A program made the translations under genes and the position numbers. Of a stretch of 64,000 nucleotides of DNA, positions 1-64,000 are shown one piece after another. The DNA lies in the NCBI GenBank assembly GCA_022508885.1, contig JAFLUG010000001.1, positions 18,861 through 82,860 on the forward strand. Reading direction: 5' to 3'. The number at the start of each line of letters is the position of its first letter. The first letter of the stretch is position 1. The notes beneath the pieces were generated by a model. That model was not told where the DNA came from. It ran no database searches and saw nothing but the letters and a program-made list of their open reading frames with translations. Source of the DNA: Oscillospiraceae bacterium (GTDB lineage Bacteria > Bacillota > Clostridia > Oscillospirales > Ruminococcaceae).

Positions 1-693
1 TAAAGAGCAGTCGCGCTCGCCTAAATGCACAACGTTTCCGAAATTGTCCGCAAGAAGCTGGACCTCAATATGCCGCGGATCTACGACAAATTTCTCGATA
101 TAGAGCCCGCCGTTTCCGAAGCAAGCCTCCGCCTCGGCGCTTGCGGAAAGAAAATTGGTTTCGAGGGCGTTTTTGTTTTCTACAAGTCGTATTCCTCTTC
201 CGCCGCCGCCGGCAGTCGCCTTTACCATAACGGGATATCCGATCTTATCGCACACCTCGTATGCTTCTTCAAGCGTGTTTACAATTCCGTCCGAGCCGGG
301 GATAACGGGCACTCCCGCGTCTATCATTGTCTTTCGTGCGTTTGCCTTGTCGCCCATCTCGTCCATTACCTGCGGGGGAGGGCCTATAAAGGTTATCCCG
401 CACTTTTCGCAAAGCCGCGCGAAATCGGCGTTTTCCGACAGAAAACCGAAGCCCGGATGTATGGCGTTTGCGCCGGTAGCCTCACAGGCGGCGATTATCG
501 CCTTTGTGTTGAGGTAGCTGTCCTTTGACTGCGCGGGGCCGATACAGACCGCCTCGTCCGCTATCTGCGCGTGGAGCGCGAATTTATCCGCGGTAGAATA
601 CACCGCGACGGTTTTTATTCCAAGCTCGCGGCAGGCTCTCATAATGCGAATGGCTATCTCGCCGCGGTTGGCAATAAGTATCTTGTTGAACAT
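1..693 (-). CDS. accC: Biotin carboxylase subunit of acetyl-CoA carboxylase (N-terminal 231 residues, cut by window edge)
   Basis: Catalyses ATP-dependent carboxylation of biotin on BCCP, the first half-reaction of acetyl-CoA carboxylase, in the cytoplasm. The protein begins [20 protein letters not shown], the classic biotin carboxylase N-terminus, followed by the [13 protein letters not shown] segment and the glycine-rich ATP-grasp loop [12 protein letters not shown]; the visible part ends at HLGERDCSL. The reading frame is still open at base 1, so the C-terminal half lies outside the window. The ATG at 693 is preceded by a GGAG ribosome site. It is the last visible gene of the minus-strand fab cluster, 40 bases after fabZ; accD and accA would be expected next, outside the window. 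Confidence 0.96.
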
Positions 694-733
694 TTTTTAC
701 GCTCCAATTCAATAGTGGACTTTTAGTCTGGAT

Positions 734-1174
734 TTACTCTGTTTTAGGGTCGGAAACAGCAAACGATATCTCGGCGGTAACGACCTTTTTGCCGTTTACC
801 TTGGCTGTTGCTTTGCCAAAGCCTATCGGACCCTTTTTCTCGGTCATTTCCACAGACAGCTCGAGTGTATCACCCGGAAGGACCTGCCCGCGAAAACGCG
901 CCTTGTCTATGCCCGCGAAAAACGCTATCTTTCCCTTGTTTTCAGGCAGCGCCAGCGCGCATACGGCTCCCGCCTGTGCCAGCATTTCTATCATCAATAC
1001 TCCGGGGGTCACGGGCTGTCCGGGAAAATGCCCCTTAAACCAGTATTCGTCGGGTTTGAGATATTTCTTCGCCGTTACTTTCACGCCCGGTTCAAGCTCG
1101 GTTACCTCGTCGATAAGCAAAAACGGGTCGCGGTGGGGGATAATTTCCTTTATCTGTTCTAAATTCAATGTCAT
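734..1174 (-). CDS. fabZ: 3-hydroxyacyl-ACP dehydratase FabZ
   Basis: Removes water from 3-hydroxyacyl-ACP to give trans-2-enoyl-ACP in type II fatty acid synthesis. The 146 residues match normal FabZ length. The hot-dog signature HFPGQPVTPGVLMIEMLAQA, with the catalytic His at its start and the Glu in the central helix, is intact. The start codon lies one base after the accB stop, so translation is probably coupled. Position between accB and accC is typical of clostridial fab operons. Identification is secure; FabA is unlikely given the length and context. Confidence 0.96.
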   Translation of the reverse strand: MTLNLEQIKEIIPHRDPFLLIDEVTELEPGVKVTAKKYLKPDEYWFKGHFPGQPVTPGVLMIEMLAQAGAVCALALPENKGKIAFFAGIDKARFRGQVLPGDTLELSVEMTEKKGPIGFGKATAKVNGKKVVTAEISFAVSDPKTE

Positions 1175-1175
1175 A

Positions 1176-1694
1176 TTACTCGATCCTCATTATCTTCTGG
1201 TCATACTCTACCGTATCGCCGTTGTTTACATAGATCTCGGCAACTCTTCCCGAAAACTCGCTTGTTACCTCGTTCATAAGCTTCATGCTCTCGATTATGC
1301 ATACAACGTCGCCCTCTTTTACCGTGTCGCCTACGCGTACAAACGGCGGCTTTTCGGGCGCTGGAGAGGTGTAGAAGGTGCCGATTATCTTCGACCTTAT
1401 GATATTTCCCGACTCGTTTTCAACAGCGGGAGCGGCGGGCGTGCCCGCGGCAGGCTGCGAAGCCATCTGCGGAACCTGTCCCATAGACGCCGCGACAGGA
1501 GCTATCGGCATTATCGGTGGCATATGCGGCGGCATACCGCCCTTGTGATGAGGTCTGCCCTCTATGACTATATCCATGTCCTCAGTGCTTATTTTTATTC
1601 TCGAAAGCTCGTTGTCCTTCACTATCTTTGCGAGAGCCTCGACGCATTCTACCGTATCCTGAATCGGAGTCTGCTCTTTATCCTTTAAGCTCAT
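1176..1694 (-). CDS. accB: Biotin carboxyl carrier protein of acetyl-CoA carboxylase
   Basis: Carries the biotin that shuttles CO2 between biotin carboxylase and the carboxyltransferase. The 172-residue protein has an N-terminal region (1-50), a Met/Pro/Ala-rich flexible linker (about 51-95) and a C-terminal biotinyl domain (about 100-172). The biotin site is ESMKLMNE with Lys138 as the biotinylated residue; Ser replaces the usual Ala before Met, which should be tolerated. The linker is unusually rich in MPP/MPI and His. It lies between fabF and fabZ in the same minus-strand operon. Confidence 0.96.
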   Translation of the reverse strand: MSLKDKEQTPIQDTVECVEALAKIVKDNELSRIKISTEDMDIVIEGRPHHKGGMPPHMPPIMPIAPVAASMGQVPQMASQPAAGTPAAPAVENESGNIIRSKIIGTFYTSPAPEKPPFVRVGDTVKEGDVVCIIESMKLMNEVTSEFSGRVAEIYVNNGDTVEYDQKIMRIE

Positions 1695-1728
1695 ATCATT
1701 TCTCCTTAATTAATATCCATCAAACGAA

Positions 1729-2967
1729 TTATTCCACGGGAACAAGGCATATACAGCCGTTGTGTCCGCCAAAGCCGAGGGAGTTGCTGAGAGCGGCGGT
1801 TATTTTAAGCTCCCGCGCGCCTTCGGTCACATAATCAAGGTCGCATTCGGGATCGGGAACTTTATACCCAAGAGTTTGGTGTATTTTTCCGTGCTTTATC
1901 GAAAGCGCCGTGACAATTGCCTCTACACCGCCCGCGGCGCCCAGAAGATGCCCCGTCATGGACTTTGTTGAGTTTACCGCGATACTTTTCGCGTGATTGC
2001 CGAACGCAAGCTTTATCGCCTTTGTTTCGGTAAGGTCGTTCATATGAGTGGAAGTGCCGTGAGCGTTGATATAGTTTATCTGCTCGGGGGAAATTCCCGC
2101 TTCCGCTACGGCAAGCTCCATTGCCTTTGCTCCGCCCAGGCCGTCGGGATCGGGGCTTGTTTCGTGATAAGCGTCGCAGGTAGAGCCATAGCCGCTTATT
2201 TCGGCGTAGATATTCGCGCCGCGCGCCTTCGCGTGCTCGTATTCTTCAAGAATGAGTATCCCGCAGCCGTCCGCCAGAACAAAACCGCTTCTTTCCGCGT
2301 CAAACGGAACAGACGCGCGGTCTACGTCGGTCGAGCGGGTAATTGCCTTCATATTGTTAAACGCCGCATAGCAGAAGCCGATGTCCGAGTGCTCGGTGCC
2401 GCCGGTCACTGCCGCGTCGAGATAACCGTTCTTTATCGCGCGGAACGCCTCGCCTATCGACTGCGTTCCGGAGGCGCAGGCTGTCGTTACGCAGAAATTG
2501 GAGCCTTTAAAGCCGTTTCTTATCGCAACCGTTCCCGCGGCCATATTTCCTATCATCTTCGTAATTGTGAACACCGAAACTCTGCCGCTGCCCTTTGAAC
2601 GGTACGTCGCCATTTCGTCCTCGGTGGTGTAGATTCCGCCTATTCCGCTTCCGATGATACAGCCGACTCTGAACGGGTCGAGATCCTTGAAATCCGTTCC
2701 CGCGTCTTTAAGCGCCATATCCGCGCAGTAAACGGCGTATTGTGTTATAACGTCGTTTCTGCGGATCTCCTTTTTGTCGAAAAGCGCGGAAGGATCGAAA
2801 TTCTTTACCCTTGCGACAACGTTTTTCTCTTCGGGATTTTCCTCGGGAAACCAAGGCTCAAGCGTAAAACCGTGTTTTCCCGCCAAAAGGTTTTCCCACA
2901 GCTCTTTCGGGGAATTTCCGCAAGGCGAAACACACCCTAATCCCGTTATTACTACTCGTCTGTTCAT
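1729..2967 (-). CDS. fabF: 3-oxoacyl-ACP synthase II (KAS II)
   Basis: Condenses malonyl-ACP with growing acyl-ACP, the elongation step of fatty acid synthesis. The 412 residues cover the full thiolase fold. The Cys-His-His triad is visible: Cys164 in TTACASGTQS, His303 in NAHGTSTHMND and His340 in KSMTGHLLGAAG, nearly the E. coli FabF numbering. It sits between fabG (about 50 bases upstream) and accB in the minus-strand operon. The short spacer to fabG carries a TTGACAGTTGACA-like direct duplication on the minus strand but no clear terminator. Confidence 0.97.
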   Translation of the reverse strand: MNRRVVITGLGCVSPCGNSPKELWENLLAGKHGFTLEPWFPEENPEEKNVVARVKNFDPSALFDKKEIRRNDVITQYAVYCADMALKDAGTDFKDLDPFRVGCIIGSGIGGIYTTEDEMATYRSKGSGRVSVFTITKMIGNMAAGTVAIRNGFKGSNFCVTTACASGTQSIGEAFRAIKNGYLDAAVTGGTEHSDIGFCYAAFNNMKAITRSTDVDRASVPFDAERSGFVLADGCGILILEEYEHAKARGANIYAEISGYGSTCDAYHETSPDPDGLGGAKAMELAVAEAGISPEQINYINAHGTSTHMNDLTETKAIKLAFGNHAKSIAVNSTKSMTGHLLGAAGGVEAIVTALSIKHGKIHQTLGYKVPDPECDLDYVTEGARELKITAALSNSLGFGGHNGCICLVPVE

Positions 2968-3020
2968 ATATCCTCCATTGCGCCGATTTCTACTGCTTAC
3001 TGTTTATTGTCAACTGTCAA

Positions 3021-3752
3021 CTACATACTGAGTCCGCCGCTTATCTCGATTATCTGTCCCGTTACATAAGACGAATCATCCGAGCACAAAAACGCGACGA
3101 CGCTTGCTATTTCCTCGGGCTGTCCGTAGCGCTTCATGGCGACCTGCTCTAAAATCGCGTTTTTCTGCTCTTCGGTCAGCTTGTCGGTCATGGGCGTTTG
3201 TATAAATCCGGGAGCTACGGCGTTTACGCGTATCCCGCGCGAGCCAAGCTCTTTTGCGGCGGTTTTTGTCATCGCTATAACAGCGCCCTTAGATGCGGAA
3301 TAATTCATCTGCCCGGGGTTTCCGTAAAGACCCGCGACTGAGGCGAGATTTACTATGCTACCGCTTTTCTGACGGAGCATTACACCCCCGCAGAGCTTTG
3401 TCATGTTGAATACCGACTTCTGATTTATGCGGATAACGGTGTCATAGGTCTCCTCGGTCATTCTGAGAAGCAAACCGTCGCGGGTTATTCCCGCGTTGTT
3501 TACAAGAACGTCTATCGTTCCGAATTCTTCCTTTACCTTTTTTACAAGCTCTTCACACTGAGCATAGTCCGAAACGTCCGCCGCGTAAACGCTTGCCTTT
3601 ACTCCGAGCGCTCTGCATTCCTCAGCGGTCTGCTGACCGGCCTCTTCGTTAAGCTCGTTTACAACAATGTCAAAGCCGTCCTTTGCAAGACGCCTTGCTA
3701 TCGCCGCGCCTATTCCTCTGCCCGAACCCGTGATAATAGCTGTTTTGCTCAT
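3021..3752 (-). CDS. fabG: 3-oxoacyl-ACP reductase FabG
   Basis: NADPH-dependent reduction of 3-oxoacyl-ACP, short-chain dehydrogenase family. From the chosen start the protein is 243 residues: cofactor loop [10 protein letters not shown] (residues 8-17), NNAG at 85-88, and catalytic Ser138, Tyr151 and Lys155, the same numbers as E. coli FabG. An in-frame ATG 15 bases upstream (3767) is rejected because the AAAGGA ribosome site lies between the two and serves the ATG at 3752. About 20 bases upstream of this gene begins family A repeat copy 1, so the element would be in its leader if transcription reads through from fabH. Confidence 0.96.
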
Positions 3753-3774
3753 ACAATATCCTTTCATTTAAATA

Positions 3775-3885
3775 GAATTTCAAAATTCATCACTTGACAG
3801 CGTTATGCGCGCAGCGCATAACGCTGTCAAGTGAGAACCGGTCAAAATTCTTTCTTCTGAAAAAATTTTGACCTTTTTGAAATTC
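3775..3885. repeat. Family A structured intergenic repeat, copy 1
   Basis: Ends are an inverted repeat GAATTTCAAAA (3775) / TTTTGAAATTC (to 3885). Hairpin 1 has a perfect 20-bp stem (arms 3791-3810 and 3814-3833, loop GCA). A linker AGAACCG follows, then hairpin 2 (3841-3872; arms GTCAAAATT and AATTTTGAC). Copy 2 at 46197-46293 has the same flanks, linker and layout but different stem sequences that still pair. It lies between fabH and fabG with no run of U suitable for a terminator. It could be a small mobile repeat or a transcribed leader RNA. Confidence 0.85.
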
Positions 3886-3918
3886 GCGCTCTATTTTATG
3901 TGGTTCTAAACCTTATGT

Positions 3919-4917
3919 TTAAGTATCCATTATTATCGAGCCGTATGTAAGTCCCGCGCCGAAGCCGACGAGACACAGCTTCATCCCGCTTTTGAGCCTG
4001 CCGCTTTTGAAAAGCTCGTCAATTCCGACAGGTATACAAGCGCTTGAAACATTTCCCATATATTCAATATTTGTGTAGACCTTGTCCTCGGAAATACCTA
4101 AAAGCTCGGTCGCCTTTGCGATTATACGCAGATTTGCCTGGTGTGGAATCACAAGATCAAGCTCGGAAGGAGATACACCGCTTTGCTTTGATACATGCGT
4201 GACTGCGTCCGCCATTGCGTTTACCGCAAACTTATACACCGCTCTGCCGTCCTGATACAGGCAGTTTTTCTTTGCAAAGGTGTCAAAGCGGTTTTCGTAA
4301 AACTCGTCCTCGCCTTTGTAGAACGGGCAGTTGCTCTGATAATTTACCTTGCAGTAAAGCGCTTCAAACTCATCGCCCTCGGCGCCCATAAACGAACTGA
4401 ACTGCCCGTCGCTTTTCGTGACCACGACAGCCCCCGCCGCGTCTCCGAACAAAATGCAGTTTGCGCGGTCGGTATAGTCCTGCTGGGCGGAAAGCTTTTC
4501 GCTGGCTACGATAAGAATCGTTTTATACTTATCGGTCTCAAGGTATTTCTGCGCGATGTCCATGGCGGTGATAAATCCCGTGCAGGCGCTGTTTACGTCA
4601 AAGCAGGACGCGTTTACCGCGCCTATGCGCTTTTGTATAAGGCAGGACATGGCGGGATAGAAGAAATCGGGAGTGCAGGTCGAAACGATGATAAGATCGA
4701 TCTTTTCGGCTGATATGCCCGCCGACCTCAGAGCGTCCTTCGCGGCTTCCGTGCCCATATAATAATTCGGCTTGTCCACCGACAACTGGCGTTTTTTGAT
4801 ACCGGTGCGCGGAAATATCCACTCGTCTGAGGTATCCAGAATTTCCGAAAATTTGTCATTGTCGGCGACAAAATCGGGAACGAAGCTGCCTGTTCCCAAA
4901 AACTGCATTCCGCTCAT
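3919..4917 (-). CDS. fabH: 3-oxoacyl-ACP synthase III (KAS III)
   Basis: Starts fatty acid synthesis by condensing acetyl- or branched acyl-CoA with malonyl-ACP. The 332-residue protein has the Cys-His-Asn triad: Cys112 in DVNSACTGFI, His259 in VIPHQANLRII and Asn289 in GNVSSA. RTGIKKRQ near residues 37-44 is the usual N-terminal motif. The ATG at 4917 has a good AAGGAG site 6 bases upstream. It is the first gene of the minus-strand operon, about 95 bases downstream of a consensus promoter. acpP and fabK, often directly downstream of fabH in Clostridia, are absent here. Confidence 0.96.
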   Translation of the reverse strand: MSGMQFLGTGSFVPDFVADNDKFSEILDTSDEWIFPRTGIKKRQLSVDKPNYYMGTEAAKDALRSAGISAEKIDLIIVSTCTPDFFYPAMSCLIQKRIGAVNASCFDVNSACTGFITAMDIAQKYLETDKYKTILIVASEKLSAQQDYTDRANCILFGDAAGAVVVTKSDGQFSSFMGAEGDEFEALYCKVNYQSNCPFYKGEDEFYENRFDTFAKKNCLYQDGRAVYKFAVNAMADAVTHVSKQSGVSPSELDLVIPHQANLRIIAKATELLGISEDKVYTNIEYMGNVSSACIPVGIDELFKSGRLKSGMKLCLVGFGAGLTYGSIIMDT

Positions 4918-4956
4918 AAAAAACTCCTTGATTTTATTTCGAAAATAATGTATAAT

Positions 4957-4969
4957 ACTATTTGGTAGT
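4957..4969. promoter_or_regulatory. Small inverted repeat in the fabH leader
   Basis: ACTA-TTTGG-TAGT lies about 45 bases downstream of the predicted start of the fabH-operon transcript and overlaps a weak second -10-like TATTAT on the minus strand. Lipid regulators of Bacillota (FapR, FabT) bind short palindromes in fab promoters, but this sequence is not a clear match to either. It is only a candidate operator. Confidence 0.25.
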
Positions 4970-5019
4970 TTGTACCGGATAAAATTTCCTTAAGCGTTAA
5001 AATTCAATATACAATAATT

Positions 5020-5048
5020 ATTATAACCCCTTTTGGATAATTTGTCAA
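5020..5048 (-). promoter_or_regulatory. Consensus sigma-A promoter of the fabH-G-F-accB-fabZ-accC operon
   Basis: On the minus strand TTGACA (5043-5048) is followed by exactly 17 bases and TATAAT (5020-5025), a perfect match to consensus. The transcript would start near 5013 and carry a leader of about 95 bases before fabH. Such a strong promoter implies either high constitutive expression or repression by a regulator encoded elsewhere. Confidence 0.85.
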
Positions 5049-5146
5049 GTAGATGTTGGAAAATAGAGGCGAGGGATTTGGGATTTTTTTCTTGATTGGG
5101 TCGTTTTTTCTCATTTTGCGCCTTTTATGTTTAGTTATCAATAATC

Positions 5147-5175
5147 TTTCGCCGGCGTCAGCAAACGCGGCGAAA
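5147..5175 (+). promoter_or_regulatory. Hairpin in the fabD leader
   Basis: Perfect 8-bp arms TTTCGCCG and CGGCGAAA are separated by 13 bases and end about 8 bases before the CGGAGG ribosome site of fabD. There is no U-run, so it is not a terminator. It could be an operator or an RNA element affecting translation. No convincing promoter is visible for fabD. Confidence 0.4.
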
Positions 5176-5195
5176 ATAATACGGAGGTATAACTT

Positions 5196-6119
5196 ATGAA
5201 AACAGTGTTTTTATTCTCGGGACAGGGTTCTCAATATCCGCAGATGGGGCTGGAGCTTGCGGAAAAGTATTCCGGCTCGGCAAAGATCTTAGAATGCGGT
5301 TCGGACATTATGGGGTTTGATTTAAAGGACAAGCTCGCGAATGCTTCCGCCGAGGAGCTTTCGCAGACGCGCCTTTCACAGCCGGCTATCTTTACCGTTT
5401 CGCTGCTTGCGCTTAATGCCGCGCGTGAAAACGGGATCGACAACTGCGCAGTCGCGGGGCATTCGCTCGGAGAATACGCGGCGATGTACGCGTCGAACGT
5501 TCTTTCGATGGAGGACGCGTTCAAAGCGATAAAGCTGAGAAGCGAGGCAATGGCCAAAGCCGCCGAAAATCAGAAGGGCGCAATGGCGGCGATAATCGGC
5601 TGTACAAACGAGGAGATAGAGCAGGTGATTTCGGGTCTCGGCGGCTTTGCGGCTCCCGCAAATTACAATTCTCCCGTTCAGACGGTAATTGCCGGAGAAG
5701 AGGCGGCTGTCGACGAGGCGATTGCTAAGTTCGGCGAAATGGGCAAGCGCTCGGTAAAGCTCGCGGTTTCGGCGGCGTTCCATACAAAGCTTATGAAGCC
5801 CGCCGCGGACGAGTTTAAAGCAAGCATATCCGGCTTTGTGTTCTCCGCGCCGAATTGCGCGTATTATTCAAATCTCTACGGAACAAAGTTTGATACTCTG
5901 CCCGATATGCCCGATTATCTGGCAAAGCATATCTGTTCGCCGGTGAGATTTGTTGACGAGCTTAACGACATGCAGGCTGACGGAATTGACACATATGTCG
6001 AGCTCGGACCGAACAAAGTCCTTTCGGGGCTTGTGAGAAAAACGCTCAAGGGCGTTACAAACGTAAACATAGAAAACAACGAGACAATGGAAAAGGCGCT
6101 CGCGGCGCTTAAAGGATAA
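5196..6119 (+). CDS. fabD: Malonyl-CoA:ACP transacylase
   Basis: Transfers malonyl from CoA to ACP to supply the condensing enzymes. At 307 residues it is of normal length. The N-terminus FLFSGQGSQYPQMG, the nucleophile Ser90 in GHSLGEY and His196 in SAAFHTKLM are intact. ATG at 5196 follows a GGAGG site. It is transcribed away from the rest of the fab cluster and is followed 24 bases later by aroE, so here it heads a mixed operon, whereas in most Clostridia it is inside the fab operon. Confidence 0.96.
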   Translation: MKTVFLFSGQGSQYPQMGLELAEKYSGSAKILECGSDIMGFDLKDKLANASAEELSQTRLSQPAIFTVSLLALNAARENGIDNCAVAGHSLGEYAAMYASNVLSMEDAFKAIKLRSEAMAKAAENQKGAMAAIIGCTNEEIEQVISGLGGFAAPANYNSPVQTVIAGEEAAVDEAIAKFGEMGKRSVKLAVSAAFHTKLMKPAADEFKASISGFVFSAPNCAYYSNLYGTKFDTLPDMPDYLAKHICSPVRFVDELNDMQADGIDTYVELGPNKVLSGLVRKTLKGVTNVNIENNETMEKALAALKG

Positions 6120-6143
6120 TATATTGAAAGGATTTTAGCAGCT

Positions 6144-6974
6144 ATGAGGAAATTCTGTCTTATCGGACACCCGCTGGGTCATTCGCTTTCTCCGCAGATA
6201 CACAGAAGGCTGTTTGAGCTTTCGGGCGTTGAGGCTGAGTATACGCTCAACGACATCGCTCCCGAGGAGCTTTCGCAAAAGTACGGCTTTCTTGACGAGT
6301 TTGAGGGATTTAACGTAACTATCCCGCATAAGATAGCGGTTATCGACTACTGTAAGGAGCTTTCCGAGGGAGCGGCGCGCTATCACTCGGTAAACTGCAT
6401 AAGAGGCAAAGACAAAACGGGCTTTAATACCGACGCTGTCGGCTTTACAAAGTCTATCGAAACGCTCGGCGCAAGTTTAAACTCGCGAGTTACGGTAATA
6501 GGCTGCGGCGGAGTTGGGAGAATGATATGCATAGAGGCTGCGTGTCAGGGCGCGGAGCTTACTGTCGCCGCGCTTGAAAGCGATATTCCTCTCGCGGAGA
6601 AGGTAGTTGAGGAAATAAAACAGATAAACAGCCCGGCAAATGTAAAAATCGAGGTGATAAAAAACGGCGCTCTTGAAAATTCCGACGGAGGCGATCTGCT
6701 GATAAACGCAACGCCCGTGGGGATGTTCCCGAAGATCGAGGGTATGCCGTGCACGGAAGAGGTCGTGCAAGAGTTCGGCGCTGTTTTCGACGTTATCTAC
6801 AACCCCAGGGAAACAAAGCTTTTAGCCGCCGCAAGAAAGCTCGGAAAGAAAGCTATGGGCGGAATGGCGATGCTTGTGCTTCAGGCGGTGGCGGCGCATG
6901 AGATATGGTATGGCGCGAAATTTGAAAAAAGCGACATCGACAGGCTCATCTCGGACATGGAGAATGCGATATGA
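6144..6974 (+). CDS. aroE: Shikimate dehydrogenase (NADP+)
   Basis: Reduces 3-dehydroshikimate to shikimate in aromatic amino acid synthesis. The 276-residue protein shows the substrate loop GHPLGHSLSPQIH (8-20), catalytic Lys63 in NVTIPHK, Asp97 in GFNTDAVGF and a nucleotide-binding loop GCGGVGR (120-126). The AAAGGA ribosome site is a little far from the ATG. Its stop overlaps the aroK start by four bases (ATGA), so the two pathway steps are translationally coupled. Confidence 0.95.
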   Translation: MRKFCLIGHPLGHSLSPQIHRRLFELSGVEAEYTLNDIAPEELSQKYGFLDEFEGFNVTIPHKIAVIDYCKELSEGAARYHSVNCIRGKDKTGFNTDAVGFTKSIETLGASLNSRVTVIGCGGVGRMICIEAACQGAELTVAALESDIPLAEKVVEEIKQINSPANVKIEVIKNGALENSDGGDLLINATPVGMFPKIEGMPCTEEVVQEFGAVFDVIYNPRETKLLAAARKLGKKAMGGMAMLVLQAVAAHEIWYGAKFEKSDIDRLISDMENAI

Positions 6975-7477
6975 GCGTGTATCTGTGCGGATTTATGGGC
7001 TGCGGAAAAAGCCATATAGGGAGAATGCTCGCGCTGAAGCTTGGAATGAAGCTTGTCGATCTTGACAAGTATATTGTCGAAGCCGAGAAAATGACTATCC
7101 CCGAGATTTTCGAAAAGTTTGGAGAGCCGCATTTCCGGGCTCTTGAGGCGAAATACATCAGGGAGCTTTCGGATGGGTATGTAGTAGCGACGGGCGGCGG
7201 GGCGCTTTTAAACGATGAAACGGCGAAATTCGCGAGAGAAAGCGGGATATCGGTGTATATCAACACCTCGTTTGAGACTTGTTATCTTCGCATAAAGGGC
7301 GACAAAAACCGCCCGCTTGTGATGAAAAACACCCCCGAACAGCTCGAGGAGCTGTACAACACGCGCGCTCCGATATACCGGAAAAACAGCACCTTTATGG
7401 TAAACGGAAACACGCGCGATTATATAATCGCCGAGGAAATAGCAAAGCTCGCGCGGTTTTCGGGACAGGCTGAATGA
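6971..7477 (+). CDS. aroK: Shikimate kinase
   Basis: Phosphorylates shikimate with ATP, the step after AroE. The protein is 168 residues, normal for AroK. The Walker A loop GFMGCGKS spans residues 7-14, Asp32 in LVDLDKYI contacts shikimate, and GGG at 75-77 is the substrate motif. The lid region carries RPLVMKN, and the late Arg in TRAPIYRKN is the adenine contact. It overlaps aroE by four bases; the next gene starts 16 bases after its stop. Confidence 0.94.
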   Translation: MSVYLCGFMGCGKSHIGRMLALKLGMKLVDLDKYIVEAEKMTIPEIFEKFGEPHFRALEAKYIRELSDGYVVATGGGALLNDETAKFARESGISVYINTSFETCYLRIKGDKNRPLVMKNTPEQLEELYNTRAPIYRKNSTFMVNGNTRDYIIAEEIAKLARFSGQAE

Positions 7478-7493
7478 TTGACAAGGAATTAAA

Positions 7494-8687
7494 ATGGTAA
7501 TTAAAAATGTGAGAATAATAACAATGACCGGAGAAAACATCGAAAACGGCTTTGTGAGATTTAACGAGGTTTTCACCGAGATAGGCGCAATGAGCGGTTA
7601 TGTAAAGACCGACGAAGAGGAGCTTGACGGGACGGGGAAAACGCTGTATCCGGGTTTTATCGACGCGCACTGTCATCTCGGAATGTGGAACGACGCGCTG
7701 TGCTTTGAGGGCGACGACGGAAACGAGGACACCGACCCGGCTACACCACACCTTCGCGCTATAGACAGCGTAAACGCCATGGACAGGTGTTTTGAGGACG
7801 CGGCTTTAGCAGGAGTTACGACCGTTTGCACGGGCGCGGGAAGCGCAAATCCCATTGGCGGAAGCCTCGCGGTCATAAAGACCTTTGGCTCCAAACGCGT
7901 GGACAAGCTGATATTAAAAAGCCCCGCGGCGATAAAATTCGCGCTCGGCGAAAATCCCAAAAACACTTACAACGACCGCGACGAAGCTCCCGTAACCCGA
8001 ATGGCTACCGCCGCTATCATACGCGAGCAGCTCTCAAAGGCGCTTAGGTATAAAGAGGATATGGACGAGCATCTGCGTACAAAGGGCGCTGACGATGAGG
8101 GCGACGAAGTCTCAAAGCCCGACTTTGACGCGAAATGCGAGGCGCTTATTCCGCTGTTTGACGCGAAAAAACCGCTTAAAGCCCACTTTCACTGTCACAG
8201 AGCGGACGATATTTTCACGGCTGTGCGGATAGCGAAGGAGTTTAAGCTCGACTACGCGCTTATCCACTGCACAGACGGCGGTATCATAGCCGACGAGCTT
8301 TCCGAGGACAAGCCAAAGGTCGTTTTGGGTCCGATCTTCGGCGACAGGGGAAAGCCCGAGCTGAAAAACCACAGCATAACTACCCCCGCTGAAATGCAAA
8401 AATACGGCATAGAATTTGCCATCTGCACCGACCATCCCGAAACGCCGATTCAATATCTTCCGCTTACGGCGGCGCTTGCCGTGCGGGGCGGACTTGACCG
8501 CGAAGAGGCGCTTAAAGCGATAACAGTAAACGCCGCGAGAATTCTCGGCGTTGAAAACAGAGTCGGTAGCGTTGAAACGGGAAAGGACGCGGATCTTGTC
8601 CTGTTTTCGGGCGACCCGCTCGACATAATGCAAACACCCGAGCTGGTATGCGTAAACGGAAAAATCGTCATTAACAAGCTGAGTTAA
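7494..8687 (+). CDS. Metal-dependent amidohydrolase (imidazolonepropionase-like), substrate unknown
   Basis: A 397-residue amidohydrolase-superfamily enzyme of the type that hydrolyses cyclic amides or related bonds in a TIM barrel. The metal ligands can be followed: His59 and His61 in DAHCHLGMW, His231-His235 in KAHFHCHR, His258 in IHCTDG and Asp313 in CTDHPE. The C-terminal AARILGVENRVGSVETGKDADLV is the standard composite beta domain of the superfamily. Neighbours (aroK, fumarase alpha) give no firm substrate. The start has an AAGGA site. Members of this group are widespread in gut Clostridia without an assigned function, so I give no gene symbol. Confidence 0.85.
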   Translation: MVIKNVRIITMTGENIENGFVRFNEVFTEIGAMSGYVKTDEEELDGTGKTLYPGFIDAHCHLGMWNDALCFEGDDGNEDTDPATPHLRAIDSVNAMDRCFEDAALAGVTTVCTGAGSANPIGGSLAVIKTFGSKRVDKLILKSPAAIKFALGENPKNTYNDRDEAPVTRMATAAIIREQLSKALRYKEDMDEHLRTKGADDEGDEVSKPDFDAKCEALIPLFDAKKPLKAHFHCHRADDIFTAVRIAKEFKLDYALIHCTDGGIIADELSEDKPKVVLGPIFGDRGKPELKNHSITTPAEMQKYGIEFAICTDHPETPIQYLPLTAALAVRGGLDREEALKAITVNAARILGVENRVGSVETGKDADLVLFSGDPLDIMQTPELVCVNGKIVINKLS

Positions 8688-8698
8688 GGAGAATATTT

Positions 8699-9541
8699 AT
8701 GCGTGAAATTAACGCCGGATTGATTACTGAAGAAATAGCGAGGCTTTGCGTTGAGGCTAATTTACATCTGCCAAGCGGCATGAGAGAATGCATCGAAGCC
8801 GCGAAAGAGCGCGAGGAAAGCGAGCTTTGCAAGAGCGTTCTGGGGGATATCACGGACAATATCGACTGCGCGAAAGAGCTTTGTGTGCCTATCTGTCAGG
8901 ACACGGGAATGGCGGTGGTCTTCGCCGAGATAGGTCAGGACGTCCATATAACGGGCGGCGGCTTTGAAGAAGCAATCAATAAAGGGGTGGCAAGGGGCTA
9001 TGTTGACGGTAAGCTCAGGCTTTCTATCGTTAAAGACCCGCTTATGCGCGAAAACACCAACGACAACACCCCCGCGCTGATACATACCAGAATCGTAAGC
9101 GGCGACAAAATAAAACTGACTGTTGCTCCCAAGGGCTTCGGAAGCGAAAATATGAGCAGGCTGAAAATGTTTACTCCGTCGGCTTCAAAAGAGGATATAA
9201 TAAACTTTGTGATCGAAACGGCGTCTGTCGCGGGAAGCAACCCGTGTCCGCCAATCGTTGTGGGAGTGGGCATAGGAAGCGACTTTGAAGGAGTCGCGCT
9301 GCTTGCGAAAAAAGCGCTTTGCAGAGACCTTGCGCAAAGACATCCCGAGGAGTTCTACGCGGATATGGAGCAAAAAATGCTCGACGGGATAAACCGCCTC
9401 GGGATAGGCGCTCAGGGCTTTGGCGGCCGCATGACCGCGCTTTATGTAAACATTGAAAAAGCGCCCACGCATATCGCGGGCCTGCCAGTGGCGGTAAATA
9501 TCGGCTGTCATGTGACAAGACACGCAAAGACCGTAATTTGA
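8699..9541 (+). CDS. Class I fumarate hydratase alpha subunit (or L-tartrate dehydratase alpha)
   Basis: The 280-residue protein is the N-terminal half of the iron-sulfur class I fumarases, which split into alpha and beta subunits in many anaerobes. Three cluster-ligand cysteines are in the right contexts: Cys66 in VPICQDTG, Cys183 in SNPCPPI and Cys270 in NIGCHVTRHA. The expected next gene is the roughly 180-residue beta subunit, but an ECF sigma factor follows instead and no beta subunit occurs in the window. Fumarate and tartrate dehydratases cannot be told apart by eye; fumarate is the more common substrate. Confidence 0.88.
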   Translation: MREINAGLITEEIARLCVEANLHLPSGMRECIEAAKEREESELCKSVLGDITDNIDCAKELCVPICQDTGMAVVFAEIGQDVHITGGGFEEAINKGVARGYVDGKLRLSIVKDPLMRENTNDNTPALIHTRIVSGDKIKLTVAPKGFGSENMSRLKMFTPSASKEDIINFVIETASVAGSNPCPPIVVGVGIGSDFEGVALLAKKALCRDLAQRHPEEFYADMEQKMLDGINRLGIGAQGFGGRMTALYVNIEKAPTHIAGLPVAVNIGCHVTRHAKTVI

Positions 9542-9569
9542 TCTTGCTAATTTTTTTAATAAAAAAATC

Positions 9570-9599
9570 TGCAACCTTTTACTCAATTCAACAGTATTA
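9570..9599 (+). promoter_or_regulatory. Possible ECF-type promoter before the sigma-factor gene
   Basis: TGCAACC followed by TTTT at 9570-9580 resembles the AAC-centred -35 element of ECF sigma factors, and GTATTA lies at 9594-9599. No TTGACA/TATAAT pair is seen in this 86-base gap. Many ECF sigma genes are transcribed by their own product, so autoregulation is a reasonable inference. An A/T-only palindrome (ATTTTTTTA/TAAAAAAAT) just upstream may end the previous transcript. Confidence 0.4.
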
Positions 9600-9627
9600 T
9601 TTATGATAGTGAAAATCGGAGAACACC

Positions 9628-10155
9628 ATGGAAATTTCTCTAAAAACGTCCGAAAGCTTTGACGAGGTCATGCGGCTGTATGTTCCGACCGTATACAGGA
9701 TAGCTTTCGAGCGTCTCGGAAACGCGGCTGACGCGGACGATGTCACACAGGAGGTTTTCGTCCGCTATTTCAAAGCCGACAAGACTTTTGAAAGCGAAGA
9801 ACACAGAAGGTTCTTTCTTATACGCGTAGCGGTAAACTGCGCGAATTCCTTTGCGAAAAGCTCGTGGTTCAAAAACAGGGCGCATACCGACGAGCTTGAA
9901 AATTTTCCCGAGCTTTCGGCGGGAGACACAACGGCGGATAACGCAGAGAAAAACGAGCGCAGCAGAATGGTTCTGGAGGCAGTCTTAAAGCTGCCCGAAA
10001 AGTACCGGACGGCGGTCCATCTGTTTTATTTTGAGGATATGTCTATAGCGCAGATAGCCGAGGTTACGGGACAAAAGGAAACGACGGTAAAATCCCGGCT
10101 TATGAGAGCGCGGGAAAAGCTGAAAAAGCTTTTGAACAGAGATGATTTTGAGTGA
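9628..10155 (+). CDS. ECF-family RNA polymerase sigma factor
   Basis: Directs RNA polymerase to a stress or envelope regulon. The 175-residue protein has region 2 at about 10-80 (DDVTQEVFVRYFK) and region 4 at about 115-170 (LPEKYRTAVHLFYFEDMSIAQIAE ending in a TTVKSRLMRARE helix-turn-helix); there is no region 1.1 or 3, as expected of ECF factors. The downstream gene encodes a protein with one membrane helix, 11 bases away, the usual arrangement for a sigma/anti-sigma pair. The signal it responds to is unknown. Confidence 0.92.
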   Translation: MEISLKTSESFDEVMRLYVPTVYRIAFERLGNAADADDVTQEVFVRYFKADKTFESEEHRRFFLIRVAVNCANSFAKSSWFKNRAHTDELENFPELSAGDTTADNAEKNERSRMVLEAVLKLPEKYRTAVHLFYFEDMSIAQIAEVTGQKETTVKSRLMRAREKLKKLLNRDDFE

Positions 10156-10166
10156 GGAGGGAGACT

Positions 10167-11561
10167 ATGAGTTTCAAAGACGATTATAAATCCGCGTTAG
10201 GCTCGGTGTCTCCCGATACCGATAAGATCATCGCGGAGGTCCACAATAAGCTGAACGAAAACGCGCCGGTAATGATAAGGGCGGAGCGGAAGAAAAAGCC
10301 CGTATGGGCAATAATAGGCTCTGCGGCCGGAGCGGCGGCTTGCGTTGCGATCGCGGTGTTTGTCGCGGTGAGGATAGCGCCGAGCTTTTTGCGGGATAAC
10401 TTATCTGCTAACGGCGTCTCGCCCGAGAATTACAGTATCAATGCTGAGGCAGAAGCCGATGGTACAGCAGGCGTTGCGGGATACGGCAGCGCCGATATAA
10501 GCAACGATAAAGACGAAAACGCAAATAAGAGCGGGATTTCGGAAAGCAGCGCAGTGCTTGAAGATTCCGGCAATTCTTCGCCCGGCTCTGAGTCCAAGAA
10601 CATTGATTTAGGAAACGGACTGACGCTTGTTTCCGGAACATTGCGTGATAGATCCGAGCTCGAGGAGTTTTCTATAGAGCCTTATATCCATTATTATTTT
10701 ACAGACGGATTAGCGGATGAAGATGAAGAATTTCTTGACAGCCTCGGAAATCCCGATATTAAAGTTCTGTATCAAAAGGGTGAAGCTTTGTTTACACTTT
10801 TGACTTCAACGGGGGACGTCATTGCTCCCGGATTTATCTCGAAAGAAAAAGAAGATGACCGACCGCCGGCACGCATAACAATAAGTGACGGCGAAGAGTA
10901 TGCGGGAAGTTACTATGAAACGAGATACACATACGATAGCTTTTGTAATGCATATCTGAGCACGTTTACAGAAGAAGCGGCCAAGGAGCTTTTCAGAGAA
11001 TACGATTTCTTTCTGGATTATAACGACGCATTGCTTTGCAGTGCTGTTGCAGGCGGCGGCAATATATGGACGGGCACCATAGTTGAGGTTCGCCGCGAGT
11101 ATGAGCTTATCTCGGAAAGCGATACCGAAGTTGTGTTCAGAAGAACAGTGTTAAGCCGCGACATGGATTTCAGACCCGCTGCGGAATATATCCCCGAGCT
11201 GCGCGACAAATACGAGATCACATATATTGACTTTAAGTTCGTTTTGACCGAGGACGGCTGGCGTGTCGCGGACATCCCGGCGGAATATGAGGCAGCCGCC
11301 GATAGCATCTCCTCGGGCAGCCGCACATTACTCGAGGTCGGTGCCTCGGATATTTCATCCGCCCGGGAGATACATATAAACGAGTTGAGATATTTAAGCT
11401 CGGGAGAAACGGTGTCGTTTGACGATATCAGCGGAGATATCATGAGAATGTCGGATATTGACGGAAGATGGTTTAATATTGTTTTTGATGATAACAGGGC
11501 GTATGTTTCGGATGAGGAATGGTGGAAAAAAGGGCAGATGATATGCTTTTACCGTGAGTAA
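10167..11561 (+). CDS. Putative membrane-bound anti-sigma factor
   Basis: The 464-residue protein has a short cytoplasmic N-terminus (1-45), one hydrophobic segment (about 46-68, WAIIGSAAGAAACVAIAVFVAV) and a large acidic, Ser/Asp/Glu-rich outer domain. This is the layout of the regulatory partner of ECF sigma factors, though no zinc-binding HxxxCxxC motif is seen. The start at 10167 is chosen because GGAGGGAG lies immediately upstream; a GTG at 10152 would overlap that site. A strong terminator follows at 11605. Function is inferred from topology and position only. Confidence 0.7.
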   Translation: MSFKDDYKSALGSVSPDTDKIIAEVHNKLNENAPVMIRAERKKKPVWAIIGSAAGAAACVAIAVFVAVRIAPSFLRDNLSANGVSPENYSINAEAEADGTAGVAGYGSADISNDKDENANKSGISESSAVLEDSGNSSPGSESKNIDLGNGLTLVSGTLRDRSELEEFSIEPYIHYYFTDGLADEDEEFLDSLGNPDIKVLYQKGEALFTLLTSTGDVIAPGFISKEKEDDRPPARITISDGEEYAGSYYETRYTYDSFCNAYLSTFTEEAAKELFREYDFFLDYNDALLCSAVAGGGNIWTGTIVEVRREYELISESDTEVVFRRTVLSRDMDFRPAAEYIPELRDKYEITYIDFKFVLTEDGWRVADIPAEYEAAADSISSGSRTLLEVGASDISSAREIHINELRYLSSGETVSFDDISGDIMRMSDIDGRWFNIVFDDNRAYVSDEEWWKKGQMICFYRE

Positions 11562-11604
11562 GCTATCAAAGAATAACGAACAGCCGTCCTGTTTGATATA
11601 AACG

Positions 11605-11634
11605 AAAAATGCGGGGAGTTCCCCGCATTTTTTG
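11605..11634 (+). terminator. Rho-independent terminator of the sigma/anti-sigma operon
   Basis: A 12-bp stem AAAAATGCGGGG / CCCCGCATTTTT with loop AGTT ends in a T run. It lies 44 bases after the stop codon. Confidence 0.9.
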
Positions 11635-11700
11635 TTTCGTCACAGAATTTTCTCAAATGCAAATAATTTTGAAAAAATTGTGAAATCGACAAAAAAGCAC

Positions 11701-11729
11701 TTGAAATGTTGAATTTTTTGTGGTATAAT
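11701..11729 (+). promoter_or_regulatory. Sigma-A promoter of the GGDEF/EAL-like gene
   Basis: TTGAAA at 11701-11706, a 17-base spacer and TATAAT at 11724-11729. The A/T-rich leader of about 100 bases shows no recognisable riboswitch. Confidence 0.8.
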
Positions 11730-11835
11730 AACCATGGCGGATAAAATTTTACATAAAAATTTTTTATATTTTTGAAAACTTTTATACATATTGCACATTT
11801 TTACATCAAAATGAGCATTTCAGAGGTGATACTTA

Positions 11836-14361
11836 ATGTCGAAACTTGAGCGTGCTTTGAAATACGGACGCAATTACGCTTTTTCAATGAAATACAAGGC
11901 GGGCTTTCCCGTTGAATTCCTCGGGGGAAAGGACTGCGACCAATCCATGATGAGCAGTATTATACATCCCGACGACTATATGCCCTTCTGTGAGGAAGTA
12001 AACGCTGTTATTGACGGAAGAAGCGACCGCATAAATACCCATTCGCGTCTTGACCTTACCGGCGTATACAGATGGTATTATATATCCGCCGTTCCCGAGC
12101 GTTCAAGTGAAAACTCGACGGAGTTTCTCGGAACGATAAACGATGTGTCGGATTATCTCGAATGCGGCGCGGAGGACGCTGTTCTCGAATGCTTCAAGGT
12201 AAAGCTCAACAAGTCGTTTGAAATGGAAAAAGAGCCGCCGCCTCTGCGTGAGATACTCGGTGAGCAATATCTCGAGCTTATCCAGGAGCCGTTTGCGAGA
12301 GTAAAGGGGCTGTATTCCGCCATTGTTTCGCCGAGCGGAAGCGTTATCGCCTGCGCGGGCGGTCAGTCCAAGAGCCATAATATCAACAAAATGAGCTATC
12401 AGCGCAAAAAGAGCATACGCATAAAGCACAAGACCGCGGCGGAGTGGATAATTGCCGGAGAGAGCCTCGAGGACATTAACGACAACTCTTCGCTTCTGGA
12501 TATTATGGTCCAGACCGTAAGCAGCATCGCAAACTCGTATGTCGTTATCGGCGAGGAGGTTGAAAACCGCCAGAACGCAAATAAGCTGCTCGGAGAAAAT
12601 TTCGAGGATCAGATGCTGATAAACAGCATTTACACAAGCGTACTTAAGTGTAAAACGAGCTCGGAGGCGTTCGGCAGGATAATCCCGCTGGTAAAGGACT
12701 ATTTCGCGCTTGAGCGCATAATCTTCTGTATTGATATAGAAAATCCTCCGAAAATCTACCACTGGGACGAAAAGGGCTCTATAATCCCCGCTGTCGGTGA
12801 TTTTATCACCAACGAGAAGATAAACGAAGAGCTTGACATAAACCCCGTCGTGTGCGTTGATGAAGACGAGGTGCGCGGAACGAAGAGCGAGCGCAACAGA
12901 AGCTGTGCGCTGTCGAGGATATACGACAACGGTGAAGCGCGCGGCGTGTTTATGTTTATCTCGAAAAAATCGGGAAGAACGTGGACTAACCGTGAGAGAA
13001 AGGTCTTAAGAAGCGTCACGCAGATTCTGACGACGCTTATCTACCGTTCTTTTGCCGAAAACAAGCTCGCGTTGTCGCAGGAGCATATGCAAAGGCTCGC
13101 CTTTCGCGACGCCGCGACGGGAATACCTAACAGGACCGCGTTTGAAAACGACTTTGAAAAGCTTGTACAGGAAGAGAAAAGCGGTGCTGTGATAACGTTT
13201 GAAATAGCAAACTACAAGGATATGACAACCTCATACGGTTGTCAGTACACTGACAATATAGTCGGAAGTATTGCTGAGTATCTCGCGGCTATTCCTTCGG
13301 ATAACCCGACAAATGTTTATCTCTTCAAAAGCTACATTATGTTTGCCGTTATCGAAAACGCGGATAAAGACGCGGCTCTTGCCTTTGCGAAAAGAGTTCT
13401 TGAAAAGTTTTCGAAGAAGTGGTATTATGACGATACGGACCATGAGATCGATATGTACGCGAGGGTGAATTTCTTCCCCGATGAGGTGTACACGGCGGAG
13501 GAGTGTGAAAACGTGGTCTCGGAAGCTCTTAGGCTTGAGAAAAACGAAACGGGTCTTGAGTATGTAAGCGTAATTCCGGACATAGAAAACAGGGTCGACG
13601 AGAATATCCGTATAAGGAAGATGCTGAGCGAGGACGCGAAAAACGGCTTTGAAGGGTTTTATTATCTGTATTCGCCCGTTACAGATGCTAAAACAGGGGA
13701 ACCGAAAAGCTGCGAATGCAGACTGTTCTGGAAAAGGGACGGCTTTATCGCGCCCCGTGACAAAATTCTTCCGATAGTCGAGCGTCTCGGACTATTGAGC
13801 GAGCTGTACGAGTTTGAGATAAACAAGATATGCGCGTTTTGCGACAGCATAAGAAAAATGGGGTATCCCGAATTTCGGGTTGGGGTCGAGTATCCGCGTT
13901 TCGCGCTGGATTCGGACGATTTTGTTGTGGCGACAAAAAAGCTTCTCGAAAAATATTCGCTTCCGCCGCGCGCGATAGGCGTTGCAGTTTCCGAAAGCTC
14001 CGGAACGCTCACAAAAAGCAGCGTAAGCCTTAAGCGGCTTTCACAGCTCGGAATAAACATAATCAGCGAGGACAAGGGCAGAAGCATGCTTCCGGAAACG
14101 CTGTTTAAAACGACGTATGTAAACATAGCGAAAATAAGCTCGAAGCGGCTTTTCGGCGACGAGATCTCGTCGGACTATTTAAAGACGATGATCGAAAAGG
14201 CACACCAGAACGGGATGCTGGTATGCGTAAGCGGCGTTGACAGTGACAAGATACGAAAACTCGCGCTGAAGTTCAATGTAGACCTGATTCAAGGAGCCGT
14301 AAACGGTCAGCCTCTTCATTCGGCGGACTTTACCGAAAAGCTGAAGGAGAAAACGGGCTGA
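11836..14361 (+). CDS. Multidomain PAS/GAF protein with degenerate GGDEF and EAL domains
   Basis: An 841-residue soluble protein. Residues about 1-115 look like a PAS domain (IIHPDDYMPFCEEV, then YRWYYISAVP); about 250-400 has GAF-like features; a GGDEF-fold domain starts near 418 (FRDAATGIPNRTAFEND) and an EAL-fold domain near 595. The active motifs are lost: LFKSYIMF stands where the GGDEF motif should be (near 495), CECRLFW where EALLRW is expected (near 627), and ISEDKGRS where DDFGTGYS is expected (near 743). It is therefore probably not a cyclic-di-GMP enzyme; a sensor or effector scaffold is more likely. It has its own promoter and terminator. Confidence 0.82.
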   Translation: MSKLERALKYGRNYAFSMKYKAGFPVEFLGGKDCDQSMMSSIIHPDDYMPFCEEVNAVIDGRSDRINTHSRLDLTGVYRWYYISAVPERSSENSTEFLGTINDVSDYLECGAEDAVLECFKVKLNKSFEMEKEPPPLREILGEQYLELIQEPFARVKGLYSAIVSPSGSVIACAGGQSKSHNINKMSYQRKKSIRIKHKTAAEWIIAGESLEDINDNSSLLDIMVQTVSSIANSYVVIGEEVENRQNANKLLGENFEDQMLINSIYTSVLKCKTSSEAFGRIIPLVKDYFALERIIFCIDIENPPKIYHWDEKGSIIPAVGDFITNEKINEELDINPVVCVDEDEVRGTKSERNRSCALSRIYDNGEARGVFMFISKKSGRTWTNRERKVLRSVTQILTTLIYRSFAENKLALSQEHMQRLAFRDAATGIPNRTAFENDFEKLVQEEKSGAVITFEIANYKDMTTSYGCQYTDNIVGSIAEYLAAIPSDNPTNVYLFKSYIMFAVIENADKDAALAFAKRVLEKFSKKWYYDDTDHEIDMYARVNFFPDEVYTAEECENVVSEALRLEKNETGLEYVSVIPDIENRVDENIRIRKMLSEDAKNGFEGFYYLYSPVTDAKTGEPKSCECRLFWKRDGFIAPRDKILPIVERLGLLSELYEFEINKICAFCDSIRKMGYPEFRVGVEYPRFALDSDDFVVATKKLLEKYSLPPRAIGVAVSESSGTLTKSSVSLKRLSQLGINIISEDKGRSMLPETLFKTTYVNIAKISSKRLFGDEISSDYLKTMIEKAHQNGMLVCVSGVDSDKIRKLALKFNVDLIQGAVNGQPLHSADFTEKLKEKTG

Positions 14362-14390
14362 TATTTGACAGTACACGGATTTTTTAACTT

Positions 14391-14429
14391 AAACGCGCTT
14401 TGAGTAATATCGGAGCGCGTTTGATTTTA
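14391..14429 (+). terminator. Terminator-like hairpin after the GGDEF/EAL-like gene
   Basis: AAACGCGCT pairs with AGCGCGTTT across 14 bases, followed by GATTTTA. The same GCGCTCGG-type stem recurs in several terminators of this window. Confidence 0.7.
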
Positions 14430-14464
14430 CGGAAAAATTTTCCGCTGTTTTGTCCAAAAAATAC

Positions 14465-14493
14465 TTGAAAAAATTTTAAAAATGATGTACAAT
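14465..14493 (+). promoter_or_regulatory. Sigma-A promoter of the pgk operon
   Basis: TTGAAA at 14465-14470, 17 bases, TACAAT at 14488-14493; the leader to pgk is about 50 bases. Confidence 0.78.
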
Positions 14494-14548
14494 ATATGGT
14501 GTAGTGACAGCAAGCTGTCAAATTCAAAGAACGAAAGGATTTTTCACT

Positions 14549-15769
14549 ATGAGCAAACTTAACAAAAAGAATGTAGAGGATCTTAACGTAAAAGGAAAAA
14601 AGGTGCTGGTGCGCGTTGATTTCAACGTTCCGCTCAAAGAGGGCGTTATTACAAACGACAACCGTATAACCGCGGCTCTTCCCACTATCAATAAGCTTGT
14701 TGAAAACGGCGCGAAGGTCGTTTTGTGTTCTCATCTCGGAAAGCCGAAGAACGGCCCCGAGGCTAAATTCAGCTTAAAGCCCGCGGCTGACAGACTCGCA
14801 GAGCTTGTTAAATGCAAGGTTACGTTCGCTCCCGACGATACTGTTGTGGGAGAAAACGCGAAAAAGGCTGTTGCGGAGATGAACGACGGCGAGATAGTTG
14901 TTCTCGAAAACACACGCTTCCGCGGCGCAGACGAGACAAAGAACGGCGAGAATCTCTCCAAGGAGCTTGCCGATCTCGTAGACGGCGAGATATTTGTTAT
15001 GGACGCGTTTGGTTCTTCTCACAGAGCGCACGCTTCTACCGTGGGCGTTACAAAGTTTGTTAAGGAAACCGCGGTCGGCTATCTTATGAATAAGGAGATA
15101 GAGTTCCTCGGAAACGCCGTAGAAAGTCCTGTTCGTCCTTTCGTTGCTATTCTCGGAGGCGCTAAGGTCTCGGATAAGCTCAATGTTATCTCCAACCTGC
15201 TTGAAAAGTGCGATACTCTTATAATCGGCGGCGGTATGGCTTATACCTTCCTCAAGGCGAAGGGCTTTGAGGTAGGAACCTCGCTCGTTGACGAGGAAAA
15301 GATAGACTACTGCAAGGATATGATCGAAAAGGCGCAGAAAAACGGCAAAAAGCTCCTTCTGCCCGTTGATACTACAATAGCAAAGGCATTCCCCGACCCG
15401 ATCGACGGCGATATCGATGTTCAGGTAGTAGACGCTGACAAGATACCCGCGGATATGATGGGTCTTGATATAGGTCCGAAGACGATGGAGCTTTTCGCGG
15501 CTGAGGCTAAGAACGCAAAGACCGTTGTATGGAACGGACCGATGGGCGTATTTGAAAACCCGACTCTCAAGAAGGGAACCGTCGCTGTATGCGAGGCGCT
15601 CGCTCAGGCTGACGCTACTACTATCATCGGCGGCGGCGACTCCGCTACGGCGGCTATAAACCTTGGCTATGCCGATAAGATGAGCCACATCTCCACCGGC
15701 GGCGGCGCGAGCCTTGAGTATCTCGAAGGCAAGGGCCTGCCCGGAATCGACGCTATTCAGGATAAGTAA
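14549..15769 (+). CDS. pgk: Phosphoglycerate kinase
   Basis: Glycolytic enzyme converting 1,3-bisphosphoglycerate and ADP to 3-phosphoglycerate and ATP. From the ATG at 14549 it is 406 residues. The N-terminal [11 protein letters not shown] motif, [27 protein letters not shown] and the C-terminal GGGDSATA nucleotide motif are all intact. An in-frame upstream start at 14504 is rejected: it lies almost on the promoter, and the GAAAGGA ribosome site serves 14549. It heads the operon pgk-tpiA-(small genes)-gpmI. Confidence 0.97.
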
Positions 15770-15781
15770 TTTGATCTGATT

Positions 15782-15808
15782 GTTTTCCCCTGCTGAGCGG
15801 GGGAAAAC
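15782..15808 (+). promoter_or_regulatory. Intercistronic hairpin between pgk and tpiA
   Basis: GTTTTCCCCTGC and GCGGGGGAAAAC pair over 12 positions (one G-T wobble) around a TGA loop, 12 bases after the pgk stop. No U-run follows, so it is more likely an RNA stability or processing element than a full terminator. It would let pgk and tpiA levels differ. Confidence 0.6.
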
Positions 15809-15833
15809 ATACTATTATGAGGAGATATTTAAT

Positions 15834-16607
15834 ATGAATAAATCAACAAGAAAAGCAATAATCGCGGGCAACTGGAAAATGAACAAGACCCGTCCCGAGG
15901 CAAAGGCGCTGCTTGAGGAATTAAAGCCGATGGTTGCGGACATAAAGACGGTCGAGGTGGTTGCGTGCGTGCCGTTTACAAACCTTGAGACCGCGCTTGC
16001 GGCTACTGCCGGCACTAACATCAAGATAGGCGCGGAAAACTGCCACTTTGAAAAGAGCGGCGCGTTTACGGGCGAGATAAGTGCGGATATGCTCGCGGAA
16101 ATGGGCGTTGAGTATGTCGTACTCGGACACTCCGAGCGCAGACAGTATTTCAATGAGACCGACGAGACCGTAAACAAGCGCACCAAGGCGGCTCTTGCGG
16201 CGGGACTCAAGCCGATAGTATGCATAGGCGAACTTTTGTGGGAGCGCGAGTGCAACATAACCGAAGAGGTGATAGCGCGCCAGATAAAGCTTGATCTGTA
16301 CGATATCACGGCTGAGGACGCCAAGAAATGCACGATAGCTTACGAGCCTGTATGGGCGATAGGCACGGGCAAGACCGCCACCGCCGAGCAGGCGGAAGAG
16401 GTCTGCGCGTTTATCAGAGCGCAGCTCGAAAAGAAATATGACAAGGCGACAGCCGAAGCGATAACCATTCAGTACGGCGGCTCGATGAACGCCGCGAACG
16501 CCGAGGAGCTTGTAAAAAAGCCGAACGTAGACGGCGGACTTATCGGCGGCGCTTCGCTCAAGGCGGCTGATTTCACAACGATAATCAAAGCGGCGGAGAA
16601 CAACTGA
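15834..16607 (+). CDS. tpiA: Triose-phosphate isomerase
   Basis: Interconverts dihydroxyacetone phosphate and glyceraldehyde 3-phosphate. At 257 residues from the ATG at 15834, it has Asn13/Lys15 in GNWKMN, catalytic His99 in VLGHSERR, Glu171 in AYEPVWAIGTG and the phosphate loop GGS at the end of QYGGSMNA. The start is fixed by GAGGAGA just upstream; longer in-frame readings would translate the intercistronic hairpin. The stop shares a base with the next start (TGATG). Confidence 0.97.
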   Translation: MNKSTRKAIIAGNWKMNKTRPEAKALLEELKPMVADIKTVEVVACVPFTNLETALAATAGTNIKIGAENCHFEKSGAFTGEISADMLAEMGVEYVVLGHSERRQYFNETDETVNKRTKAALAAGLKPIVCIGELLWERECNITEEVIARQIKLDLYDITAEDAKKCTIAYEPVWAIGTGKTATAEQAEEVCAFIRAQLEKKYDKATAEAITIQYGGSMNAANAEELVKKPNVDGGLIGGASLKAADFTTIIKAAENN

Positions 16608-17086
16608 TGTCTAAGCGAACACGGATGCTTGACCTGTCGCTGATATTCGGCACAGCTTATCATGCGCTGTTTATCGCGGGGTATTTGCTCCAAAAACCGC
16701 TGTTTGGTTGGTTGATCACCCCGGAAGTGCTGAAGCCGTTCGAGCCTGTATACTGCGTTCCCGTAATAGTTATTCCGGCAGTTTGCGGGATTTGCTTTGC
16801 TTTGTTCGTGCTGTCAATGAGAAAAAACACATCACGGGGGCTGTTTGTCGGCGCGGCGGTGTTTTCGGGCATCGCGTTCATTGCGGAAAGGATAGTGTTT
16901 TCCGTAGTGACAAGCAATGTAATACTCTTAAATAAGCTGTTAGCCGAAAAGGGCGAGCTTGGACCGATCTCGTTCGGGATAAACAGGACTGCGGTCGCGG
17001 CGCTTGATATGTGTCTGCTCCCGCTGTTTGCGGCGGCAATAGTACTGATGTGCTGCGCGGCTTGTGTAAAGAATGAAAATAGTTGA
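16607..17086 (+). CDS. Four-helix membrane protein, unknown function
   Basis: I do not recognise this 159-residue protein. Four hydrophobic segments can be seen at about 10-29, 49-71, 79-101 and 130-152, with positively charged loops (SKRTR at the N-terminus, RKNTSRG near 72-78). Its ATG overlaps the tpiA stop by one base, so it is translated from the same transcript. Glycolytic context does not by itself suggest a function. A short TTGACAGCGGACAGT stretch follows its stop. Confidence 0.7.
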   Translation: MSKRTRMLDLSLIFGTAYHALFIAGYLLQKPLFGWLITPEVLKPFEPVYCVPVIVIPAVCGICFALFVLSMRKNTSRGLFVGAAVFSGIAFIAERIVFSVVTSNVILLNKLLAEKGELGPISFGINRTAVAALDMCLLPLFAAAIVLMCCAACVKNENS

Positions 17087-17134
17087 CAGCGGACAGTCAT
17101 ACTGTTGATAAAACAATAACTAACGGAGGAAAAA

Positions 17135-17365
17135 ATGATTATTTTAACTCAGGACGGAATGAACATGGTAAACGCCATATCTCTTTCGATAAGAGAGGGG
17201 CAGATAGACGCGGTTACAAGCGACGGAACGCTTTTCAGCAGAGTAGCGAATTATCCCGACAGAAGAATTGCCAAAGCCGCGCTTGAAAACGCGTTCAAGG
17301 CATTTGACGGCGGAGCGAAGGCATTCAGATTTCCGGAATTCAAAGGTCAGGCGAAAAGCGAATAA
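17135..17365 (+). CDS. Small conserved-looking protein, unknown function
   Basis: A 76-residue acidic-neutral protein beginning MIILTQDGMNMVNAISLSI. A strong GGAGGAAAAA ribosome site precedes the ATG, and codon use resembles the neighbours, so I consider it real. The ITQDG-type opening followed by a short mixed alpha/beta body recurs in small clostridial proteins, but I cannot name a family. It lies between the membrane protein and the toxin-antitoxin pair. Confidence 0.62.
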   Translation: MIILTQDGMNMVNAISLSIREGQIDAVTSDGTLFSRVANYPDRRIAKAALENAFKAFDGGAKAFRFPEFKGQAKSE

Positions 17366-17402
17366 ATCGGGCTTTTGATGACCATGACCGAGAGGTGTAA
17401 TT

Positions 17403-17615
17403 ATGAGTATAAGGGAAATGGCTTATCACATTATTGATAATCTCACCGATGAACAGCTTAAGGGATTTGTTATGATGTTTGGGCAATCAGACAGCGAGAT
17501 ACCAAACGAAGAGCTTCTGGAAGCTTTTGAGGAAGTGGAAATGATGAAGAAAAATCCCGAAAAATATGTGAGCTACACTAATGCTGAAGAAATGATGAGG
17601 GACATTTTGCGATGA
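17403..17615 (+). CDS. Antitoxin of a YafQ/RelE-type toxin-antitoxin pair
   Basis: A 70-residue acidic protein (MSIREMAYHIIDNLTDEQ ... AEEMMRDILR) with predicted helices and a C-terminal toxin-binding type tail. It is preceded by GAGGTG and its stop overlaps the following toxin start by four bases (ATGA), the normal type II arrangement. There is no clear DNA-binding helix-turn-helix at the N-terminus. The call rests mostly on the partner gene. Confidence 0.72.
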   Translation: MSIREMAYHIIDNLTDEQLKGFVMMFGQSDSEIPNEELLEAFEEVEMMKKNPEKYVSYTNAEEMMRDILR

Positions 17616-17893
17616 AGTACAGAATCATTCCGTCTTCTAAATTCAAAAAGGGATTGAAGCTCGCTGAAAAACGCGGGCTGGATATTGATAAACTTGCAAA
17701 GGTTGTTAATATGCTTGCAGACGGCATGGTTCTCCCTTCCGAGTATAAAGATCATCAGCTTATCGGGAATTATGCAGGAAAGCGCGAATGTCACATTGAT
17801 TCCGATTGGCTTTTGATTTACGAGTATGAGGATAACGAGCTTATCTTGTATTTGGTAAATACGGGTACTCATAGTGATTTATTCAAAAAATGA
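17612..17893 (+). CDS. YafQ-family mRNA interferase toxin
   Basis: A 93-residue RelE-superfamily protein. The pattern FKKGLKLAEKRGLDIDKL near the N-terminus and the late HQLIGNYAGKRECHIDSDWL segment (about 48-67), followed by LIYEYED, match YafQ toxins, in which the conserved His, Asp and Arg residues form the nuclease site. It is coupled to the upstream antitoxin and lies 22 bases before gpmI, inside a glycolytic operon. Such toxins cut mRNA on the ribosome during stress; activity here is inferred. Confidence 0.88.
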   Translation: MKYRIIPSSKFKKGLKLAEKRGLDIDKLAKVVNMLADGMVLPSEYKDHQLIGNYAGKRECHIDSDWLLIYEYEDNELILYLVNTGTHSDLFKK

Positions 17894-17915
17894 AGAAAGA
17901 AGGTTCGTATAAAAA

Positions 17916-19484
17916 ATGGCAAAACCTGTTTTACTTGTAGTAATGGACGGCGTAGGCTTTTCAAAAACGGGGCTTGGCGACGCTGTGACCGAAGCGAATA
18001 CCCCCACGCTTGACTGGCTTCTGGCAAACTGCCCGAACACCAAGCTCAAGGCTCACGGCTCGGCTGTGGGGCTTCCGAGCGACGACGACATGGGAAACTC
18101 CGAGGTCGGACATAACGCGCTCGGCTGCGGGCAGATATACTCTCAGGGCGCAAAGCTCGTGAATGAGAGCATCGAAAGCGGAAAGATGTACGGCTCGGCG
18201 GCATGGAAGGAACTTGTGAACAACTGCGTTTCAAAAGACTCGACAATGCACTTTATCGGGCTTTTGTCCGACGGAAACGTTCACTCTAACATCTCACATC
18301 TGTTCAGTATGCTGAAAAAGGCGAAGGAGGAGGGCGTTAAAAAGGCGAGAGTACACTGCCTGCTTGACGGACGCGACGTTCCCGCGACTTCCGCGCCCAT
18401 ATACATTGAACAGCTTGAAAAGACGCTCGCCGAGCTTAACGATGGCTCGTTTGACGGAAAGATAGCGAGCGGCGGCGGAAGAATGAAGATAACAATGGAC
18501 AGATATCAGGCCGATTGGGGAATGGTAGAACGCGGCTGGAATACCCACGTAAAGGGCGAGGGAAGACAGTTTGCTTCCGCGCTCGAAGCTGTTGAAACCC
18601 TGAGAAACGAAACGGGAGCTATCGACCAGGATCTGCCGCCGTTTGTAATTGCACAAAACGGCGAGCCTGTCGGAAAGATCGTTGACGGCGACAGCGTGAT
18701 CCTCTACAACTTCCGCGGCGACCGCGCGATAGAGCTGTCCATGGCGTTCGATATGGATGAGTTTACTCATTTCAACCGCGGCAAAAAGCCCGACGTATGC
18801 TACGCGGGTATGCTTCAGTACGACGGAGACCTTAAGCTCCCCGCGAGATATCTCGTAAATCCGCCGGAAATTCATGATACGCTTTCGGAGGTTCTTGTAA
18901 ACGCCAAGCTCAATCAGTACGCCGTTTCCGAAACGCAGAAATACGGTCATGTAACCTATTTCTGGAACGGCAACAGAAGCGGAAAATTCTCTGACGAGCT
19001 TGAGACCTTCAAGGAAATTCCCTCTGATAACGTAAGCTTTGACCAGCGCCCCTGGATGAAGAGCGCGGATATCGTGGACGACCTGATAGAGGCTATAAAG
19101 TCCAAGAAGTACGACTTTTTGCGCTGCAATTTCCCCAACGGCGATATGGTCGGACATACCGGCTCTATGCAGGCGACGATAATCGGCGTGGAGTCGGTGG
19201 ATATCGGGCTTTCGAGACTGATGAAGGTATGCGACGAGTACGGAGTCACAATGCTTATAACCGCCGACCACGGAAACGCCGACGAAATGCTTGAAAAGAA
19301 CAAGAAGGGCGAGGTTGCCGTAAGAACAGCCCACTCTCTCAATCCCGTTCCTTTTATCATTTATGATAAGGACGTAAAGTACACGATAAAGGACGGCGAG
19401 TACGGCCTCGCGAACGTAGCGCCGACAGTCGTAAAGATGTTCGGTCTTACCGCTCCCGCCTGCTGGCTGGAAAGCATGATATGA
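17916..19484 (+). CDS. gpmI: Cofactor-independent phosphoglycerate mutase
   Basis: Interconverts 3- and 2-phosphoglycerate using two manganese ions. The 522-residue protein has metal ligand Asp11 in VVMDGVG, nucleophile Ser62 in MGNSEVGH, LLDGRDVPATSA, and the late ITADHGNADEM and RTAHSLNPVPF metal motifs. DGVGFSKTGLGDAV near the N-terminus differs from the usual DGWG..., suggesting a less common subgroup. It follows the YafQ toxin by 22 bases. A strong bidirectional terminator lies about 30 bases after the stop. Confidence 0.95.
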   Translation: MAKPVLLVVMDGVGFSKTGLGDAVTEANTPTLDWLLANCPNTKLKAHGSAVGLPSDDDMGNSEVGHNALGCGQIYSQGAKLVNESIESGKMYGSAAWKELVNNCVSKDSTMHFIGLLSDGNVHSNISHLFSMLKKAKEEGVKKARVHCLLDGRDVPATSAPIYIEQLEKTLAELNDGSFDGKIASGGGRMKITMDRYQADWGMVERGWNTHVKGEGRQFASALEAVETLRNETGAIDQDLPPFVIAQNGEPVGKIVDGDSVILYNFRGDRAIELSMAFDMDEFTHFNRGKKPDVCYAGMLQYDGDLKLPARYLVNPPEIHDTLSEVLVNAKLNQYAVSETQKYGHVTYFWNGNRSGKFSDELETFKEIPSDNVSFDQRPWMKSADIVDDLIEAIKSKKYDFLRCNFPNGDMVGHTGSMQATIIGVESVDIGLSRLMKVCDEYGVTMLITADHGNADEMLEKNKKGEVAVRTAHSLNPVPFIIYDKDVKYTIKDGEYGLANVAPTVVKMFGLTAPACWLESMI

Positions 19485-19515
19485 CGGCGTAAAGTACACA
19501 ATAGAATTATAACAA

Positions 19516-19557
19516 AACCGCGCTTGGAATGCTCCGAGCGCGGTTGTTTTATTTTTT
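19516..19557. terminator. Bidirectional terminator between gpmI and the surface-protein gene
   Basis: A 13-bp stem (AACCGCGCTTGGA / TCCGAGCGCGGTT, one wobble) with loop ATGC is followed by a T-rich tail on the plus strand and preceded by an A-rich run, so it can serve both convergent transcripts. Confidence 0.88.
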
Positions 19558-19572
19558 AAAATCGGGCGGATA

Positions 19573-20919
19573 TTATCTTCTCTTGCGGCTCATAACTGCT
19601 GCCGCGCCTGCGAGAGTGAAAAGACCTAAAGTGAGCATAATTCCCTCGGCGCCCGTGTCGGGGTTTGCCGTAGTGCCGGAGTTGTTATTGTCAGTTGAGG
19701 TGTCGGCGCTGTTGTCTGTATATGTGTAGTCATCGTCGCCATCAAGGTTTGAAGGGGGATTTGAAATTCGCGTGGCAGACAGGATATATTCACTGAAATG
19801 GTTTGTTTTAAATACTACATAACCGTCAACGATATCGGATGCCAGACGCTTATATCTGCCGTCCGATACGCGGTAAACATATATCGTCGGGTTGCCGTCG
19901 AGCGCCGCGGGAACAGGTATCTTAACGGTAACATTGCCGTTGGGCTGAACCTTTTCGCCGTTTACCGTGAAATTGATTTCGTAGGAAAATCTGCTGTTGT
20001 CGTCAGAGCTGATTGGTTCTACCGAGAACACCGCGCCGTCGGGAAGTACGCCGTCATTGGCAGTAGCGGTAACGCCGTTGGACTCGAACTCGTCGGGCTC
20101 TGCGACATCGGGAGTATCACCGCCTTCTCCTGTGTTATCATCGGGAGTATCACCGGTTTCCCCTGTGTTATCATCGGAAGAACTACCGCCGGCAGAGCTA
20201 CCACCGGAAGAACTACCGGTAGAAGGATCAGCGGGGCGAATATCGGCAGCAATGTCGCCCGGTAACTTCTCAGCAGTAAGTACATACGCAGAAGCGTGGC
20301 TCATACTGAAGGTGATAGTGCCATTCTGATTGGTGAGAGACTTCGTAGCATCTGTAACATCACCTTTATCACTGATATAGTAGAGATACTTGTAGTCCTT
20401 GCTGCCGGCATTGAACTCAAGATCATACTCAAAGCCGAAGTCACCTTTAGCAACGGGCATGATGATGTAAGAACCCTCAGCTATAACATAGTCAATAATT
20501 GTATTGCCAACTATGATCTTGCCATCCTCATCGGTCTTCATGATAGCCGTACCGAAATCGAAAGACTCAGGCATCTTAGCAACCTGTTTAGCGTCGATAG
20601 CTACATTATAGGTCCGAGCTCCGGCTACGCCATTAGGAAAAAGCTTTTTAAGGAATACATCCAGTCCTTGGTCTTTAAGAAGCGTGATGCCGTACTTGTC
20701 GAGCTTAGTATCAGTGTCGAGCTCTATCTCAACAAAATAAAGCTTATCACTTGTAATTGCATCCATGATTTTGCTAATAGCAAGAGTGTCGCCCGCCTTG
20801 GGCTTGATGTCCTCAAGATTAAAAATGTTGCCAATTTCACTTGCGCCTACGGTTGCTATGAAAGAACACATAACAGCAGCCGCCAAAATGCACGCAAAAA
20901 TTTTTCTTATGATTTTCAC
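19573..20919 (-). CDS. Sortase-anchored surface protein with NPDTG motif
   Basis: A 448-residue exported protein. The first 26 residues form a signal peptide (KIIRKIFACILAAAVMCSF, cleavage near VGA). The C-terminus has the sortase signal NPDTG at 419-423, a hydrophobic segment and a final RKRR. Between them are a mixed beta-rich domain (about 30-215), a Ser/Gly and DDNTGE..DTP spacer containing two 11-residue repeats, and a second domain ending in FKTNHFSEYILSA. The binding target is unknown. It has a strong promoter with a palindrome at the start site and is divergent from an XRE regulator. Confidence 0.88.
   Translation of the reverse strand: MKIIRKIFACILAAAVMCSFIATVGASEIGNIFNLEDIKPKAGDTLAISKIMDAITSDKLYFVEIELDTDTKLDKYGITLLKDQGLDVFLKKLFPNGVAGARTYNVAIDAKQVAKMPESFDFGTAIMKTDEDGKIIVGNTIIDYVIAEGSYIIMPVAKGDFGFEYDLEFNAGSKDYKYLYYISDKGDVTDATKSLTNQNGTITFSMSHASAYVLTAEKLPGDIAADIRPADPSTGSSSGGSSAGGSSSDDNTGETGDTPDDNTGEGGDTPDVAEPDEFESNGVTATANDGVLPDGAVFSVEPISSDDNSRFSYEINFTVNGEKVQPNGNVTVKIPVPAALDGNPTIYVYRVSDGRYKRLASDIVDGYVVFKTNHFSEYILSATRISNPPSNLDGDDDYTYTDNSADTSTDNNNSGTTANPDTGAEGIMLTLGLFTLAGAAAVMSRKRR
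20107..20172 (-). repeat. Two tandem 33-base repeats in the surface-protein spacer
   Basis: Units 20107-20139 and 20140-20172 encode DDNTGEGGDTP and DDNTGETGDTP. Such in-frame repeats can change copy number and so spacer length on the cell surface. Confidence 0.75.
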
Positions 20920-20970
20920 TTGAAAAAATCCTCCTTGATATTGCGGGATATTGCACCCGTTTTTTTTCTA

Positions 20971-20986
20971 TTCGGAGATTTCCGAA
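20971..20986. promoter_or_regulatory. Palindrome at the transcription start of the surface-protein gene
   Basis: TTCGGA-GATT-TCCGAA sits just downstream of the minus-strand -10 box (20999-21004), so a bound protein would block initiation. The divergent XRE gene at 21102 is the obvious candidate repressor, by position only. Confidence 0.45.
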
Positions 20987-20998
20987 CAGTACGGACAT

Positions 20999-21027
20999 AT
21001 TATAGCACATATTTTTCAAAAAGTCAA
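20999..21027 (-). promoter_or_regulatory. Sigma-A promoter of the NPDTG surface-protein gene
   Basis: Minus strand TTGACT (21022-21027), 17 bases, TATAAT (20999-21004). The leader to the start codon is about 70 bases. Confidence 0.82.
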
Positions 21028-21101
21028 CTATTTTAATACTAAAAATACAAAAATGGTAATATTATTTCAAGGTAAACTGAATTTAGAATAGAGGTGCGAT
21101 T

Positions 21102-21398
21102 ATGGTTGATTTCGGAACAACGCTTAAGGAACTTCGTCAGCGCGCCGGCTTAACACAAAAACAGCTTGCGGAAAGGCTGTGGGTATCCAAAGCAACAGTA
21201 AGCTATTATGAGCAGTCTCTGCGCTATCCTTCGCCGGAGATTCTGGTAAAGATATCGGGAGTGTTTCATGTTTCAACGGATTATCTGCTCGGATTAAAGG
21301 AGAAAAAGCAAACGCTTGACGTTACAGACCTTCCCGATGAGGATATCGAGTTTCTGAAAAACGCAATTGAACTTCTGCGAAAGAAAAATAATAAGTGA
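21102..21398 (+). CDS. XRE-family transcriptional regulator
   Basis: A 98-residue protein with an N-terminal lambda-repressor-like helix-turn-helix (about 7-62: LKELRQRAGLTQKQLAERL, then SKATVSYYE) ending in the typical STDYLLGL motif, plus a short C-terminal helix that may dimerise. GAGGTG precedes the ATG. It is divergent from the sortase-anchored surface protein, which has a palindrome over its transcription start. A terminator follows at 21424. Target and signal are unknown. Confidence 0.88.
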   Translation: MVDFGTTLKELRQRAGLTQKQLAERLWVSKATVSYYEQSLRYPSPEILVKISGVFHVSTDYLLGLKEKKQTLDVTDLPDEDIEFLKNAIELLRKKNNK

Positions 21399-21423
21399 AC
21401 ATCTCAGTTTTAATATGTATGTG

Positions 21424-21446
21424 ACCTCCGATAGCGGAGGTTTTTT
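21424..21446 (+). terminator. Rho-independent terminator after the XRE gene
   Basis: ACCTCCG-ATAG-CGGAGGT followed by a run of T. Confidence 0.88.
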
Positions 21447-21557
21447 GTTATGAAAATATCGAGTGCCGTTTGCTGTCAGCTCTCGTGGCGTGGTTAAAAT
21501 GCATAAAAAACGGTTAAAATATTGTGTTCAATTTGTGCAGTTATTTTTCAAAAACAC

Positions 21558-21586
21558 TTGACAAACGCTGAAAATTGTGTTAAATT
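21558..21586 (+). promoter_or_regulatory. Sigma-A promoter of the hrcA heat-shock operon
   Basis: TTGACA at 21558-21563, 17 bases, TAAATT at 21581-21586, ending five bases before the CIRCE operator. Confidence 0.8.
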
Positions 21587-21590
21587 ATAT

Positions 21591-21617
21591 TTAGCACTCG
21601 AAGTGCAAGAGTGCTAA
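21591..21617 (+). promoter_or_regulatory. CIRCE operator (HrcA-binding site)
   Basis: TTAGCACTC (21591-21599), nine bases, GAGTGCTAA (21609-21617): a perfect match to the known CIRCE inverted repeat. HrcA, encoded 31 bases downstream, is known to bind this element and repress the dnaK operon until heat shock. Confidence 0.97.
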
Positions 21618-21648
21618 AAGGCGTTAAAAACAATAGGGAGTGGTTTGA

Positions 21649-22707
21649 GTGGAGCAGCGCGGAATGAAAATTCTTGCGGCGATAATAGACGAGTATATCC
21701 GCACCGGCGAGCCTGTCGGTTCTAAAACGCTCGCGGAAATGCCCGGGATAGGCGTAAGCTCCGCCACTATCCGAAACACAATGGCAGCGCTCGAGCAGGA
21801 GGGTTATCTTGACCACCCGCATACCTCGGCCGGCAGAGTTCCGACCTTTAAGGGCTTCAGGTATTATATCGACAACCTTATGAGTCCCGAGCCGCTGAGC
21901 GTTGAAAAGATCTCGCAGATCGACAGACTGCTTGAGGACGGCGGTCTTACAGACGAGGCTATCGTGGAAAACGCCGGTACGGCTCTCGCGGAAATAACCA
22001 AGTGCGCGGCTATATCCACAAACCACGCGGCAAAGTTTTCGGTAATCTCAAAGGTAGACGTTATACCGACGGGCAGGAGAATGTATGTACTGCTTATGAT
22101 AACGTCAAACGGCGCTATCAAGAATAAGGTCTGCCGAATGGAGTTTGACCTCACAAACGAGCAGATGCAGAGCGTTACAAGCTTTTTAAACGAGCATCTT
22201 TGCGGAGTAAACGTCGAGAACATGTCAGAGGAATATGTAAACGGCGTTGTCGCGGCTATGAGCAGTTATATGCTCTCGCTGTCGCCGCTTATCCGTGCGG
22301 TTTATGAGCTCAGCGAGGAAATGATGAGGGACAGCGTAAATGTCCGCGGAGAAGCAAATCTCCTCGCGTGTCGGGATTTCGAGGCGGACGACGTTATGAA
22401 ATTCCTCGAGAAAAAGGGCGAGCTTACGGAATTCCTCGACGACGCGTTTTCGGGAATAAACGTAAAGTTCGGCGAGGAAAACGGCACGTTTGCAATTTCA
22501 AACTCAACGGTCGTAAGTACCAATTACTATAAGGACGGAAAGAAAGCGGGCACGCTCGGTATCATAGGACCGATGAGGATAGATTATCGCAAAATAATCC
22601 CGTATATCGAATATCTCAGCAGAAAGGTATCGACAATGCTCTCCGAAAGCGGGGGTATCGAGATAGAGAACACTATAGAAAGCAAAGGAGATGACACCGA
22701 TGAATGA
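21649..22707 (+). CDS. hrcA: Heat-inducible transcription repressor HrcA
   Basis: Represses the operon it heads by binding CIRCE; GroEL normally keeps it active. The 352-residue protein starts with GTG at 21649 (GGGAG site 8 bases upstream). The N-terminal winged helix contains IIDEYIRTGEPVGSKTL, the recognition region SSATIRNTMAALEQEGY and HPHTSAGRVPTFKGFRYYID; the rest is the dimerisation and GAF-like domain. Its 3' end overlaps grpE by eight bases. Identity is secure because the operator and partner genes are all present. Confidence 0.96.
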   Translation: MEQRGMKILAAIIDEYIRTGEPVGSKTLAEMPGIGVSSATIRNTMAALEQEGYLDHPHTSAGRVPTFKGFRYYIDNLMSPEPLSVEKISQIDRLLEDGGLTDEAIVENAGTALAEITKCAAISTNHAAKFSVISKVDVIPTGRRMYVLLMITSNGAIKNKVCRMEFDLTNEQMQSVTSFLNEHLCGVNVENMSEEYVNGVVAAMSSYMLSLSPLIRAVYELSEEMMRDSVNVRGEANLLACRDFEADDVMKFLEKKGELTEFLDDAFSGINVKFGEENGTFAISNSTVVSTNYYKDGKKAGTLGIIGPMRIDYRKIIPYIEYLSRKVSTMLSESGGIEIENTIESKGDDTDE

Positions 22708-23239
22708 TGAAGAAATATCCGCGGTAAACAATGAGGATATTGAAAATGAAGAAGCGGAGGTCACGGTAGAAAAAGCTTCGGAAGAAAACGAAAACGCCGC
22801 AGAAGCCGAGGATAAAACCGCCGAAGAGCTTAAAGCGGTAAAAGACCAGTTGCTTCGTACAATGGCGGAATACGACAATTTCCGAAAGCGCTCTCAGCGT
22901 GAAAAGGAGGCTTTGAGAGCCGAGATAGTAACAAACGTTACTTCTCAGTTTCTGCCGGTCATGGATAATCTCGAAAGAGCGCTCGCGGCGGAATGCTCCG
23001 ACGAGAATTATAAAAACGGCGTAAAGATGATCTGCGACAGCTTTAACGAAACGCTGAAAAACCTCGGCGTTGAGGAAATAAAGAGCGACGGAGAGATGTT
23101 TTCCCCAAGCTTTCACCAGGCGGTTCAGAAGGTTCCGGGCGGCGATGCTGAAAGCGGAACGATAGTTCAGACCTTTGCGAAGGGCTATAAGATCGGAGAT
23201 AAGGTAATAAGATTTGCCGTAGTTGCCGTAGCGGAATGA
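22700..23239 (+). CDS. grpE: Nucleotide exchange factor GrpE
   Basis: Releases ADP from DnaK. From the ATG at 22700 the protein has 179 residues: an acidic disordered N-terminus (about 1-45), a long coiled-coil segment through YDNFRKRSQREKEAL, and the C-terminal beta domain with SPSFHQAVQ and GYKIGDKVIRFAVVAV. The upstream ATG at 22691 touches the AAAGGAG site, so 22700 is preferred. It overlaps hrcA by eight bases and precedes dnaK by 56 bases. Confidence 0.95.
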   Translation: MNDEEISAVNNEDIENEEAEVTVEKASEENENAAEAEDKTAEELKAVKDQLLRTMAEYDNFRKRSQREKEALRAEIVTNVTSQFLPVMDNLERALAAECSDENYKNGVKMICDSFNETLKNLGVEEIKSDGEMFSPSFHQAVQKVPGGDAESGTIVQTFAKGYKIGDKVIRFAVVAVAE

Positions 23240-23295
23240 CCGCGAAAACTACCAATCAAAAACAAAAAATCAAATTGAAAAGGAGATAAATTATT

Positions 23296-25125
23296 ATGAG
23301 CAAGATTATAGGAATTGACCTTGGAACAACAAACAGCTGCGTATCGGTCATCGAGGGCGGCGAGCCTGTTGTTATCACAAACTCGGAGGGAAGCAGGACC
23401 ACCCCGTCCGTAGTAGCTTTTACAAAGGACGGCGAAAGGCTTGTGGGTCAGCTTGCCAAAAACCAGGCTGTACAGAATCCCGACAAGACCGTAATTTCCA
23501 TCAAGCGTCACATGGGAAGCGACCATAAGGTAGACATCGACGGCAAGAAGTACACCCCGCAGGAAATTTCCGCGATGATACTGCAGAAGCTTAAAAGAGA
23601 CGCTGAGGCTTATCTTGGTGAGACTGTGACCGACGCGGTAATTACCGTTCCGGCATACTTTACGGACAGCCAGCGTCAGGCTACAAAAGACGCTGGACAG
23701 ATAGCGGGACTTAACGTTCAGCGTATCATAAACGAGCCTACGGCGGCGGCGCTCGCTTACGGCGTGGATAAGGAAGAGGATCAGAACATCGTGGTATACG
23801 ACCTCGGCGGAGGTACGTTTGATGTGTCGGTCATCAATATCGGCGACGGCGTTCAGGAGGTTCTTGCTACTGCGGGAAACAACCGCCTCGGCGGCGACGA
23901 TTTCGACCAGCGCATTATCAATTTCCTCAAAGATGAGTTCAAGAAGTCTGACGGAATTGACCTTTCGAGCGACAAGTTTGCTATGCAGAGACTTAAGGAC
24001 GAGGCTGAAAAGGCTAAAATAGCTCTTTCAAACTCCACTTCCGTAAACATCTCCATTCCGTATATCACTGCCGACGCGAACGGTCCAAAGCACCTGAATG
24101 TCACTCTTTCGAGACCGAAATTCAACGAGCTTACGGCCGACCTTGTTGAAATGACCATGGGTCCGCTCAAGCAGGCGATCGCGGACAGCGGACTTGAGAA
24201 GAGCGAGATACACAAGATACTGCTCGTGGGCGGTTCTACGAGAATCCCCGCAGTACAGGATACCGTAAAGAACTTCCTCGGCAAAGAGCCGTTTAAGGGC
24301 ATAAACCCCGACGAGTGCGTTGCTATCGGCGCTTCTATTCAGGGCGGCGTTCTCAATAAAGAGGTTCAGGGCATAGTCCTGCTCGACGTTACTCCGCTTT
24401 CGCTCGGTATTGAGACCGCGGGCGGCGTATGCACCAAGATGATAGAGCGCAACACCACCATTCCCTGCAAGGAGACCAAGACCTTTACCACCTACGACGA
24501 CAACCAGCCGTCTGTTGATATAAACGTTCTTCAGGGCGAGCGCGAAATGGCGAGAGACAACAAGTCCATCGGAAACTTCCGTCTTGACGGAATCGCTCCC
24601 GCGCCGCGCGGAATCCCGCAGATCGAGGTTACGTTCGATATCGACGCAAACGGCATCGTAAACGTTTCCGCAAAGGATAAGGGTACAGGCAAGGAGCAGC
24701 ACATCTCCATAACCGCCTCCACAAACATGAGCAAGGAAGATATCGACAAGGCGGTAAAAGAGGCCGAGGCGTTCGCGGCAGAGGACAAAAAGCGCCGCGA
24801 GGAGGCGGATATCCGCAACGAGGCGGACTCTATGGTTTACCAGATAAAGAAGTCCATGACCGATTTCGGCGATAAGGTAAGCGCCGAGGACAAGGAAAAG
24901 GTAGAGCCGAAGATCACCGCGCTTGAGGAAGCTCTCAAGGGAACCGATTCCGAGGCTATCAAAAAAGCGAAGGAAGAGCTTCAGACGGCGTTCTATGAAG
25001 TAGCGCAGAAAATTTATCAGGCAAGCGCTCCCGAGGGCGGCGCGCAGGATTTCCAAGGCGCGCAGGACGCAAGCGGCGGAAGTGACGACGACGGCGCTGT
25101 TGACGTGGAGTACACCGAAAAGTAA
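23296..25125 (+). CDS. dnaK: Chaperone protein DnaK (Hsp70)
   Basis: ATP-driven chaperone that binds exposed hydrophobic peptides. At 609 residues it is full length: nucleotide-binding domain with [14 protein letters not shown] at the N-terminus, [13 protein letters not shown] near 190 and [12 protein letters not shown] near 310, the linker [13 protein letters not shown], the substrate domain, and a C-terminal tail ending [12 protein letters not shown]. The lack of the 24-residue insertion found in Gram-negative DnaK fits Bacillota. AAAAGGAGA precedes the ATG. A hairpin follows the stop. Confidence 0.98.
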
Positions 25126-25134
25126 TTGAATGGC

Positions 25135-25170
25135 AATACGCCGAATAGTGCGCTGTTCGGCGTATTTTCC
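25135..25170 (+). terminator. Hairpin after dnaK, probable partial terminator
   Basis: AATACGCCGAA and TTCGGCGTATT form an 11-bp stem around a 10-base loop; only a short T run follows. It may lower expression of the two downstream genes relative to dnaK. Confidence 0.65.
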
Positions 25171-25191
25171 CGTATACAGAGGACGTAATTT

Positions 25192-26247
25192 ATGAACGAA
25201 AATCAGAAGGATATCGCGCAAAAGGCGCTTTGCGGGTGGCTGTCCAAGCAGGAGCAGATGGGCGGAAAGCCGCCGAAGAAGATAGAGTTCGCGTTTGCGC
25301 TGAAAGACGATCAAAACAACGACAGGATATTTTTCGTGTTCAAATTCAAAAAGAGCGCCGTGGGAAAGTATCTCATCGGAATAGCGGGCGGCTTTGAGAA
25401 CGAGGAAAGCCAAGAATGCGGCTTGGTTTTCAGCGGATTTGACGAATTTCCCGACGACCGTGACGCGGCAGTTGAGCTTGCATTCAGGATGATCGATTTT
25501 ATCGTACAATTTGAAGCGAGAAAAAAATTGCAGACTGCTTTCGAGCGTAACCTAAAGTACATCGGCAGCAAGGAGATAGACGCAAAGAAGCTGGCGCGGC
25601 AGTTTGTAAAAACAAATACGCGCTTTTTCCTCACTGTAGGGCAGGTCGATATCCCAAGCGGACGGGTGGTCGTGGCAGACCCGCTGTGCTATATGTTCGG
25701 AGAACACGTAATAGCTCCAGTGCTTAAGCGAGAAATCCCGAAGGGAACTTATCCCGCCGAGGTCGCGCTGTTCCGCAATCCGCTTGCGGGTATACGAATG
25801 TGTACGGCTCGGCTGAGGATAAAGGACAGCGAAGCGGTTCGTTATGAGCTTGCGGAAAGCGAGGATGAAACCGCGGCGGCAAAGTTAAAGGACGGCGTTA
25901 TGCACGGATTTCCCGTGGACGCGGGAATGATGTGTTTTTGCGACAGTGAGGGCGCGAAGGCTTATGGAGCGTTTCTCGGCAAATGGCATAAGGAAAATCC
26001 CGGAAAAAACCATTATGACGACTATTTTGCGGCGTTCTTTGCCGAAAGCGGTAAAAAGCTTCCGCAGTTTCAGCGCGAGGGCGGAGATTTTATCGAATGG
26101 ACAAATCCCGATACAAACGAGCGTCTGGCAATGATCGCTTCGGGTTTTGGCGACGGGTTTTATCAGAGCTTCTGGGGTTTTGACGGCAAGGGCGAAATTT
26201 GCGAACTGATCGTTCCTATGGTAGACCCCGATATATTTGAGGAGTAA
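25192..26247 (+). CDS. DUF4241-like protein between dnaK and dnaJ
   Basis: The 351-residue protein has an N-terminal part (about 1-125) I do not recognise and a C-terminal part resembling DUF4241: [19 protein letters not shown], then [46 protein letters not shown] and [15 protein letters not shown]. The function of that family is not established; its conserved Asp, Tyr and Gly residues give no clear catalytic site. It lies 2 bases upstream of dnaJ, so the two are co-translated, which is an unusual insertion in a conserved chaperone operon. Confidence 0.78.
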
Positions 26248-26249
26248 AA

Positions 26250-27398
26250 ATGGAAAAACGTGACTATTACGAGGTGCTTGGACTGCAAAAGGACGCTTCT
26301 GACGCGGATATCAAAAAGGCGTACAGAAAGCTCGCCAAGCAGTACCACCCCGACTTAAATCCCGATAATCCCGAGGCGGAGGAAAAATTCAAGGAAATAA
26401 ACGAGGCAAATCAGGTCCTTTCAGACCCCGAAAAACGCGCGAAATACGACCGGTTCGGGCACGCGGGAATTGACTCGAGCTACGGCGGCGGAGCAAACTT
26501 TACGGGCGGCTTTGACGGAATTGATCTGGGTGATATTTTCGCGGATATTTTCGGCGGTTTCGGAGGCGGCGGTTTTTCAAGCCGCGCGTCGAGCGGAAGT
26601 TCCGCAAAGAGAGGCTCGGATATCGCGGTTACGCTTGAGATAAGCTTTATGGAAGCCTGTAAGGGCGTTTCAAAGGACGTAAAAGTAAGCTGTCTTGAAG
26701 AGTGTCCCGAATGCAAGGGCTCGGGCGCTGCCCCGGGAAGCGCGGTAAACACCTGCCCCGACTGTAAGGGCAGAGGCGTCGTGACCGTTCAGCAGCGCAG
26801 TATGTTCGGTATGATGCAGACCCAAAGACCCTGTACAAAGTGCGGCGGCAAGGGTAAGATAATCGAAAAGCCGTGTACAAAGTGCGTGGGCTCGGGCAGG
26901 ACTACACAGACAAAGATCATTTCCGTAAAAGTGCCTGCGGGTGTAGACAACGGCATTACGCTGAGCGTCCGCGGAAAGGGCAGCGCCGGAGTAAACGGCG
27001 GCGCGAGCGGTGACCTTAAGGTAAGAATTTCCGTAAAGAGCGACCCCGTATTCAAGCGAGACGAGGACGATATCCTGATAGAATTTCCTATCACCTATAT
27101 GCAGGCGGTCTGCGGAGCGGAGATCGAGGTGCCGACCATTGACGGAATGGTAAGCTATAAGGTGCCTGCCGGAACACAGCCGGGGCAGGTGTTCAGGCTG
27201 CGCGGAAAGGGAGTTCAGCGTCTCCAGAGAAACGAGGGCGACAGAGGCGACCAGCTTGTGAAAATGGTCGTTGAAGTGCCGAAAAATCTGAATAAAAAGC
27301 AAAAGGACGCGCTTATAGCGTTTGATGAGACCCTTGATGATAAAAACTACGAAAAGCGAAAGGGCTTTTTCGACAGGATCAAAGATATGTTCAGGTAG
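26250..27398 (+). CDS. dnaJ: Chaperone protein DnaJ
   Basis: Hsp40 co-chaperone that delivers substrates to DnaK and stimulates its ATPase. The 382 residues contain the J domain (1-70, with HPD in [10 protein letters not shown]), a Gly/Phe-rich linker (about 75-125), four CxxCxGxG zinc repeats ([32 protein letters not shown]) and the C-terminal substrate and dimer domain. It begins 2 bases after the DUF4241-like gene and is the last gene of the hrcA operon, ending before a bidirectional terminator. Confidence 0.97.
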
Positions 27399-27432
27399 TT
27401 GTTAGTTATTAGAAATTAATTATAAAGAAGTG

Positions 27433-27456
27433 ACGCGCTCGGAGACCCGAGCGCGT
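27433..27456. terminator. Bidirectional terminator between dnaJ and murD
   Basis: ACGCGCTCGG-AGAC-CCGAGCGCGT, a perfect 10-bp stem between convergent genes, with only a modest T tail. Confidence 0.75.
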
Positions 27457-27478
27457 TATTGTTGTTTACAGTATGCTG

Positions 27479-28786
27479 TCAGTTGTTGATTTGATTTACA
27501 AGCTCTTTGAAATGCCTTCCTCTTTCCTCAAAGTTCTTGTAAAACCCGTAGCTTGCGGCGGCGGGGGAAAGAACGACGCGTTTTTTGGCGACGGTTGAAG
27601 CGATATTGGCAGCCTCTTCCATATTTTCCGCTGACACAACATTCACAGCCTTGTTTGTAATGAGCTTCGCTATGCGCGCGCTCGTATCGGGAAGAAGGAT
27701 AACATTCGCGACTTCGCCGCGGTTTAAAAACTCTCCCAGAATGTCGTATGAAATACCTCTGTCCATTCCTCCGAGAATAAGACAGTCGACGCTGTCAAAC
27801 GCCTTTACCGCCGCGATAGCCGCTTCGGGAACGGTGCTTATGCTGTCGTTTATATACTCAACGCCGTTTATTGCCGCGACTCTTTCAAGTCTGTGCTCGA
27901 GCGCCGTGAAGCCCGAAAGGGAAGAAAGGCATTTCTCCGGGTCCGCGCCCGCCTTTACCGCCGCGGCAAGCGCAACGGCGATATTGTATACATTGTGCTT
28001 TCCGCAAAGCGATGTGTGTATTTTTTCGGCGGGAATAACGCTGCCCAAAATTGAAATAAACTTTCCGTCCGTTGTTATATCCGCGTTGTCATCAAGCGCG
28101 GCTGTTACGATCTCCGCGCCCGTTTCAAGCGGCAACAGATCGCTGTTTACAATTGCAGTACCGCCCTTTTGCTGAAACCGCGCGATATTTCTCTTGGCGT
28201 TTGCGTAAGCGTTGAAATCAACATAGTGATCGAGATGCTCGGGGAAAATGTTAAGCAAAACCGATATATCGGGAGAATGACTTACAAACTCAAGCTGATG
28301 ACAGCTCATCTCTAAAACCGCCACGGTATCGCCGTTCATTTCTTCAAGCCTTTTCAGCGGCGGAACGCCGATGTTTCCGATAAGCATTGAATTTATGCCG
28401 TTTGCTTGCAAAAAATGATAAACAAGAGAAGACGTAGTTGATTTTCCCTTTGTTCCCGTAATTCCTATTATTTTGCAGGGGTGAAGCCTTAACAACAGCT
28501 CTGTCTGAGTGAGTATCTTAGCCTTTGCGGCGCTGTCGAGGCTGTCTTTGATGATAACTCCCGGCGACTGTAAAATGAGGTCGTATTCCGCGCATTTTTC
28601 GAGATAGCCTTCTCCCGAAATTACCGTTACATTCGGTATTTCAAGCTCATTCATATCAGCAACCGCAATTTCACCGCACACATCAAGCGCCTGCAAGATC
28701 TCGAGCCAGCTTTTCCCCTCGCGCCCGAAGCCGAGTATAACTGCTCTCTTGCCGTTAAAGACAGGTTTCAGCTCTTCATAATTCAT
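27479..28786 (-). CDS. murD: UDP-MurNAc-L-Ala:glutamate ligase (MurD family, probably L-Glu-specific MurD2 type)
   Basis: Adds glutamate to UDP-MurNAc-L-alanine in cytoplasmic peptidoglycan precursor synthesis. The 435-residue Mur ligase has a Rossmann start (AVILGFGREGKSWLE), ATP loop GITGTKGKST with Lys115, and HLDHYVDFNAYANAKRNI containing the carbamylated-Lys region. Its start overlaps the stop of an upstream murL-like gene by four bases. In Xanthomonas the neighbour of murL is MurD2, which uses L-Glu rather than D-Glu. By context I infer the same here; classic D-Glu MurD remains possible. Confidence 0.9.
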   Translation of the reverse strand: MNYEELKPVFNGKRAVILGFGREGKSWLEILQALDVCGEIAVADMNELEIPNVTVISGEGYLEKCAEYDLILQSPGVIIKDSLDSAAKAKILTQTELLLRLHPCKIIGITGTKGKSTTSSLVYHFLQANGINSMLIGNIGVPPLKRLEEMNGDTVAVLEMSCHQLEFVSHSPDISVLLNIFPEHLDHYVDFNAYANAKRNIARFQQKGGTAIVNSDLLPLETGAEIVTAALDDNADITTDGKFISILGSVIPAEKIHTSLCGKHNVYNIAVALAAAVKAGADPEKCLSSLSGFTALEHRLERVAAINGVEYINDSISTVPEAAIAAVKAFDSVDCLILGGMDRGISYDILGEFLNRGEVANVILLPDTSARIAKLITNKAVNVVSAENMEEAANIASTVAKKRVVLSPAAASYGFYKNFEERGRHFKELVNQINN

Positions 28787-30102
28787 TTCGCAAGCCCCTT
28801 TACAAGCTTTATAATTTTATCGGGAACATAATTGTTATTATCGAAAAATGTCGTTAAATCAACGGGCTGATAATTCGGAAAATGTTCTTCAAACCGTTTT
28901 AAAAGCGTAGGAGGGCTGTTTCTGCGCCGTTCGAGCGCTTTTTTCAGCGACAGCCTCACCTCGTTTTTTGTTCCGACGCATTCAAACGGCTTATCTTCGC
29001 CGTCGAGCATAAGCCCGTCGAGCATTTCGGCAAGCCCGGCTTTTTCCAGCAAATTCTCCCCGAAAATTTTTATCAGCGTTTCGTCGTCAAGAAACGCCGA
29101 AAGCAGTATATACACATACAGACACTTTGCGCAGTTACAGCACCACACGTCCGTTTTTCCCCCAAGATTACAGCTCTGAAAAACGGAAAAATACCGCGGG
29201 TGTTTTACAAACGCCCGCGCTATCTGCCACTCTGAAAGAGGACGCAGCAGGCTGAAATACTCCGGGCATTCTCCGAAGGACTCCGCGCAGTATTCTCGGA
29301 AATCTTTTTCAAATTCTGTGGATTTACTGTATTGGTGATTTATTTCTTTACCCTCGACATAGCTTTCGTTCGCGCTGCTTTCGTTTGAGAGCGCGATATA
29401 GCGCACATTGAGCATTATCCCGTGTAACAGCGCGGAAAACGCCACCACCGCCGAAAACGGCGTGTGGCCGTTCAAATAGCCGCGCGCGTTAAGCTCCAAG
29501 AGAGTTTTGTCAATCGTTCTTTTCGGGCAGACCGCCTTTTCTTGTGCGATTTCCGCCGCCTCGACACAGCCCGTGGTCGCCTTTCGCGGGTTTATGATGT
29601 AAGGAGTTATGTCCTCGCCCGCCTGTCTGAGCAGTTCAAGCGTTACCACGCTGTCCTTTCCGCCGCCTACGGGAACAAGAGTACCTTTCAGGTTTGCGTG
29701 AATTTCGGGAAGCGGCTCGGGTTCGGGAGCGATTATTGTCATAAAGCTGTCAAAGTCCGCGTCGATGTTGTTGCGGTAGAAAAACTCGCCCAGACCGTTG
29801 AAGTACAGCTTTTTCCACCAGCTCTTCTGCCGGTCGGAAAGCCCGCCGCACCTTATCTCAACCGTCGGACAGCACGCGCATTTCCAGTATGAAACAAGCT
29901 CCGCCATACCGAGCGAAAACGCCGCGGCTTCAAGCTGTTTACAGGAAAAATGCCCGTACATATAGTTTCGGTCAAACTCCCATTTGGGATAGAAATGAAA
30001 TTCGTCTATCTGAAAATGAAACGTAAGGCTTTGCTCTTTAAGCTCATAGCTGTGATAAATAAAAAGAGGGTGTTCTTTCCGGAGCTGTTCGTAAGTAAGC
30101 AT
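28783..30102 (-). CDS. murL: UDP-MurNAc-L-Ala-L-Glu epimerase (MurL-like)
   Basis: MurL uses ATP to invert the terminal L-Glu of UDP-MurNAc-L-Ala-L-Glu to D-Glu, replacing glutamate racemase as the source of D-Glu in the wall. The 439-residue protein has an N-terminal domain (FIYHSYELKEQ ..., 1-135), the PP-loop-like ATP motif VPVGGGKDS (143-151), SNESSANES and EINHQYSKSTEFE around 245-270, and a C-terminal CNCAKCLYVYILL segment. These are the features I associate with MurL. The four-base overlap with murD strongly supports a coupled two-step route. Biochemical role is inferred from family and context. Confidence 0.8.
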   Translation of the reverse strand: MLTYEQLRKEHPLFIYHSYELKEQSLTFHFQIDEFHFYPKWEFDRNYMYGHFSCKQLEAAAFSLGMAELVSYWKCACCPTVEIRCGGLSDRQKSWWKKLYFNGLGEFFYRNNIDADFDSFMTIIAPEPEPLPEIHANLKGTLVPVGGGKDSVVTLELLRQAGEDITPYIINPRKATTGCVEAAEIAQEKAVCPKRTIDKTLLELNARGYLNGHTPFSAVVAFSALLHGIMLNVRYIALSNESSANESYVEGKEINHQYSKSTEFEKDFREYCAESFGECPEYFSLLRPLSEWQIARAFVKHPRYFSVFQSCNLGGKTDVWCCNCAKCLYVYILLSAFLDDETLIKIFGENLLEKAGLAEMLDGLMLDGEDKPFECVGTKNEVRLSLKKALERRRNSPPTLLKRFEEHFPNYQPVDLTTFFDNNNYVPDKIIKLVKGLAK

Positions 30103-30113
30103 GTATTACCTCG

Positions 30114-31268
30114 TTAATCAACAATGATGGGTTTAGCGGTAAAATCGTATCCGCAGGGGCGCGGATCTTCAAACGCAAGAGAATAGATATCGCCGAGCCT
30201 TGCCTCAAAGACCGCCTGCCTGTGGGCGGCGGAAGAAGTCTGAGAGATCGCCTTGAGCGAGGTGTCTATCGGTATTTTGCACTTTGCGGCGGATAAAACC
30301 TCCCTGCCTCTATCGTTCATTCCAAGCACATGGATATAGGCGGGCGGAGCTGAGGATATCTGCTTTGTTATTCCCAAAAACGCACACAGAACGGCGCGGC
30401 GCACCCTTGCAAGCGTAACGCTTTTGTTTTTCGCCGCAAAATACAGCTCTTCAAGCGACTTTGCCGTGCGCGAGGCTTTGTAAAGTCTGTTTCCGAGACC
30501 GTTTACACAGTCGTATATCTGCTCGAAGCTGTCCGGAGAAAGAATGCGTAGTTTGGCTAAAACCGCGCGCTCAAGCCGCATAATATCCGCTGTCGGCGCG
30601 TTGGCTACAGGCGCAAACGCGGAATAGTCTTCGCCGTCGCGTATTTTTCGGCGTATAGCCGACGCGCTGGAAAATTCCCCTAAAGCCGCGCTTTCGTCAT
30701 CGTGCGGAACAGTGCGCGTGACTGTAAACGGCGTTATTCTGCTTCCGATATCATCAAGGGCGCTGAGATATTCGATGGCGAGGGTGTTGTTGGGGCTTTG
30801 GATGACTTCGCTGACGTCCTCTGTGTAGTATTCGCGAAGAGCCGCCTGCAAAGCGGCGGGATAGCTTTTTCCGCGCTGTATCTGCTCGTCAAATTTCGCC
30901 GAATGGATACAGTATTCTATCGCCGCCGAGGCTTCTTTAAGCGGCGGAATATCCCCGCTTTCACTGCCGAAGGACAGCATATCCACACAGCCCAGCGCCG
31001 AAATTATGCTTACAGCTCCCCTCGCGAATCCCTCGGCGGACATAAGCGAATACCTCGACGGAAGCTCTATCACCAGGTCCGCGCCGTTATCGACAGCGGT
31101 TTTAGCGCGGACATATTTGTCGAAAACAGCAAGGTCTCCGCGCTGAACGAAATTTCCGCTCATTATGCTTATGATATGCGTAGCTCCCGCTTTTCTTGTC
31201 TGTTCGATATGATATCTGTGTCCGTTGTGAAACGGATTGTATTCCGCAATGATTGCCGCTGTTTTCAT
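30114..31268 (-). CDS. tmcAL: tRNA(Met) cytidine acetate ligase TmcAL (YlbM family)
   Basis: In Bacillus this enzyme uses acetate and ATP to form N4-acetylcytidine at the wobble base of elongator tRNA-Met. The 384-residue protein starts MKTAAIIAEYNPFHNGHRYH, with the nucleotidylyltransferase HxGH motif (HNGH) and the SGNFVQRGDLAVFDKYVRA segment of the family. It lies 11 bases upstream of murL and divergent from acetate kinase, a neighbour seen in many Bacillota and perhaps related to acetate use. Confidence 0.92.
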   Translation of the reverse strand: MKTAAIIAEYNPFHNGHRYHIEQTRKAGATHIISIMSGNFVQRGDLAVFDKYVRAKTAVDNGADLVIELPSRYSLMSAEGFARGAVSIISALGCVDMLSFGSESGDIPPLKEASAAIEYCIHSAKFDEQIQRGKSYPAALQAALREYYTEDVSEVIQSPNNTLAIEYLSALDDIGSRITPFTVTRTVPHDDESAALGEFSSASAIRRKIRDGEDYSAFAPVANAPTADIMRLERAVLAKLRILSPDSFEQIYDCVNGLGNRLYKASRTAKSLEELYFAAKNKSVTLARVRRAVLCAFLGITKQISSAPPAYIHVLGMNDRGREVLSAAKCKIPIDTSLKAISQTSSAAHRQAVFEARLGDIYSLAFEDPRPCGYDFTAKPIIVD

Positions 31269-31360
31269 TATATTTCCCCTTTCGCAGATTTGCTAATTAT
31301 ATTCTACTTATATTTTACAACATTTGTTAAATAAAATCAATAAAAATTTTCAAAAAGCAC

Positions 31361-31389
31361 TTGATTTTTTTGGCAAAATGTTTTAAAAT
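31361..31389 (+). promoter_or_regulatory. Sigma-A promoter of ackA
   Basis: TTGATT at 31361-31366, 17 bases, TAAAAT at 31384-31389. Confidence 0.72.
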
Positions 31390-31437
31390 AAGAGTGGCTT
31401 ATTATGTATCTAATTCTATGAAAGGATTTTTAGGACA

Positions 31438-32640
31438 ATGAAGATTTTGGTAATCAATGCGGGCAGCTCTTCGCTTAAATATCAGCTTCTTGATATGGAC
31501 AACGAGAGCGTGATCGCAAAGGGAAACTGCGACAGAATAGGCATAGGCGGTCACATCAAGCACTCGACCTTTGACGGCAGAGAGGTCGATACAGACTGCG
31601 ATTTCCCGACTCATACCGAGGCTTTTGAAAAGCTGGTAGATGTTCTGACTAAGGGCGACGCGGCAGTTATCAGCTCTATGGATGAAGTAAACGCAGTAGG
31701 ACACCGCGTGGTGCACGGAGGCGAGGTCTACAACAAGACTATTCTCGTAACCGACGAGGTGATAAAGCAGATAGAGGACCTGAAGGACCTTGCTCCTATA
31801 CACAATCCCCCGAATGCTACGGCTATCAGAGCCTGCAAAAAGGTTTTCCCCGCGAGCACACCGCAGGTTGCCGTATTCGACACGGCGTTTCATCAGACAA
31901 TGCCCGAAAAGGCATATATGTTCGGTCTGCCGTATGAGTGCTATGAAAAGTACGGCATAAGAAAGTACGGCTTCCACGGAACCTCTCACCGCTTTGTTTC
32001 TCAGGCGCTTGCCGACGCGATGGGCAAGGACTTAAAGGACCTTAAGATCGTTTCCTGCCATCTCGGAAACGGCTCGTCGATAACGGCGGTAGAGGGCGGA
32101 AAGTCGATAGACACGACAATGGGCTTTACTCCCCTTGACGGCGTTATAATGGGAACGCGCTCGGGCTGCGTGGACGCTTCGGCGGTTACCTTCATTCAGA
32201 ATAAAATGGGACTTTCGCCCAACGAAACAAGCGATCTGCTCAATAAAAAGTCGGGCTTCCTCGGAGTTTCCGGAGTATCGAGCGACGCGCGCGACCTCGG
32301 CGCTGCCGCGGCGGACGGCAACAAGAGAGCAAAGCTCGCGCTCGAGATGCTGCGGTATGAGATAAAGAAGTACATCGGCTCTTACGCGGCAGTCATGAAC
32401 GGACTTGACGCGGTCCTGTTCACAGGCGGAATAGGCGAGAACTCCGACGATCTGCGCGAGGACGTTTGCTCCAACATGGAATACCTTGGCATAAAGATCG
32501 ACAAGTCCGTAAACAAGGGACTTCGCGGAAAGCTTGCTAAAATATCCGCTCCCGACAGCAAGGTCGAGGTATGGGTAGTTCCCACCAACGAGGAACTTCT
32601 CATCGCACGCGACACAAAGGCGCTTGTTGAGGGAAAATAA
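31438..32640 (+). CDS. ackA: Acetate kinase
   Basis: Makes ATP from acetyl phosphate and ADP, the last step of acetate fermentation. The 400 residues hold the ASKHA-fold motifs: NAGSSSLKYQ (7-16), GHRVVHGGE, VFDTAFHQTMP, YGFHGTSHRFV, CHLGNGSSIT, MGTRSGCVD and the C-terminal TNEELLIARDT. The ATG has an AAAGGA site. It is a single-gene unit with its own promoter and terminator; phosphotransacetylase is not adjacent and must lie elsewhere. Confidence 0.97.
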   Translation: MKILVINAGSSSLKYQLLDMDNESVIAKGNCDRIGIGGHIKHSTFDGREVDTDCDFPTHTEAFEKLVDVLTKGDAAVISSMDEVNAVGHRVVHGGEVYNKTILVTDEVIKQIEDLKDLAPIHNPPNATAIRACKKVFPASTPQVAVFDTAFHQTMPEKAYMFGLPYECYEKYGIRKYGFHGTSHRFVSQALADAMGKDLKDLKIVSCHLGNGSSITAVEGGKSIDTTMGFTPLDGVIMGTRSGCVDASAVTFIQNKMGLSPNETSDLLNKKSGFLGVSGVSSDARDLGAAAADGNKRAKLALEMLRYEIKKYIGSYAAVMNGLDAVLFTGGIGENSDDLREDVCSNMEYLGIKIDKSVNKGLRGKLAKISAPDSKVEVWVVPTNEELLIARDTKALVEGK

Positions 32641-32668
32641 TTCGGCTGACAGCAATGAATAAAAATCA

Positions 32669-32703
32669 AACGCGCTCGGAATTTTCCGGGCGCGTTGTTT
32701 TTG
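32669..32703 (+). terminator. Rho-independent terminator of ackA
   Basis: A 13-bp stem from AACGCGCTCGGAA to TTCCGGGCGCGTT (one wobble) followed by a GTTTTTT tail. Confidence 0.9.
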
Positions 32704-32736
32704 GTATTAACGAAACATACTTCTCTGTAAATAGGA

Positions 32737-33240
32737 TCAGCCTACTTCAAGCTTTTTCTCTATTTCCTCTAACCTATCCATCAGAGCATCCTGGATCTGA
32801 TTGTAGTATGCTTCTTCCTCTGCCGTCATAGCGGCATATTCCTCTTCTTGCGGGTAGCTGTTTGTGAGCCATTCAATACCCTGTTCGTTGATGCTCGTCT
32901 TAAACTCGTTGACCTCTTTCTCAAAAGCGGCATAATCGGTCATACCGCCGGCTATGAAGTCGTCTACCATTTTAGAATAAACATTCAGGTAATTTTCGGT
33001 GATCCACGAGTCATATCCGTCCAAAAGCTCTTTCATAACAGGACGTATACCCTCTGTTGTACCGGTGCTGTCCGTACTGTCAGAGCTTGTGCCGGTGTCG
33101 CTGCCGGTGGTATCGGAGCTGCTGTTTTCCGTAACAGAGCTGTTTTTGCTGCTGTTGGTGTCATCGGATTTCTCCTCGGAGCATCCTGCCATTGACAGCG
33201 CCACTATTGACGCCAGAATGATTGCTGTAAACTTTTTCAT
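32737..33240 (-). CDS. Small lipoprotein with Ser/Thr-rich linker
   Basis: The 167-residue protein has a lipoprotein signal peptide with lipobox LSMAGC (Cys20 would be lipidated), a Ser/Thr/Asp-rich linker (about 21-63) and a charged helical C-terminus (IRPVMKELLDGYDSWITENY ...) with several Glu-rich helices. The C-terminal part is like DUF6591-type clostridial lipoproteins, a weak call by eye. A perfect consensus promoter lies just upstream, so it is likely abundant. No function is known. Confidence 0.82.
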   Translation of the reverse strand: MKKFTAIILASIVALSMAGCSEEKSDDTNSSKNSSVTENSSSDTTGSDTGTSSDSTDSTGTTEGIRPVMKELLDGYDSWITENYLNVYSKMVDDFIAGGMTDYAAFEKEVNEFKTSINEQGIEWLTNSYPQEEEYAAMTAEEEAYYNQIQDALMDRLEEIEKKLEVG

Positions 33241-33274
33241 AAATAAGCCTCCAAAAAATTTGATTTACTTTTCG

Positions 33275-33303
33275 ATTATAATCACCTTTTTATTTTTTGT
33301 CAA
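33275..33303 (-). promoter_or_regulatory. Consensus sigma-A promoter of the small lipoprotein gene
   Basis: Minus strand TTGACA (33298-33303), 17 bases, TATAAT (33275-33280): a perfect consensus pair 35 bases before the start codon. Confidence 0.88.
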
Positions 33304-33429
33304 GCCTTTATCTATGAAATTATACGATTAAACAAATATTGTTGGAAATGTAGAATATTTTTGTTACAACTGATTTTAAGTTTTAAACACAGAATAAGTT
33401 GTGTGTTGTTAAATATTTGCCGTGTGCTG

Positions 33430-34224
33430 TCAGAACCATCCGTTTACCGCGTTGTAAAAGAGCGTATCCTGATTTACGACAGTAAAATCATAAGTCTTGC
33501 CCTTATAGGTTATAACAAGCTTGTCGCAGCCCTCAAAGACGGTGTTTGAGATCTTTTTGAGGCTGTCGGGCAGGGTCGCTTTTTCAAGCGCGGAGCAGTT
33601 GTAAAACGCGTTGCGGTCGATCTCGGTCACTCCCTCGGGGATCACAATTTCGGTAAGAGCCGTACACTTGTAAAACGTATGCTTATCAATATAAGTAACG
33701 GTCGAGGGGAGCGTCACGCTCTTGAGCGCGGGACATTCCGTAAACGCGCCGTTGCCGATTGTTGTTACGCTGTCGGGAATAACAACGCTTGTAAGTGTAT
33801 CGCATTTCTGAAAGGCATATTCGTCAATGCCGACAATCTTATAGCCCTGTATAGTGGACGGTATAACAAGGTCTCCGCCCGCTCCCTTATACTTATAGAT
33901 AACCGCTCCGCCCTCTGCCGACATAAGCTGATAATCCTTGTCGGACGTGCCGTTGTTGGAAGCTTCCGAGGAATTGCTCTCGGAATTACCCGAATTGTCG
34001 GAGCTTACTTCACTCGAATTATCCGTGCTGTTCTCGCTGTCCGAAGAGCTTTCGGGAACGCTTGTGTCATCGGGCTTTGATGTATCATCGGGTTTTGAGC
34101 TGCTTGTTGAAGATGACGAGTTTGACGGCTTGTCCGCCGAATCGTTGTTTTCGCTATTGCACGCGGTAAGCGTAAGCATTGCCGCGCAAAGCAGAATTGC
34201 CGAGAGTTTTTTCATTTTGTTCAT
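33430..34224 (-). CDS. Lipoprotein with BspA-type leucine-rich repeats
   Basis: A 264-residue lipoprotein: signal peptide with lipobox LTAC (Cys22), a long Ser/Asn/Asp/Glu linker (about 23-95) and four to five leucine-rich repeats of about 23 residues (for example AFQKCDTLTSVVIPDSVTTI, AFTECPALKSVTLPSTVTYI). BspA-type repeats often bind host or other bacterial surfaces. GGAAGGA precedes the ATG at 34224. It has a consensus promoter with a palindrome at the start of transcription and is divergent from an XRE regulator. Confidence 0.88.
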   Translation of the reverse strand: MNKMKKLSAILLCAAMLTLTACNSENNDSADKPSNSSSSTSSSKPDDTSKPDDTSVPESSSDSENSTDNSSEVSSDNSGNSESNSSEASNNGTSDKDYQLMSAEGGAVIYKYKGAGGDLVIPSTIQGYKIVGIDEYAFQKCDTLTSVVIPDSVTTIGNGAFTECPALKSVTLPSTVTYIDKHTFYKCTALTEIVIPEGVTEIDRNAFYNCSALEKATLPDSLKKISNTVFEGCDKLVITYKGKTYDFTVVNQDTLFYNAVNGWF

Positions 34225-34279
34225 TGTCTTTGTCCTTCCTTTTTGCCGCTTATAATTAAACGGCTAAACATTTAGTTTT

Positions 34280-34300
34280 TACAGACAATTGTTATCTGTA
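34280..34300. promoter_or_regulatory. Palindrome at the transcription start of the LRR lipoprotein gene
   Basis: TACAGA, nine bases, TCTGTA. It begins within ten bases of the -10 box of the minus-strand promoter and so overlaps the predicted start of transcription. It is a possible operator for a regulator such as the divergent XRE gene at 34436. Confidence 0.4.
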
Positions 34301-34306
34301 CAATCT

Positions 34307-34335
34307 ATTATAGTCGCAAATCAAATAGCTGTCAA
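34307..34335 (-). promoter_or_regulatory. Consensus sigma-A promoter of the LRR lipoprotein gene
   Basis: Minus strand TTGACA (34330-34335), 17 bases, TATAAT (34307-34312), another perfect consensus pair. Confidence 0.87.
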
Positions 34336-34403
34336 TAATAAAAGCGTAAATTCGTCGATTTAAATAAATGAAATGTAATGTACATAGCGAAAACTAACAG
34401 ATA

Positions 34404-34419
34404 TGTCATTATAATGACA
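34404..34419. promoter_or_regulatory. Perfect palindrome containing the -10 box of the XRE gene
   Basis: TGTCATTATAATGACA is a perfect 16-base palindrome with TATAAT (34410-34415) at its centre, 17 bases before the XRE start codon. A dimer bound here would cover the promoter, so autorepression by the XRE protein is a plausible inference. No good -35 box is seen. Confidence 0.6.
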
Positions 34420-34435
34420 AAAAGGAAGTGGCGAG

Positions 34436-34657
34436 ATGACATATTATGAAAATCTTCGGGTCATACGCGAGGACAGAGGACTTACACAGAAGCAGATAGC
34501 CGAGGTTCTTGAAACTACCCAGCAGTATTATTCCGACTACGAAAACGGCAAGCGGGAGATACCCATACGCGTGTATATAAAGCTGTCTCGTTATTACGGC
34601 GTAAGCATAGACTATCTCGCGGGAGAGACCGATATATCAGAGCCCTCCGCTGAATGA
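34436..34657 (+). CDS. Short XRE-family transcriptional regulator
   Basis: A 73-residue protein that is almost only a lambda-repressor-like helix-turn-helix (LRVIREDRGLTQKQIAEVL, then TTQQYYSDYENGKREIPI and the usual SIDYLAG end). AAAGGAAG precedes the ATG. A perfect palindrome covers its -10 box, suggesting autoregulation. It is divergent from the LRR lipoprotein. A terminator hairpin follows at 34706. Confidence 0.88.
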   Translation: MTYYENLRVIREDRGLTQKQIAEVLETTQQYYSDYENGKREIPIRVYIKLSRYYGVSIDYLAGETDISEPSAE

Positions 34658-34705
34658 GCAAAAACAGGCGCGGCATAACGGCGATTTACGATAATCTATA
34701 AAGTA

Positions 34706-34730
34706 CGGCAGGCACAGTCCTGCTGTTTTT
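34706..34730 (+). terminator. Rho-independent terminator after the XRE gene
   Basis: CGGCAGG-CACAGT-CCTGCTG (one wobble) followed by TTTTTG. Confidence 0.75.
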
Positions 34731-34793
34731 GTTGATTAGTTAAATTGCTAAAAAAAACTTTGTAAAAATCGGAAAATATCTATAAATATTATA

Positions 34794-34822
34794 TTGCAGG
34801 ACGGAGAAAATAATGGTATAAT
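34794..34822 (+). promoter_or_regulatory. Sigma-A promoter of the mreBCD-mrdA operon
   Basis: TTGCAG at 34794-34799, 17 bases, TATAAT at 34817-34822. Confidence 0.78.
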
Positions 34823-34879
34823 ATAAGTTGGCAGTTTATGCCTGAATTTATAGATACATTATTCGGAGGAATACAACTA

Positions 34880-35899
34880 ATGTTTGGAATCAACAAGGAT
34901 ATCGGAATTGATCTGGGAACGGCAAACACGCTTGTTTATATGAGAGGAAAGGGTATTATTATCCGCGAGCCGTCGGTTGTCGCTGTCGATAAAAAGGCTA
35001 ATCAGGTGAGATACGTCGGTCAGGAGGCGAAAGAGGTAATAGGAAGGACCCCCGGCTCTATCATTGCCGTAAGACCGCTTAAGGACGGAGTTATAGCGGA
35101 TTTTGACATGACCTCTATCATGCTCGGCCAGTTTATAAAAAAGGCGCTTAAGGGCAGAGGCAGAGCGAGAGTTATTATCTGCATCCCCTCGGGAGTAACC
35201 GAGGTAGAGCGCAGAGCCGTTAGAGAAGCCGCGCAGCAGGCGGGCGCCAAGCGCGTTTCGATCATTGAGGAGCCTATGGCGGCGGCTATCGGCGCGGGAC
35301 TTCCCGTGGCTGAACCCGTGGGCAGCATGATCGTCGATATCGGCGGCGGCACAAGCGAGGTAGCTATCATATCTCTCGGCGGAATAGTTGCCGCGCGCTC
35401 GGTGAGAGTTGCGGGAGACGAGTTCGATTCGGCGATAATCAACTATATCAAAAAGAAATATAATCTTCTCATCGGTGAAAGAACAGCCGAAAACATCAAG
35501 ACAGGCATCGGCTCCGCGGCGAGAATAAGCGAGACAGAGCCTGTTATGGATATCCGCGGAAGAAATCTTCTGAACGGACTTCCCGAAAACATAACGATAA
35601 AGAGCGAGGAAGTAAGAGAAGCGCTTTATGAGCCGCTTTCAAGAGTAATAGAGGCTATCAAGACGACGCTTGAAAAATGCCCGCCCGAGCTTGCGGCGGA
35701 TATCATCGAAAGCGGGATCATGCTTGCGGGAGGCGGCGCGCTTTTAAAGGGTCTCGATAAGCTTATCCACGATGAAACGGGAATGCCGGTAAAGATAGCC
35801 GAAAGACCGCTTGACTGCGTAGCGGACGGCACGGGAAAGGTCCTCGAGAATATTGATAAGCTTGAGGACGTATTGTCCGAAGATGAAACTATTTATTGA
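34880..35899 (+). CDS. mreB: Rod-shape-determining actin homologue MreB
   Basis: Forms membrane-associated filaments that guide side-wall peptidoglycan synthesis. From the ATG at 34880 (GGAGGA upstream) the protein is 339 residues, with phosphate loops [13 protein letters not shown] (N-terminus) and [11 protein letters not shown] (about 163-173), and [11 protein letters not shown] near the C-terminus. A longer reading from 34838 is rejected because its start lies only about 15 bases from the -10 box and the ribosome site favours 34880. First gene of the mre operon. Confidence 0.96.
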
Positions 35900-35951
35900 T
35901 CTCATCCGATAACGATAATTGATATATTGATATATTGAAAAATAATGAGCT

Positions 35952-36815
35952 ATGAAAGAATTTTTCCACAGCGTAAAATTTAAGATCCTTATTTGTCTGG
36001 GCGCGCTTCTTTTGGGGCTTATGGCGTATGCGGCGGTTACCCTCGGAACGGAAACTCCGCCCGAGCAGATCGTCGGAACGCTTCTTTATCCGTTTACCTC
36101 CGCGGCAAACGCCGTAGCGGACGGCGTGTCGGGATTTATTGACACGATGGTAAACGCAAACTCATATAAAGCGGAAAACGAGGAGCTTAAAGCCCAGCTT
36201 ACCGAGCTTTACAAAAAGACAAAGGATTATGATACGATCGCCGATGAAAACGATCAGCTGAGGGAGATGCTCGGACTTAAAGAAAAAAATCCCGATTTCA
36301 TTTTCTCCGAAAGCTGCAACGTTACTTCCAGAGTCCCGAATGACATTTACGGAGGTTTTACTGTCGGAAGCGGAAAATCGAGCGGGCTATCGCTTTATGA
36401 CCCGGTTGTTACTTCGGTGGGGCTTGCCGGGAGAGTTACGTCTATTGCGGAATATTACGCGAGAGTTGAGACCATAATCAGTCCGAATGTAAATGTGGGC
36501 GTGTATTCAATACGCTCAAGGGTGACAGGCGTTATTGAAAACACTATTGAAAGCGCCCAGGACGGAATGTGTATTATGGGCGGTATTCTCAAGGACGCAG
36601 ATATAGCTGTGGGAGATGTGGTTTTTACCTCGGGTAAAAGCGGGCTGTACCCCGACGACCTTATGGTCGGAACAGTGGTTGAGATAATTGACGACGCGAA
36701 CGGTCTTTCCAAGCACGCTGTTGTAAAGCCCGCGGTGGATGTTTTTAGCGTAACCTCGGTATTTGTAATTACTGATTTTGACGGAAAGGGTGTACCCTTC
36801 GAGATTGAAGAATAA
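35952..36815 (+). CDS. mreC: Cell-shape protein MreC
   Basis: Bitopic protein linking MreB to the wall synthases. The 287 residues have a short cytoplasmic start, a transmembrane helix (about 9-32, FKILICLGALLLGLMAYAAV), a coiled coil (about 70-110, AENEELKAQLTELYKK) and a beta-rich outer domain with GLAGRV and VVFTSGKSGLYPDDLMVGTV motifs typical of MreC. It follows mreB by 52 bases and is followed at once by mreD. Confidence 0.94.
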   Translation: MKEFFHSVKFKILICLGALLLGLMAYAAVTLGTETPPEQIVGTLLYPFTSAANAVADGVSGFIDTMVNANSYKAENEELKAQLTELYKKTKDYDTIADENDQLREMLGLKEKNPDFIFSESCNVTSRVPNDIYGGFTVGSGKSSGLSLYDPVVTSVGLAGRVTSIAEYYARVETIISPNVNVGVYSIRSRVTGVIENTIESAQDGMCIMGGILKDADIAVGDVVFTSGKSGLYPDDLMVGTVVEIIDDANGLSKHAVVKPAVDVFSVTSVFVITDFDGKGVPFEIEE

Positions 36816-36816
36816 G

Positions 36817-37419
36817 ATGAAAAATTCTCTCGGAAGCAGGGCGCGCTCGCGCAGGGCAATGCTGAGAGTTATTCTGCGGTGGACGATTTATGCCGCGATC
36901 ATGATCTTGTTTTATCTGTTTTCCTGCAATCCGCTTATAAGGGGTTTTTGTCCGCTTTTGCTTATCCCGCTGGCGACAGCGGTCGCGATGTTTGAGGGAG
37001 ATCTTGCCGCGGGTATTTTCGGAATGCTCTGCGGACTGCTTATGGATATGGCAAACGGAAGCTCGCTGGCGGGTTTTTACGCATTATGGCTTTTATTTGC
37101 GTGTCCGGCGATCTCGCTGTTTTCGCGTTTTTTACTTAAAGTAAACTTTGTCTCGCATTTCGTGATAAACGCGGGTGTTGCGCTGGTGATAGCTGTTCTG
37201 GATATGCTGTTTTTGCACTGGGTATGGGAAGGAACGCAAAGCGTGGTATCCTTTGTGAGAGTGGTTTTGCCGTCTTATTTCGGGTCGGTTTTGTTTTCCA
37301 TCCCTATTTATTTTTTGATTTCACTTGTGGTATCAAAGCTCAGTCCCAGCGACCGCAGAAAGCTCGGTTCTTCTGCCCGCGGTGCGGATGATTCGGAGGA
37401 AAAAGAGAACGGCGGCTGA
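36817..37419 (+). CDS. mreD: Cell-shape membrane protein MreD
   Basis: Polytopic partner of MreC in the elongasome. The 200-residue protein has several hydrophobic segments (IYAAIMILFYLFSCNPLI, CPLLLIPLATAVAMF, GIFGMLCGLLMDMANG, FYALWLLFACPAISLF and later ones). The MreD-type acidic residue after a Gly-rich helix is present (GLLMDMANGS). The ATG at 36817 is one base after the mreC stop, with a weak ribosome site, suggesting coupling. Longer readings overlap mreC and are less likely. Confidence 0.88.
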   Translation: MKNSLGSRARSRRAMLRVILRWTIYAAIMILFYLFSCNPLIRGFCPLLLIPLATAVAMFEGDLAAGIFGMLCGLLMDMANGSSLAGFYALWLLFACPAISLFSRFLLKVNFVSHFVINAGVALVIAVLDMLFLHWVWEGTQSVVSFVRVVLPSYFGSVLFSIPIYFLISLVVSKLSPSDRRKLGSSARGADDSEEKENGG

Positions 37420-37469
37420 TATGTTGTTTTTGTTTTGAGACAGCGCGTGTTTTGTATTGGGTGATCATT

Positions 37470-39557
37470 ATGTCAAAGGTTTCATATATAATAAGGACAA
37501 TGATTTTAGTGGTGATGGTGGTGGTGCTATCGTTTATGTGCGGCCTCAGGCTTATGCAGACGCAGATCGTAGACGGCGAAAAGTATCTCGAAATGACCAA
37601 GACCACATATTCCGCCGAGCAGGACGTAGAAGCGACAAGGGGAATGATCGTTGACAGCAGCGGAAAAGTCTTTAACACAAATAAGATCGTATATTCCGTG
37701 AATTTTCAGTATTCGCTTCTGAAAGAGGGAACCGAAAACGAGATAATTTACCGAGTACTTAAGGTGCTGATGAAAAACGGCGAGGAATGGAACGAAAGCC
37801 TGCCGATAAACAAAACACAGCCCTATAACTTTATGGGCGGAAAAGACAGCGCAGTGGCAAAGCTCAAGAAAACGCTTAAGATCGCCGAATATGCCTCCGC
37901 GGAGGACTGTATGTACTGGCTGTATGAAAAATACGGCATAAGCGATAAATACGATGAGGAAATGAGAAGGCTTATCGCGGGCGTCCGTTATGAGATGACG
38001 ATAAAGGATTTTTCCAACAAAAACAAGTTTGTTCTTATCTCGGACATAAAGGACGATACGTTTCACGAGCTTAAGGAGCTTTCGACAATGCTCAGCGGCG
38101 TTGACATAACCGGAAGCTGGGAGCGCGTTTATCTGAACAGCGAGCTTGCGGCGCACTACAGAGGAACTGTCGGGGCTATCTCGGCGGATCAGTATAACGA
38201 GCTTAAGGCAGAGGGCTATACTCTCAACGACATAATAGGCGTAAGCGGGATAGAGTCTGCTCTTGAAAGCACGCTTCGCGGAACGCGCGGGGTGCGCACC
38301 ATAACCTACGGCTCGGACGGAATGATGATCTCCGATGAGATAACTCAGGAGCCCGTCCCGGGTAATTCCGTGATGCTGACTATTGACGCGGAGTTTCAGC
38401 AGCTTGTTCAGGACGCGCTCAATTATCATATTCAGTGGCTCAAGGGCGACCACTGCAGAAAGTATGCCACTGCCTATCTTGGCTCGAACTATCTCAGAGA
38501 GGACTGCGAAGCGGGGGCTGTTGTGGTGCTCGATGTCAAGACAGGCGGAGTGCTTGCAATGGCAAGCTATCCGAATTATGACATAAACGATTATGTGAAT
38601 AATTACGCGGAGGTAATGAACAGGGAGTTTTCGCCTGTATTCAACCGCGCGCTTAACGGGACCTACCGTCCCGGCTCTACCTTTAAGACCATAACCTCGG
38701 CGGCGGGGCTTATGGAGAGTAAGATAACCACCACAAGCACGATACACTGCGCTCATAATTATATGTATTACGCGCCCGGTTTTGTGCCTACCTGCCTCGG
38801 CTCGCACGGAAGCATTGACGTAAGGGACGCTCTTATGTATTCCTGCAACATTTTCTATTATGAGACCGCGCGCAGGCTTGGAATAGATACGCTCGCGGCT
38901 TGGGCGGCAAGGTTCGGGATCGGCACCGATTTAGGCTTTGAGCTTTCGATGAAGACAGGGCAGATGTCGTCGCTCGAGGTTTATGATGAAATGGGTCTTG
39001 AGTGGCACGCGGGAGATATCGTTCAGGCGGGTATAGGGCAGTGTGAAACGCTCGTTACGCCGCTTCATCTTGCCGTTCAGGCGATGACCTTAGCCAATAA
39101 GGGCGTAAGATATACTCCGCATATCGTGAAATCGGTTTACAATTACGATTTTTCGCAGAAGCTGTATGACAAAGAGGCTGTTGTGGCTGATGATATGTCA
39201 ATACTGCCGAATATGACGGAATATATGAACGCCATACGCGACGGAATGAAGCGTGTCGCTAACCGCGACGGATATTATCCCATTCCCAATAAGGGATATG
39301 TAAACGTGTATGACTATGTGGGCGTAGGAGTGAGCAACGTCGCGATAAAAACGGGCTCGCCCCAGGTTTCGGAGAATGTTTTCAATGGAGCGATAGTCGG
39401 CTTTTATCCCGCGGAAAATCCCGAGATCGCCATAGGAATACTGCTTGAAGAAGGCGAGCTTGCGAAGTACATGGTCGCTAATCTCATAAAGGCTTATACA
39501 ACAGGCTCTATCTCAACCAATTATGATGAAAACGGAGTGCCTATCAGCCCGGTCTGA
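37470..39557 (+). CDS. mrdA: Penicillin-binding protein 2, class B transpeptidase of the elongasome
   Basis: Crosslinks side-wall peptidoglycan; works with MreBCD and RodA. From the ATG at 37470 the protein is 695 residues: an N-terminal membrane anchor (about 6-30), a pedestal domain, and a transpeptidase domain with Ser403-Thr-Phe-Lys406 (GSTFK), Ser458-Cys-Asn460 and Lys627-Thr-Gly (KTGS). An in-frame TTG at 37452 is less likely. The C-terminus ends soon after the penicillin domain, without PASTA repeats. rodA, often next to it, is absent. Confidence 0.94.
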   Translation: MSKVSYIIRTMILVVMVVVLSFMCGLRLMQTQIVDGEKYLEMTKTTYSAEQDVEATRGMIVDSSGKVFNTNKIVYSVNFQYSLLKEGTENEIIYRVLKVLMKNGEEWNESLPINKTQPYNFMGGKDSAVAKLKKTLKIAEYASAEDCMYWLYEKYGISDKYDEEMRRLIAGVRYEMTIKDFSNKNKFVLISDIKDDTFHELKELSTMLSGVDITGSWERVYLNSELAAHYRGTVGAISADQYNELKAEGYTLNDIIGVSGIESALESTLRGTRGVRTITYGSDGMMISDEITQEPVPGNSVMLTIDAEFQQLVQDALNYHIQWLKGDHCRKYATAYLGSNYLREDCEAGAVVVLDVKTGGVLAMASYPNYDINDYVNNYAEVMNREFSPVFNRALNGTYRPGSTFKTITSAAGLMESKITTTSTIHCAHNYMYYAPGFVPTCLGSHGSIDVRDALMYSCNIFYYETARRLGIDTLAAWAARFGIGTDLGFELSMKTGQMSSLEVYDEMGLEWHAGDIVQAGIGQCETLVTPLHLAVQAMTLANKGVRYTPHIVKSVYNYDFSQKLYDKEAVVADDMSILPNMTEYMNAIRDGMKRVANRDGYYPIPNKGYVNVYDYVGVGVSNVAIKTGSPQVSENVFNGAIVGFYPAENPEIAIGILLEEGELAKYMVANLIKAYTTGSISTNYDENGVPISPV

Positions 39558-39664
39558 ATATATTGTTTGTAAAAAATTGCATAAAAGCTGTTGTGTAAAA
39601 TCACTAAAAATACTTTGAAAAAGTAACGAAATTCACGAAATTTATCATAAAATGAAAAAAACTC

Positions 39665-39693
39665 TTTTCATATCTATCTTTTTGTGGTAAAAT
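39665..39693 (+). promoter_or_regulatory. Possible promoter of the minD-like gene
   Basis: TTTTCA at 39665-39670, 17 bases, TAAAAT at 39688-39693. The -35 is weak. The rest of the 212-base gap after mrdA is A/T-rich without other visible structure. Confidence 0.5.
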
Positions 39694-39769
39694 CAAAGTA
39701 GTGTATAGATGATAATCCTAATCGGCATTTTTTGTTTGATGTCTGTCTGACGTCGGAGAGGGGAAAAAT

Positions 39770-40507
39770 ATGTCACAGATTATTGCGGTTACTGCCGGAA
39801 AGGGCGGAACGGGAAAATCAACTACATCTGCCAATGTCGCGACGGGTCTTGCTACGCTCGGTCATAAGACTCTGCTCGTAGAGCTTGACTTTGGTCTGCG
39901 CTGTCTTGATATCATGCTTGGTATCAAAGATAAGGTAAAGCACGATATCGGAGAATATCTCGAGGGGAAGATCGATATTCTCACGGCGACGACTATGGTA
40001 GAGCGTGTTCCAAATCTGTCGCTTGTGTGCGCTACGAGAAACCCGTTTATTGATATAAACGCACAGAAGATCATGGCGGTTTGTGAGGAAATGCGCGAAC
40101 ATTTTGAGTATATTATCATCGACACGGCGGGTGTGGGGAGCTCGGTTTTCAGCGTGATCAAGGCAGCGGATCTTATTCTCATGGTTACTACGCCGGATAC
40201 TGTCTGTGTCCGCGACGGCGCGATTCTGTCGGACTTTTTGTATGTTAAAAACTGTATAAATCAAAGGCTTATTATAAACAAGGTAAGCCCGAGGTTTAAA
40301 GAAGAAGATATCCTCTATGACCTTGACGAGGTCATGGACAGCGTGGGGATCCCGCTTATCGGCGTTGTTCCCGAGGATGTAAACATAAAGATATGCGGCG
40401 CGAAGGGCGAGGCGCTTCCGACATCATGCGGAGGCTATAAGGCTTATTCTGCTATCGCAAAGCGCATAGACGGACAGGATGTTCCTCTTACAATAAGCAT
40501 TGATTAA
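39770..40507 (+). CDS. minD: MinD/ParA-family ATPase
   Basis: A 245-residue deviant Walker ATPase: KGGTGKST at 11-18, Asp40 in LLVELDFGLRCLD, and IIDTAGVG as Walker B. MinD places the division site by recruiting MinC to the membrane. Compared with MinD, the ELDFGLRCLDIML segment is altered (usually DADIGLRNLD), and the protein stops at RIDGQDVPLTISID without the amphipathic GFFSRL..LF-type membrane-targeting helix. minC and minE are not adjacent. It may be a soluble MinD relative with another partner. Confidence 0.8.
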   Translation: MSQIIAVTAGKGGTGKSTTSANVATGLATLGHKTLLVELDFGLRCLDIMLGIKDKVKHDIGEYLEGKIDILTATTMVERVPNLSLVCATRNPFIDINAQKIMAVCEEMREHFEYIIIDTAGVGSSVFSVIKAADLILMVTTPDTVCVRDGAILSDFLYVKNCINQRLIINKVSPRFKEEDILYDLDEVMDSVGIPLIGVVPEDVNIKICGAKGEALPTSCGGYKAYSAIAKRIDGQDVPLTISID

Positions 40508-40534
40508 GGCTTACGATAAAACCCCATCTTCTTT

Positions 40535-40580
40535 GTAAGTCTGTGGCGGACTCCGGAAAGCCGCGCGTGCGGCAGGTTAC
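40535..40580 (+). other. G/C-rich structured leader before mgsA
   Basis: In the 131-base gap between minD and mgsA, GTAA (40535) and TTAC (to 40580) bracket short helices: GCGG/CCGC (40546-40549 with 40561-40564) or, alternatively, GCCGC-GCGT-GCGGC (40560-40573). The two helices share bases, so they exclude each other, as in switching leaders. No known riboswitch is recognised. Confidence 0.35.
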
Positions 40581-40638
40581 TCGGCATTTTACAGAGCAAT
40601 TCGGATAGGAGTTTTGGTAAAAACAGGAGGTGTCGGTT

Positions 40639-41034
40639 TTGAATGTGGCATTGATAGCTCATGACGCAAAAAAAGAACTTATGGTGCAGTTTTGCATAGC
40701 ATACTGCGGAATCTTAAGCAGATATAATATTTGCGCCACAGGTACTACCGGAAAGCTTGTGGGGGAGGCTACGGGTCTTCAGATACAGCGTTTTCTCAGC
40801 GGTTCTCAGGGCGGCGACCAGCAGATCGCTTCGGCTATCAGCTGTAACGAGGTCGATTTGCTTATATTCTTCCGCGATCCCCTTACTATGAAGTCTCACG
40901 AGCCGAACGACATAAACATTCTTCGGTTGTGTGATGTGCATAATATCCCGGTTGCGACCAACATAGCTACCGCGGAGGCTCTCATACACGCGCTTGAAAA
41001 CGGCGATCTGGACTGGCGCGAGTACATGAGATAA
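40639..41034 (+). CDS. mgsA: Methylglyoxal synthase
   Basis: Converts dihydroxyacetone phosphate to methylglyoxal, a bypass that relieves phosphate limitation in glycolysis. The 131-residue protein has the ALIAHDAKK start, TGTTGKL, the GSQGGDQQIA loop and the FFRDPL and SHEPND motifs that hold the catalytic Asp and His. The start is taken as TTG at 40639: AGGAGG overlaps the in-frame GTG at 40630 but is 8 bases from 40639, giving the usual M-N-x-ALIAHD start. In Clostridia mgsA often closes the mre-min-rodA cluster. Confidence 0.93.
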   Translation: MNVALIAHDAKKELMVQFCIAYCGILSRYNICATGTTGKLVGEATGLQIQRFLSGSQGGDQQIASAISCNEVDLLIFFRDPLTMKSHEPNDINILRLCDVHNIPVATNIATAEALIHALENGDLDWREYMR

Positions 41035-41052
41035 GCTTGGTTTTGGAAATTG

Positions 41053-41079
41053 AAGCGCGTCGTTCGGCGCGCTTTTCTT
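41053..41079 (+). terminator. Rho-independent terminator of mgsA
   Basis: AAGCGCG and CGCGCTT pair around TCGTTCGG, followed by TTCTT. It also shows that the longer reading of the next gene (from 41037) is unlikely to be real. Confidence 0.75.
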
Positions 41080-41099
41080 ATGGATTGGATTTTCAGATA

Positions 41100-42488
41100 A
41101 TGAAAAAGACAGAGAATTATAGTTTAAAAAATGTATTTGGCAGGGCTATGGCAATAGCCGTGCCGATGATGATACAAAACGGCATTACAAACGCCGTGGG
41201 GCTTGTGGACAATGTAATGGTCGGAAGTCTCGGCTCGGAAGCGATAACAGCGGTCTCGATAGTCGGACAGCTTATTTTCGTGTTTAATCTCGGGATATTC
41301 GGTGGACTTTCGGGACCGGCGATATACGGCGCGCAGTATTTCGGTCAGAAAAATATTGAAGGTTTTCGCGATACAGTAAGGATAAAACACTGGATAGGTC
41401 TTGCGGTGCTTTTGGCGGGTCTGGCGGCGTTTATCTTCGGCGGCGGGTTTCTTATAAACCTTTATCTTAAAGGCGAGAGCGAGGAGATCGACCCCGAGCT
41501 TACAATGCGGATAGCAAAGCAGTATCTCGGCATTATGCTATGGGGACTGCCGCCGTTTGTAATAACGCAGATCTTCGCGGGAAGCCTCAGAGAGACAGGC
41601 TCGGCGGTAAAGCCTATGATAGCGGGAGTCGTTTCGGTCGTTGTTGACATTGTCGGAAACTGGCTGCTTATCTACGGAAACTTAAACTTTCCGAAAATGG
41701 AGGCGCGCGGCGCGGCGCTTGCGACAGTTATCGCTCGTTTTGCGGAGCTTATTGTTCTGATAATATTGATGTACTCGAAAAAGAAGAAACACGAGTTTTT
41801 AAGCGGCTTGTACAAAAGGCTGACAATTCCCCGCGAAACAGCCGGAAAGCTTATTGGGAAAAGTCTGCCGATATTCTTCAACGAGTTTTTGTGGGCAGCC
41901 GGAATAGCGATACTTACACAGATATATTCGCAAAAGGGTATTGAGATAGTCGCGGGACTGAATATCTCAAACGCGCTTTGCAATCTTCTTAACGTTGTAT
42001 TTGTGGCTCTCGGCAGCGCGGTGGGGATAATCGTGGGTCAGGCGCTCGGCGCGTCGGAGTATCTGAGAGCGAAAAAGGAAGCCTTTGCGCTTATGTGGTT
42101 TACCGGTGGAATAAGCGCGCTTTTGACGGTAATTCTTATCGCGTTTTCGGAGGTATTTCCAAACGCCTATGAAACCTCGGAGGCGGTAAAAAACTACGCG
42201 TCAGAATTTATAGTCGTAACGGCACTGTTTTTCCCAGTCCAGGGCTTTTTAAACGCGCTTTATTTTACACTCAGAAGCGGCGGAAAGACGCTTGTCACTT
42301 TTCTTTTCGACAGCGTTTATTCCTGGGTCGTGGGAGTGCCGGTTGCGGCGGCATTATGCGCGTTTACCGATATTCCCGTGCTTTATGTTTACGCGATAGT
42401 TCAGGCGTTGGACTTAGTTAAGGTGGCAATAGGCTGTATATTGATAAACAAAGGTGTATGGGTAAGCAATATAGTGGAAAAGCAGTGA
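41100..42488 (+). CDS. MATE-family multidrug/Na+ antiporter
   Basis: A 462-residue polytopic membrane protein with about 12 hydrophobic segments in two similar halves. The first half has the family pattern AIAVPMMIQNGITNAVGLVDNVMVG and AVSIVGQLIFVFN; the second has LPIFFNEFLWAAGIAI and GLNISNALCNLLNVVFVALG. MATE pumps use sodium or proton gradients to export cationic drugs. The ATG at 41100 has only a weak ribosome site, but longer readings would span the mgsA terminator. recO follows 10 bases later. Confidence 0.9.
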   Translation: MKKTENYSLKNVFGRAMAIAVPMMIQNGITNAVGLVDNVMVGSLGSEAITAVSIVGQLIFVFNLGIFGGLSGPAIYGAQYFGQKNIEGFRDTVRIKHWIGLAVLLAGLAAFIFGGGFLINLYLKGESEEIDPELTMRIAKQYLGIMLWGLPPFVITQIFAGSLRETGSAVKPMIAGVVSVVVDIVGNWLLIYGNLNFPKMEARGAALATVIARFAELIVLIILMYSKKKKHEFLSGLYKRLTIPRETAGKLIGKSLPIFFNEFLWAAGIAILTQIYSQKGIEIVAGLNISNALCNLLNVVFVALGSAVGIIVGQALGASEYLRAKKEAFALMWFTGGISALLTVILIAFSEVFPNAYETSEAVKNYASEFIVVTALFFPVQGFLNALYFTLRSGGKTLVTFLFDSVYSWVVGVPVAAALCAFTDIPVLYVYAIVQALDLVKVAIGCILINKGVWVSNIVEKQ

Positions 42489-42498
42489 TGGAGAAAAT

Positions 42499-43248
42499 AT
42501 GCTTGTAACATATGACGGTATTGTAATCTCGCGGCGTACAGTCGGCGAAAGCGGCGTTTTTATCGACATTCTCACAGATGATCAGGGTATCATTGAAGCC
42601 GCGGCTCACGGGGCTAATAAGATCAACAGCAATCTTCTGGCGTCGTCGGCATTGTTTTCCTACGCCACCTTTTGCCTCAGCAAGTCTAAGCTGAGGTATA
42701 CCGTAAACTCCGCAAAGCCGAAGTTCAGCTTTCACGAGATAGGTCAGGATATCGAAAAGCTTGCGCTCGCGTCGTATTTCGCACAGGCGGTGAAATTCTG
42801 CACGCCTTCCGAGCAGCCCCAGGACAGTATAGTAAGGTTTTTCGCGATAGCGCTGTATGAGATAATGAGCGGACGTCCGCTCAACTTTGTAAAGGCGGCG
42901 TTTGAGCTGAGATACAGCGCGGAGCTTGGCTTTGCGCCGAATTTAGTTGCGTGTGATAACTGCGGAAGCTATGAGTGCGAACAGGGAATGTATTTCCTTC
43001 CGAACGGAGCAAGGCTTATCTGCGCTGACTGTTTTAACAAGGACTACGGCGGCGAATACGAGCTTTTAGACGACGGTACGCTTTCGGCGATGAGAAACAT
43101 AATTTTTTCTCAGCTTGATAGATGCTTTAAATTCAATGTTTCGGCAAATGCCGGAAAACAGCTTTCGAGAATATGTGAAAAGCACTTTCTGAACAGCGCC
43201 GAAAGAAGCTTTCCCGCGCTGAATTATTACAAGAGTCTGTATTTGTGA
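42499..43248 (+). CDS. recO: DNA repair protein RecO
   Basis: Loads RecA at gaps together with RecR by annealing single strands. The 249-residue protein has the N-terminal OB fold (TYDGIVISRRTVGESGVFIDI), a helical middle, and a four-cysteine zinc site (CDNC then CADC near 152-176). It starts 10 bases after the MATE gene with GGAG upstream. Length and motif order are normal. Confidence 0.92.
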   Translation: MLVTYDGIVISRRTVGESGVFIDILTDDQGIIEAAAHGANKINSNLLASSALFSYATFCLSKSKLRYTVNSAKPKFSFHEIGQDIEKLALASYFAQAVKFCTPSEQPQDSIVRFFAIALYEIMSGRPLNFVKAAFELRYSAELGFAPNLVACDNCGSYECEQGMYFLPNGARLICADCFNKDYGGEYELLDDGTLSAMRNIIFSQLDRCFKFNVSANAGKQLSRICEKHFLNSAERSFPALNYYKSLYL

Positions 43249-43275
43249 TTTTTTGCGTAAAATACGCAAAAAAAC

Positions 43276-43304
43276 TTGACAAAAAGAAAAAATGATGTTA
43301 CAAT
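43276..43304 (+). promoter_or_regulatory. Sigma-A promoter of the DUF1508 gene
   Basis: TTGACA at 43276-43281, 17 bases, TACAAT at 43299-43304, near consensus. Confidence 0.85.
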
Positions 43305-43350
43305 AAAATTACAAGAAAACGGCAAAATTTTTTGAAAGGAATGATTTAAA

Positions 43351-43731
43351 ATGGGCAAGTTTGAAATCAAAAAGACCAAAAACGGCGGTTTTATGTTCAA
43401 TCTCAAGGCAGGAAACGGCGAGATCATCGCTACAAGCGAGACCTACAATTCGCTTGACGCCTGCAAAAACGGAATTAACAGCGTAGCGACAAACGCACCC
43501 GAGGCTCCGATAGAGGATCAGACCGTTGAAGGGTACGCCACCGAAAAGAACCCTAAGTTCGAGATATATGTGGACAAAAAGGGAGAATTCCGTTTCCGTC
43601 TTAAGGCTAAAAACGGTCAGATAATCGCGACGGGCGAGGGCTATAAGGCAAAGGCCGGCTGTAAAAACGGAATTGAAAGCATCAAGAAAAACGCTGTTGA
43701 CGCAAAGGTCGTTGAGGTTGAGGACAAATAA
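43351..43731 (+). CDS. YegP-like protein with two DUF1508 repeats
   Basis: A 126-residue protein made of two tandem DUF1508 units: GKFEIKKTKNGGFMFNLKAG...GEIIATSE (1-50) and PKFEIYVDKKGEFRFRLKAK...GQIIATGE (68-118), each ending in a helix with CKNGI. The fold is a small beta sheet plus helix; its role is unknown, though relatives are often stress-linked. A strong promoter and a terminator make it a single-gene unit, probably well expressed. Confidence 0.9.
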   Translation: MGKFEIKKTKNGGFMFNLKAGNGEIIATSETYNSLDACKNGINSVATNAPEAPIEDQTVEGYATEKNPKFEIYVDKKGEFRFRLKAKNGQIIATGEGYKAKAGCKNGIESIKKNAVDAKVVEVEDK

Positions 43732-43761
43732 CGTTCTATAGTAAACGGCAACAAAATAATC

Positions 43762-43792
43762 AAAACGCGCTCGGTTTTCCGAGCGCGTTTTT
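43762..43792. terminator. Bidirectional terminator between the DUF1508 gene and mutS2
   Basis: AAAACGCGCTCGG-TTTT-CCGAGCGCGTTTT, perfect 13-bp stem with A and T tails serving both convergent genes. Confidence 0.92.
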
Positions 43793-43799
43793 ACGTTAT

Positions 43800-46175
43800 T
43801 TATTTCAATTCGACTACTGTAACTCCCGCTTCGCCCTCGCCGTACTCACCGAGACGAAAGCTTTTTACGGCGGGGTTTCGGCGCAGGGCGGTATGAACAG
43901 CGGCTCGTAGAGCGCCCGTACCCTTTCCGTGAATAATAACTATCTGCGAAAGCCCCGACATAAGCGCGCCTGCGATAAAGCGCTCTACCTCGATAACGCC
44001 CTCGTCGCCCATTCTGCCGCGGATATCGAGTTCCATACCGCCGCGGCGGGTCATGTTGGACGAAGCGACCTTTTTAACTTTTCCGGCAGGCTGAGTCTGA
44101 ACGGGCTTTTTTTCTATCAGCCTGAGATTATTCGCGTTTGTTTTGACCTTCATAGAGCCTGTCTGAACATAGCAAACGCCGTTTATATTCGGAACAGTGA
44201 TAAGCGTGCCCTCTCTGTTTGTATCGAAAAGCTTTACCGTGTCGCCCTGTTTAAACGGGCGCGGCGGGATATATTTCTCCTCGCGGCGTTCTATAACGGG
44301 ATTAGCCTCGTCCTGCATTTTGTTGAGCGCGGAGTTTGCGCGGGACTTCGCGTCGGAAATTCCCTTTCGAAGAGCCTCTTTGTCCTTGATTTTTTTCAGC
44401 TCTTCAAGCTCGTTCAATAAAATATTCGACTGCGCGCGCGTCTGCTCTACAATGCTCAAGGCGCGCTGTCGTGCGTTTTCAAGCTCCTTTTCCTTCTGCG
44501 CCTCAAGCTCGGAGAGCTTTTGCTTAAGCTCGCTTTCGGTCATTTTTGCGTTTCGCTCGGACAGCTCCATGCTTGCCCTTAATTCCTCAAGCTCCTTTCG
44601 CGACTGCTCGAGCTTGTCAATGACCTCCTCAAACCGCTTATTTTCCGAGGTAACGAGATTTTCCGCGCGGTTTATCACATTTTTCGGCATACCGAGGCGC
44701 TGTGAAATGGCAAACGCGTTTGACTTTCCCGGAACGCCCACAATCAGCCTGTAAGTGGGCTTCAGGGTTTCCACGTCAAACTCGCAGCTTGCGTTTTCAA
44801 CGCCCTCCGTGTCAAGCGCGAACATCTTTACTTCCTGATAGTGAGTTGTCGCAAGCACCTTAGAGCCGCGGTCATTAAGCTCGGTGAGAATTGAAACTGC
44901 GAGCGCCGCTCCCTCTACGGGGTCGGTGCCGCTTCCCAATTCGTCGATAAGAACAAGCGATCTCTCGGTAGCGTTGTTTATAATTCCCACAACATTCGTC
45001 ATATGCGAAGAGAAGGTAGAAAGGCTTTGCTCGATGCTCTGCTCGTCGCCGATATCGACAAATATCCTGTCGAAAACGCCTATCACGCTTCCGTCGCCCG
45101 CGGGTATCATAAGTCCGCACGCCGCCATAAGCGAAAGCAGTCCTACGGTCTTTATCGAAACGGTTTTTCCGCCCGTGTTGGGGCCTGTTATGATAAGACA
45201 TCCGTATTTCTCGCCTATTTCGACCGAGATAGGAACAGCCGTATCGCGGTCAAGCAAAGGGTGACGCGCGCGGTTTAATATTACTTTCGGTTTGTCAACT
45301 ATTTCGGGAGTGACCGCCTTCATTTTCGCTCCGAGATTTGCTTTGGCGAAATGCAGCTCGAGTATCTGAGAGAGCCTGAAGTTTTCGGAGACAGCGTCGG
45401 CGTTTGTTCCTATTTCCTCGGATATTTCGCGCGTTATACGCTCGATCTCAGCCTGCTCGCGGTTTTTCAGAATGCGTATTTCGTTGTTTGCTTCTACCAC
45501 GCTCATCGGTTCGATAAAGAACGTCTGACCCGTTGCTGAGGTGTCGTGGACAAGTCCGGGAACGTCGTTCTTATGCTCCGATTTTACCGGAACGACATAC
45601 CGCCCGTCGCGCATGGTTACTACCGCGTCCTGCAAATATCCGCGCTGGGTCTTGTTTTTCAGCATTCCGTCGAGCTGTTCGCGTATCTGCTGACCCTGAC
45701 GGGTTATTCTTTTGCGTATCGACGCAAGCTCCGCGCTTGCGGTGTCTGCCATTTCCTCTTCGGAAAGTATACTGTCGGAGATGCGCTTTTCAAGCGCTTT
45801 TATCGGCGTAAGTCCGCAGAAATATTCCGACAGTGAGCAGTCGGTGTTTTCGCACTGCGAAAACCAATCGCACAGCATCTGCGTTTCTCTCAGCACCGCC
45901 GCCGTATCCATAAGCTCCTTAAAGCTGAGCATACTGCCCGCCGAGGCGCGTTTGAGCGCGTCGGAGATCTCGGGGACCTTGCGAAATCTCGGCGTGCCGA
46001 ATTTAGCCGACAGCGTAAACGCGTCGTCGGTTTTCCGCAGCTCGTTTTTTATGTCGTCAAACTCTCTGAGCGGCGACAGTTTAAGCGCCTTTTGACGGGC
46101 GTAGTCGCTTACGGTCTCATCTGCTAAAAGCTCTAAGATTTTGTCAAGCTCTAATTTTTTGTAGTATTTGTTCAT
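43800..46175 (-). CDS. mutS2: MutS2 endonuclease/ATPase
   Basis: MutS2 proteins act on recombination intermediates and, in Bacillus, on collided ribosomes. The 791 residues include the core and lever domain (1-300), ATPase with Walker A GPNTGGKT (331-338) and DELGSGTDPVEGAAL, a Glu/Lys-rich coiled coil (about 515-620), a KOW-like part and a C-terminal Smr nuclease domain (about 715-791) with LDIRGRMG and HGKGTGALR. No mismatch-recognition domain I is present, as expected. Family A repeat copy 2 begins about 20 bases upstream of its start. Confidence 0.95.
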   Translation of the reverse strand: MNKYYKKLELDKILELLADETVSDYARQKALKLSPLREFDDIKNELRKTDDAFTLSAKFGTPRFRKVPEISDALKRASAGSMLSFKELMDTAAVLRETQMLCDWFSQCENTDCSLSEYFCGLTPIKALEKRISDSILSEEEMADTASAELASIRKRITRQGQQIREQLDGMLKNKTQRGYLQDAVVTMRDGRYVVPVKSEHKNDVPGLVHDTSATGQTFFIEPMSVVEANNEIRILKNREQAEIERITREISEEIGTNADAVSENFRLSQILELHFAKANLGAKMKAVTPEIVDKPKVILNRARHPLLDRDTAVPISVEIGEKYGCLIITGPNTGGKTVSIKTVGLLSLMAACGLMIPAGDGSVIGVFDRIFVDIGDEQSIEQSLSTFSSHMTNVVGIINNATERSLVLIDELGSGTDPVEGAALAVSILTELNDRGSKVLATTHYQEVKMFALDTEGVENASCEFDVETLKPTYRLIVGVPGKSNAFAISQRLGMPKNVINRAENLVTSENKRFEEVIDKLEQSRKELEELRASMELSERNAKMTESELKQKLSELEAQKEKELENARQRALSIVEQTRAQSNILLNELEELKKIKDKEALRKGISDAKSRANSALNKMQDEANPVIERREEKYIPPRPFKQGDTVKLFDTNREGTLITVPNINGVCYVQTGSMKVKTNANNLRLIEKKPVQTQPAGKVKKVASSNMTRRGGMELDIRGRMGDEGVIEVERFIAGALMSGLSQIVIIHGKGTGALRAAVHTALRRNPAVKSFRLGEYGEGEAGVTVVELK

Positions 46176-46196
46176 AATTTCCTCTTATTTTAATTT

Positions 46197-46293
46197 GAAT
46201 TTCAAAATTCATGACTTGGCGTCAGCTTAGCTGACGCCAAGTCAGAACCGCAGAAATTTTTTCTTGTGAAAAAATTCCTGCTTTTTGAAATTC
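46197..46293. repeat. Family A structured intergenic repeat, copy 2
   Basis: Same ends as copy 1 (GAATTTCAAAA at 46197, TTTTGAAATTC to 46293). Hairpin 1 (46213-46243) has 15-bp perfect arms around one base; the linker AGAACCG is identical; hairpin 2 (46251-46280) has arms CAGAAATTTTTTC and GAAAAAATTCCTG. Compared with copy 1, paired bases changed together. The copy has the same orientation relative to the minus-strand gene just downstream (mutS2) as copy 1 has to fabG. Confidence 0.85.
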
Positions 46294-46320
46294 GCGCTCA
46301 ACCGATATGCGGCTATTTTT

Positions 46321-46365
46321 AGGCAATGCCGCAGGGTTGCCTTAAGTACTATATTCAATTATAAA
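46321..46365 (+). promoter_or_regulatory. Promoter of the D-lactate dehydrogenase gene with overlapping inverted repeat
   Basis: TTGCCT at 46337-46342, 17 bases, TATAAA at 46360-46365. AGGCAA at 46321-46326 is the reverse complement of the -35 box, making an inverted repeat over the -35 region. It does not match the Rex consensus. Confidence 0.6.
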
Positions 46366-46448
46366 TCCAAACGCCGTTTTTGTCAAGCATAATACCGCTC
46401 ATTCCGCAAAGAATAAACAAAACAATATTCTTTACGGGGGCAAAACCA

Positions 46449-47432
46449 ATGGGAAAAGAACAGATCGCGTTTTTTGACGCAAAGCCGTACGACCGCGAGT
46501 GGTTTGATAAATATAACACAGATTACGAGATAATTTACTATGAGGGCAGGCTTAAGCCCAGAAACGCAAAGCTTGCGGAAGGCTGTAAGGCTGTATGCGC
46601 GTTTGTAAACGATGAAATAAACGCTAAAACTATCGAGATTTTATCGGTGCATAATGTCGAGGTGATATTACTGCGCTGTGCCGGATACAATAATGTCGCA
46701 ATTGAGGAAGCTAAAAAGCGCGGGATTAAAGTGCTGCGCGTTCCTGATTATTCGCCCTACGCCGTAGCCGAACACACGATGGGGCTTATTCTCGCGCTCA
46801 ACAGAAAGATACCGCGCGCGTATATCCGCACCCGCGATTTTAATTTCAGTCTTACGGGGCTTACGGGCTTTGACCTTCACGGAAAAACCGCGGGAGTTAT
46901 CGGCACGGGAAAGATCGGCAGGGTCTTTATCGATATCTGCAAGGGCTTTGGGATGGAAATAATAGCGTTTGACCCGAAGCCCGCGGACATCGGCGGCGTG
47001 AGATATGTTTCCAAGGAGGAGCTTTTTAAGCGCTCGGATATTATTTCACTGCACTGTCCGCTTACTAAGGAAACGAATTATATGATAAATGACGAGGCGC
47101 TGAAGCTGATGAAGAAAAACGCGCTTATTGTAAATACCTCGCGCGGACGGCTTATCGACACCGAGGCATTGCTTATCGCGCTTAATGAAAAGAGGATAGG
47201 CGGCGCGGCGCTTGACGTTTACGAGGAGGAAAGCGGGCTGTTTTTCGAGGATAATTCGGACAGGATAGTAACGGACGAGGTAATTTCGCTTCTCGTTTCA
47301 CGTCCGAATGTAATTATAACATCGCATCAGGCGTTTCTGACAGAAGAAGCTCTTTCTAACATCGCGCAGATAACGCTTAAAAATTTTGACGATTTTCTTG
47401 CGGGAAACCCGCTTGAAAACGAAGTTAAATGA
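46449..47432 (+). CDS. ldhA: D-lactate dehydrogenase (D-2-hydroxyacid dehydrogenase family)
   Basis: Reduces pyruvate to D-lactate with NADH, regenerating NAD+ in fermentation. From the ATG at 46449 it is 327 residues. Key features: RCAGYNNVAIEEAK, the Rossmann loop GTGKIGR, catalytic Arg in NTSRGRLIDT, Glu in ALDVYEEE followed by GLFFED (an LdhA hallmark) and His in SHQAFLT. An in-frame ATG at 46380 would place the start only 15 bases from the -10 box and is less likely. A hairpin follows the gene at 47495. Confidence 0.9.
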   Translation: MGKEQIAFFDAKPYDREWFDKYNTDYEIIYYEGRLKPRNAKLAEGCKAVCAFVNDEINAKTIEILSVHNVEVILLRCAGYNNVAIEEAKKRGIKVLRVPDYSPYAVAEHTMGLILALNRKIPRAYIRTRDFNFSLTGLTGFDLHGKTAGVIGTGKIGRVFIDICKGFGMEIIAFDPKPADIGGVRYVSKEELFKRSDIISLHCPLTKETNYMINDEALKLMKKNALIVNTSRGRLIDTEALLIALNEKRIGGAALDVYEEESGLFFEDNSDRIVTDEVISLLVSRPNVIITSHQAFLTEEALSNIAQITLKNFDDFLAGNPLENEVK

Positions 47433-47494
47433 AGATATAGCTGACATAAAAGCTTCAAAACAACAAACGCTCGCAAAAAGGTTTTGATCAGCGT

Positions 47495-47528
47495 CAATGG
47501 AACCCCTTTTCTGAAAGGGGTTCCATTG
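47495..47528 (+). terminator. Long perfect hairpin after the lactate dehydrogenase gene
   Basis: CAATGGAACCCCTTT and its complement form a 15-bp perfect stem with loop TCTG. The tail is GTTTGTTC, so termination may be weak. The design (GGAACCCC..GGGGTTCC) is like family C hairpins, and the same AAAAGGTTTTGATC-type lead-in precedes it. Confidence 0.65.
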
Positions 47529-47597
47529 TTTGTTCTAAACTTAATTTCCTCCGAATAAGATTTAACAAATCGGACGAGTAAAAAGGAGGAAACAAAA

Positions 47598-48440
47598 ATG
47601 ATAACAGCTATGAAAATACCGCTTGCGTCGATCTCGAAGATCCGCATAGAAAAACCGCTTTCAAGCGTTGCGGAGATTCGGCTGCGCTCGGGCAGACCGG
47701 CGGTTTGCGTCGAAATATCGGGGAATATGACGGTATGCAGCGAGCCGTTTTCCGCTCGGGAAATTTCTGACGTTTTCGCGGAGATATGCGGATATTCCGT
47801 GTATTCTTACGAAAACGACATTGCTCGCGGATTTGTCACGATAAACGGCGGTCACCGCGTGGGGATTTGCGGAACGTGCGTTTATAAAAACGGAAAGATC
47901 GAGACTATACGGGATATTTCGGGACTTAATATCCGCGTAGCTCACGAGGTAAAGGGTTGCGCGAACGGACTTGTGGATATGCTGTTTTCGGACAAGCCGC
48001 GCTCACTTTTGCTGGGAGGAGTTCCAATGTCCGGCAAAACAACCGTTCTCAGAGACCTCGCGCGAAGACTTTCTGAGAGATTTCGCGTAGCCGTTATCGA
48101 CTCGCGCGGCGAGATATCCGCGACGATCAAAGGCACTCCGTCGTTTGACGTTGGTCTTAACACCGATGTTTTGTGCGGCTGTGACAAAACGGACGGAATA
48201 CTTATGGCTCTGCGGACTTTAAGCCCCGAAATAATAATCTGCGACGAGATAGGCGATGACGAAAGAGCAATAGAACAGTGCGCCTTTTGCGGAGCAAAGA
48301 TCATTGCCTCGGCGCACGCGGGCGATTTCGCGGAGCTTTCAAAGCGTCCCTCAACACAGGCTGTACTGCCGTATTTTGACGCCGCGGCAATAGTAAAAAA
48401 CCGCGGCACTATATCCGAAATACACGTTTTACGAGAGTAA
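47598..48440 (+). CDS. spoIIIAA: Stage III sporulation protein AA (ATPase)
   Basis: Cytoplasmic ATPase of the SpoIIIA-SpoIIQ channel between mother cell and forespore, related to secretion ATPases. The 280 residues have Walker A GVPMSGKT (141-148), Walker B-like IIICDEIGDD and the segment SSVAEIRLRSGRPAV typical of SpoIIIAA. AAGGAGGAAAC precedes the ATG. It is the first gene of an intact AA-AH operon, proof that the lineage has the core engulfment machinery. Confidence 0.95.
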   Translation: MITAMKIPLASISKIRIEKPLSSVAEIRLRSGRPAVCVEISGNMTVCSEPFSAREISDVFAEICGYSVYSYENDIARGFVTINGGHRVGICGTCVYKNGKIETIRDISGLNIRVAHEVKGCANGLVDMLFSDKPRSLLLGGVPMSGKTTVLRDLARRLSERFRVAVIDSRGEISATIKGTPSFDVGLNTDVLCGCDKTDGILMALRTLSPEIIICDEIGDDERAIEQCAFCGAKIIASAHAGDFAELSKRPSTQAVLPYFDAAAIVKNRGTISEIHVLRE

Positions 48441-48444
48441 TATT

Positions 48445-48921
48445 ATGAGAATAATTCTTGCGATATCTGCGTTTTTTATCTGCGCGTTTATCGGTTTTCA
48501 GAAAAGCCTCGGTCTTAAAAAACGCGCGGATTTTCTTGATGAAATTTCGGTCATGCTGGGTAATTTTCAAGCCGAGATAAAATTCGGAACTCCCGAATTG
48601 TCCGAGCTTATCTCAAGGGAGAGCGGAAGCTTCGCGAGGCTTGTTCAAAAGCATTTTTCCGAGCTTTCCGATATAAAAGCCGCGTGGGAAAAGGCTTGTG
48701 ACCAATTACCGGAAAACGCCGAGGAAACCGCGCTTTTGCGTGAGCTTTTAAACGCTGTTTCCAAAACAAACAGCGACGGCGCGGTAATGGCGCTTTCGCT
48801 GTATTCCGAAAAGTTTTCGCGGCTTTACAGGCAGGCTTATGACGAATTCGCTCAGAAGGGCAGGGCTTTAAGACAGATAGGCGCGCTTTGCGGCGCGGCC
48901 GCCGCGATATTGATAATCTGA
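48445..48921 (+). CDS. spoIIIAB: Stage III sporulation protein AB
   Basis: Membrane component of the SpoIIIA complex, with a GspF-like helical fold. The 158 residues start with a hydrophobic helix (IILAISAFFICAFIGFQ), a helical middle (FLDEISVMLGNFQAEIKFGT, ELSELI) and a C-terminal hydrophobic segment (GALCGAAAAILII). It begins four bases after spoIIIAA and the family pattern of paired Leu/Phe-rich helices is clear; length is slightly below the usual 170. Confidence 0.93.
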   Translation: MRIILAISAFFICAFIGFQKSLGLKKRADFLDEISVMLGNFQAEIKFGTPELSELISRESGSFARLVQKHFSELSDIKAAWEKACDQLPENAEETALLRELLNAVSKTNSDGAVMALSLYSEKFSRLYRQAYDEFAQKGRALRQIGALCGAAAAILII

Positions 48922-48950
48922 TCGGACATTATTACATAGAGGAATGAAAT

Positions 48951-49148
48951 ATGGAAATTGGTTTGTTGTTCAGAATAGCCGCGGTTGGGATAATCGTGGC
49001 TGTGCTGAATTTGATCCTGAAAAAGACCGACCATGACGAACAGGCGGTCATGCTTACCGTCGCGGGGATAATAATAGTGCTTCTCATGCTTATTCCCGAA
49101 ATAGAGGAGCTGTTTAATACAATACAGGACGTTTTCGGATTGTGGTGA
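48951..49148 (+). CDS. spoIIIAC: Stage III sporulation protein AC
   Basis: Small membrane protein of 65 residues with two helices (about 5-22 and 34-52) flanking a charged loop KKTDHDEQAVMLTV. The sequence pattern FRIAAVGIIVAVLNLILKKT is typical of SpoIIIAC. Its stop codon is directly followed by family B repeat copy 1. Confidence 0.93.
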   Translation: MEIGLLFRIAAVGIIVAVLNLILKKTDHDEQAVMLTVAGIIIVLLMLIPEIEELFNTIQDVFGLW

Positions 49149-49222
49149 CAGACTGCCGATAAACCCTCATTTGTGCCGTCACGACGGCGATTCCTGACAT
49201 CTGAGGGCTTTTAGACAGTCTG
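49149..49222. repeat. Family B structured repeat, copy 1
   Basis: Starts at the first base after the spoIIIAC stop. Outer inverted repeat CAGACTG (49149-49155) / CAGTCTG (49216-49222); second arms CCCTCA (49164-49169) / TGAGGG (49202-49207); inner hairpin GCCGTC-AC-GACGGC (49175-49188). Copy 2 at 60062-60166 keeps the outer arms but has a different inner hairpin. It lies inside the spoIIIA operon. Confidence 0.85.
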
Positions 49223-49241
49223 AAATGCAGGTTGGTACAAT

Positions 49242-49628
49242 ATGGAAATTTTACAGCTATGCGGCGTTGGTATCTTATCCGCGGTCATCTGCCTGATACT
49301 GCGGAAATTCAGCAGCGAGGCGGCGTTTTTTGTAAGCATTGCTTCGGCGGTGATTATTTTCGCGATGGTCATCTCAATGCTCGTTCCGACAATAAACGCC
49401 GTAAAAAGCCTTTCCGAGCAGGCGGGGATAGACCTCGAGCTTGTGGGGGTCTTGCTTAAGGCGCTCGCGGTGTGTTATATAACCGCGCTTTGCTCTGAGA
49501 TAGCAAAGGACGCGGGAGAGGGCTCTGCGGCGGTAAAGATAGAGCTTGGCGGAAGAGCTGCGATAGCGGCTGTTTCTCTGCCGGTATTTGTAAACCTCGC
49601 CAAGCTGGTCACGGGGCTTATCAGATAG
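49242..49628 (+). CDS. spoIIIAD: Stage III sporulation protein AD
   Basis: The 128-residue membrane protein has four hydrophobic segments, including LCGVGILSAVICLILRKF, FVSIASAVIIFAMVISMLV and ALAVCYITALCSEIAKDAGE, the last being a family hallmark. It shares a distant fold with SpoIIIAC. It is separated from spoIIIAC by the family B repeat, about 93 bases, unlike the usual tight spacing. Confidence 0.93.
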   Translation: MEILQLCGVGILSAVICLILRKFSSEAAFFVSIASAVIIFAMVISMLVPTINAVKSLSEQAGIDLELVGVLLKALAVCYITALCSEIAKDAGEGSAAVKIELGGRAAIAAVSLPVFVNLAKLVTGLIR

Positions 49629-49665
49629 TCCGGCCGGCGGGACAAGCCGCAGACAAAGATAATAT

Positions 49666-50799
49666 ATGGCAGTAAAAAACAACGGGTACAGTCAAATGAA
49701 AAAGATACTTATGATTTTTCTGCTGATGCTGTTCAGCGCGGTTTTATGCGCGGACGCTTACGCGGAAAGCGCGGATTATGCCGATCATATCGACGGTGAA
49801 ATATACGGCTCGATAACGGACGAAGCGCAGGATTTTCTTGATGAAAACGGAATTACTCCCGACAATAACGGCGCGGCGGGGCTGACGTTTACGGGAGTTC
49901 TGAAAAGCGTGTGGGATATGCTTGCGGAAAAGGCGATACAGCCGCTTAAGGTTCTGGGCGCGCTTTGCGGAGCTGTTTTACTCTGCGCGCTCGCAAACAG
50001 CGTTGCCCCGGACAATACTCTTAAAGGAGTTTTATCGGCGGTCGGGGCTCTGTGCGGAGCGGGGATATGCGCGTCGGCTATCGTCGGAGTGATCGACGAA
50101 GCGCTTGGAGTGTTAAGCGCTTCGGCAAATTTTATGCTTGTGTTTATTCCGTCGTTTGCGGGTATCGCCGCGGCGCTCGGTTATATCGGCACTGCTTCGG
50201 CGGTAAATTCCGCGGTAATAGCCGCCTCACAGCTTTTTTCGCAGATATGCGTAAATTTGCTTGCTCCGCTTTGCAGTACGATATTGGGGTTTTCGATAGC
50301 GGGCGCGGTACACCCCGAGTTGAAAATCGAAAAGGCCGGAGAGGTAATAAAAAAGTTTACGGTGTGGAGCTTGTCGCTTATCATGACCGTGTTTATGGGG
50401 GTTTTATCCGTACAGACGGCAGTTGTTTCATCGTCGGACGGAACGGCTATAAAGGCGGCGAAATTTCTTGTATCGCAGGGCGTTCCTTTCGTCGGCGGAA
50501 CGATCTCCGACGCCGTAGGTACAGTCGGAAGCGGGCTTGAGATACTGAAATCAGGGGTAGGAACCTATGGAATAGTCGCCGCCGCTGCTATGATCCTTCC
50601 GATGATATTAACGCTTGTCTGTTATCTTGCGGTGTTTTCAGCCGCACAGGCCGCAGCGGAAATGTTTGACTTAAAGCCGCTTGCTACGCTTGCGAAAAGC
50701 TGCGCGCAGATAATGTCGATAATACTTGCGGTATGCGCGTGCTTTTTGCTGTTAAACTTTATCTCAGTCACGCTGCTTTTGTCTATGACAAAACAGTGA
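49666..50799 (+). CDS. spoIIIAE: Stage III sporulation protein AE
   Basis: Large polytopic component of the mother cell-forespore channel. The 377 residues begin with a signal-like helix (KKILMIFLLMLFSAVLCADAYA), a short outer segment, then about seven membrane helices with the family stretches LKVLGALCGAVLLCALANS, FVGGTISDAVGTVGSG and PMILTLVCYLAVFSAAQA. The start could also be the ATG at 49696, which gives a cleaner signal peptide; neither start has a strong ribosome site. Confidence 0.92.
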   Translation: MAVKNNGYSQMKKILMIFLLMLFSAVLCADAYAESADYADHIDGEIYGSITDEAQDFLDENGITPDNNGAAGLTFTGVLKSVWDMLAEKAIQPLKVLGALCGAVLLCALANSVAPDNTLKGVLSAVGALCGAGICASAIVGVIDEALGVLSASANFMLVFIPSFAGIAAALGYIGTASAVNSAVIAASQLFSQICVNLLAPLCSTILGFSIAGAVHPELKIEKAGEVIKKFTVWSLSLIMTVFMGVLSVQTAVVSSSDGTAIKAAKFLVSQGVPFVGGTISDAVGTVGSGLEILKSGVGTYGIVAAAAMILPMILTLVCYLAVFSAAQAAAEMFDLKPLATLAKSCAQIMSIILAVCACFLLLNFISVTLLLSMTKQ

Positions 50800-50812
50800 A
50801 AAGGAAGGTAAA

Positions 50813-51280
50813 ATGCAGACTCTTTCAACGATATGTATAGCGGCGATAGCCGCGGCAATGTTTAAGATCCTTGTTCCCGAAAATAAATTTTCAAAGCAGA
50901 TCTCACTGCTTACAGCGGGAGTTTTCCTGCTTGTCGGGATAACCGCGTTTTCCGGCACGAAGCTCGATCTTGATATATCCGCGTTTGAGGAAGAAGCCGA
51001 GGGTAAGATCAACGACTTTTCCAGCGAGGTAAACGAGAGCCTGAGGGACGAGATATGTGAGAAAATGGAAGAAAAAGTAAGATATCTGCTTATGCAAAGC
51101 GAAATTTATCCCGAACAAATTCACGTTATTGTTAATATTTCAGGATTGTACGGCATAGATATTACTGAAATAAGGATAGTCCTTGAAGAGGGTGAGGCGG
51201 AGGAAACGGCAAAAACAGCCGAATCTCTTCTTAAAAACGAGCTTTCGGAGAATATAAAAATAACGGTTTTGACAAGGTGA
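50813..51280 (+). CDS. spoIIIAF: Stage III sporulation protein AF
   Basis: Bitopic protein of 155 residues with an N-terminal helix and a second hydrophobic segment (about 5-20 and 30-46), then an outer domain of ring-building-motif type containing RYLLMQSEIYPEQIHVIVNIS. It follows spoIIIAE by 13 bases. The last bases overlap the region upstream of spoIIIAG. Confidence 0.88.
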   Translation: MQTLSTICIAAIAAAMFKILVPENKFSKQISLLTAGVFLLVGITAFSGTKLDLDISAFEEEAEGKINDFSSEVNESLRDEICEKMEEKVRYLLMQSEIYPEQIHVIVNISGLYGIDITEIRIVLEEGEAEETAKTAESLLKNELSENIKITVLTR

Positions 51281-51285
51281 GGAAT

Positions 51286-51801
51286 ATGACGGCTTTCAGC
51301 GAACGTGTAAAATTGCTTCTTTCAAACGAAAAGGCAAGGAAGATCATCATAGTATTAGGGCTTGGGATAATGCTTCTGATCTTGTTGAGCAGCTTTTTCG
51401 GCGGCAGTACGAAAAACAACAGCTATTCTGCGGCGGAAAACTACGCGGTAGACTGTGCCGAGCTTGAGCGGCAGCTCGAAGAACGCCTGCGCGGGCTTAT
51501 TCTGCAAATCGACGGGGTAGGAAAAGTAAGCGTAATGATAACGATAGACATGACCGAGCGCGTTGTTTACGAAAAGAACAGCAGATCCGAAAACAACGAA
51601 CAAAAGCATTCGGAGGAAACGGAGGTGGTTCTCGCGGGAAGCGCTAAAGAGCCGCTTGAGGTCGGTAAAATAATGCCCGTTGTAAGAAGCGCCGCGGTCG
51701 TCTGTGAAGGCGCGGCAGATCCCGTTATCCGCGAGCGCGTCGCGAATATTGCCTCAAAGGCGCTTAATATAGGCATTTCCAAGGTCTATGTAGCATATTA
51801 G
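51286..51801 (+). CDS. spoIIIAG: Stage III sporulation protein AG
   Basis: Forms the large ring of the SpoIIIA-SpoIIQ channel in the intermembrane space. From the ATG at 51286 the protein is 171 residues: one membrane helix (about 22-40), a short linker, and the ring-building motif domain containing LEERLRGLILQIDGVGKVSV. GGTGAGG serves this ATG; an upstream GTG at 51277 would overlap the ribosome site. An imperfect hairpin follows the stop immediately. Confidence 0.9.
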   Translation: MTAFSERVKLLLSNEKARKIIIVLGLGIMLLILLSSFFGGSTKNNSYSAAENYAVDCAELERQLEERLRGLILQIDGVGKVSVMITIDMTERVVYEKNSRSENNEQKHSEETEVVLAGSAKEPLEVGKIMPVVRSAAVVCEGAADPVIRERVANIASKALNIGISKVYVAY

Positions 51802-51842
51802 AGCCTGTTATCCGTGCTTTTCGGGTAATATAAACAGACTCT
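51800..51842 (+). other. Imperfect palindrome spanning the spoIIIAG stop
   Basis: AGAGCCTGTTA pairs with the AACAGACTCT region (one mismatch) and encloses TTATCCG / CGGGTAA (one wobble). It overlaps the TAG stop codon. It lacks a U-run; possible mRNA processing or stability element between spoIIIAG and spoIIIAH. Confidence 0.5.
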
Positions 51843-51869
51843 ATTAAAATTAACTAAAGGAGATTATTT

Positions 51870-52409
51870 ATGAAATTCAAAAGAATCAACCTGATCATCG
51901 GGAAAAAACAGATCGCCATTGCTTCGCTTACAGTACTCTTAGGCGCGGCGGTCGCGGTAAATTTCATCGTTCAGAGCGGAAAAAAGAACATCGAACCTAC
52001 AGAAGAGGTCGGCGGAAACTACGGCGATGTTGAATATGTAGCTGATTATACCGCAAACTCCGACGCGTATTTTGCAAGCGCGAGGCTCGAAAAACAGCAG
52101 GCCCGTGACGAGGCGGCGCAGGTTCTGGCTGTTATGTATCAGGGCGGAGATATGACGCAGGATGAGCTGTTTACGACCAAAGCAAACGCTCAGAATCTGA
52201 GTCAGATAATAGCAAGCGAAAACGCAGTAGAAACAATGCTTAAGGCGCAGGGCTTTGAGGACGCTATCTGCTACATAACCGCAAACGGCGCGAACATAAT
52301 CGTAAAAACCGACGGTCTTGACGCGGCGGGAGCGGCTAAAATCAAATCCGCGCTGTTGTCAGAAGTCGAGGTAAGCGCGGATAAGATAACTATTGTAGAG
52401 GTTAAATGA
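51870..52409 (+). CDS. spoIIIAH: Stage III sporulation protein AH
   Basis: Docks with SpoIIQ across the intermembrane space to hold the engulfing membranes. The 179 residues have one membrane helix (about 15-33, IAIASLTVLLGAAVAVNFI), an acidic linker and a YscJ/FliF-like ring domain (about 75-179, LEKQQARDEAAQVLAVMYQG ... AKIKSALLSEVEVSADKITI). A strong AAGGAGA site precedes the ATG. It is last in the operon, with a terminator about 60 bases downstream. Confidence 0.93.
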   Translation: MKFKRINLIIGKKQIAIASLTVLLGAAVAVNFIVQSGKKNIEPTEEVGGNYGDVEYVADYTANSDAYFASARLEKQQARDEAAQVLAVMYQGGDMTQDELFTTKANAQNLSQIIASENAVETMLKAQGFEDAICYITANGANIIVKTDGLDAAGAAKIKSALLSEVEVSADKITIVEVK

Positions 52410-52469
52410 AAAAGAGCGTATACGCCTGCATTGGGAAACGGTCTGCACAGATAATTTTACAGCAAAGGT

Positions 52470-52508
52470 CTGCGGGAGAATTTTTCGGTTCTCCCGCAGT
52501 TTCTTTTG
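52470..52508 (+). terminator. Rho-independent terminator of the spoIIIA operon
   Basis: CTGCGGGAGAA pairs with TTCTCCCGCAG (11 bp, loop TTTTTCGG), followed by TTTCTTTT. Confidence 0.9.
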
Positions 52509-52627
52509 GCGGCGTATGATTCAGGTCTGTTCGTTTTTTATCCCGAACATCAGCCTTAACAGACCTGTAAACATTTTCGGACTTTTTACAACAACAACCT
52601 TCAAAACAAACAGCTCCTCTCACAGCC

Positions 52628-52804
52628 TCAGCAATGCTTCAGCAAAAATATTCCCAAAACAATAAGCAGTAACGCGATAATAAACAGCATGACTTTAAAC
52701 GAAAACAGCGAAATACATAAAACCGCTCCGACAAATGCCGCCGCCGCAAGAATAATCGCCGGTTTTCCTCCGTTTTTTCGTCTTCGCCTTTTCGGACAGC
52801 GCAT
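52628..52804 (-). CDS. Small two-helix membrane protein, unknown
   Basis: A 58-residue candidate: a Cys-Pro-Lys/Arg-rich N-terminus (MRCPKRRRRKNGG) followed by two hydrophobic stretches (PAIILAAAAFVGAVLCI and FKVMLFIIALLLIVLGIFLL). GAGGTG lies 6 bases before the ATG at 52804, which favours it over an upstream GTG. It is convergent with spoIIIAH and divergent from the yqhY-nusB operon. I do not recognise a family. Confidence 0.5.
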   Translation of the reverse strand: MRCPKRRRRKNGGKPAIILAAAAFVGAVLCISLFSFKVMLFIIALLLIVLGIFLLKHC

Positions 52805-52940
52805 ACCGTTCACCTCGCTTTCACTTCATAATATTCCGCAGAATTTTTTTTGTTACATCTACGCGTCATATCTCAGAAGGTCTGTGTTATTCAAGTTTAA
52901 AAAAGTTATTCATTTTTTTGAAAATATGAGAAAAAAATAC

Positions 52941-52969
52941 TTGTTAAATAAGTGCAATTGTGATATAAT
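52941..52969 (+). promoter_or_regulatory. Sigma-A promoter of the yqhY-nusB-xse-isp operon
   Basis: TTGTTA at 52941-52946, 17 bases, TATAAT at 52964-52969. Confidence 0.78.
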
Positions 52970-53019
52970 ATAAATTGGATATTTATTCAAACGGTATTGG
53001 GATAATTCGGAGGGAATTT

Positions 53020-53397
53020 ATGGAAAGAACCGGTAAGAACACAGCAGGAAGCATAAAGGTTTCAGAAAACGTGATAGTAAAGATCGCGAAAACAGCCGCG
53101 CTGGAGATAGACGGCGTAAGCTTCGCGCAGAATGACGCGGACGCGGCGATAGCAAGGCTTACGGGAAAGATTCCGGTAAGAGCTAAGACATTCGGCGAAA
53201 CGGCGGCGATAAAGCTTGATATTTTTATAGACGAGGGCGTAAACGCCGTAAAAGCCGCCGAGGCTGTTCAGAAGAGCGTTAAAAGCGCCGTTCAGAATAT
53301 GACTGGCTTTACGGTGACAAAGGTCGATGTTAAGGTTGCGGGAGTGAGCTTTAAAGACGGCGAGAATAACGCTGAGGTGAAAGATGGAGAAGCTTAA
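53020..53397 (+). CDS. yqhY: Asp23/Gls24 family envelope stress protein (YqhY type)
   Basis: A 125-residue Asp23-family protein (GSIKVSENVIVKIAKTAALEIDGV near the N-terminus, then AIKLDIFIDEGVNAVKAAEAVQ and MTGFTVTKVDVKVAGV). In Bacillus the gene lies next to nusB and the accBC genes and affects acetyl-CoA carboxylase activity. Start fixed at 53020 by GGAGGGAA; a longer reading begins only a few bases from the -10 box. It overlaps nusB by 14 bases. Confidence 0.9.
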   Translation: MERTGKNTAGSIKVSENVIVKIAKTAALEIDGVSFAQNDADAAIARLTGKIPVRAKTFGETAAIKLDIFIDEGVNAVKAAEAVQKSVKSAVQNMTGFTVTKVDVKVAGVSFKDGENNAEVKDGEA

Positions 53398-53803
53398 GAG
53401 AAGCGACGTCCGCGAGGGCGCGTTTCTGATTTTATATCAGACGCTTTTCGGGACGACTCCCGAGGAAATTGACGAGCTTAATACACAGGCGTTTGACCTC
53501 GCTAAAAACGAGCAGACGGACGAGCTTGTGCGCGGGGTTTTAGAGCACGACGAGGAACTTCTGCAAATAATTTCGAAGTATTCGAAAACGCGCTCTGTTT
53601 CGCGAATAGCGAAGGTGAATATCGTTATACTTAAGATCGCCGTTTATGAGATGAAATATTGCGAGAAAGTTCCGAATGCCGCGGCAATAAACGAGGCGAT
53701 AGAGCTTTCAAAGAAATATTCTCTGAAATCAGACAGCTCGTTTATAAACGGAATTTTAAATTCGTACATGCATGAGTCAGAGGGAAAAAATGCAGAACAG
53801 TAA
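53384..53803 (+). CDS. nusB: Transcription antitermination protein NusB
   Basis: With NusE it binds boxA RNA to prevent early termination, chiefly in rRNA operons. The 139-residue all-helical protein has REGAFLILYQTLFG at the start and the C-terminal pattern KVPNAAAINEAIELSKKYS...SFINGILNSY. It overlaps yqhY and xseA by 14 bases each, so the three are tightly coupled. Confidence 0.93.
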   Translation: MEKLKRSDVREGAFLILYQTLFGTTPEEIDELNTQAFDLAKNEQTDELVRGVLEHDEELLQIISKYSKTRSVSRIAKVNIVILKIAVYEMKYCEKVPNAAAINEAIELSKKYSLKSDSSFINGILNSYMHESEGKNAEQ

Positions 53804-54992
53804 GACGTTTGTCGTTACCCCGTCAAACGTAAACGGGCTGATATCAAGGCTGCTCAGACAGGACGCGAGACTGTTGAACCTTTCAGTCAGAGGGGAAATA
53901 ACAAACCTTAAGATCGCCTCTTCGGGGCATTGTTATTTCAGCCTTTCGGACGGCGTGTCAAAGCTGAGCGCGGCGATATGGCGAAATAATTTCGAGAGGC
54001 TTAAAATAAAGCTTGAAGAGGGCTTGAGCGTGATCTGCCACGGAAGCATCTCCGTTTACGAGCCCGGCGGAACATACAGCCTTTCCTGTGTGGATGTTGA
54101 GGTCGAGGGAGAGGGAGAGCAGTCTGCGGCGCTGGACGAGCTTGTGAAAAAGCTGAAGGCGGAGGGAGTCTTTGACCGCAAAAGACCGCTGCCCGAGTTT
54201 CCGGGAACGATAGCGGTAGTTACCTCGCCTACGGGCGCGGTCGTGCATGATATTGAAAAGACGCTTAAAAACCGCTTTCCTTGTGTGAAAATGCTGGTTA
54301 TCCCTGCCGTTGTACAGGGAGAGGACGCTCCGGACTCGATCGTTTACGGAATCGAATACGCTCAGAAGACCGACGCTGACGTAATTATATTCGGGCGCGG
54401 CGGCGGCGCGTCAGAGGATCTCAGCGCGTTCAATTCGGAAAAGGTCGCCCGGGCGGTTTTCGCGAGCAGGATACCTACAATAAGCGCGGTAGGTCACGAA
54501 ATCGACATAACAATTGCCGACCTTGCCGCGGACAAAACTGTCGCTACTCCTACGGCCGCGGCTGTGGCGGCTGTGCCGGACAAAGAAGAACTTAAGCTTC
54601 GGCTGAAGTCGCTCAGGTCCGCGCTTTCGGACAGGGTTGACGCGAAAATTACACAAAAGCAAAACAGGCTCAGCATGGTAAAGATTCGCGCGAATGAGCT
54701 TTTGAAACGTTGCTATAAAGAAAAGCATATAGGGCTTTACCATTCGGTACAGAGCATAAAGCGGCTTATGGAAAGGAAAATCGAGTTAGCCGAAGCCGAG
54801 CTTTTGAAGAACAGAGAGCTTATCTCCGCGCTTGATCCGCTTTCAATACTCAAACGAGGTTATTCGACGGTGAGGCTCGGAGAAAAAACGATAACGGACG
54901 CCAACGGGCTTAAAGCGGGAGATACGGTTGAGATACGCTTTGGCAGCGGAAGCGCAATGGCAGAGATAAAGGAAGTAAAAAATGGAGTTTAA
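53790..54992 (+). CDS. xseA: Exodeoxyribonuclease VII large subunit
   Basis: Single-strand DNA exonuclease. From the ATG at 53790 (GAGGGA six bases upstream) it has 400 residues: an N-terminal OB fold (LLNLSVRGEITNLKIASSGHCYFSLSD), the catalytic domain with AVVTSPTGAVVHDI, FGRGGGASEDLSAFN and GHEIDITIADLAADKTVATPTAAA, then a long coiled coil and C-terminal KRGYSTVR. It overlaps nusB by 14 bases and xseB by 11. Confidence 0.95.
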   Translation: MQNSKTFVVTPSNVNGLISRLLRQDARLLNLSVRGEITNLKIASSGHCYFSLSDGVSKLSAAIWRNNFERLKIKLEEGLSVICHGSISVYEPGGTYSLSCVDVEVEGEGEQSAALDELVKKLKAEGVFDRKRPLPEFPGTIAVVTSPTGAVVHDIEKTLKNRFPCVKMLVIPAVVQGEDAPDSIVYGIEYAQKTDADVIIFGRGGGASEDLSAFNSEKVARAVFASRIPTISAVGHEIDITIADLAADKTVATPTAAAVAAVPDKEELKLRLKSLRSALSDRVDAKITQKQNRLSMVKIRANELLKRCYKEKHIGLYHSVQSIKRLMERKIELAEAELLKNRELISALDPLSILKRGYSTVRLGEKTITDANGLKAGDTVEIRFGSGSAMAEIKEVKNGV

Positions 54993-55176
54993 TTTTGAAA
55001 AGGCTATGGGCAGGCTTACGGAGATTTCCGAGCTGATGGCTGAAGATGATCTACCGCTCGATGAATGTATGGCGCTTTATAACGAGGCGGCCGAGCTGGC
55101 GGGAAAATGCGAGATCTATCTTGAACAAGCCAAGTTTGTGGTGGAGCAGACGGAAATGAAGGCAAGCGCGCAATGA
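54982..55176 (+). CDS. xseB: Exodeoxyribonuclease VII small subunit
   Basis: A 64-residue helical protein that forms the regulatory subunits on XseA. FEKAMGRLTEISELMAEDDLPLDECMALYNEA is the typical XseB sequence. Start overlaps the xseA end by 11 bases, and its stop overlaps ispA by four bases. Confidence 0.93.
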   Translation: MEFNFEKAMGRLTEISELMAEDDLPLDECMALYNEAAELAGKCEIYLEQAKFVVEQTEMKASAQ

Positions 55177-56060
55177 ACGTAAAAGAACAGCTTGAAGAAT
55201 ACGCGCAGATGACCGAGGAGGCGCTCGAAAGGTATATTCCGAGCACAGACTGTCTGCAAAAGTCCGTTATAGAGGCGGCGCGCTACAGTTTGTCCGCGGG
55301 CGGAAAGCGTATAAGACCCGCGCTTGTCATGGAGTTCTGCAGGGTCTGCGGCGGTGAGCCTGAAACGGCTCTGCCGGTTGCGTGCGCTATCGAGATGATG
55401 CATACGTTTTCACTTATACACGACGACCTTCCGTGTATGGACAACGACGACCTGCGCCGCGGAAAGCCTTCCTGTCATAAGGCTTTCGGAGAGGCTACGG
55501 CGCTTCTCGCGGGGGACGCGCTGGCTATAATGCCGTTTGAGATAATAGCAAAAGCGGGGCTTAAGAAAACAATTTCCGAAAACGCCGCGCTTAAAATTTC
55601 CGTTATGCTCGGAGAGCTCGCGGGCTTTGGCGGAATGATAGGTGGACAGACTATCGATCTTGAAAACGAACACAAACAGCCGCCCGTGGCGGAAATTCTC
55701 GAAATGTACAGAATGAAAACGGGCGCGCTGCTTGAGTTTTGCTGTAAGGCGGGGTGCGTAGCGGCAGACGCGGGAGCAAAAGAACAGCTTGCCGCCGGAA
55801 GCTTCGGACAGCGCTTAGGTCTTGCCTTTCAGATCACGGACGATATTCTCGACATAACATCCGATGAAAAGACTTTAGGAAAGCCGATAGGAAGCGACCG
55901 CGAAAATGAAAAGTATACCTATGTTTCCGCCGTCGGTCTTGACAAGGCAAAAGAGCGCGTAAATACACTGACGGCTCAGGCAAAGGAAATGCTTTCGGAC
56001 TTTTCGGATACGGAATTTCTGTCGGAACTTGCGGATATGCTTTCAAAAAGAAATAATTAG
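55173..56060 (+). CDS. ispA: Farnesyl diphosphate synthase (polyprenyl synthase family)
   Basis: Chain-elongates isopentenyl diphosphate to C15 (possibly C20) prenyl diphosphate. The 295-residue all-helical protein has the first Asp-rich motif DDLPCMDNDDLRRG, the second DDILD, and GGKRIRPAL near residue 44. The two residues before the first motif (Ile-His) resemble bacterial farnesyl synthases. It lies upstream of dxs, so both ends of isoprenoid supply are in one operon. Confidence 0.93.
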   Translation: MNVKEQLEEYAQMTEEALERYIPSTDCLQKSVIEAARYSLSAGGKRIRPALVMEFCRVCGGEPETALPVACAIEMMHTFSLIHDDLPCMDNDDLRRGKPSCHKAFGEATALLAGDALAIMPFEIIAKAGLKKTISENAALKISVMLGELAGFGGMIGGQTIDLENEHKQPPVAEILEMYRMKTGALLEFCCKAGCVAADAGAKEQLAAGSFGQRLGLAFQITDDILDITSDEKTLGKPIGSDRENEKYTYVSAVGLDKAKERVNTLTAQAKEMLSDFSDTEFLSELADMLSKRNN

Positions 56061-56076
56061 GACAGGGGGTAAAAAG

Positions 56077-56571
56077 ATGCTGAAAATTCTTATGATAAAC
56101 CCCATTATTTCCGTAGGACTGATCTCATGGCTTGCGGCGCAGATACTTAAAACCATACATTATTCGGTAAAATACAAAACGTTTAATCCCGAGCGCATTA
56201 CGGGCGCGGGAGGAATGCCCTCGTCGCATTCGTCGCTGGTCGTGTCTGTTATGATATACACGCTGAGATTAAAGGGCTTTGAAAGCTCGGAATTCGCGTT
56301 TGCCGTGCTGCTTGCCGGAATAGTTATCTACGACGCTATGAGCGTGAGATATAACGCGGGACTTCACGCAAAGGAGCTTAACAAGCTGAGAAGAATAGTA
56401 GACGAGCTTGACGATGAGATAACCGCCCTCAGCGGAATCGACGAGGACTCGGATATCGACGAGATAGTAAACCAAAAGGATCTTAAGGAGTTTCTCGGAC
56501 ACACTCCGATAGAGGTCCTTGCGGGTTCGCTTCTGGGAATAATAATATCTATGGCTTTTCCGCTTCCGTGA
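56077..56571 (+). CDS. yuiD: Divergent PAP2-family membrane protein (DUF212, YuiD type)
   Basis: A 164-residue membrane protein with the DUF212 pattern: QILKTIHYSVKYKTFNPERITGAGGMPSSHSS (the GGMPSSHS motif resembles the acid phosphatase active site) and VIYDAMSVRYNAGLHA. Four hydrophobic segments are visible. Role unknown; the family is related to vanadium haloperoxidases and PAP2 phosphatases. GGGGG lies before the ATG at 56077. Between ispA and dxs it could act on isoprenoid phosphates, which is speculation. Confidence 0.88.
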   Translation: MLKILMINPIISVGLISWLAAQILKTIHYSVKYKTFNPERITGAGGMPSSHSSLVVSVMIYTLRLKGFESSEFAFAVLLAGIVIYDAMSVRYNAGLHAKELNKLRRIVDELDDEITALSGIDEDSDIDEIVNQKDLKEFLGHTPIEVLAGSLLGIIISMAFPLP

Positions 56572-56605
56572 CCACACTTTTCAAAAAACATTTCGGGAGG
56601 ATAAC

Positions 56606-58471
56606 GTGTATCTTTCAGACGACATAAATCACGACAAGATCTCTAAAATGACCGTTTCACAGCTCAAACAGCTATGCAGGGAACTGCGAGGCTGTATCCT
56701 GCATACTACAATGAAAAACGGCGGGCACCTTTCCTCAAACCTTGGCACGGTGGAGCTGACTGTTGCTTTGCACAGTGTGTTTGACGTATACGGCGGAGAT
56801 AAGATACTCTGGGACGTAGGACATCAATCCTATGCCCATAAGCTTCTTACAGGAAGATATTCGCGCTTTGAGTCCCTTAGAAAAAAGGACGGGCTTTCGG
56901 GCTTTCAAAGGCACTCGGAAAGCGACGCGGACGCGTTTGTTTCGGGACACAGCAGTACCTCGGTGTCTGCCGCTTACGGAATTTCCGAGGCTATGCGGCA
57001 TAAAGGCGAAAGCGGCGCTGTGGCGGCGGTTGTCGGAGACGGCGCGCTTACGGGCGGAATGGTTTACGAAGCGCTCAATAACGCGGGAAAGACCGCGTCA
57101 AATCTTACATTGGTGCTTAATGACAACGCCATGTCCATAAGCAAGAACAAAGGGGCGCTCGCGCGGTATCTCGCTCATATACGTTCTACAAAAAAGTATT
57201 ACAGAGCAAAGGAGCACGTTAAAACTGCTCTTTCAGCCATTCCTGTCGTAGGAAAGCCGATAGAGGAAATGATCACGGACGTAAAGCGGCTTCTAAAGCA
57301 ATCGCTTTACGACAGCAGCAACCTGTTTGAAAATCTCGGCTTTACCTATATCGGTCCTGTAAACGGGCATGACCTTGAGGATCTTATAGAGGCGCTTTCC
57401 GTCGCGAAATACGTAAACCGTCCATGTATCGTACACGTTTTCACCAAAAAGGGAAAGGGCTTTAAACCCGCCGAGGAAAACCCGGGAAAATATCACGCGA
57501 TAAGCAAAGGCGGAGCCGCGGTCGAGTACAATTCGGACGAGTTTTTTGCTCCGAGGACATATTCCGAGGCGTTTGGGCAGGAGCTTGCGAGAATAGGTAA
57601 AAACGACAGGCGGATTTGCGCTATCACCGCGGCGATGAAATACGCTGTGGGGCTTAATTATTTCAAAGACTTCTTTCCCGCGCGGTTTTATGACGCGGGA
57701 ATTGCCGAACAGCACAGTGTGACCTTTGCGGCGGGACTTTCCGCGGGCGGGATGCTGCCGGTATTCGCGGTATATTCCACGTTTTTGCAGCGCGGCTTTG
57801 ACCAGATACTGCACGACTGCGCAATTGAAAATACGCATATCACGCTTGCTATAGACAGGGCGGGGTTTGTCGGAGAGGACGGCGAAACGCATCAGGGAAT
57901 TTTCGATGTTCCGATGCTGAGATCGATACCAAATACGACAATTTTCGCTCCCGCGTCTTTTGATGAGTTTCGCGGATGTCTCAGAAGTGCAATCTACGAC
58001 ACTGAGGGAGTCGCGGCGGTACGTTATCCGAAGGGCGGCGAGTTTACGAAAACGGAAATTTCCGAGAGTGGCAGACAAGCGTTACAGCCGGCCGGAGATT
58101 ATTTCTATTCAGGAAAAAACAGCGCTGTGCTTGCGGTTACTTACGGCAGAATTTCACTTAACTGCGCTGTTGCGTGTGAAAAATCCAAGGCGGATCTTCT
58201 GCGGCTTGTAAGGATAAATCCTCTGCCGGACGGAGTCATAGAAATTGCGGGGAAATACGACAGGGTCGTGTTTTTCGAGGAAGGCTCAAAAAGCGGCGGA
58301 GTCGGCGAAAATCTCGCCGTAAAGCTTATGGACGCAGAATGTAATACAAAGGTCGAAATTGTCGCGGTAAGCGGAGAGTTTGTTCCCGCGGCGACGGTAG
58401 AAGAGCAGTTTGAGATGTACGGCTTATCGGAAAGCCGGATGACCGAAAAGCTGCGTAATAACGCGTATTGA
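56606..58471 (+). CDS. dxs: 1-deoxy-D-xylulose-5-phosphate synthase
   Basis: Thiamine diphosphate enzyme joining pyruvate and glyceraldehyde 3-phosphate, the first step of the MEP isoprenoid route. The 621 residues start with GTG at 56606 after GGGAGG. Visible motifs: GGHLSSNLGTVEL, WDVGHQSYAHKLLTGR, VGDGALTGGM (cofactor), YIGPVNGHD, the middle-domain DAGIAEQHSVTFAAGLS and the late RYPKGG. All are intact. Confidence 0.96.
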   Translation: MYLSDDINHDKISKMTVSQLKQLCRELRGCILHTTMKNGGHLSSNLGTVELTVALHSVFDVYGGDKILWDVGHQSYAHKLLTGRYSRFESLRKKDGLSGFQRHSESDADAFVSGHSSTSVSAAYGISEAMRHKGESGAVAAVVGDGALTGGMVYEALNNAGKTASNLTLVLNDNAMSISKNKGALARYLAHIRSTKKYYRAKEHVKTALSAIPVVGKPIEEMITDVKRLLKQSLYDSSNLFENLGFTYIGPVNGHDLEDLIEALSVAKYVNRPCIVHVFTKKGKGFKPAEENPGKYHAISKGGAAVEYNSDEFFAPRTYSEAFGQELARIGKNDRRICAITAAMKYAVGLNYFKDFFPARFYDAGIAEQHSVTFAAGLSAGGMLPVFAVYSTFLQRGFDQILHDCAIENTHITLAIDRAGFVGEDGETHQGIFDVPMLRSIPNTTIFAPASFDEFRGCLRSAIYDTEGVAAVRYPKGGEFTKTEISESGRQALQPAGDYFYSGKNSAVLAVTYGRISLNCAVACEKSKADLLRLVRINPLPDGVIEIAGKYDRVVFFEEGSKSGGVGENLAVKLMDAECNTKVEIVAVSGEFVPAATVEEQFEMYGLSESRMTEKLRNNAY

Positions 58472-58487
58472 AACAAAGGAATTAGAT

Positions 58488-59216
58488 ATGCGGCTTGACG
58501 TATATTTGGCAGAGCGCGGATTTTGCGCGAGCAGAACCGCCGCCGCTCGTCTTATAGAAGCGGGCGGGGCTTCGGTAAACGGAAAAACAGCGAAAAAGCC
58601 CTCACTTTCGGTAAGCGAAGATGATGAGATTTCAGTTATTGAGGAAAAACAGCTTAAATATGTCGGGCGCGGAGGGCTTAAGCTCGAGCGCGCGATAGAG
58701 GTGTTTAGAATTGGTTTAAGCGGTAAGATCTGCATTGATGTGGGTGCTTCCACGGGCGGCTTTACTGACTGTATGCTGCAAAACGGAGCGGAAAGGGTCT
58801 ACGCGGTAGATGTCGGAACAGCCCAGCTTGCCGAAAAGCTGAAAAATGACCCGCGGGTCATTTCACTCGAGCAGACCGATGTCCGTGAGTTTTCGCTTGA
58901 ACAGCCAGCGGATTTTATTGGCGCGGACACGTCTTTTATCTCGCAAAAGCTGATTTTGCCGCATATTTTCCGTCTGCTGAAAAACGGCGGAGAGGCGGTC
59001 GTGCTGATAAAGCCGCAGTTTGAGGTAGGCAAGAAAAGCCTGCTTACAAAAAAAGGCATAGTGCGTGATGAAGGGTTGAGGCTTAAAATTGTTGAAGAGG
59101 TCAAGGCGTTTGCAAAGCAGTGCGGATTTGAGTGCATCGGCTGTGAGACTTCACCTATAAAGGGCGGAGACGGGAATATCGAATATCTTCTTGGACTGAG
59201 AAAGGACAAAATATGA
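58488..59216 (+). CDS. tlyA: TlyA-family rRNA 2'-O-methyltransferase
   Basis: The 242-residue protein has an N-terminal S4 RNA-binding domain (1-60, RLDVYLAERGFCASRTAAARLIEAG) and an FtsJ-like methyltransferase domain with SAM motif CIDVGASTGGFTDC (near 83-96) and VDVGTAQLAEKL. TlyA methylates ribosomal RNA in Mycobacterium and affects capreomycin sensitivity; in Bacillota it often lies between dxs and argR/recN as here. It overlaps nadK by four bases. Confidence 0.93.
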   Translation: MRLDVYLAERGFCASRTAAARLIEAGGASVNGKTAKKPSLSVSEDDEISVIEEKQLKYVGRGGLKLERAIEVFRIGLSGKICIDVGASTGGFTDCMLQNGAERVYAVDVGTAQLAEKLKNDPRVISLEQTDVREFSLEQPADFIGADTSFISQKLILPHIFRLLKNGGEAVVLIKPQFEVGKKSLLTKKGIVRDEGLRLKIVEEVKAFAKQCGFECIGCETSPIKGGDGNIEYLLGLRKDKI

Positions 59217-60061
59217 AGGTTTTAATTGTATTCAATCAGGGAAAAACGGGAGCTGCGACGCAGTCGCACAAGATCGCCCAGTTTCTGATAGCCGAGGGTA
59301 TCACACCCTGCATTTTCGGTGAGAACACTCTTTTCGCCGAAAAGGTCGGCGCGGAGGTGGTAGAGTCGCCCGAAGGCTGCGATTATATGATAACGGTCGG
59401 CGGCGACGGTACAATACTGCGCTGGGGAAAGGTCGCGGCTGAGTACGGTATCCCGCTGCTCGGAGTGAATTTCGGCAGGCTCGGTTTTATGGCTACGGTA
59501 GAGTCGGAGGATATCTGGAAAATTCCCGATATTTTAAAGGCGAATCTCACAGTAACGCCGCGAATGATGCTTGACTGCAAGCTTATCCGCGACGGCGAGG
59601 TCATCTTCTCGGAAAAGGTTTTAAACGATGTCACTATTTCCCGAAGCAGCCGCTCGAGACTTCCCGAGTATGTTATAAACTGCGGCGAGAGCGAGGTTAC
59701 GCGCGTGAGAGCCGACGGAGTTATTTTAAGCTCGCCCACAGGTTCTACGGCTTATTCCCTTGCGGCAGGAGGACCGATAATCTCTCCCGATATGGAGTGC
59801 ATTGAGTTTACGGCGCTTTGTCCGCATACTCTCTTTAACCGCACTATGATCTTTTCCACGAAGAAAAAGGTTACGGCGCGGGTTTGCCACTACGGCGACA
59901 GCACAGCGACGATCTCCGCGGACGGGGGCGCGGCAGTGCCGTTTTTCGAGGGCGACGTCCTTCAGCTTACCCGTGCGGAAAAAGACCTGCTATTGATAGA
60001 AACGGGCGAGGGCTTCTACGGGGTTATTCACAACAAGTTATTAACGCCGATAAAGGATTAA
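59213..60061 (+). CDS. nadK: NAD kinase
   Basis: Phosphorylates NAD+ to NADP+. The 282-residue protein has the diagnostic GGDGT (63-67, Asp65 catalytic) in ITVGGDGTILRWG, GVNFGRLGFMATVE, and the second motif SPTGSTAYSLAAGGPI. LNDV stands in place of the common LNEV of the NAD-binding motif, a mild change. It overlaps tlyA by four bases; the TAA stop is directly followed by family B repeat copy 2. Confidence 0.94.
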   Translation: MKVLIVFNQGKTGAATQSHKIAQFLIAEGITPCIFGENTLFAEKVGAEVVESPEGCDYMITVGGDGTILRWGKVAAEYGIPLLGVNFGRLGFMATVESEDIWKIPDILKANLTVTPRMMLDCKLIRDGEVIFSEKVLNDVTISRSSRSRLPEYVINCGESEVTRVRADGVILSSPTGSTAYSLAAGGPIISPDMECIEFTALCPHTLFNRTMIFSTKKKVTARVCHYGDSTATISADGGAAVPFFEGDVLQLTRAEKDLLLIETGEGFYGVIHNKLLTPIKD

Positions 60062-60166
60062 CAGACTGCCAATAAACCCTCATCTGCTTTGTCAGCCTCA
60101 CCACGGCAACCATTAAGGTTAGCCGTGGTAAGGCTTCCTAACATCTGAGGGCTTCTTGACAGTCTG
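60062..60166. repeat. Family B structured repeat, copy 2
   Basis: Starts at the first base after the nadK stop. Outer arms CAGACTG (60062-60068) / CAGTCTG (60160-60166) and CCCTCA / TGAGGG are shared with copy 1. The interior is a longer hairpin: GCCT/AGGC, then CCACGGC (60101-60107) / GCCGTGG (60122-60128), then AACC/GGTT with loop ATTAA. No U-run, so not a standard terminator. Confidence 0.85.
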
Positions 60167-60209
60167 TAAGTATACAATTGAATTGAATAGTGGTTAACAG
60201 GGAGCGAAT

Positions 60210-60656
60210 ATGAAAAAGAAAGCGCGCCAGCTTCTGATAATGGAGATAATTTCGCAAAACGAAGTAGAAACGCAGAATCAGCTTATGGAGCTTTTGCGCG
60301 AGCGCGGCGTTGAGACCGCGCAGGCGACACTGTCGCGGGATATCGCGGAGCTGCGTATTGAAAAGTGTATGTCCGAAAGCGGAGTTTCGCGCTATTTTTC
60401 GGGAATTTCACAGGACGAGCTTACGTACAGCGAGATTTTTGCTCAGTCGGTCGTGTCGGTGGATTACGCGTCGAATATTGTCGTTATGAAATGTCACGCG
60501 GGAATGGCTAACGCGGCGTGTAAGGTAGTGGACGAGCGGAAGATAGGCTCGGTCATGGGAACGATAGCGGGCGACGACACGGTTTTTATCCTCACAAGGA
60601 CCGAAAATCACGCGAAGGCGCTGTCGATTCAGCTTGCGAGAATGATGCACAGATAG
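60210..60656 (+). CDS. argR: Arginine repressor ArgR
   Basis: Hexameric regulator of arginine metabolism. The 148-residue protein has the winged helix (about 1-70, with QAQATLSRDIAELR-type recognition segment) and the oligomerisation/arginine-binding domain with GTIAGDDTVFIL near the C-terminus. AGGGAG precedes the ATG. In Bacillota argR sits with recN downstream of dxs/tlyA/nadK, as here. Confidence 0.94.
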   Translation: MKKKARQLLIMEIISQNEVETQNQLMELLRERGVETAQATLSRDIAELRIEKCMSESGVSRYFSGISQDELTYSEIFAQSVVSVDYASNIVVMKCHAGMANAACKVVDERKIGSVMGTIAGDDTVFILTRTENHAKALSIQLARMMHR

Positions 60657-60671
60657 TGTTTTGGAGCAGTA

Positions 60672-60914
60672 ATGGAATCTAAGATACTGTTGAATAATAT
60701 TGACAAACTTCATACAACTGAAATGGGCATTGAAAGAATTAAGAAAAATCTTAATTTAGGCGAGTGTGATGTTGTTGAATATTGTAAAAATATAGTTTCT
60801 GATAAAAACTGCAGGATTTACAGGCAAGGCAAGAATTGGTATTGTGAAACAGACAATATAAGAATAACCATCAATTCATACAGCTACACAATCATAACGG
60901 CGCATAAAGTTTGA
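60672..60914 (+). CDS. DUF3781-like small protein
   Basis: An 80-residue protein: LHTTEMGIERIKKNLNLGECDVVEYCKN, then NCRIYRQGKNWYCETDN and ITINSYSYTIITAHK. This matches my memory of the DUF3781 family, whose function is unknown. It is more A/T-rich than its neighbours and uses codons such as AAT, TTT and ATT more often, suggesting recent gain. It lies between argR and recN, a place where those two genes are normally adjacent. Confidence 0.8.
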   Translation: MESKILLNNIDKLHTTEMGIERIKKNLNLGECDVVEYCKNIVSDKNCRIYRQGKNWYCETDNIRITINSYSYTIITAHKV

Positions 60915-60974
60915 TGGATTATTGTTTTCTCAGGCACGTTTTTACAAATAATTTGTTTTCACCCAAACAAATAA

Positions 60975-61031
60975 TTAAAAGTCTTTGGAAGGGGGTTCGG
61001 GGGAAACCTTTCTTCAGAAAGGTTTCCCCCG
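60975..61031. repeat. Family C hairpin repeat, copy 1 (upstream of recN)
   Basis: TTAAAAGTCTTTGGAAGGG lead-in followed by a perfect 15-bp hairpin CGGGGGAAACCTTTC-TTCA-GAAAGGTTTCCCCCG (60998-61031). No T run follows. Copies 2 and 3 share the lead-in and the GGGGAAAC stem. Confidence 0.85.
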
Positions 61032-61057
61032 AGAACAATCAACGAGGAGCGTTAAAA

Positions 61058-62704
61058 ATGCTAAGAGAACTGTCAATTGAAAATCTTGCGGTCATCGAGC
61101 GCGGAAACGCTCGGTTCTGCGGCAGTTTTAACGTTTTTACGGGTGAAACGGGCGCGGGAAAAAGCGTGCTTATCGGCGGGATAAACGCGATATTGGGTCA
61201 GCGCGTAAGCCGAGATATCGTCCGCGCGGGAGCGCAGAAGGCAGTTGTAACGGCGCTTTTTGACGAGCTTTCCGAGGCGGCTTGCGAAAAGCTTTCCGAA
61301 TTGGGTTTTGAGCCGTGTGAAGAAATCGTTCTTTCACGCGAGATATTCGCCGACGGAAAAAGCTCCGCGCATATAAACGGCAGGACGGCGACAGCCGCCA
61401 TGCTCAAAGAGCTTGGAAGTATGCTTATCGACATTCACGGTCAGCACGACAACCGCATACTTATGTCAAACGAAAATCAGTTGAATATCCTTGACAGACA
61501 CGCGGGACTGACCGATAAAATAAACGAATACCGCGAGCTTTACCGTGAGTTTTCCAAAACCTCGCGCGAGCTGAAAAAGCTGACCGAAGACAACGAAATG
61601 CGCGAGTTTAAGATCGCGAAGCTTAACGCAGCGATCTCCGAGCTTGAGCCGCTGGAGCTTACCAAAGGGGGCGGGGAGATTCTTGAACAAAAGCTCGAAA
61701 AAGCGCGAAACGGCGCGAAAATAATTAACGCGCTGAAAAAGGCGTACTCCGCGCTGTCGTCCGAGGAGGGCATGGCTGCGATCGAGATGCTGAGGGACTC
61801 GATGAACTTTCTCGACAGCATTTCCGACCTCGAGCCGAAAACAGCCGGGCTTGCTTCGCGTATCGCTTCGGTCGTGAGCGAGGCGGACGATATTTCCGCG
61901 GAAATATACTCGATAAGCGATGCTTATGCGGAAAACAACGAGGCGGAGCTTTCGGACAAGATGTCGCTGCTTAAAACGGCGATGCGCAAATACAACAGGA
62001 CAGCCGACGAACTCTGCGATTATCTTGAGGAATGCAAAAACGAGCTTGACTTAATTGCGAACGCCGACGAACGCGCCGCCGAGCTTGATGAGAAAAAGCA
62101 TACCCTCGCAAAACAGGTAAAAGCCGCCGCCGCAGAAATTTCCGAGCTGAGAAAAGCCGCTGCCGAAAGGTTTTCCGAGGAAATAAAGCGCGAGCTTACT
62201 TTTCTCGATATGCCGGGTGTGAGAATAATTTTCGCGGTAAATCCCGACAAAATTTCGATAAGCGGAATGGATCTTGTCGAGCTTATGATAAGCGCCAACG
62301 AGGGCGAGGAGCTTAAACCCCTGAACAAGATCGCCTCGGGCGGAGAATTATCAAGAATAATGCTGGCGATAAAGTGCGTTCTTGCGAAAAGCGACGATAT
62401 GCCCACGCTGATTTTTGACGAGATAGACACTGGCATAAGCGGACGCGCCGCTCAGAAAGTGGGGATAAAGCTGAAAGAGCTTTCGCAGTCGCGGCAGGTA
62501 ATGTGCGTTACGCATTTAGCGCAGATAGCCGCTAAGAGCGAATGTCACCTCGCGCTTGAAAAAAGCGTCGAAAACGGCAGAACATTCACGAAAATAACCG
62601 AGCTTGACTATGACGGCAGAGTCCGTGAGCTTGCGCGGATAATCGACGGAAGCGAAAAAAATTCCGCAAGCCTAAAGGCCGCGGAAGAAATGCTATCAAC
62701 GTAA
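61058..62704 (+). CDS. recN: DNA repair protein RecN
   Basis: SMC-like ATPase that gathers double-strand break ends. From the ATG at 61058 (GAGGAG upstream) it is 548 residues: Walker A GETGAGKS (29-36), LIDIHGQHDN, a long coiled coil (about 150-390), the ABC signature ASGGELSRIML and Walker B PTLIFDEIDTGISG. A longer in-frame reading from 60911 is rejected because it would cover the family C hairpin and lacks a ribosome site at its start. Confidence 0.96.
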   Translation: MLRELSIENLAVIERGNARFCGSFNVFTGETGAGKSVLIGGINAILGQRVSRDIVRAGAQKAVVTALFDELSEAACEKLSELGFEPCEEIVLSREIFADGKSSAHINGRTATAAMLKELGSMLIDIHGQHDNRILMSNENQLNILDRHAGLTDKINEYRELYREFSKTSRELKKLTEDNEMREFKIAKLNAAISELEPLELTKGGGEILEQKLEKARNGAKIINALKKAYSALSSEEGMAAIEMLRDSMNFLDSISDLEPKTAGLASRIASVVSEADDISAEIYSISDAYAENNEAELSDKMSLLKTAMRKYNRTADELCDYLEECKNELDLIANADERAAELDEKKHTLAKQVKAAAAEISELRKAAAERFSEEIKRELTFLDMPGVRIIFAVNPDKISISGMDLVELMISANEGEELKPLNKIASGGELSRIMLAIKCVLAKSDDMPTLIFDEIDTGISGRAAQKVGIKLKELSQSRQVMCVTHLAQIAAKSECHLALEKSVENGRTFTKITELDYDGRVRELARIIDGSEKNSASLKAAEEMLST

Positions 62705-62710
62705 GATTTT

Positions 62711-62768
62711 TTGAGGGGAAACTTTCTGTAGAAAGTTTCCCCTCAAACTCCCCTTCAAAGACTTTTAA
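62711..62768. repeat. Family C hairpin repeat, copy 2 (downstream of recN, inverted)
   Basis: Reverse orientation relative to copy 1: a perfect 16-bp hairpin (62711-62726 / 62731-62746, loop TGTA) followed by the reversed lead-in up to 62768. The arms differ from copy 1 but pair perfectly. recN thus lies between two oppositely oriented copies. Confidence 0.85.
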
Positions 62769-62807
62769 TACTGCCGCTAAGCGGCGGGTCGCGTTTGGGA
62801 ACAAAAG

Positions 62808-63890
62808 TTATCGATCTCCGAGTTGTTCTGTTTGTTTATTATATTCCTCAACATACTCTTTGAGCCACGGAGAAGAATCTTCGGCTTCACCCCGATATCC
62901 CACAGCAAGCACCTTGTCTCCGCGAATTATGACCCCAATGCCATGCTCCGGTTCATAGTCGGGCTCTCCGCCTATCGTATAAGCGGGTTCGTCTCCGTAG
63001 GGCTTGAAAATTGAAATAGAATCAAAATGCGAGCAGGAAACGATATCGCTGCTGTCATTTGTCTCGTCCAATAACAGCATCCAATCGGGAAACGCATCAT
63101 TTATTGTATTGCATAACTTTTGCCGCATTTTCGGCGAAAACGACAGGAAGTGTTCTATGCACCGTTTAGCATATTCCTCGGGAACGTCTTTGGATTTCCG
63201 TACAGTAATATCCGCGTTCAGCCAATCACAGTGGATAATACCTAATTCTTCACCATCATCATCAGCGAATTCAAATGCAATGGTATGTTCCTTATATGCG
63301 GCGTCGATCAGCTTTTCAATTTCATGATAGATATCCCATGAAAATTCGACGCAGTAATCATAGCTTCCGAACCTATGAATAACAGAAAGGTAATCTCTCA
63401 AATAAGAATCGATCGGAGGTTCAAGCTCAAAATACAGATGCATAAAATCGTTCAGCTCGGGAGGAATATTATCAGAACTCAGACAATTGTCTACATCGTC
63501 AAAAAGCAGTGACGGTGTGCAGGCTTCAGAAATAATCTCCGTTTCATATTTCTGTGCCATTTCTTCATCGTTAAATACAAAAAAGTGATGCTTTACAAGC
63601 CACGCGATAAAGTATAAAATCCAATTTTCCGTATAGTCGTCGATCTTATCTCTGTCTTCGTGCGACAGTTCTTCAATTTTTTTATTATGTATCCTGCAGT
63701 ATTCAAGTGTAGTCTCATCATAATTATTCTTGGTTTTTGCATACACATATTTTTTCGGACTGTAATGCGTCATCTTTTCTTTTGCCGCCTTGTCAAGCTT
63801 AGACGTATGCCAATGCATAAGCACAAGTACTAATATAAACACAGCAAAAATTAAAAATACTATTCCACCAATAATAAATATTTTCTGCAT
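62808..63890 (-). CDS. Membrane-anchored protein of unknown function
   Basis: I do not recognise this 360-residue protein. It has an N-terminal transmembrane helix (about 4-26, IFIIGGIVFLIFAVFILVLVLM), a Lys-rich segment, and a long mainly helical acidic body. The C-terminus contains GGEPDYEPEHGIGVIIRGDKVLAVG, weakly like the ending of some bacterial DUF domains found in immunity-type proteins (for example DUF6985), but this is uncertain. Start at 63890 is fixed by GAGAGGTG; an upstream ATG (63917) falls inside the -10 box. Low G+C and family C repeats on both sides hint at an accessory origin. Confidence 0.72.
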   Translation of the reverse strand: MQKIFIIGGIVFLIFAVFILVLVLMHWHTSKLDKAAKEKMTHYSPKKYVYAKTKNNYDETTLEYCRIHNKKIEELSHEDRDKIDDYTENWILYFIAWLVKHHFFVFNDEEMAQKYETEIISEACTPSLLFDDVDNCLSSDNIPPELNDFMHLYFELEPPIDSYLRDYLSVIHRFGSYDYCVEFSWDIYHEIEKLIDAAYKEHTIAFEFADDDGEELGIIHCDWLNADITVRKSKDVPEEYAKRCIEHFLSFSPKMRQKLCNTINDAFPDWMLLLDETNDSSDIVSCSHFDSISIFKPYGDEPAYTIGGEPDYEPEHGIGVIIRGDKVLAVGYRGEAEDSSPWLKEYVEEYNKQTEQLGDR

Positions 63891-63915
63891 TTTACACCTC
63901 TCAGACGTTTTTTCC

Positions 63916-63945
63916 ATTATACACCTAATTGAATAAATAATGCAA
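63916..63945 (-). promoter_or_regulatory. Promoter of the unknown membrane-anchored protein gene
   Basis: Minus strand TTGCAT (63940-63945), 18 bases, TATAAT (63916-63921). Confidence 0.7.
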
Positions 63946-63951
63946 GCGGTA

Positions 63952-64000
63952 TTAAAAAGTTTTGGAAGGGGTTCAAGGGGAAACCTTTTTCAAAAGGTTT
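63952..64000. repeat. Family C hairpin repeat, copy 3 (cut by window end)
   Basis: TTAAAAAGTTTTGGAAGGGG lead-in and the rising arm AAGGGGAAACCTTTT followed by the start of the falling arm; same orientation as copy 1. The element is incomplete at base 64000. Confidence 0.75.

Follow-up and report, generated by a model that had tools for sequence, protein, structure and literature searches.

Two genes in the 64,000-nucleotide stretch of DNA analysed here (hereafter the window), spoIIIAC and nadK, are each followed immediately by a copy of the same structured repeat, which raises the question of what this element is and why it lies against stop codons. Both starting points given in a preliminary description of this DNA were borne out: the TGA of spoIIIAC occupies positions 49146–49148 and copy 1 runs from 49149, and the TAA of nadK occupies positions 60059–60061 and copy 2 runs from 60062 (Table 1). 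The separation of spoIIIAC and spoIIIAD by 93 bases was likewise confirmed, as compared to a few bases at the same junction in relatives, with three bases between stop and start in G022, G033 and G061. On the evidence set out below, the feature is very probably a non-autonomous miniature transposon, an IS1182-type MITE.

Anatomy and distribution of the repeat family

The arms of both copies are 21-nt imperfect inverted repeats (CAGACTGCCRATAAACCCTCA / TGAGGGCTTNTNGACAGTCTG). Their pattern matched five times in the window against 0.8 expected, and all four perfect matches are arms of copies 1 and 2 (CAGACTGNNNNNAANCCCTCA), in line with the arm conservation initially described. The given strand folds much more stably than shuffled sequences (z of −4.7 for copy 1 and −8.4 for copy 2), and the complementary strand more stably again (z of −5.5 and −12.9, respectively); the better-folding strand of both copies is the antisense of the spoIIIA and nadK–argR operons.

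In the window's own genome (G000), we obtained 46 forward and 46 reverse pattern matches, versus 0 and 1 for a reversed control, which pair up into some 45 copies, chiefly of 104–106 or 122–132 bp. Copies of the family range from 44 to 198 bp, most of them measuring 104–132 bp, and, as is typical of a MITE, they are short and carry no transposase gene of their own. The body of the element is a near-perfect hairpin, mostly 104–132 bp long, bounded by CAGACTG and CAGTCTG. In other members of the genus, an 8- or 20-nt linker adjoins one side of the hairpin and leads to a box, CTTTTTCTACAANCTG, which closes a tail of ~24 or 36 nt and is the true outer end of the element, so that both outer ends read CAGNNTGTNGA inward. 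The end of copy 1, placed at 49222 in the preliminary description, therefore had to be revised, since relatives show this further tail with its own outer end, which has decayed here. The tail is mostly decayed throughout the window's genome, where a recognisable box is kept in three copies. Judging by junction comparison and tail anatomy, the material between the copy 1 hairpin and the spoIIIAD start, missing from relatives, is probably a decayed element tail together with a target remnant, and the putative tail of copy 2 looks, by eye, like the 20-nt linker AGAAATGCGAATTAAATTGA of other genomes.

Table 1. Coordinates of the two repeat copies and their neighbouring genes in the window.
Feature	Position	Strand	Remark or basis
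Copy 1, short 74-bp form	49149..49222	+	F orientation (GATAAA end first), flush to spoIIIAC stop
Copy 1, left terminal inverted repeat CAGACTGCCGATAAACCCTCA	49149..49169	+	
Copy 1, right inner inverted repeat CAGACTGTCTAAAAGCCCTCA (reverse strand)	49202..49222	-	
Inserted material AAATGCAGGTTGGTACAAT, copy 1 hairpin to spoIIIAD start	49223..49241	+	spoIIIAC–spoIIIAD junction comparison, tail anatomy
Copy 2, 105-bp form	60062..60166	+	F orientation, flush to nadK stop
Copy 2, left terminal inverted repeat	60062..60082	+	
Copy 2, right inner inverted repeat	60146..60166	-	
Putative decayed tail of copy 2 TAAGTATACAATTGAATTGAATAGTG	60167..60192	+	Missing from G012 empty site
spoIIIAC	48951..49148	+	TIGR02848 above cut-off
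spoIIIAD	49242..49628	+	TIGR02849 below cut-off, plus operon context
nadK (NAD kinase)	59213..60061	+	
argR (arginine repressor)	60210..60656	+	

The pattern was present in 24 of the 61 genomes searched, 23 of which belong to the same genus, with counts within the genus ranging from zero to dozens; the one match outside it is lone, chance-like and in another family. A scan of species genomes placed the family mainly in uncultured Clostridia/Oscillospiraceae gut MAGs, and it was not found in viral contigs. The family is essentially restricted to a single genus of gut bacteria, all of them uncultured.

The window contains other repeats as well. A G-rich repeat of 38–62 nt (TTGGAAGGGGGTTCGGGGGAAACCTTT-like) occurs in direct and inverted orientation at 60974–61035, 62708–62769 and 63951–63988, around a gene that we take to be recN-like, and a perfect 21-bp inverted repeat with a 3-nt loop (TCACTTGACAGCGTTATGCGC) lies at 3790–3834.

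Mobility, target duplications and a related insertion sequence

Comparison with relatives showed that the element has moved. The nadK–argR gap, occupied in G000, is empty in G012 and in the other relatives read, and the spoIIIAC–spoIIIAD gap holds the element, among the relatives read, only in G000 and G012, the two closest genomes (the G012 orthologue of copy 1 is at L256/L110). Nine further sites of the tested set match contiguously in G012. Insertions are accordingly polymorphic between close relatives, as in other MITEs. Further differences between the two genomes affect the hairpin itself: side-stem modules of ~21–55 nt were gained or lost at L044, L047, L049 and L057 relative to their G012 orthologues (for example, lengths of 105 and 126 nt in one pair and of 61 and 116 nt in another), and L042:3072–3176, one of the nine sites, has the complete hairpin in G000, whereas its counterpart L323 of G012 keeps TGA-CAGACTG-AAAGG, likely after a deletion from CAGACTG to its near-repeat CAGTCTG.

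Target duplications gave a weak signal when searched for without a fixed outer box and a clear one with the box fixed. Scored directly outside both outer ends, with a score of at least 6, duplications flank 31 of the 58 copies that have an intact outer box in related genomes, as compared to 0.2% by chance. Complete stem-loops of 20–29 bp, such as AACCGCTCGGCTTTGCCGGGCGGTT, make up 22 of these duplications, in which whole terminator stem-loops have been duplicated; the other nine are 6–15 bp long. In the window's own genome, most copies have neither a target duplication nor an intact outer box, L040 being the only clear duplication, probably because of the age of the copies.

A search with the related end CAGNCTGTATATAAA recovered a 1551-bp insertion sequence in G033, with ends CAGTCTGTATATAAACCC and CAGCTTGTCCAAAAACC, encoding a 477-aa protein that matches the NCBIfam IS1182 transposase model NF033551 at 379 bits (cut-off 270) as well as PF05598 and PF13751. 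This insertion sequence is flanked by exact 34-bp stem-loop duplications, and a 21-bp stem-loop is duplicated around a second, degraded one in G020. The MITE end CAGACTGTATATAAAGCCC matches CAGTCTGTATATAAACCC of the G033 insertion sequence, the outer end CAGCTTGTAGAAAAAG matches CAGCTTGTCCAAAAA, and MITE copies bearing the CAGACTGTATATAAAGCCC / CAGACTGTATATAAA end share the usual hairpin interior. No IS1182 or DDE_Tnp_1 transposase was detected with PF13751, PF01609 or a protein search in G000, a genome that is ~91% complete, and the loci analysed contain no box pair 0.6–4 kb apart that could enclose a transposase. An intact IS1182 gene was found only in G033, and present-day transposase content therefore does not track copy number; for this reason, movement of the MITE in trans by an IS1182-type transposase is something that we infer from sequence. 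According to the mechanism that we favour, an IS1182-family transposase of the genus would act in trans on the MITE ends and choose its targets by structure, so that new copies would insert where a stem-loop, in most cases a transcription terminator, has its foot, and would duplicate that stem-loop entirely; gene 3′ ends, directly after the stop codon, would be an alternative target.

Two other transposase types were considered as partners and rejected: DDE_Tnp_1 (PF01609) occurs in only three of seven genomes, the highest-copy genomes not being among them, and the Y1 gene that would indicate RAYT/IS200 mobilisation does not correlate with copy number. The sole Y1_Tnp (IS200/RAYT-type) gene of G000, at C133:39339–39695 (L069, L352; E 8.8e-40), is unassociated with the hairpin family. 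Other short non-coding elements with CAGNNTGTAGAAAAAG or CAGNCTGTATATAAA ends and unrelated interiors were seen at L113, L114, L131, L132 and L060:9574–9769, and in G033 (L353) a stretch resembling the G-rich repeat of the window adjoins the IS1182 element.

Stop codons and the divergence of the hairpin

To measure distances to stop codons across the genomic copies, we relied on gene calls from a purpose-made codon-based gene finder. Of 41 copies that could be scored, 19 have their GATAAA end 0–6 nt downstream of a native stop, whereas 5.3% would be expected for random intergenic positions (p about 5e-14), and when both ends are counted, 28 of the 45 copies in G000 either adjoin a stop or provide one. 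An orientation-strict rule was ruled out, as subtraction of the 24-nt tail leaves the box end, too, abutting or supplying a stop in 8 copies. Stop distances in other genomes are bimodal, being either 0–7 nt or, where a terminator hairpin intervenes, ~20–50 nt. The earlier proposal of an insertion preference for stop codons is supported, abutment being far above chance, but it does not cover everything: the copies in sister genomes lie mostly against terminator hairpins, which they duplicate. At the empty counterparts of stop-abutting sites in G012 there are no obvious hairpins, and stop-codon sites may therefore obey a rule other than that of terminator sites.

Structure-directed target choice, and tolerance of copies whose hairpin is masked by the terminating ribosome, are both candidate causes of this preference. 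A terminator only a few bp from a stop has almost no effect, since the terminating ribosome represses it (PMC4824070), and stop-abutting copies may therefore be tolerated inside operons, where the terminating ribosome would keep the hairpin from acting on downstream genes. The reason that we prefer for the observed positions is insertion near gene 3′ ends, combined with the survival of copies very near the stop. Survival by itself, that is, purifying selection on random insertion with zero target preference, appears unlikely to be the whole cause. It would be consistent with the near absence of insertions in coding sequence, with the little room left by short operon gaps, and with ribosome masking, which would render stop-adjacent hairpins harmless (PMC4824070); however, in the gap that each occupies, 21 of 22 copies lie no more than 6 nt from the stop (2 of the 21 using a stop inside the element's own end), compared with 8.3 expected, or 14.6 when the 25 nt before the start are excluded to allow for the ribosome-binding site. 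Moreover, five stop-adjacent copies lie 0–6 nt from the stop despite ample space, in gaps of 137–193 nt. A bolder version of structure-directed targeting, which we regard as a long shot, is that the IS1182-type system reads structure and not sequence, joining to stem-loops at their 5′ feet once these are extruded (the hypothetical pathway b of Wan et al. 2017) and so duplicating the whole terminator, and that in the window's lineage it would have shifted to the base after stops, target choice being linked to the termination of translation or to the 3′ ends of transcripts and one hairpin strand serving as a folded single-stranded or RNA intermediate.

The pairing of the hairpin bears on a further possibility, related to the modulation of operon mRNA suggested in the preliminary description, that the element acts in cis as an operon mRNA hairpin at the stop, controlling stability, processing or termination and kept for that purpose. 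Covariation between copies is strong, with 97.2% of cells paired, double-sided changes in 26 of 42 pairs and 0 of 500 shuffles as high; the copies are positioned in transcribed gene 3′ ends; and ERIC and YPAL repeats can change upstream mRNA stability (PMC2229807). Despite this covariation, the inserted hairpin changes as fast as its flanks, leaving a host RNA function unsupported and, in our estimate, improbable: over nine orthologous loci of G000 and G012, the hairpins diverge by 4.0% and their flanks by 3.7–6.1%, and of the changed pairs 19 are broken and 3 kept (although copies that changed in length inflate the broken class). Such divergence, with pairing left unpreserved, argues against a maintained RNA function. 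Further, the strand antisense to the stop-abutting genes is the better-folding one in 127 of 131 copies, the hairpin element had no Rfam match at gathering score, the same sites are unoccupied in most relatives, and there is no sign of an intrinsic terminator, neither a T-run directly after the stem nor a terminator-like site at the element. A promoter or terminator role of copy 1 was also set aside, with a promoter match at 49212–49241 that is only at chance level.

The structure seems to be kept not by host selection on each copy but in lineages that transpose, or else by template switching. Such switching, within one strand and during replication, would produce matched arm changes in place of selection and is compatible with the MITE reading; we treat it as a serious possibility, with somewhat less than an even chance. 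Between the orthologues L031:3010–3114 (G000) and L343 (G012) the hairpin tip is inverted, one carrying CAGCCTTTGTGGCTA and the other its reverse complement, which reads as a template-switch signature, and whole side-stem modules have been gained and lost; template switching alone, however, does not account for the strand asymmetry of the family alignment (A1), with 105 G.U cells versus 21 A.C cells. This asymmetry, the hairpin form and the extragenic site near gene ends would also suit a REP/REPIN-like repeat dispersed via single-stranded DNA by a RAYT (Y1 tyrosine transposase), and the genome does have one Y1_Tnp gene. We find that origin hardly credible, given that Y1_Tnp is missing from the high-copy genomes G012, G013, G017, G033 and G036 yet present in zero-copy genomes, that target duplications and inverted termini fit a DDE element, and that the units are 3–5 times the length of a REP.

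Relation to known elements

The IS1182-type MITE described here provides many natural, independent insertion sites in one genus, on which structure-guided target choice becomes testable. The analysis also carries a caution, arising from orthologous copies without constraint and from one hairpin-tip inversion, that dispersed hairpins may covary strongly without serving their host as RNA.

Within the IS1182 family, IS1272 and TnSha1 target stem-loops and terminators irrespective of sequence and, like the element here, occur directly downstream of genes, with a stop codon within an inverted repeat (PMC5678879, PMC4923244). IS1272 deletes or replaces the stem-loop with no duplication (PMC5678879, PMC4923244), whereas the present element duplicates it completely. 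A whole stem-loop would be duplicated if joining took place at the 5′ feet of a cruciform, an outcome that Wan et al. 2017 drew only as their alternative pathway b; the duplication earlier proposed only as such a route is seen here, together with a sharp preference for the base after the stop. MITEPye1 of Paracoccus yeei, also IS1182-type (PMC11578231), is similarly non-autonomous and intergenic, with IS1182-like terminal inverted repeats and a long stem-loop, but it has 1–3 copies per chromosome and 4-bp duplications, whereas the present family numbers dozens of copies, abuts stops and has duplications as long as a stem-loop.

More distant parallels come from other repeat families. YPAL / RU-2 of Yersinia is likewise a palindromic miniature element with targets spanning or adjoining dyad symmetry, and its target duplications are 3–26 bp (PMC2229807); its host is unrelated, the passage cited names no transposase for it, and the comparison made here is one of behaviour. 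ERIC / IRU elements are also palindromic intergenic repeats, of ~127 bp, co-transcribed with neighbouring genes (PMC2229807), but they differ in having TA at their termini and enterobacterial hosts. REP / REPIN repeats with RAYT share the form of extragenic hairpins, although they are tagged palindromes of 20–40 bp tied to a Y1 transposase, neither of which is true here. MITEPye1, YPAL and IS1272 each show parts of the element's behaviour, and both stop abutment and stem-loop duplication are unusually clear in the present family.
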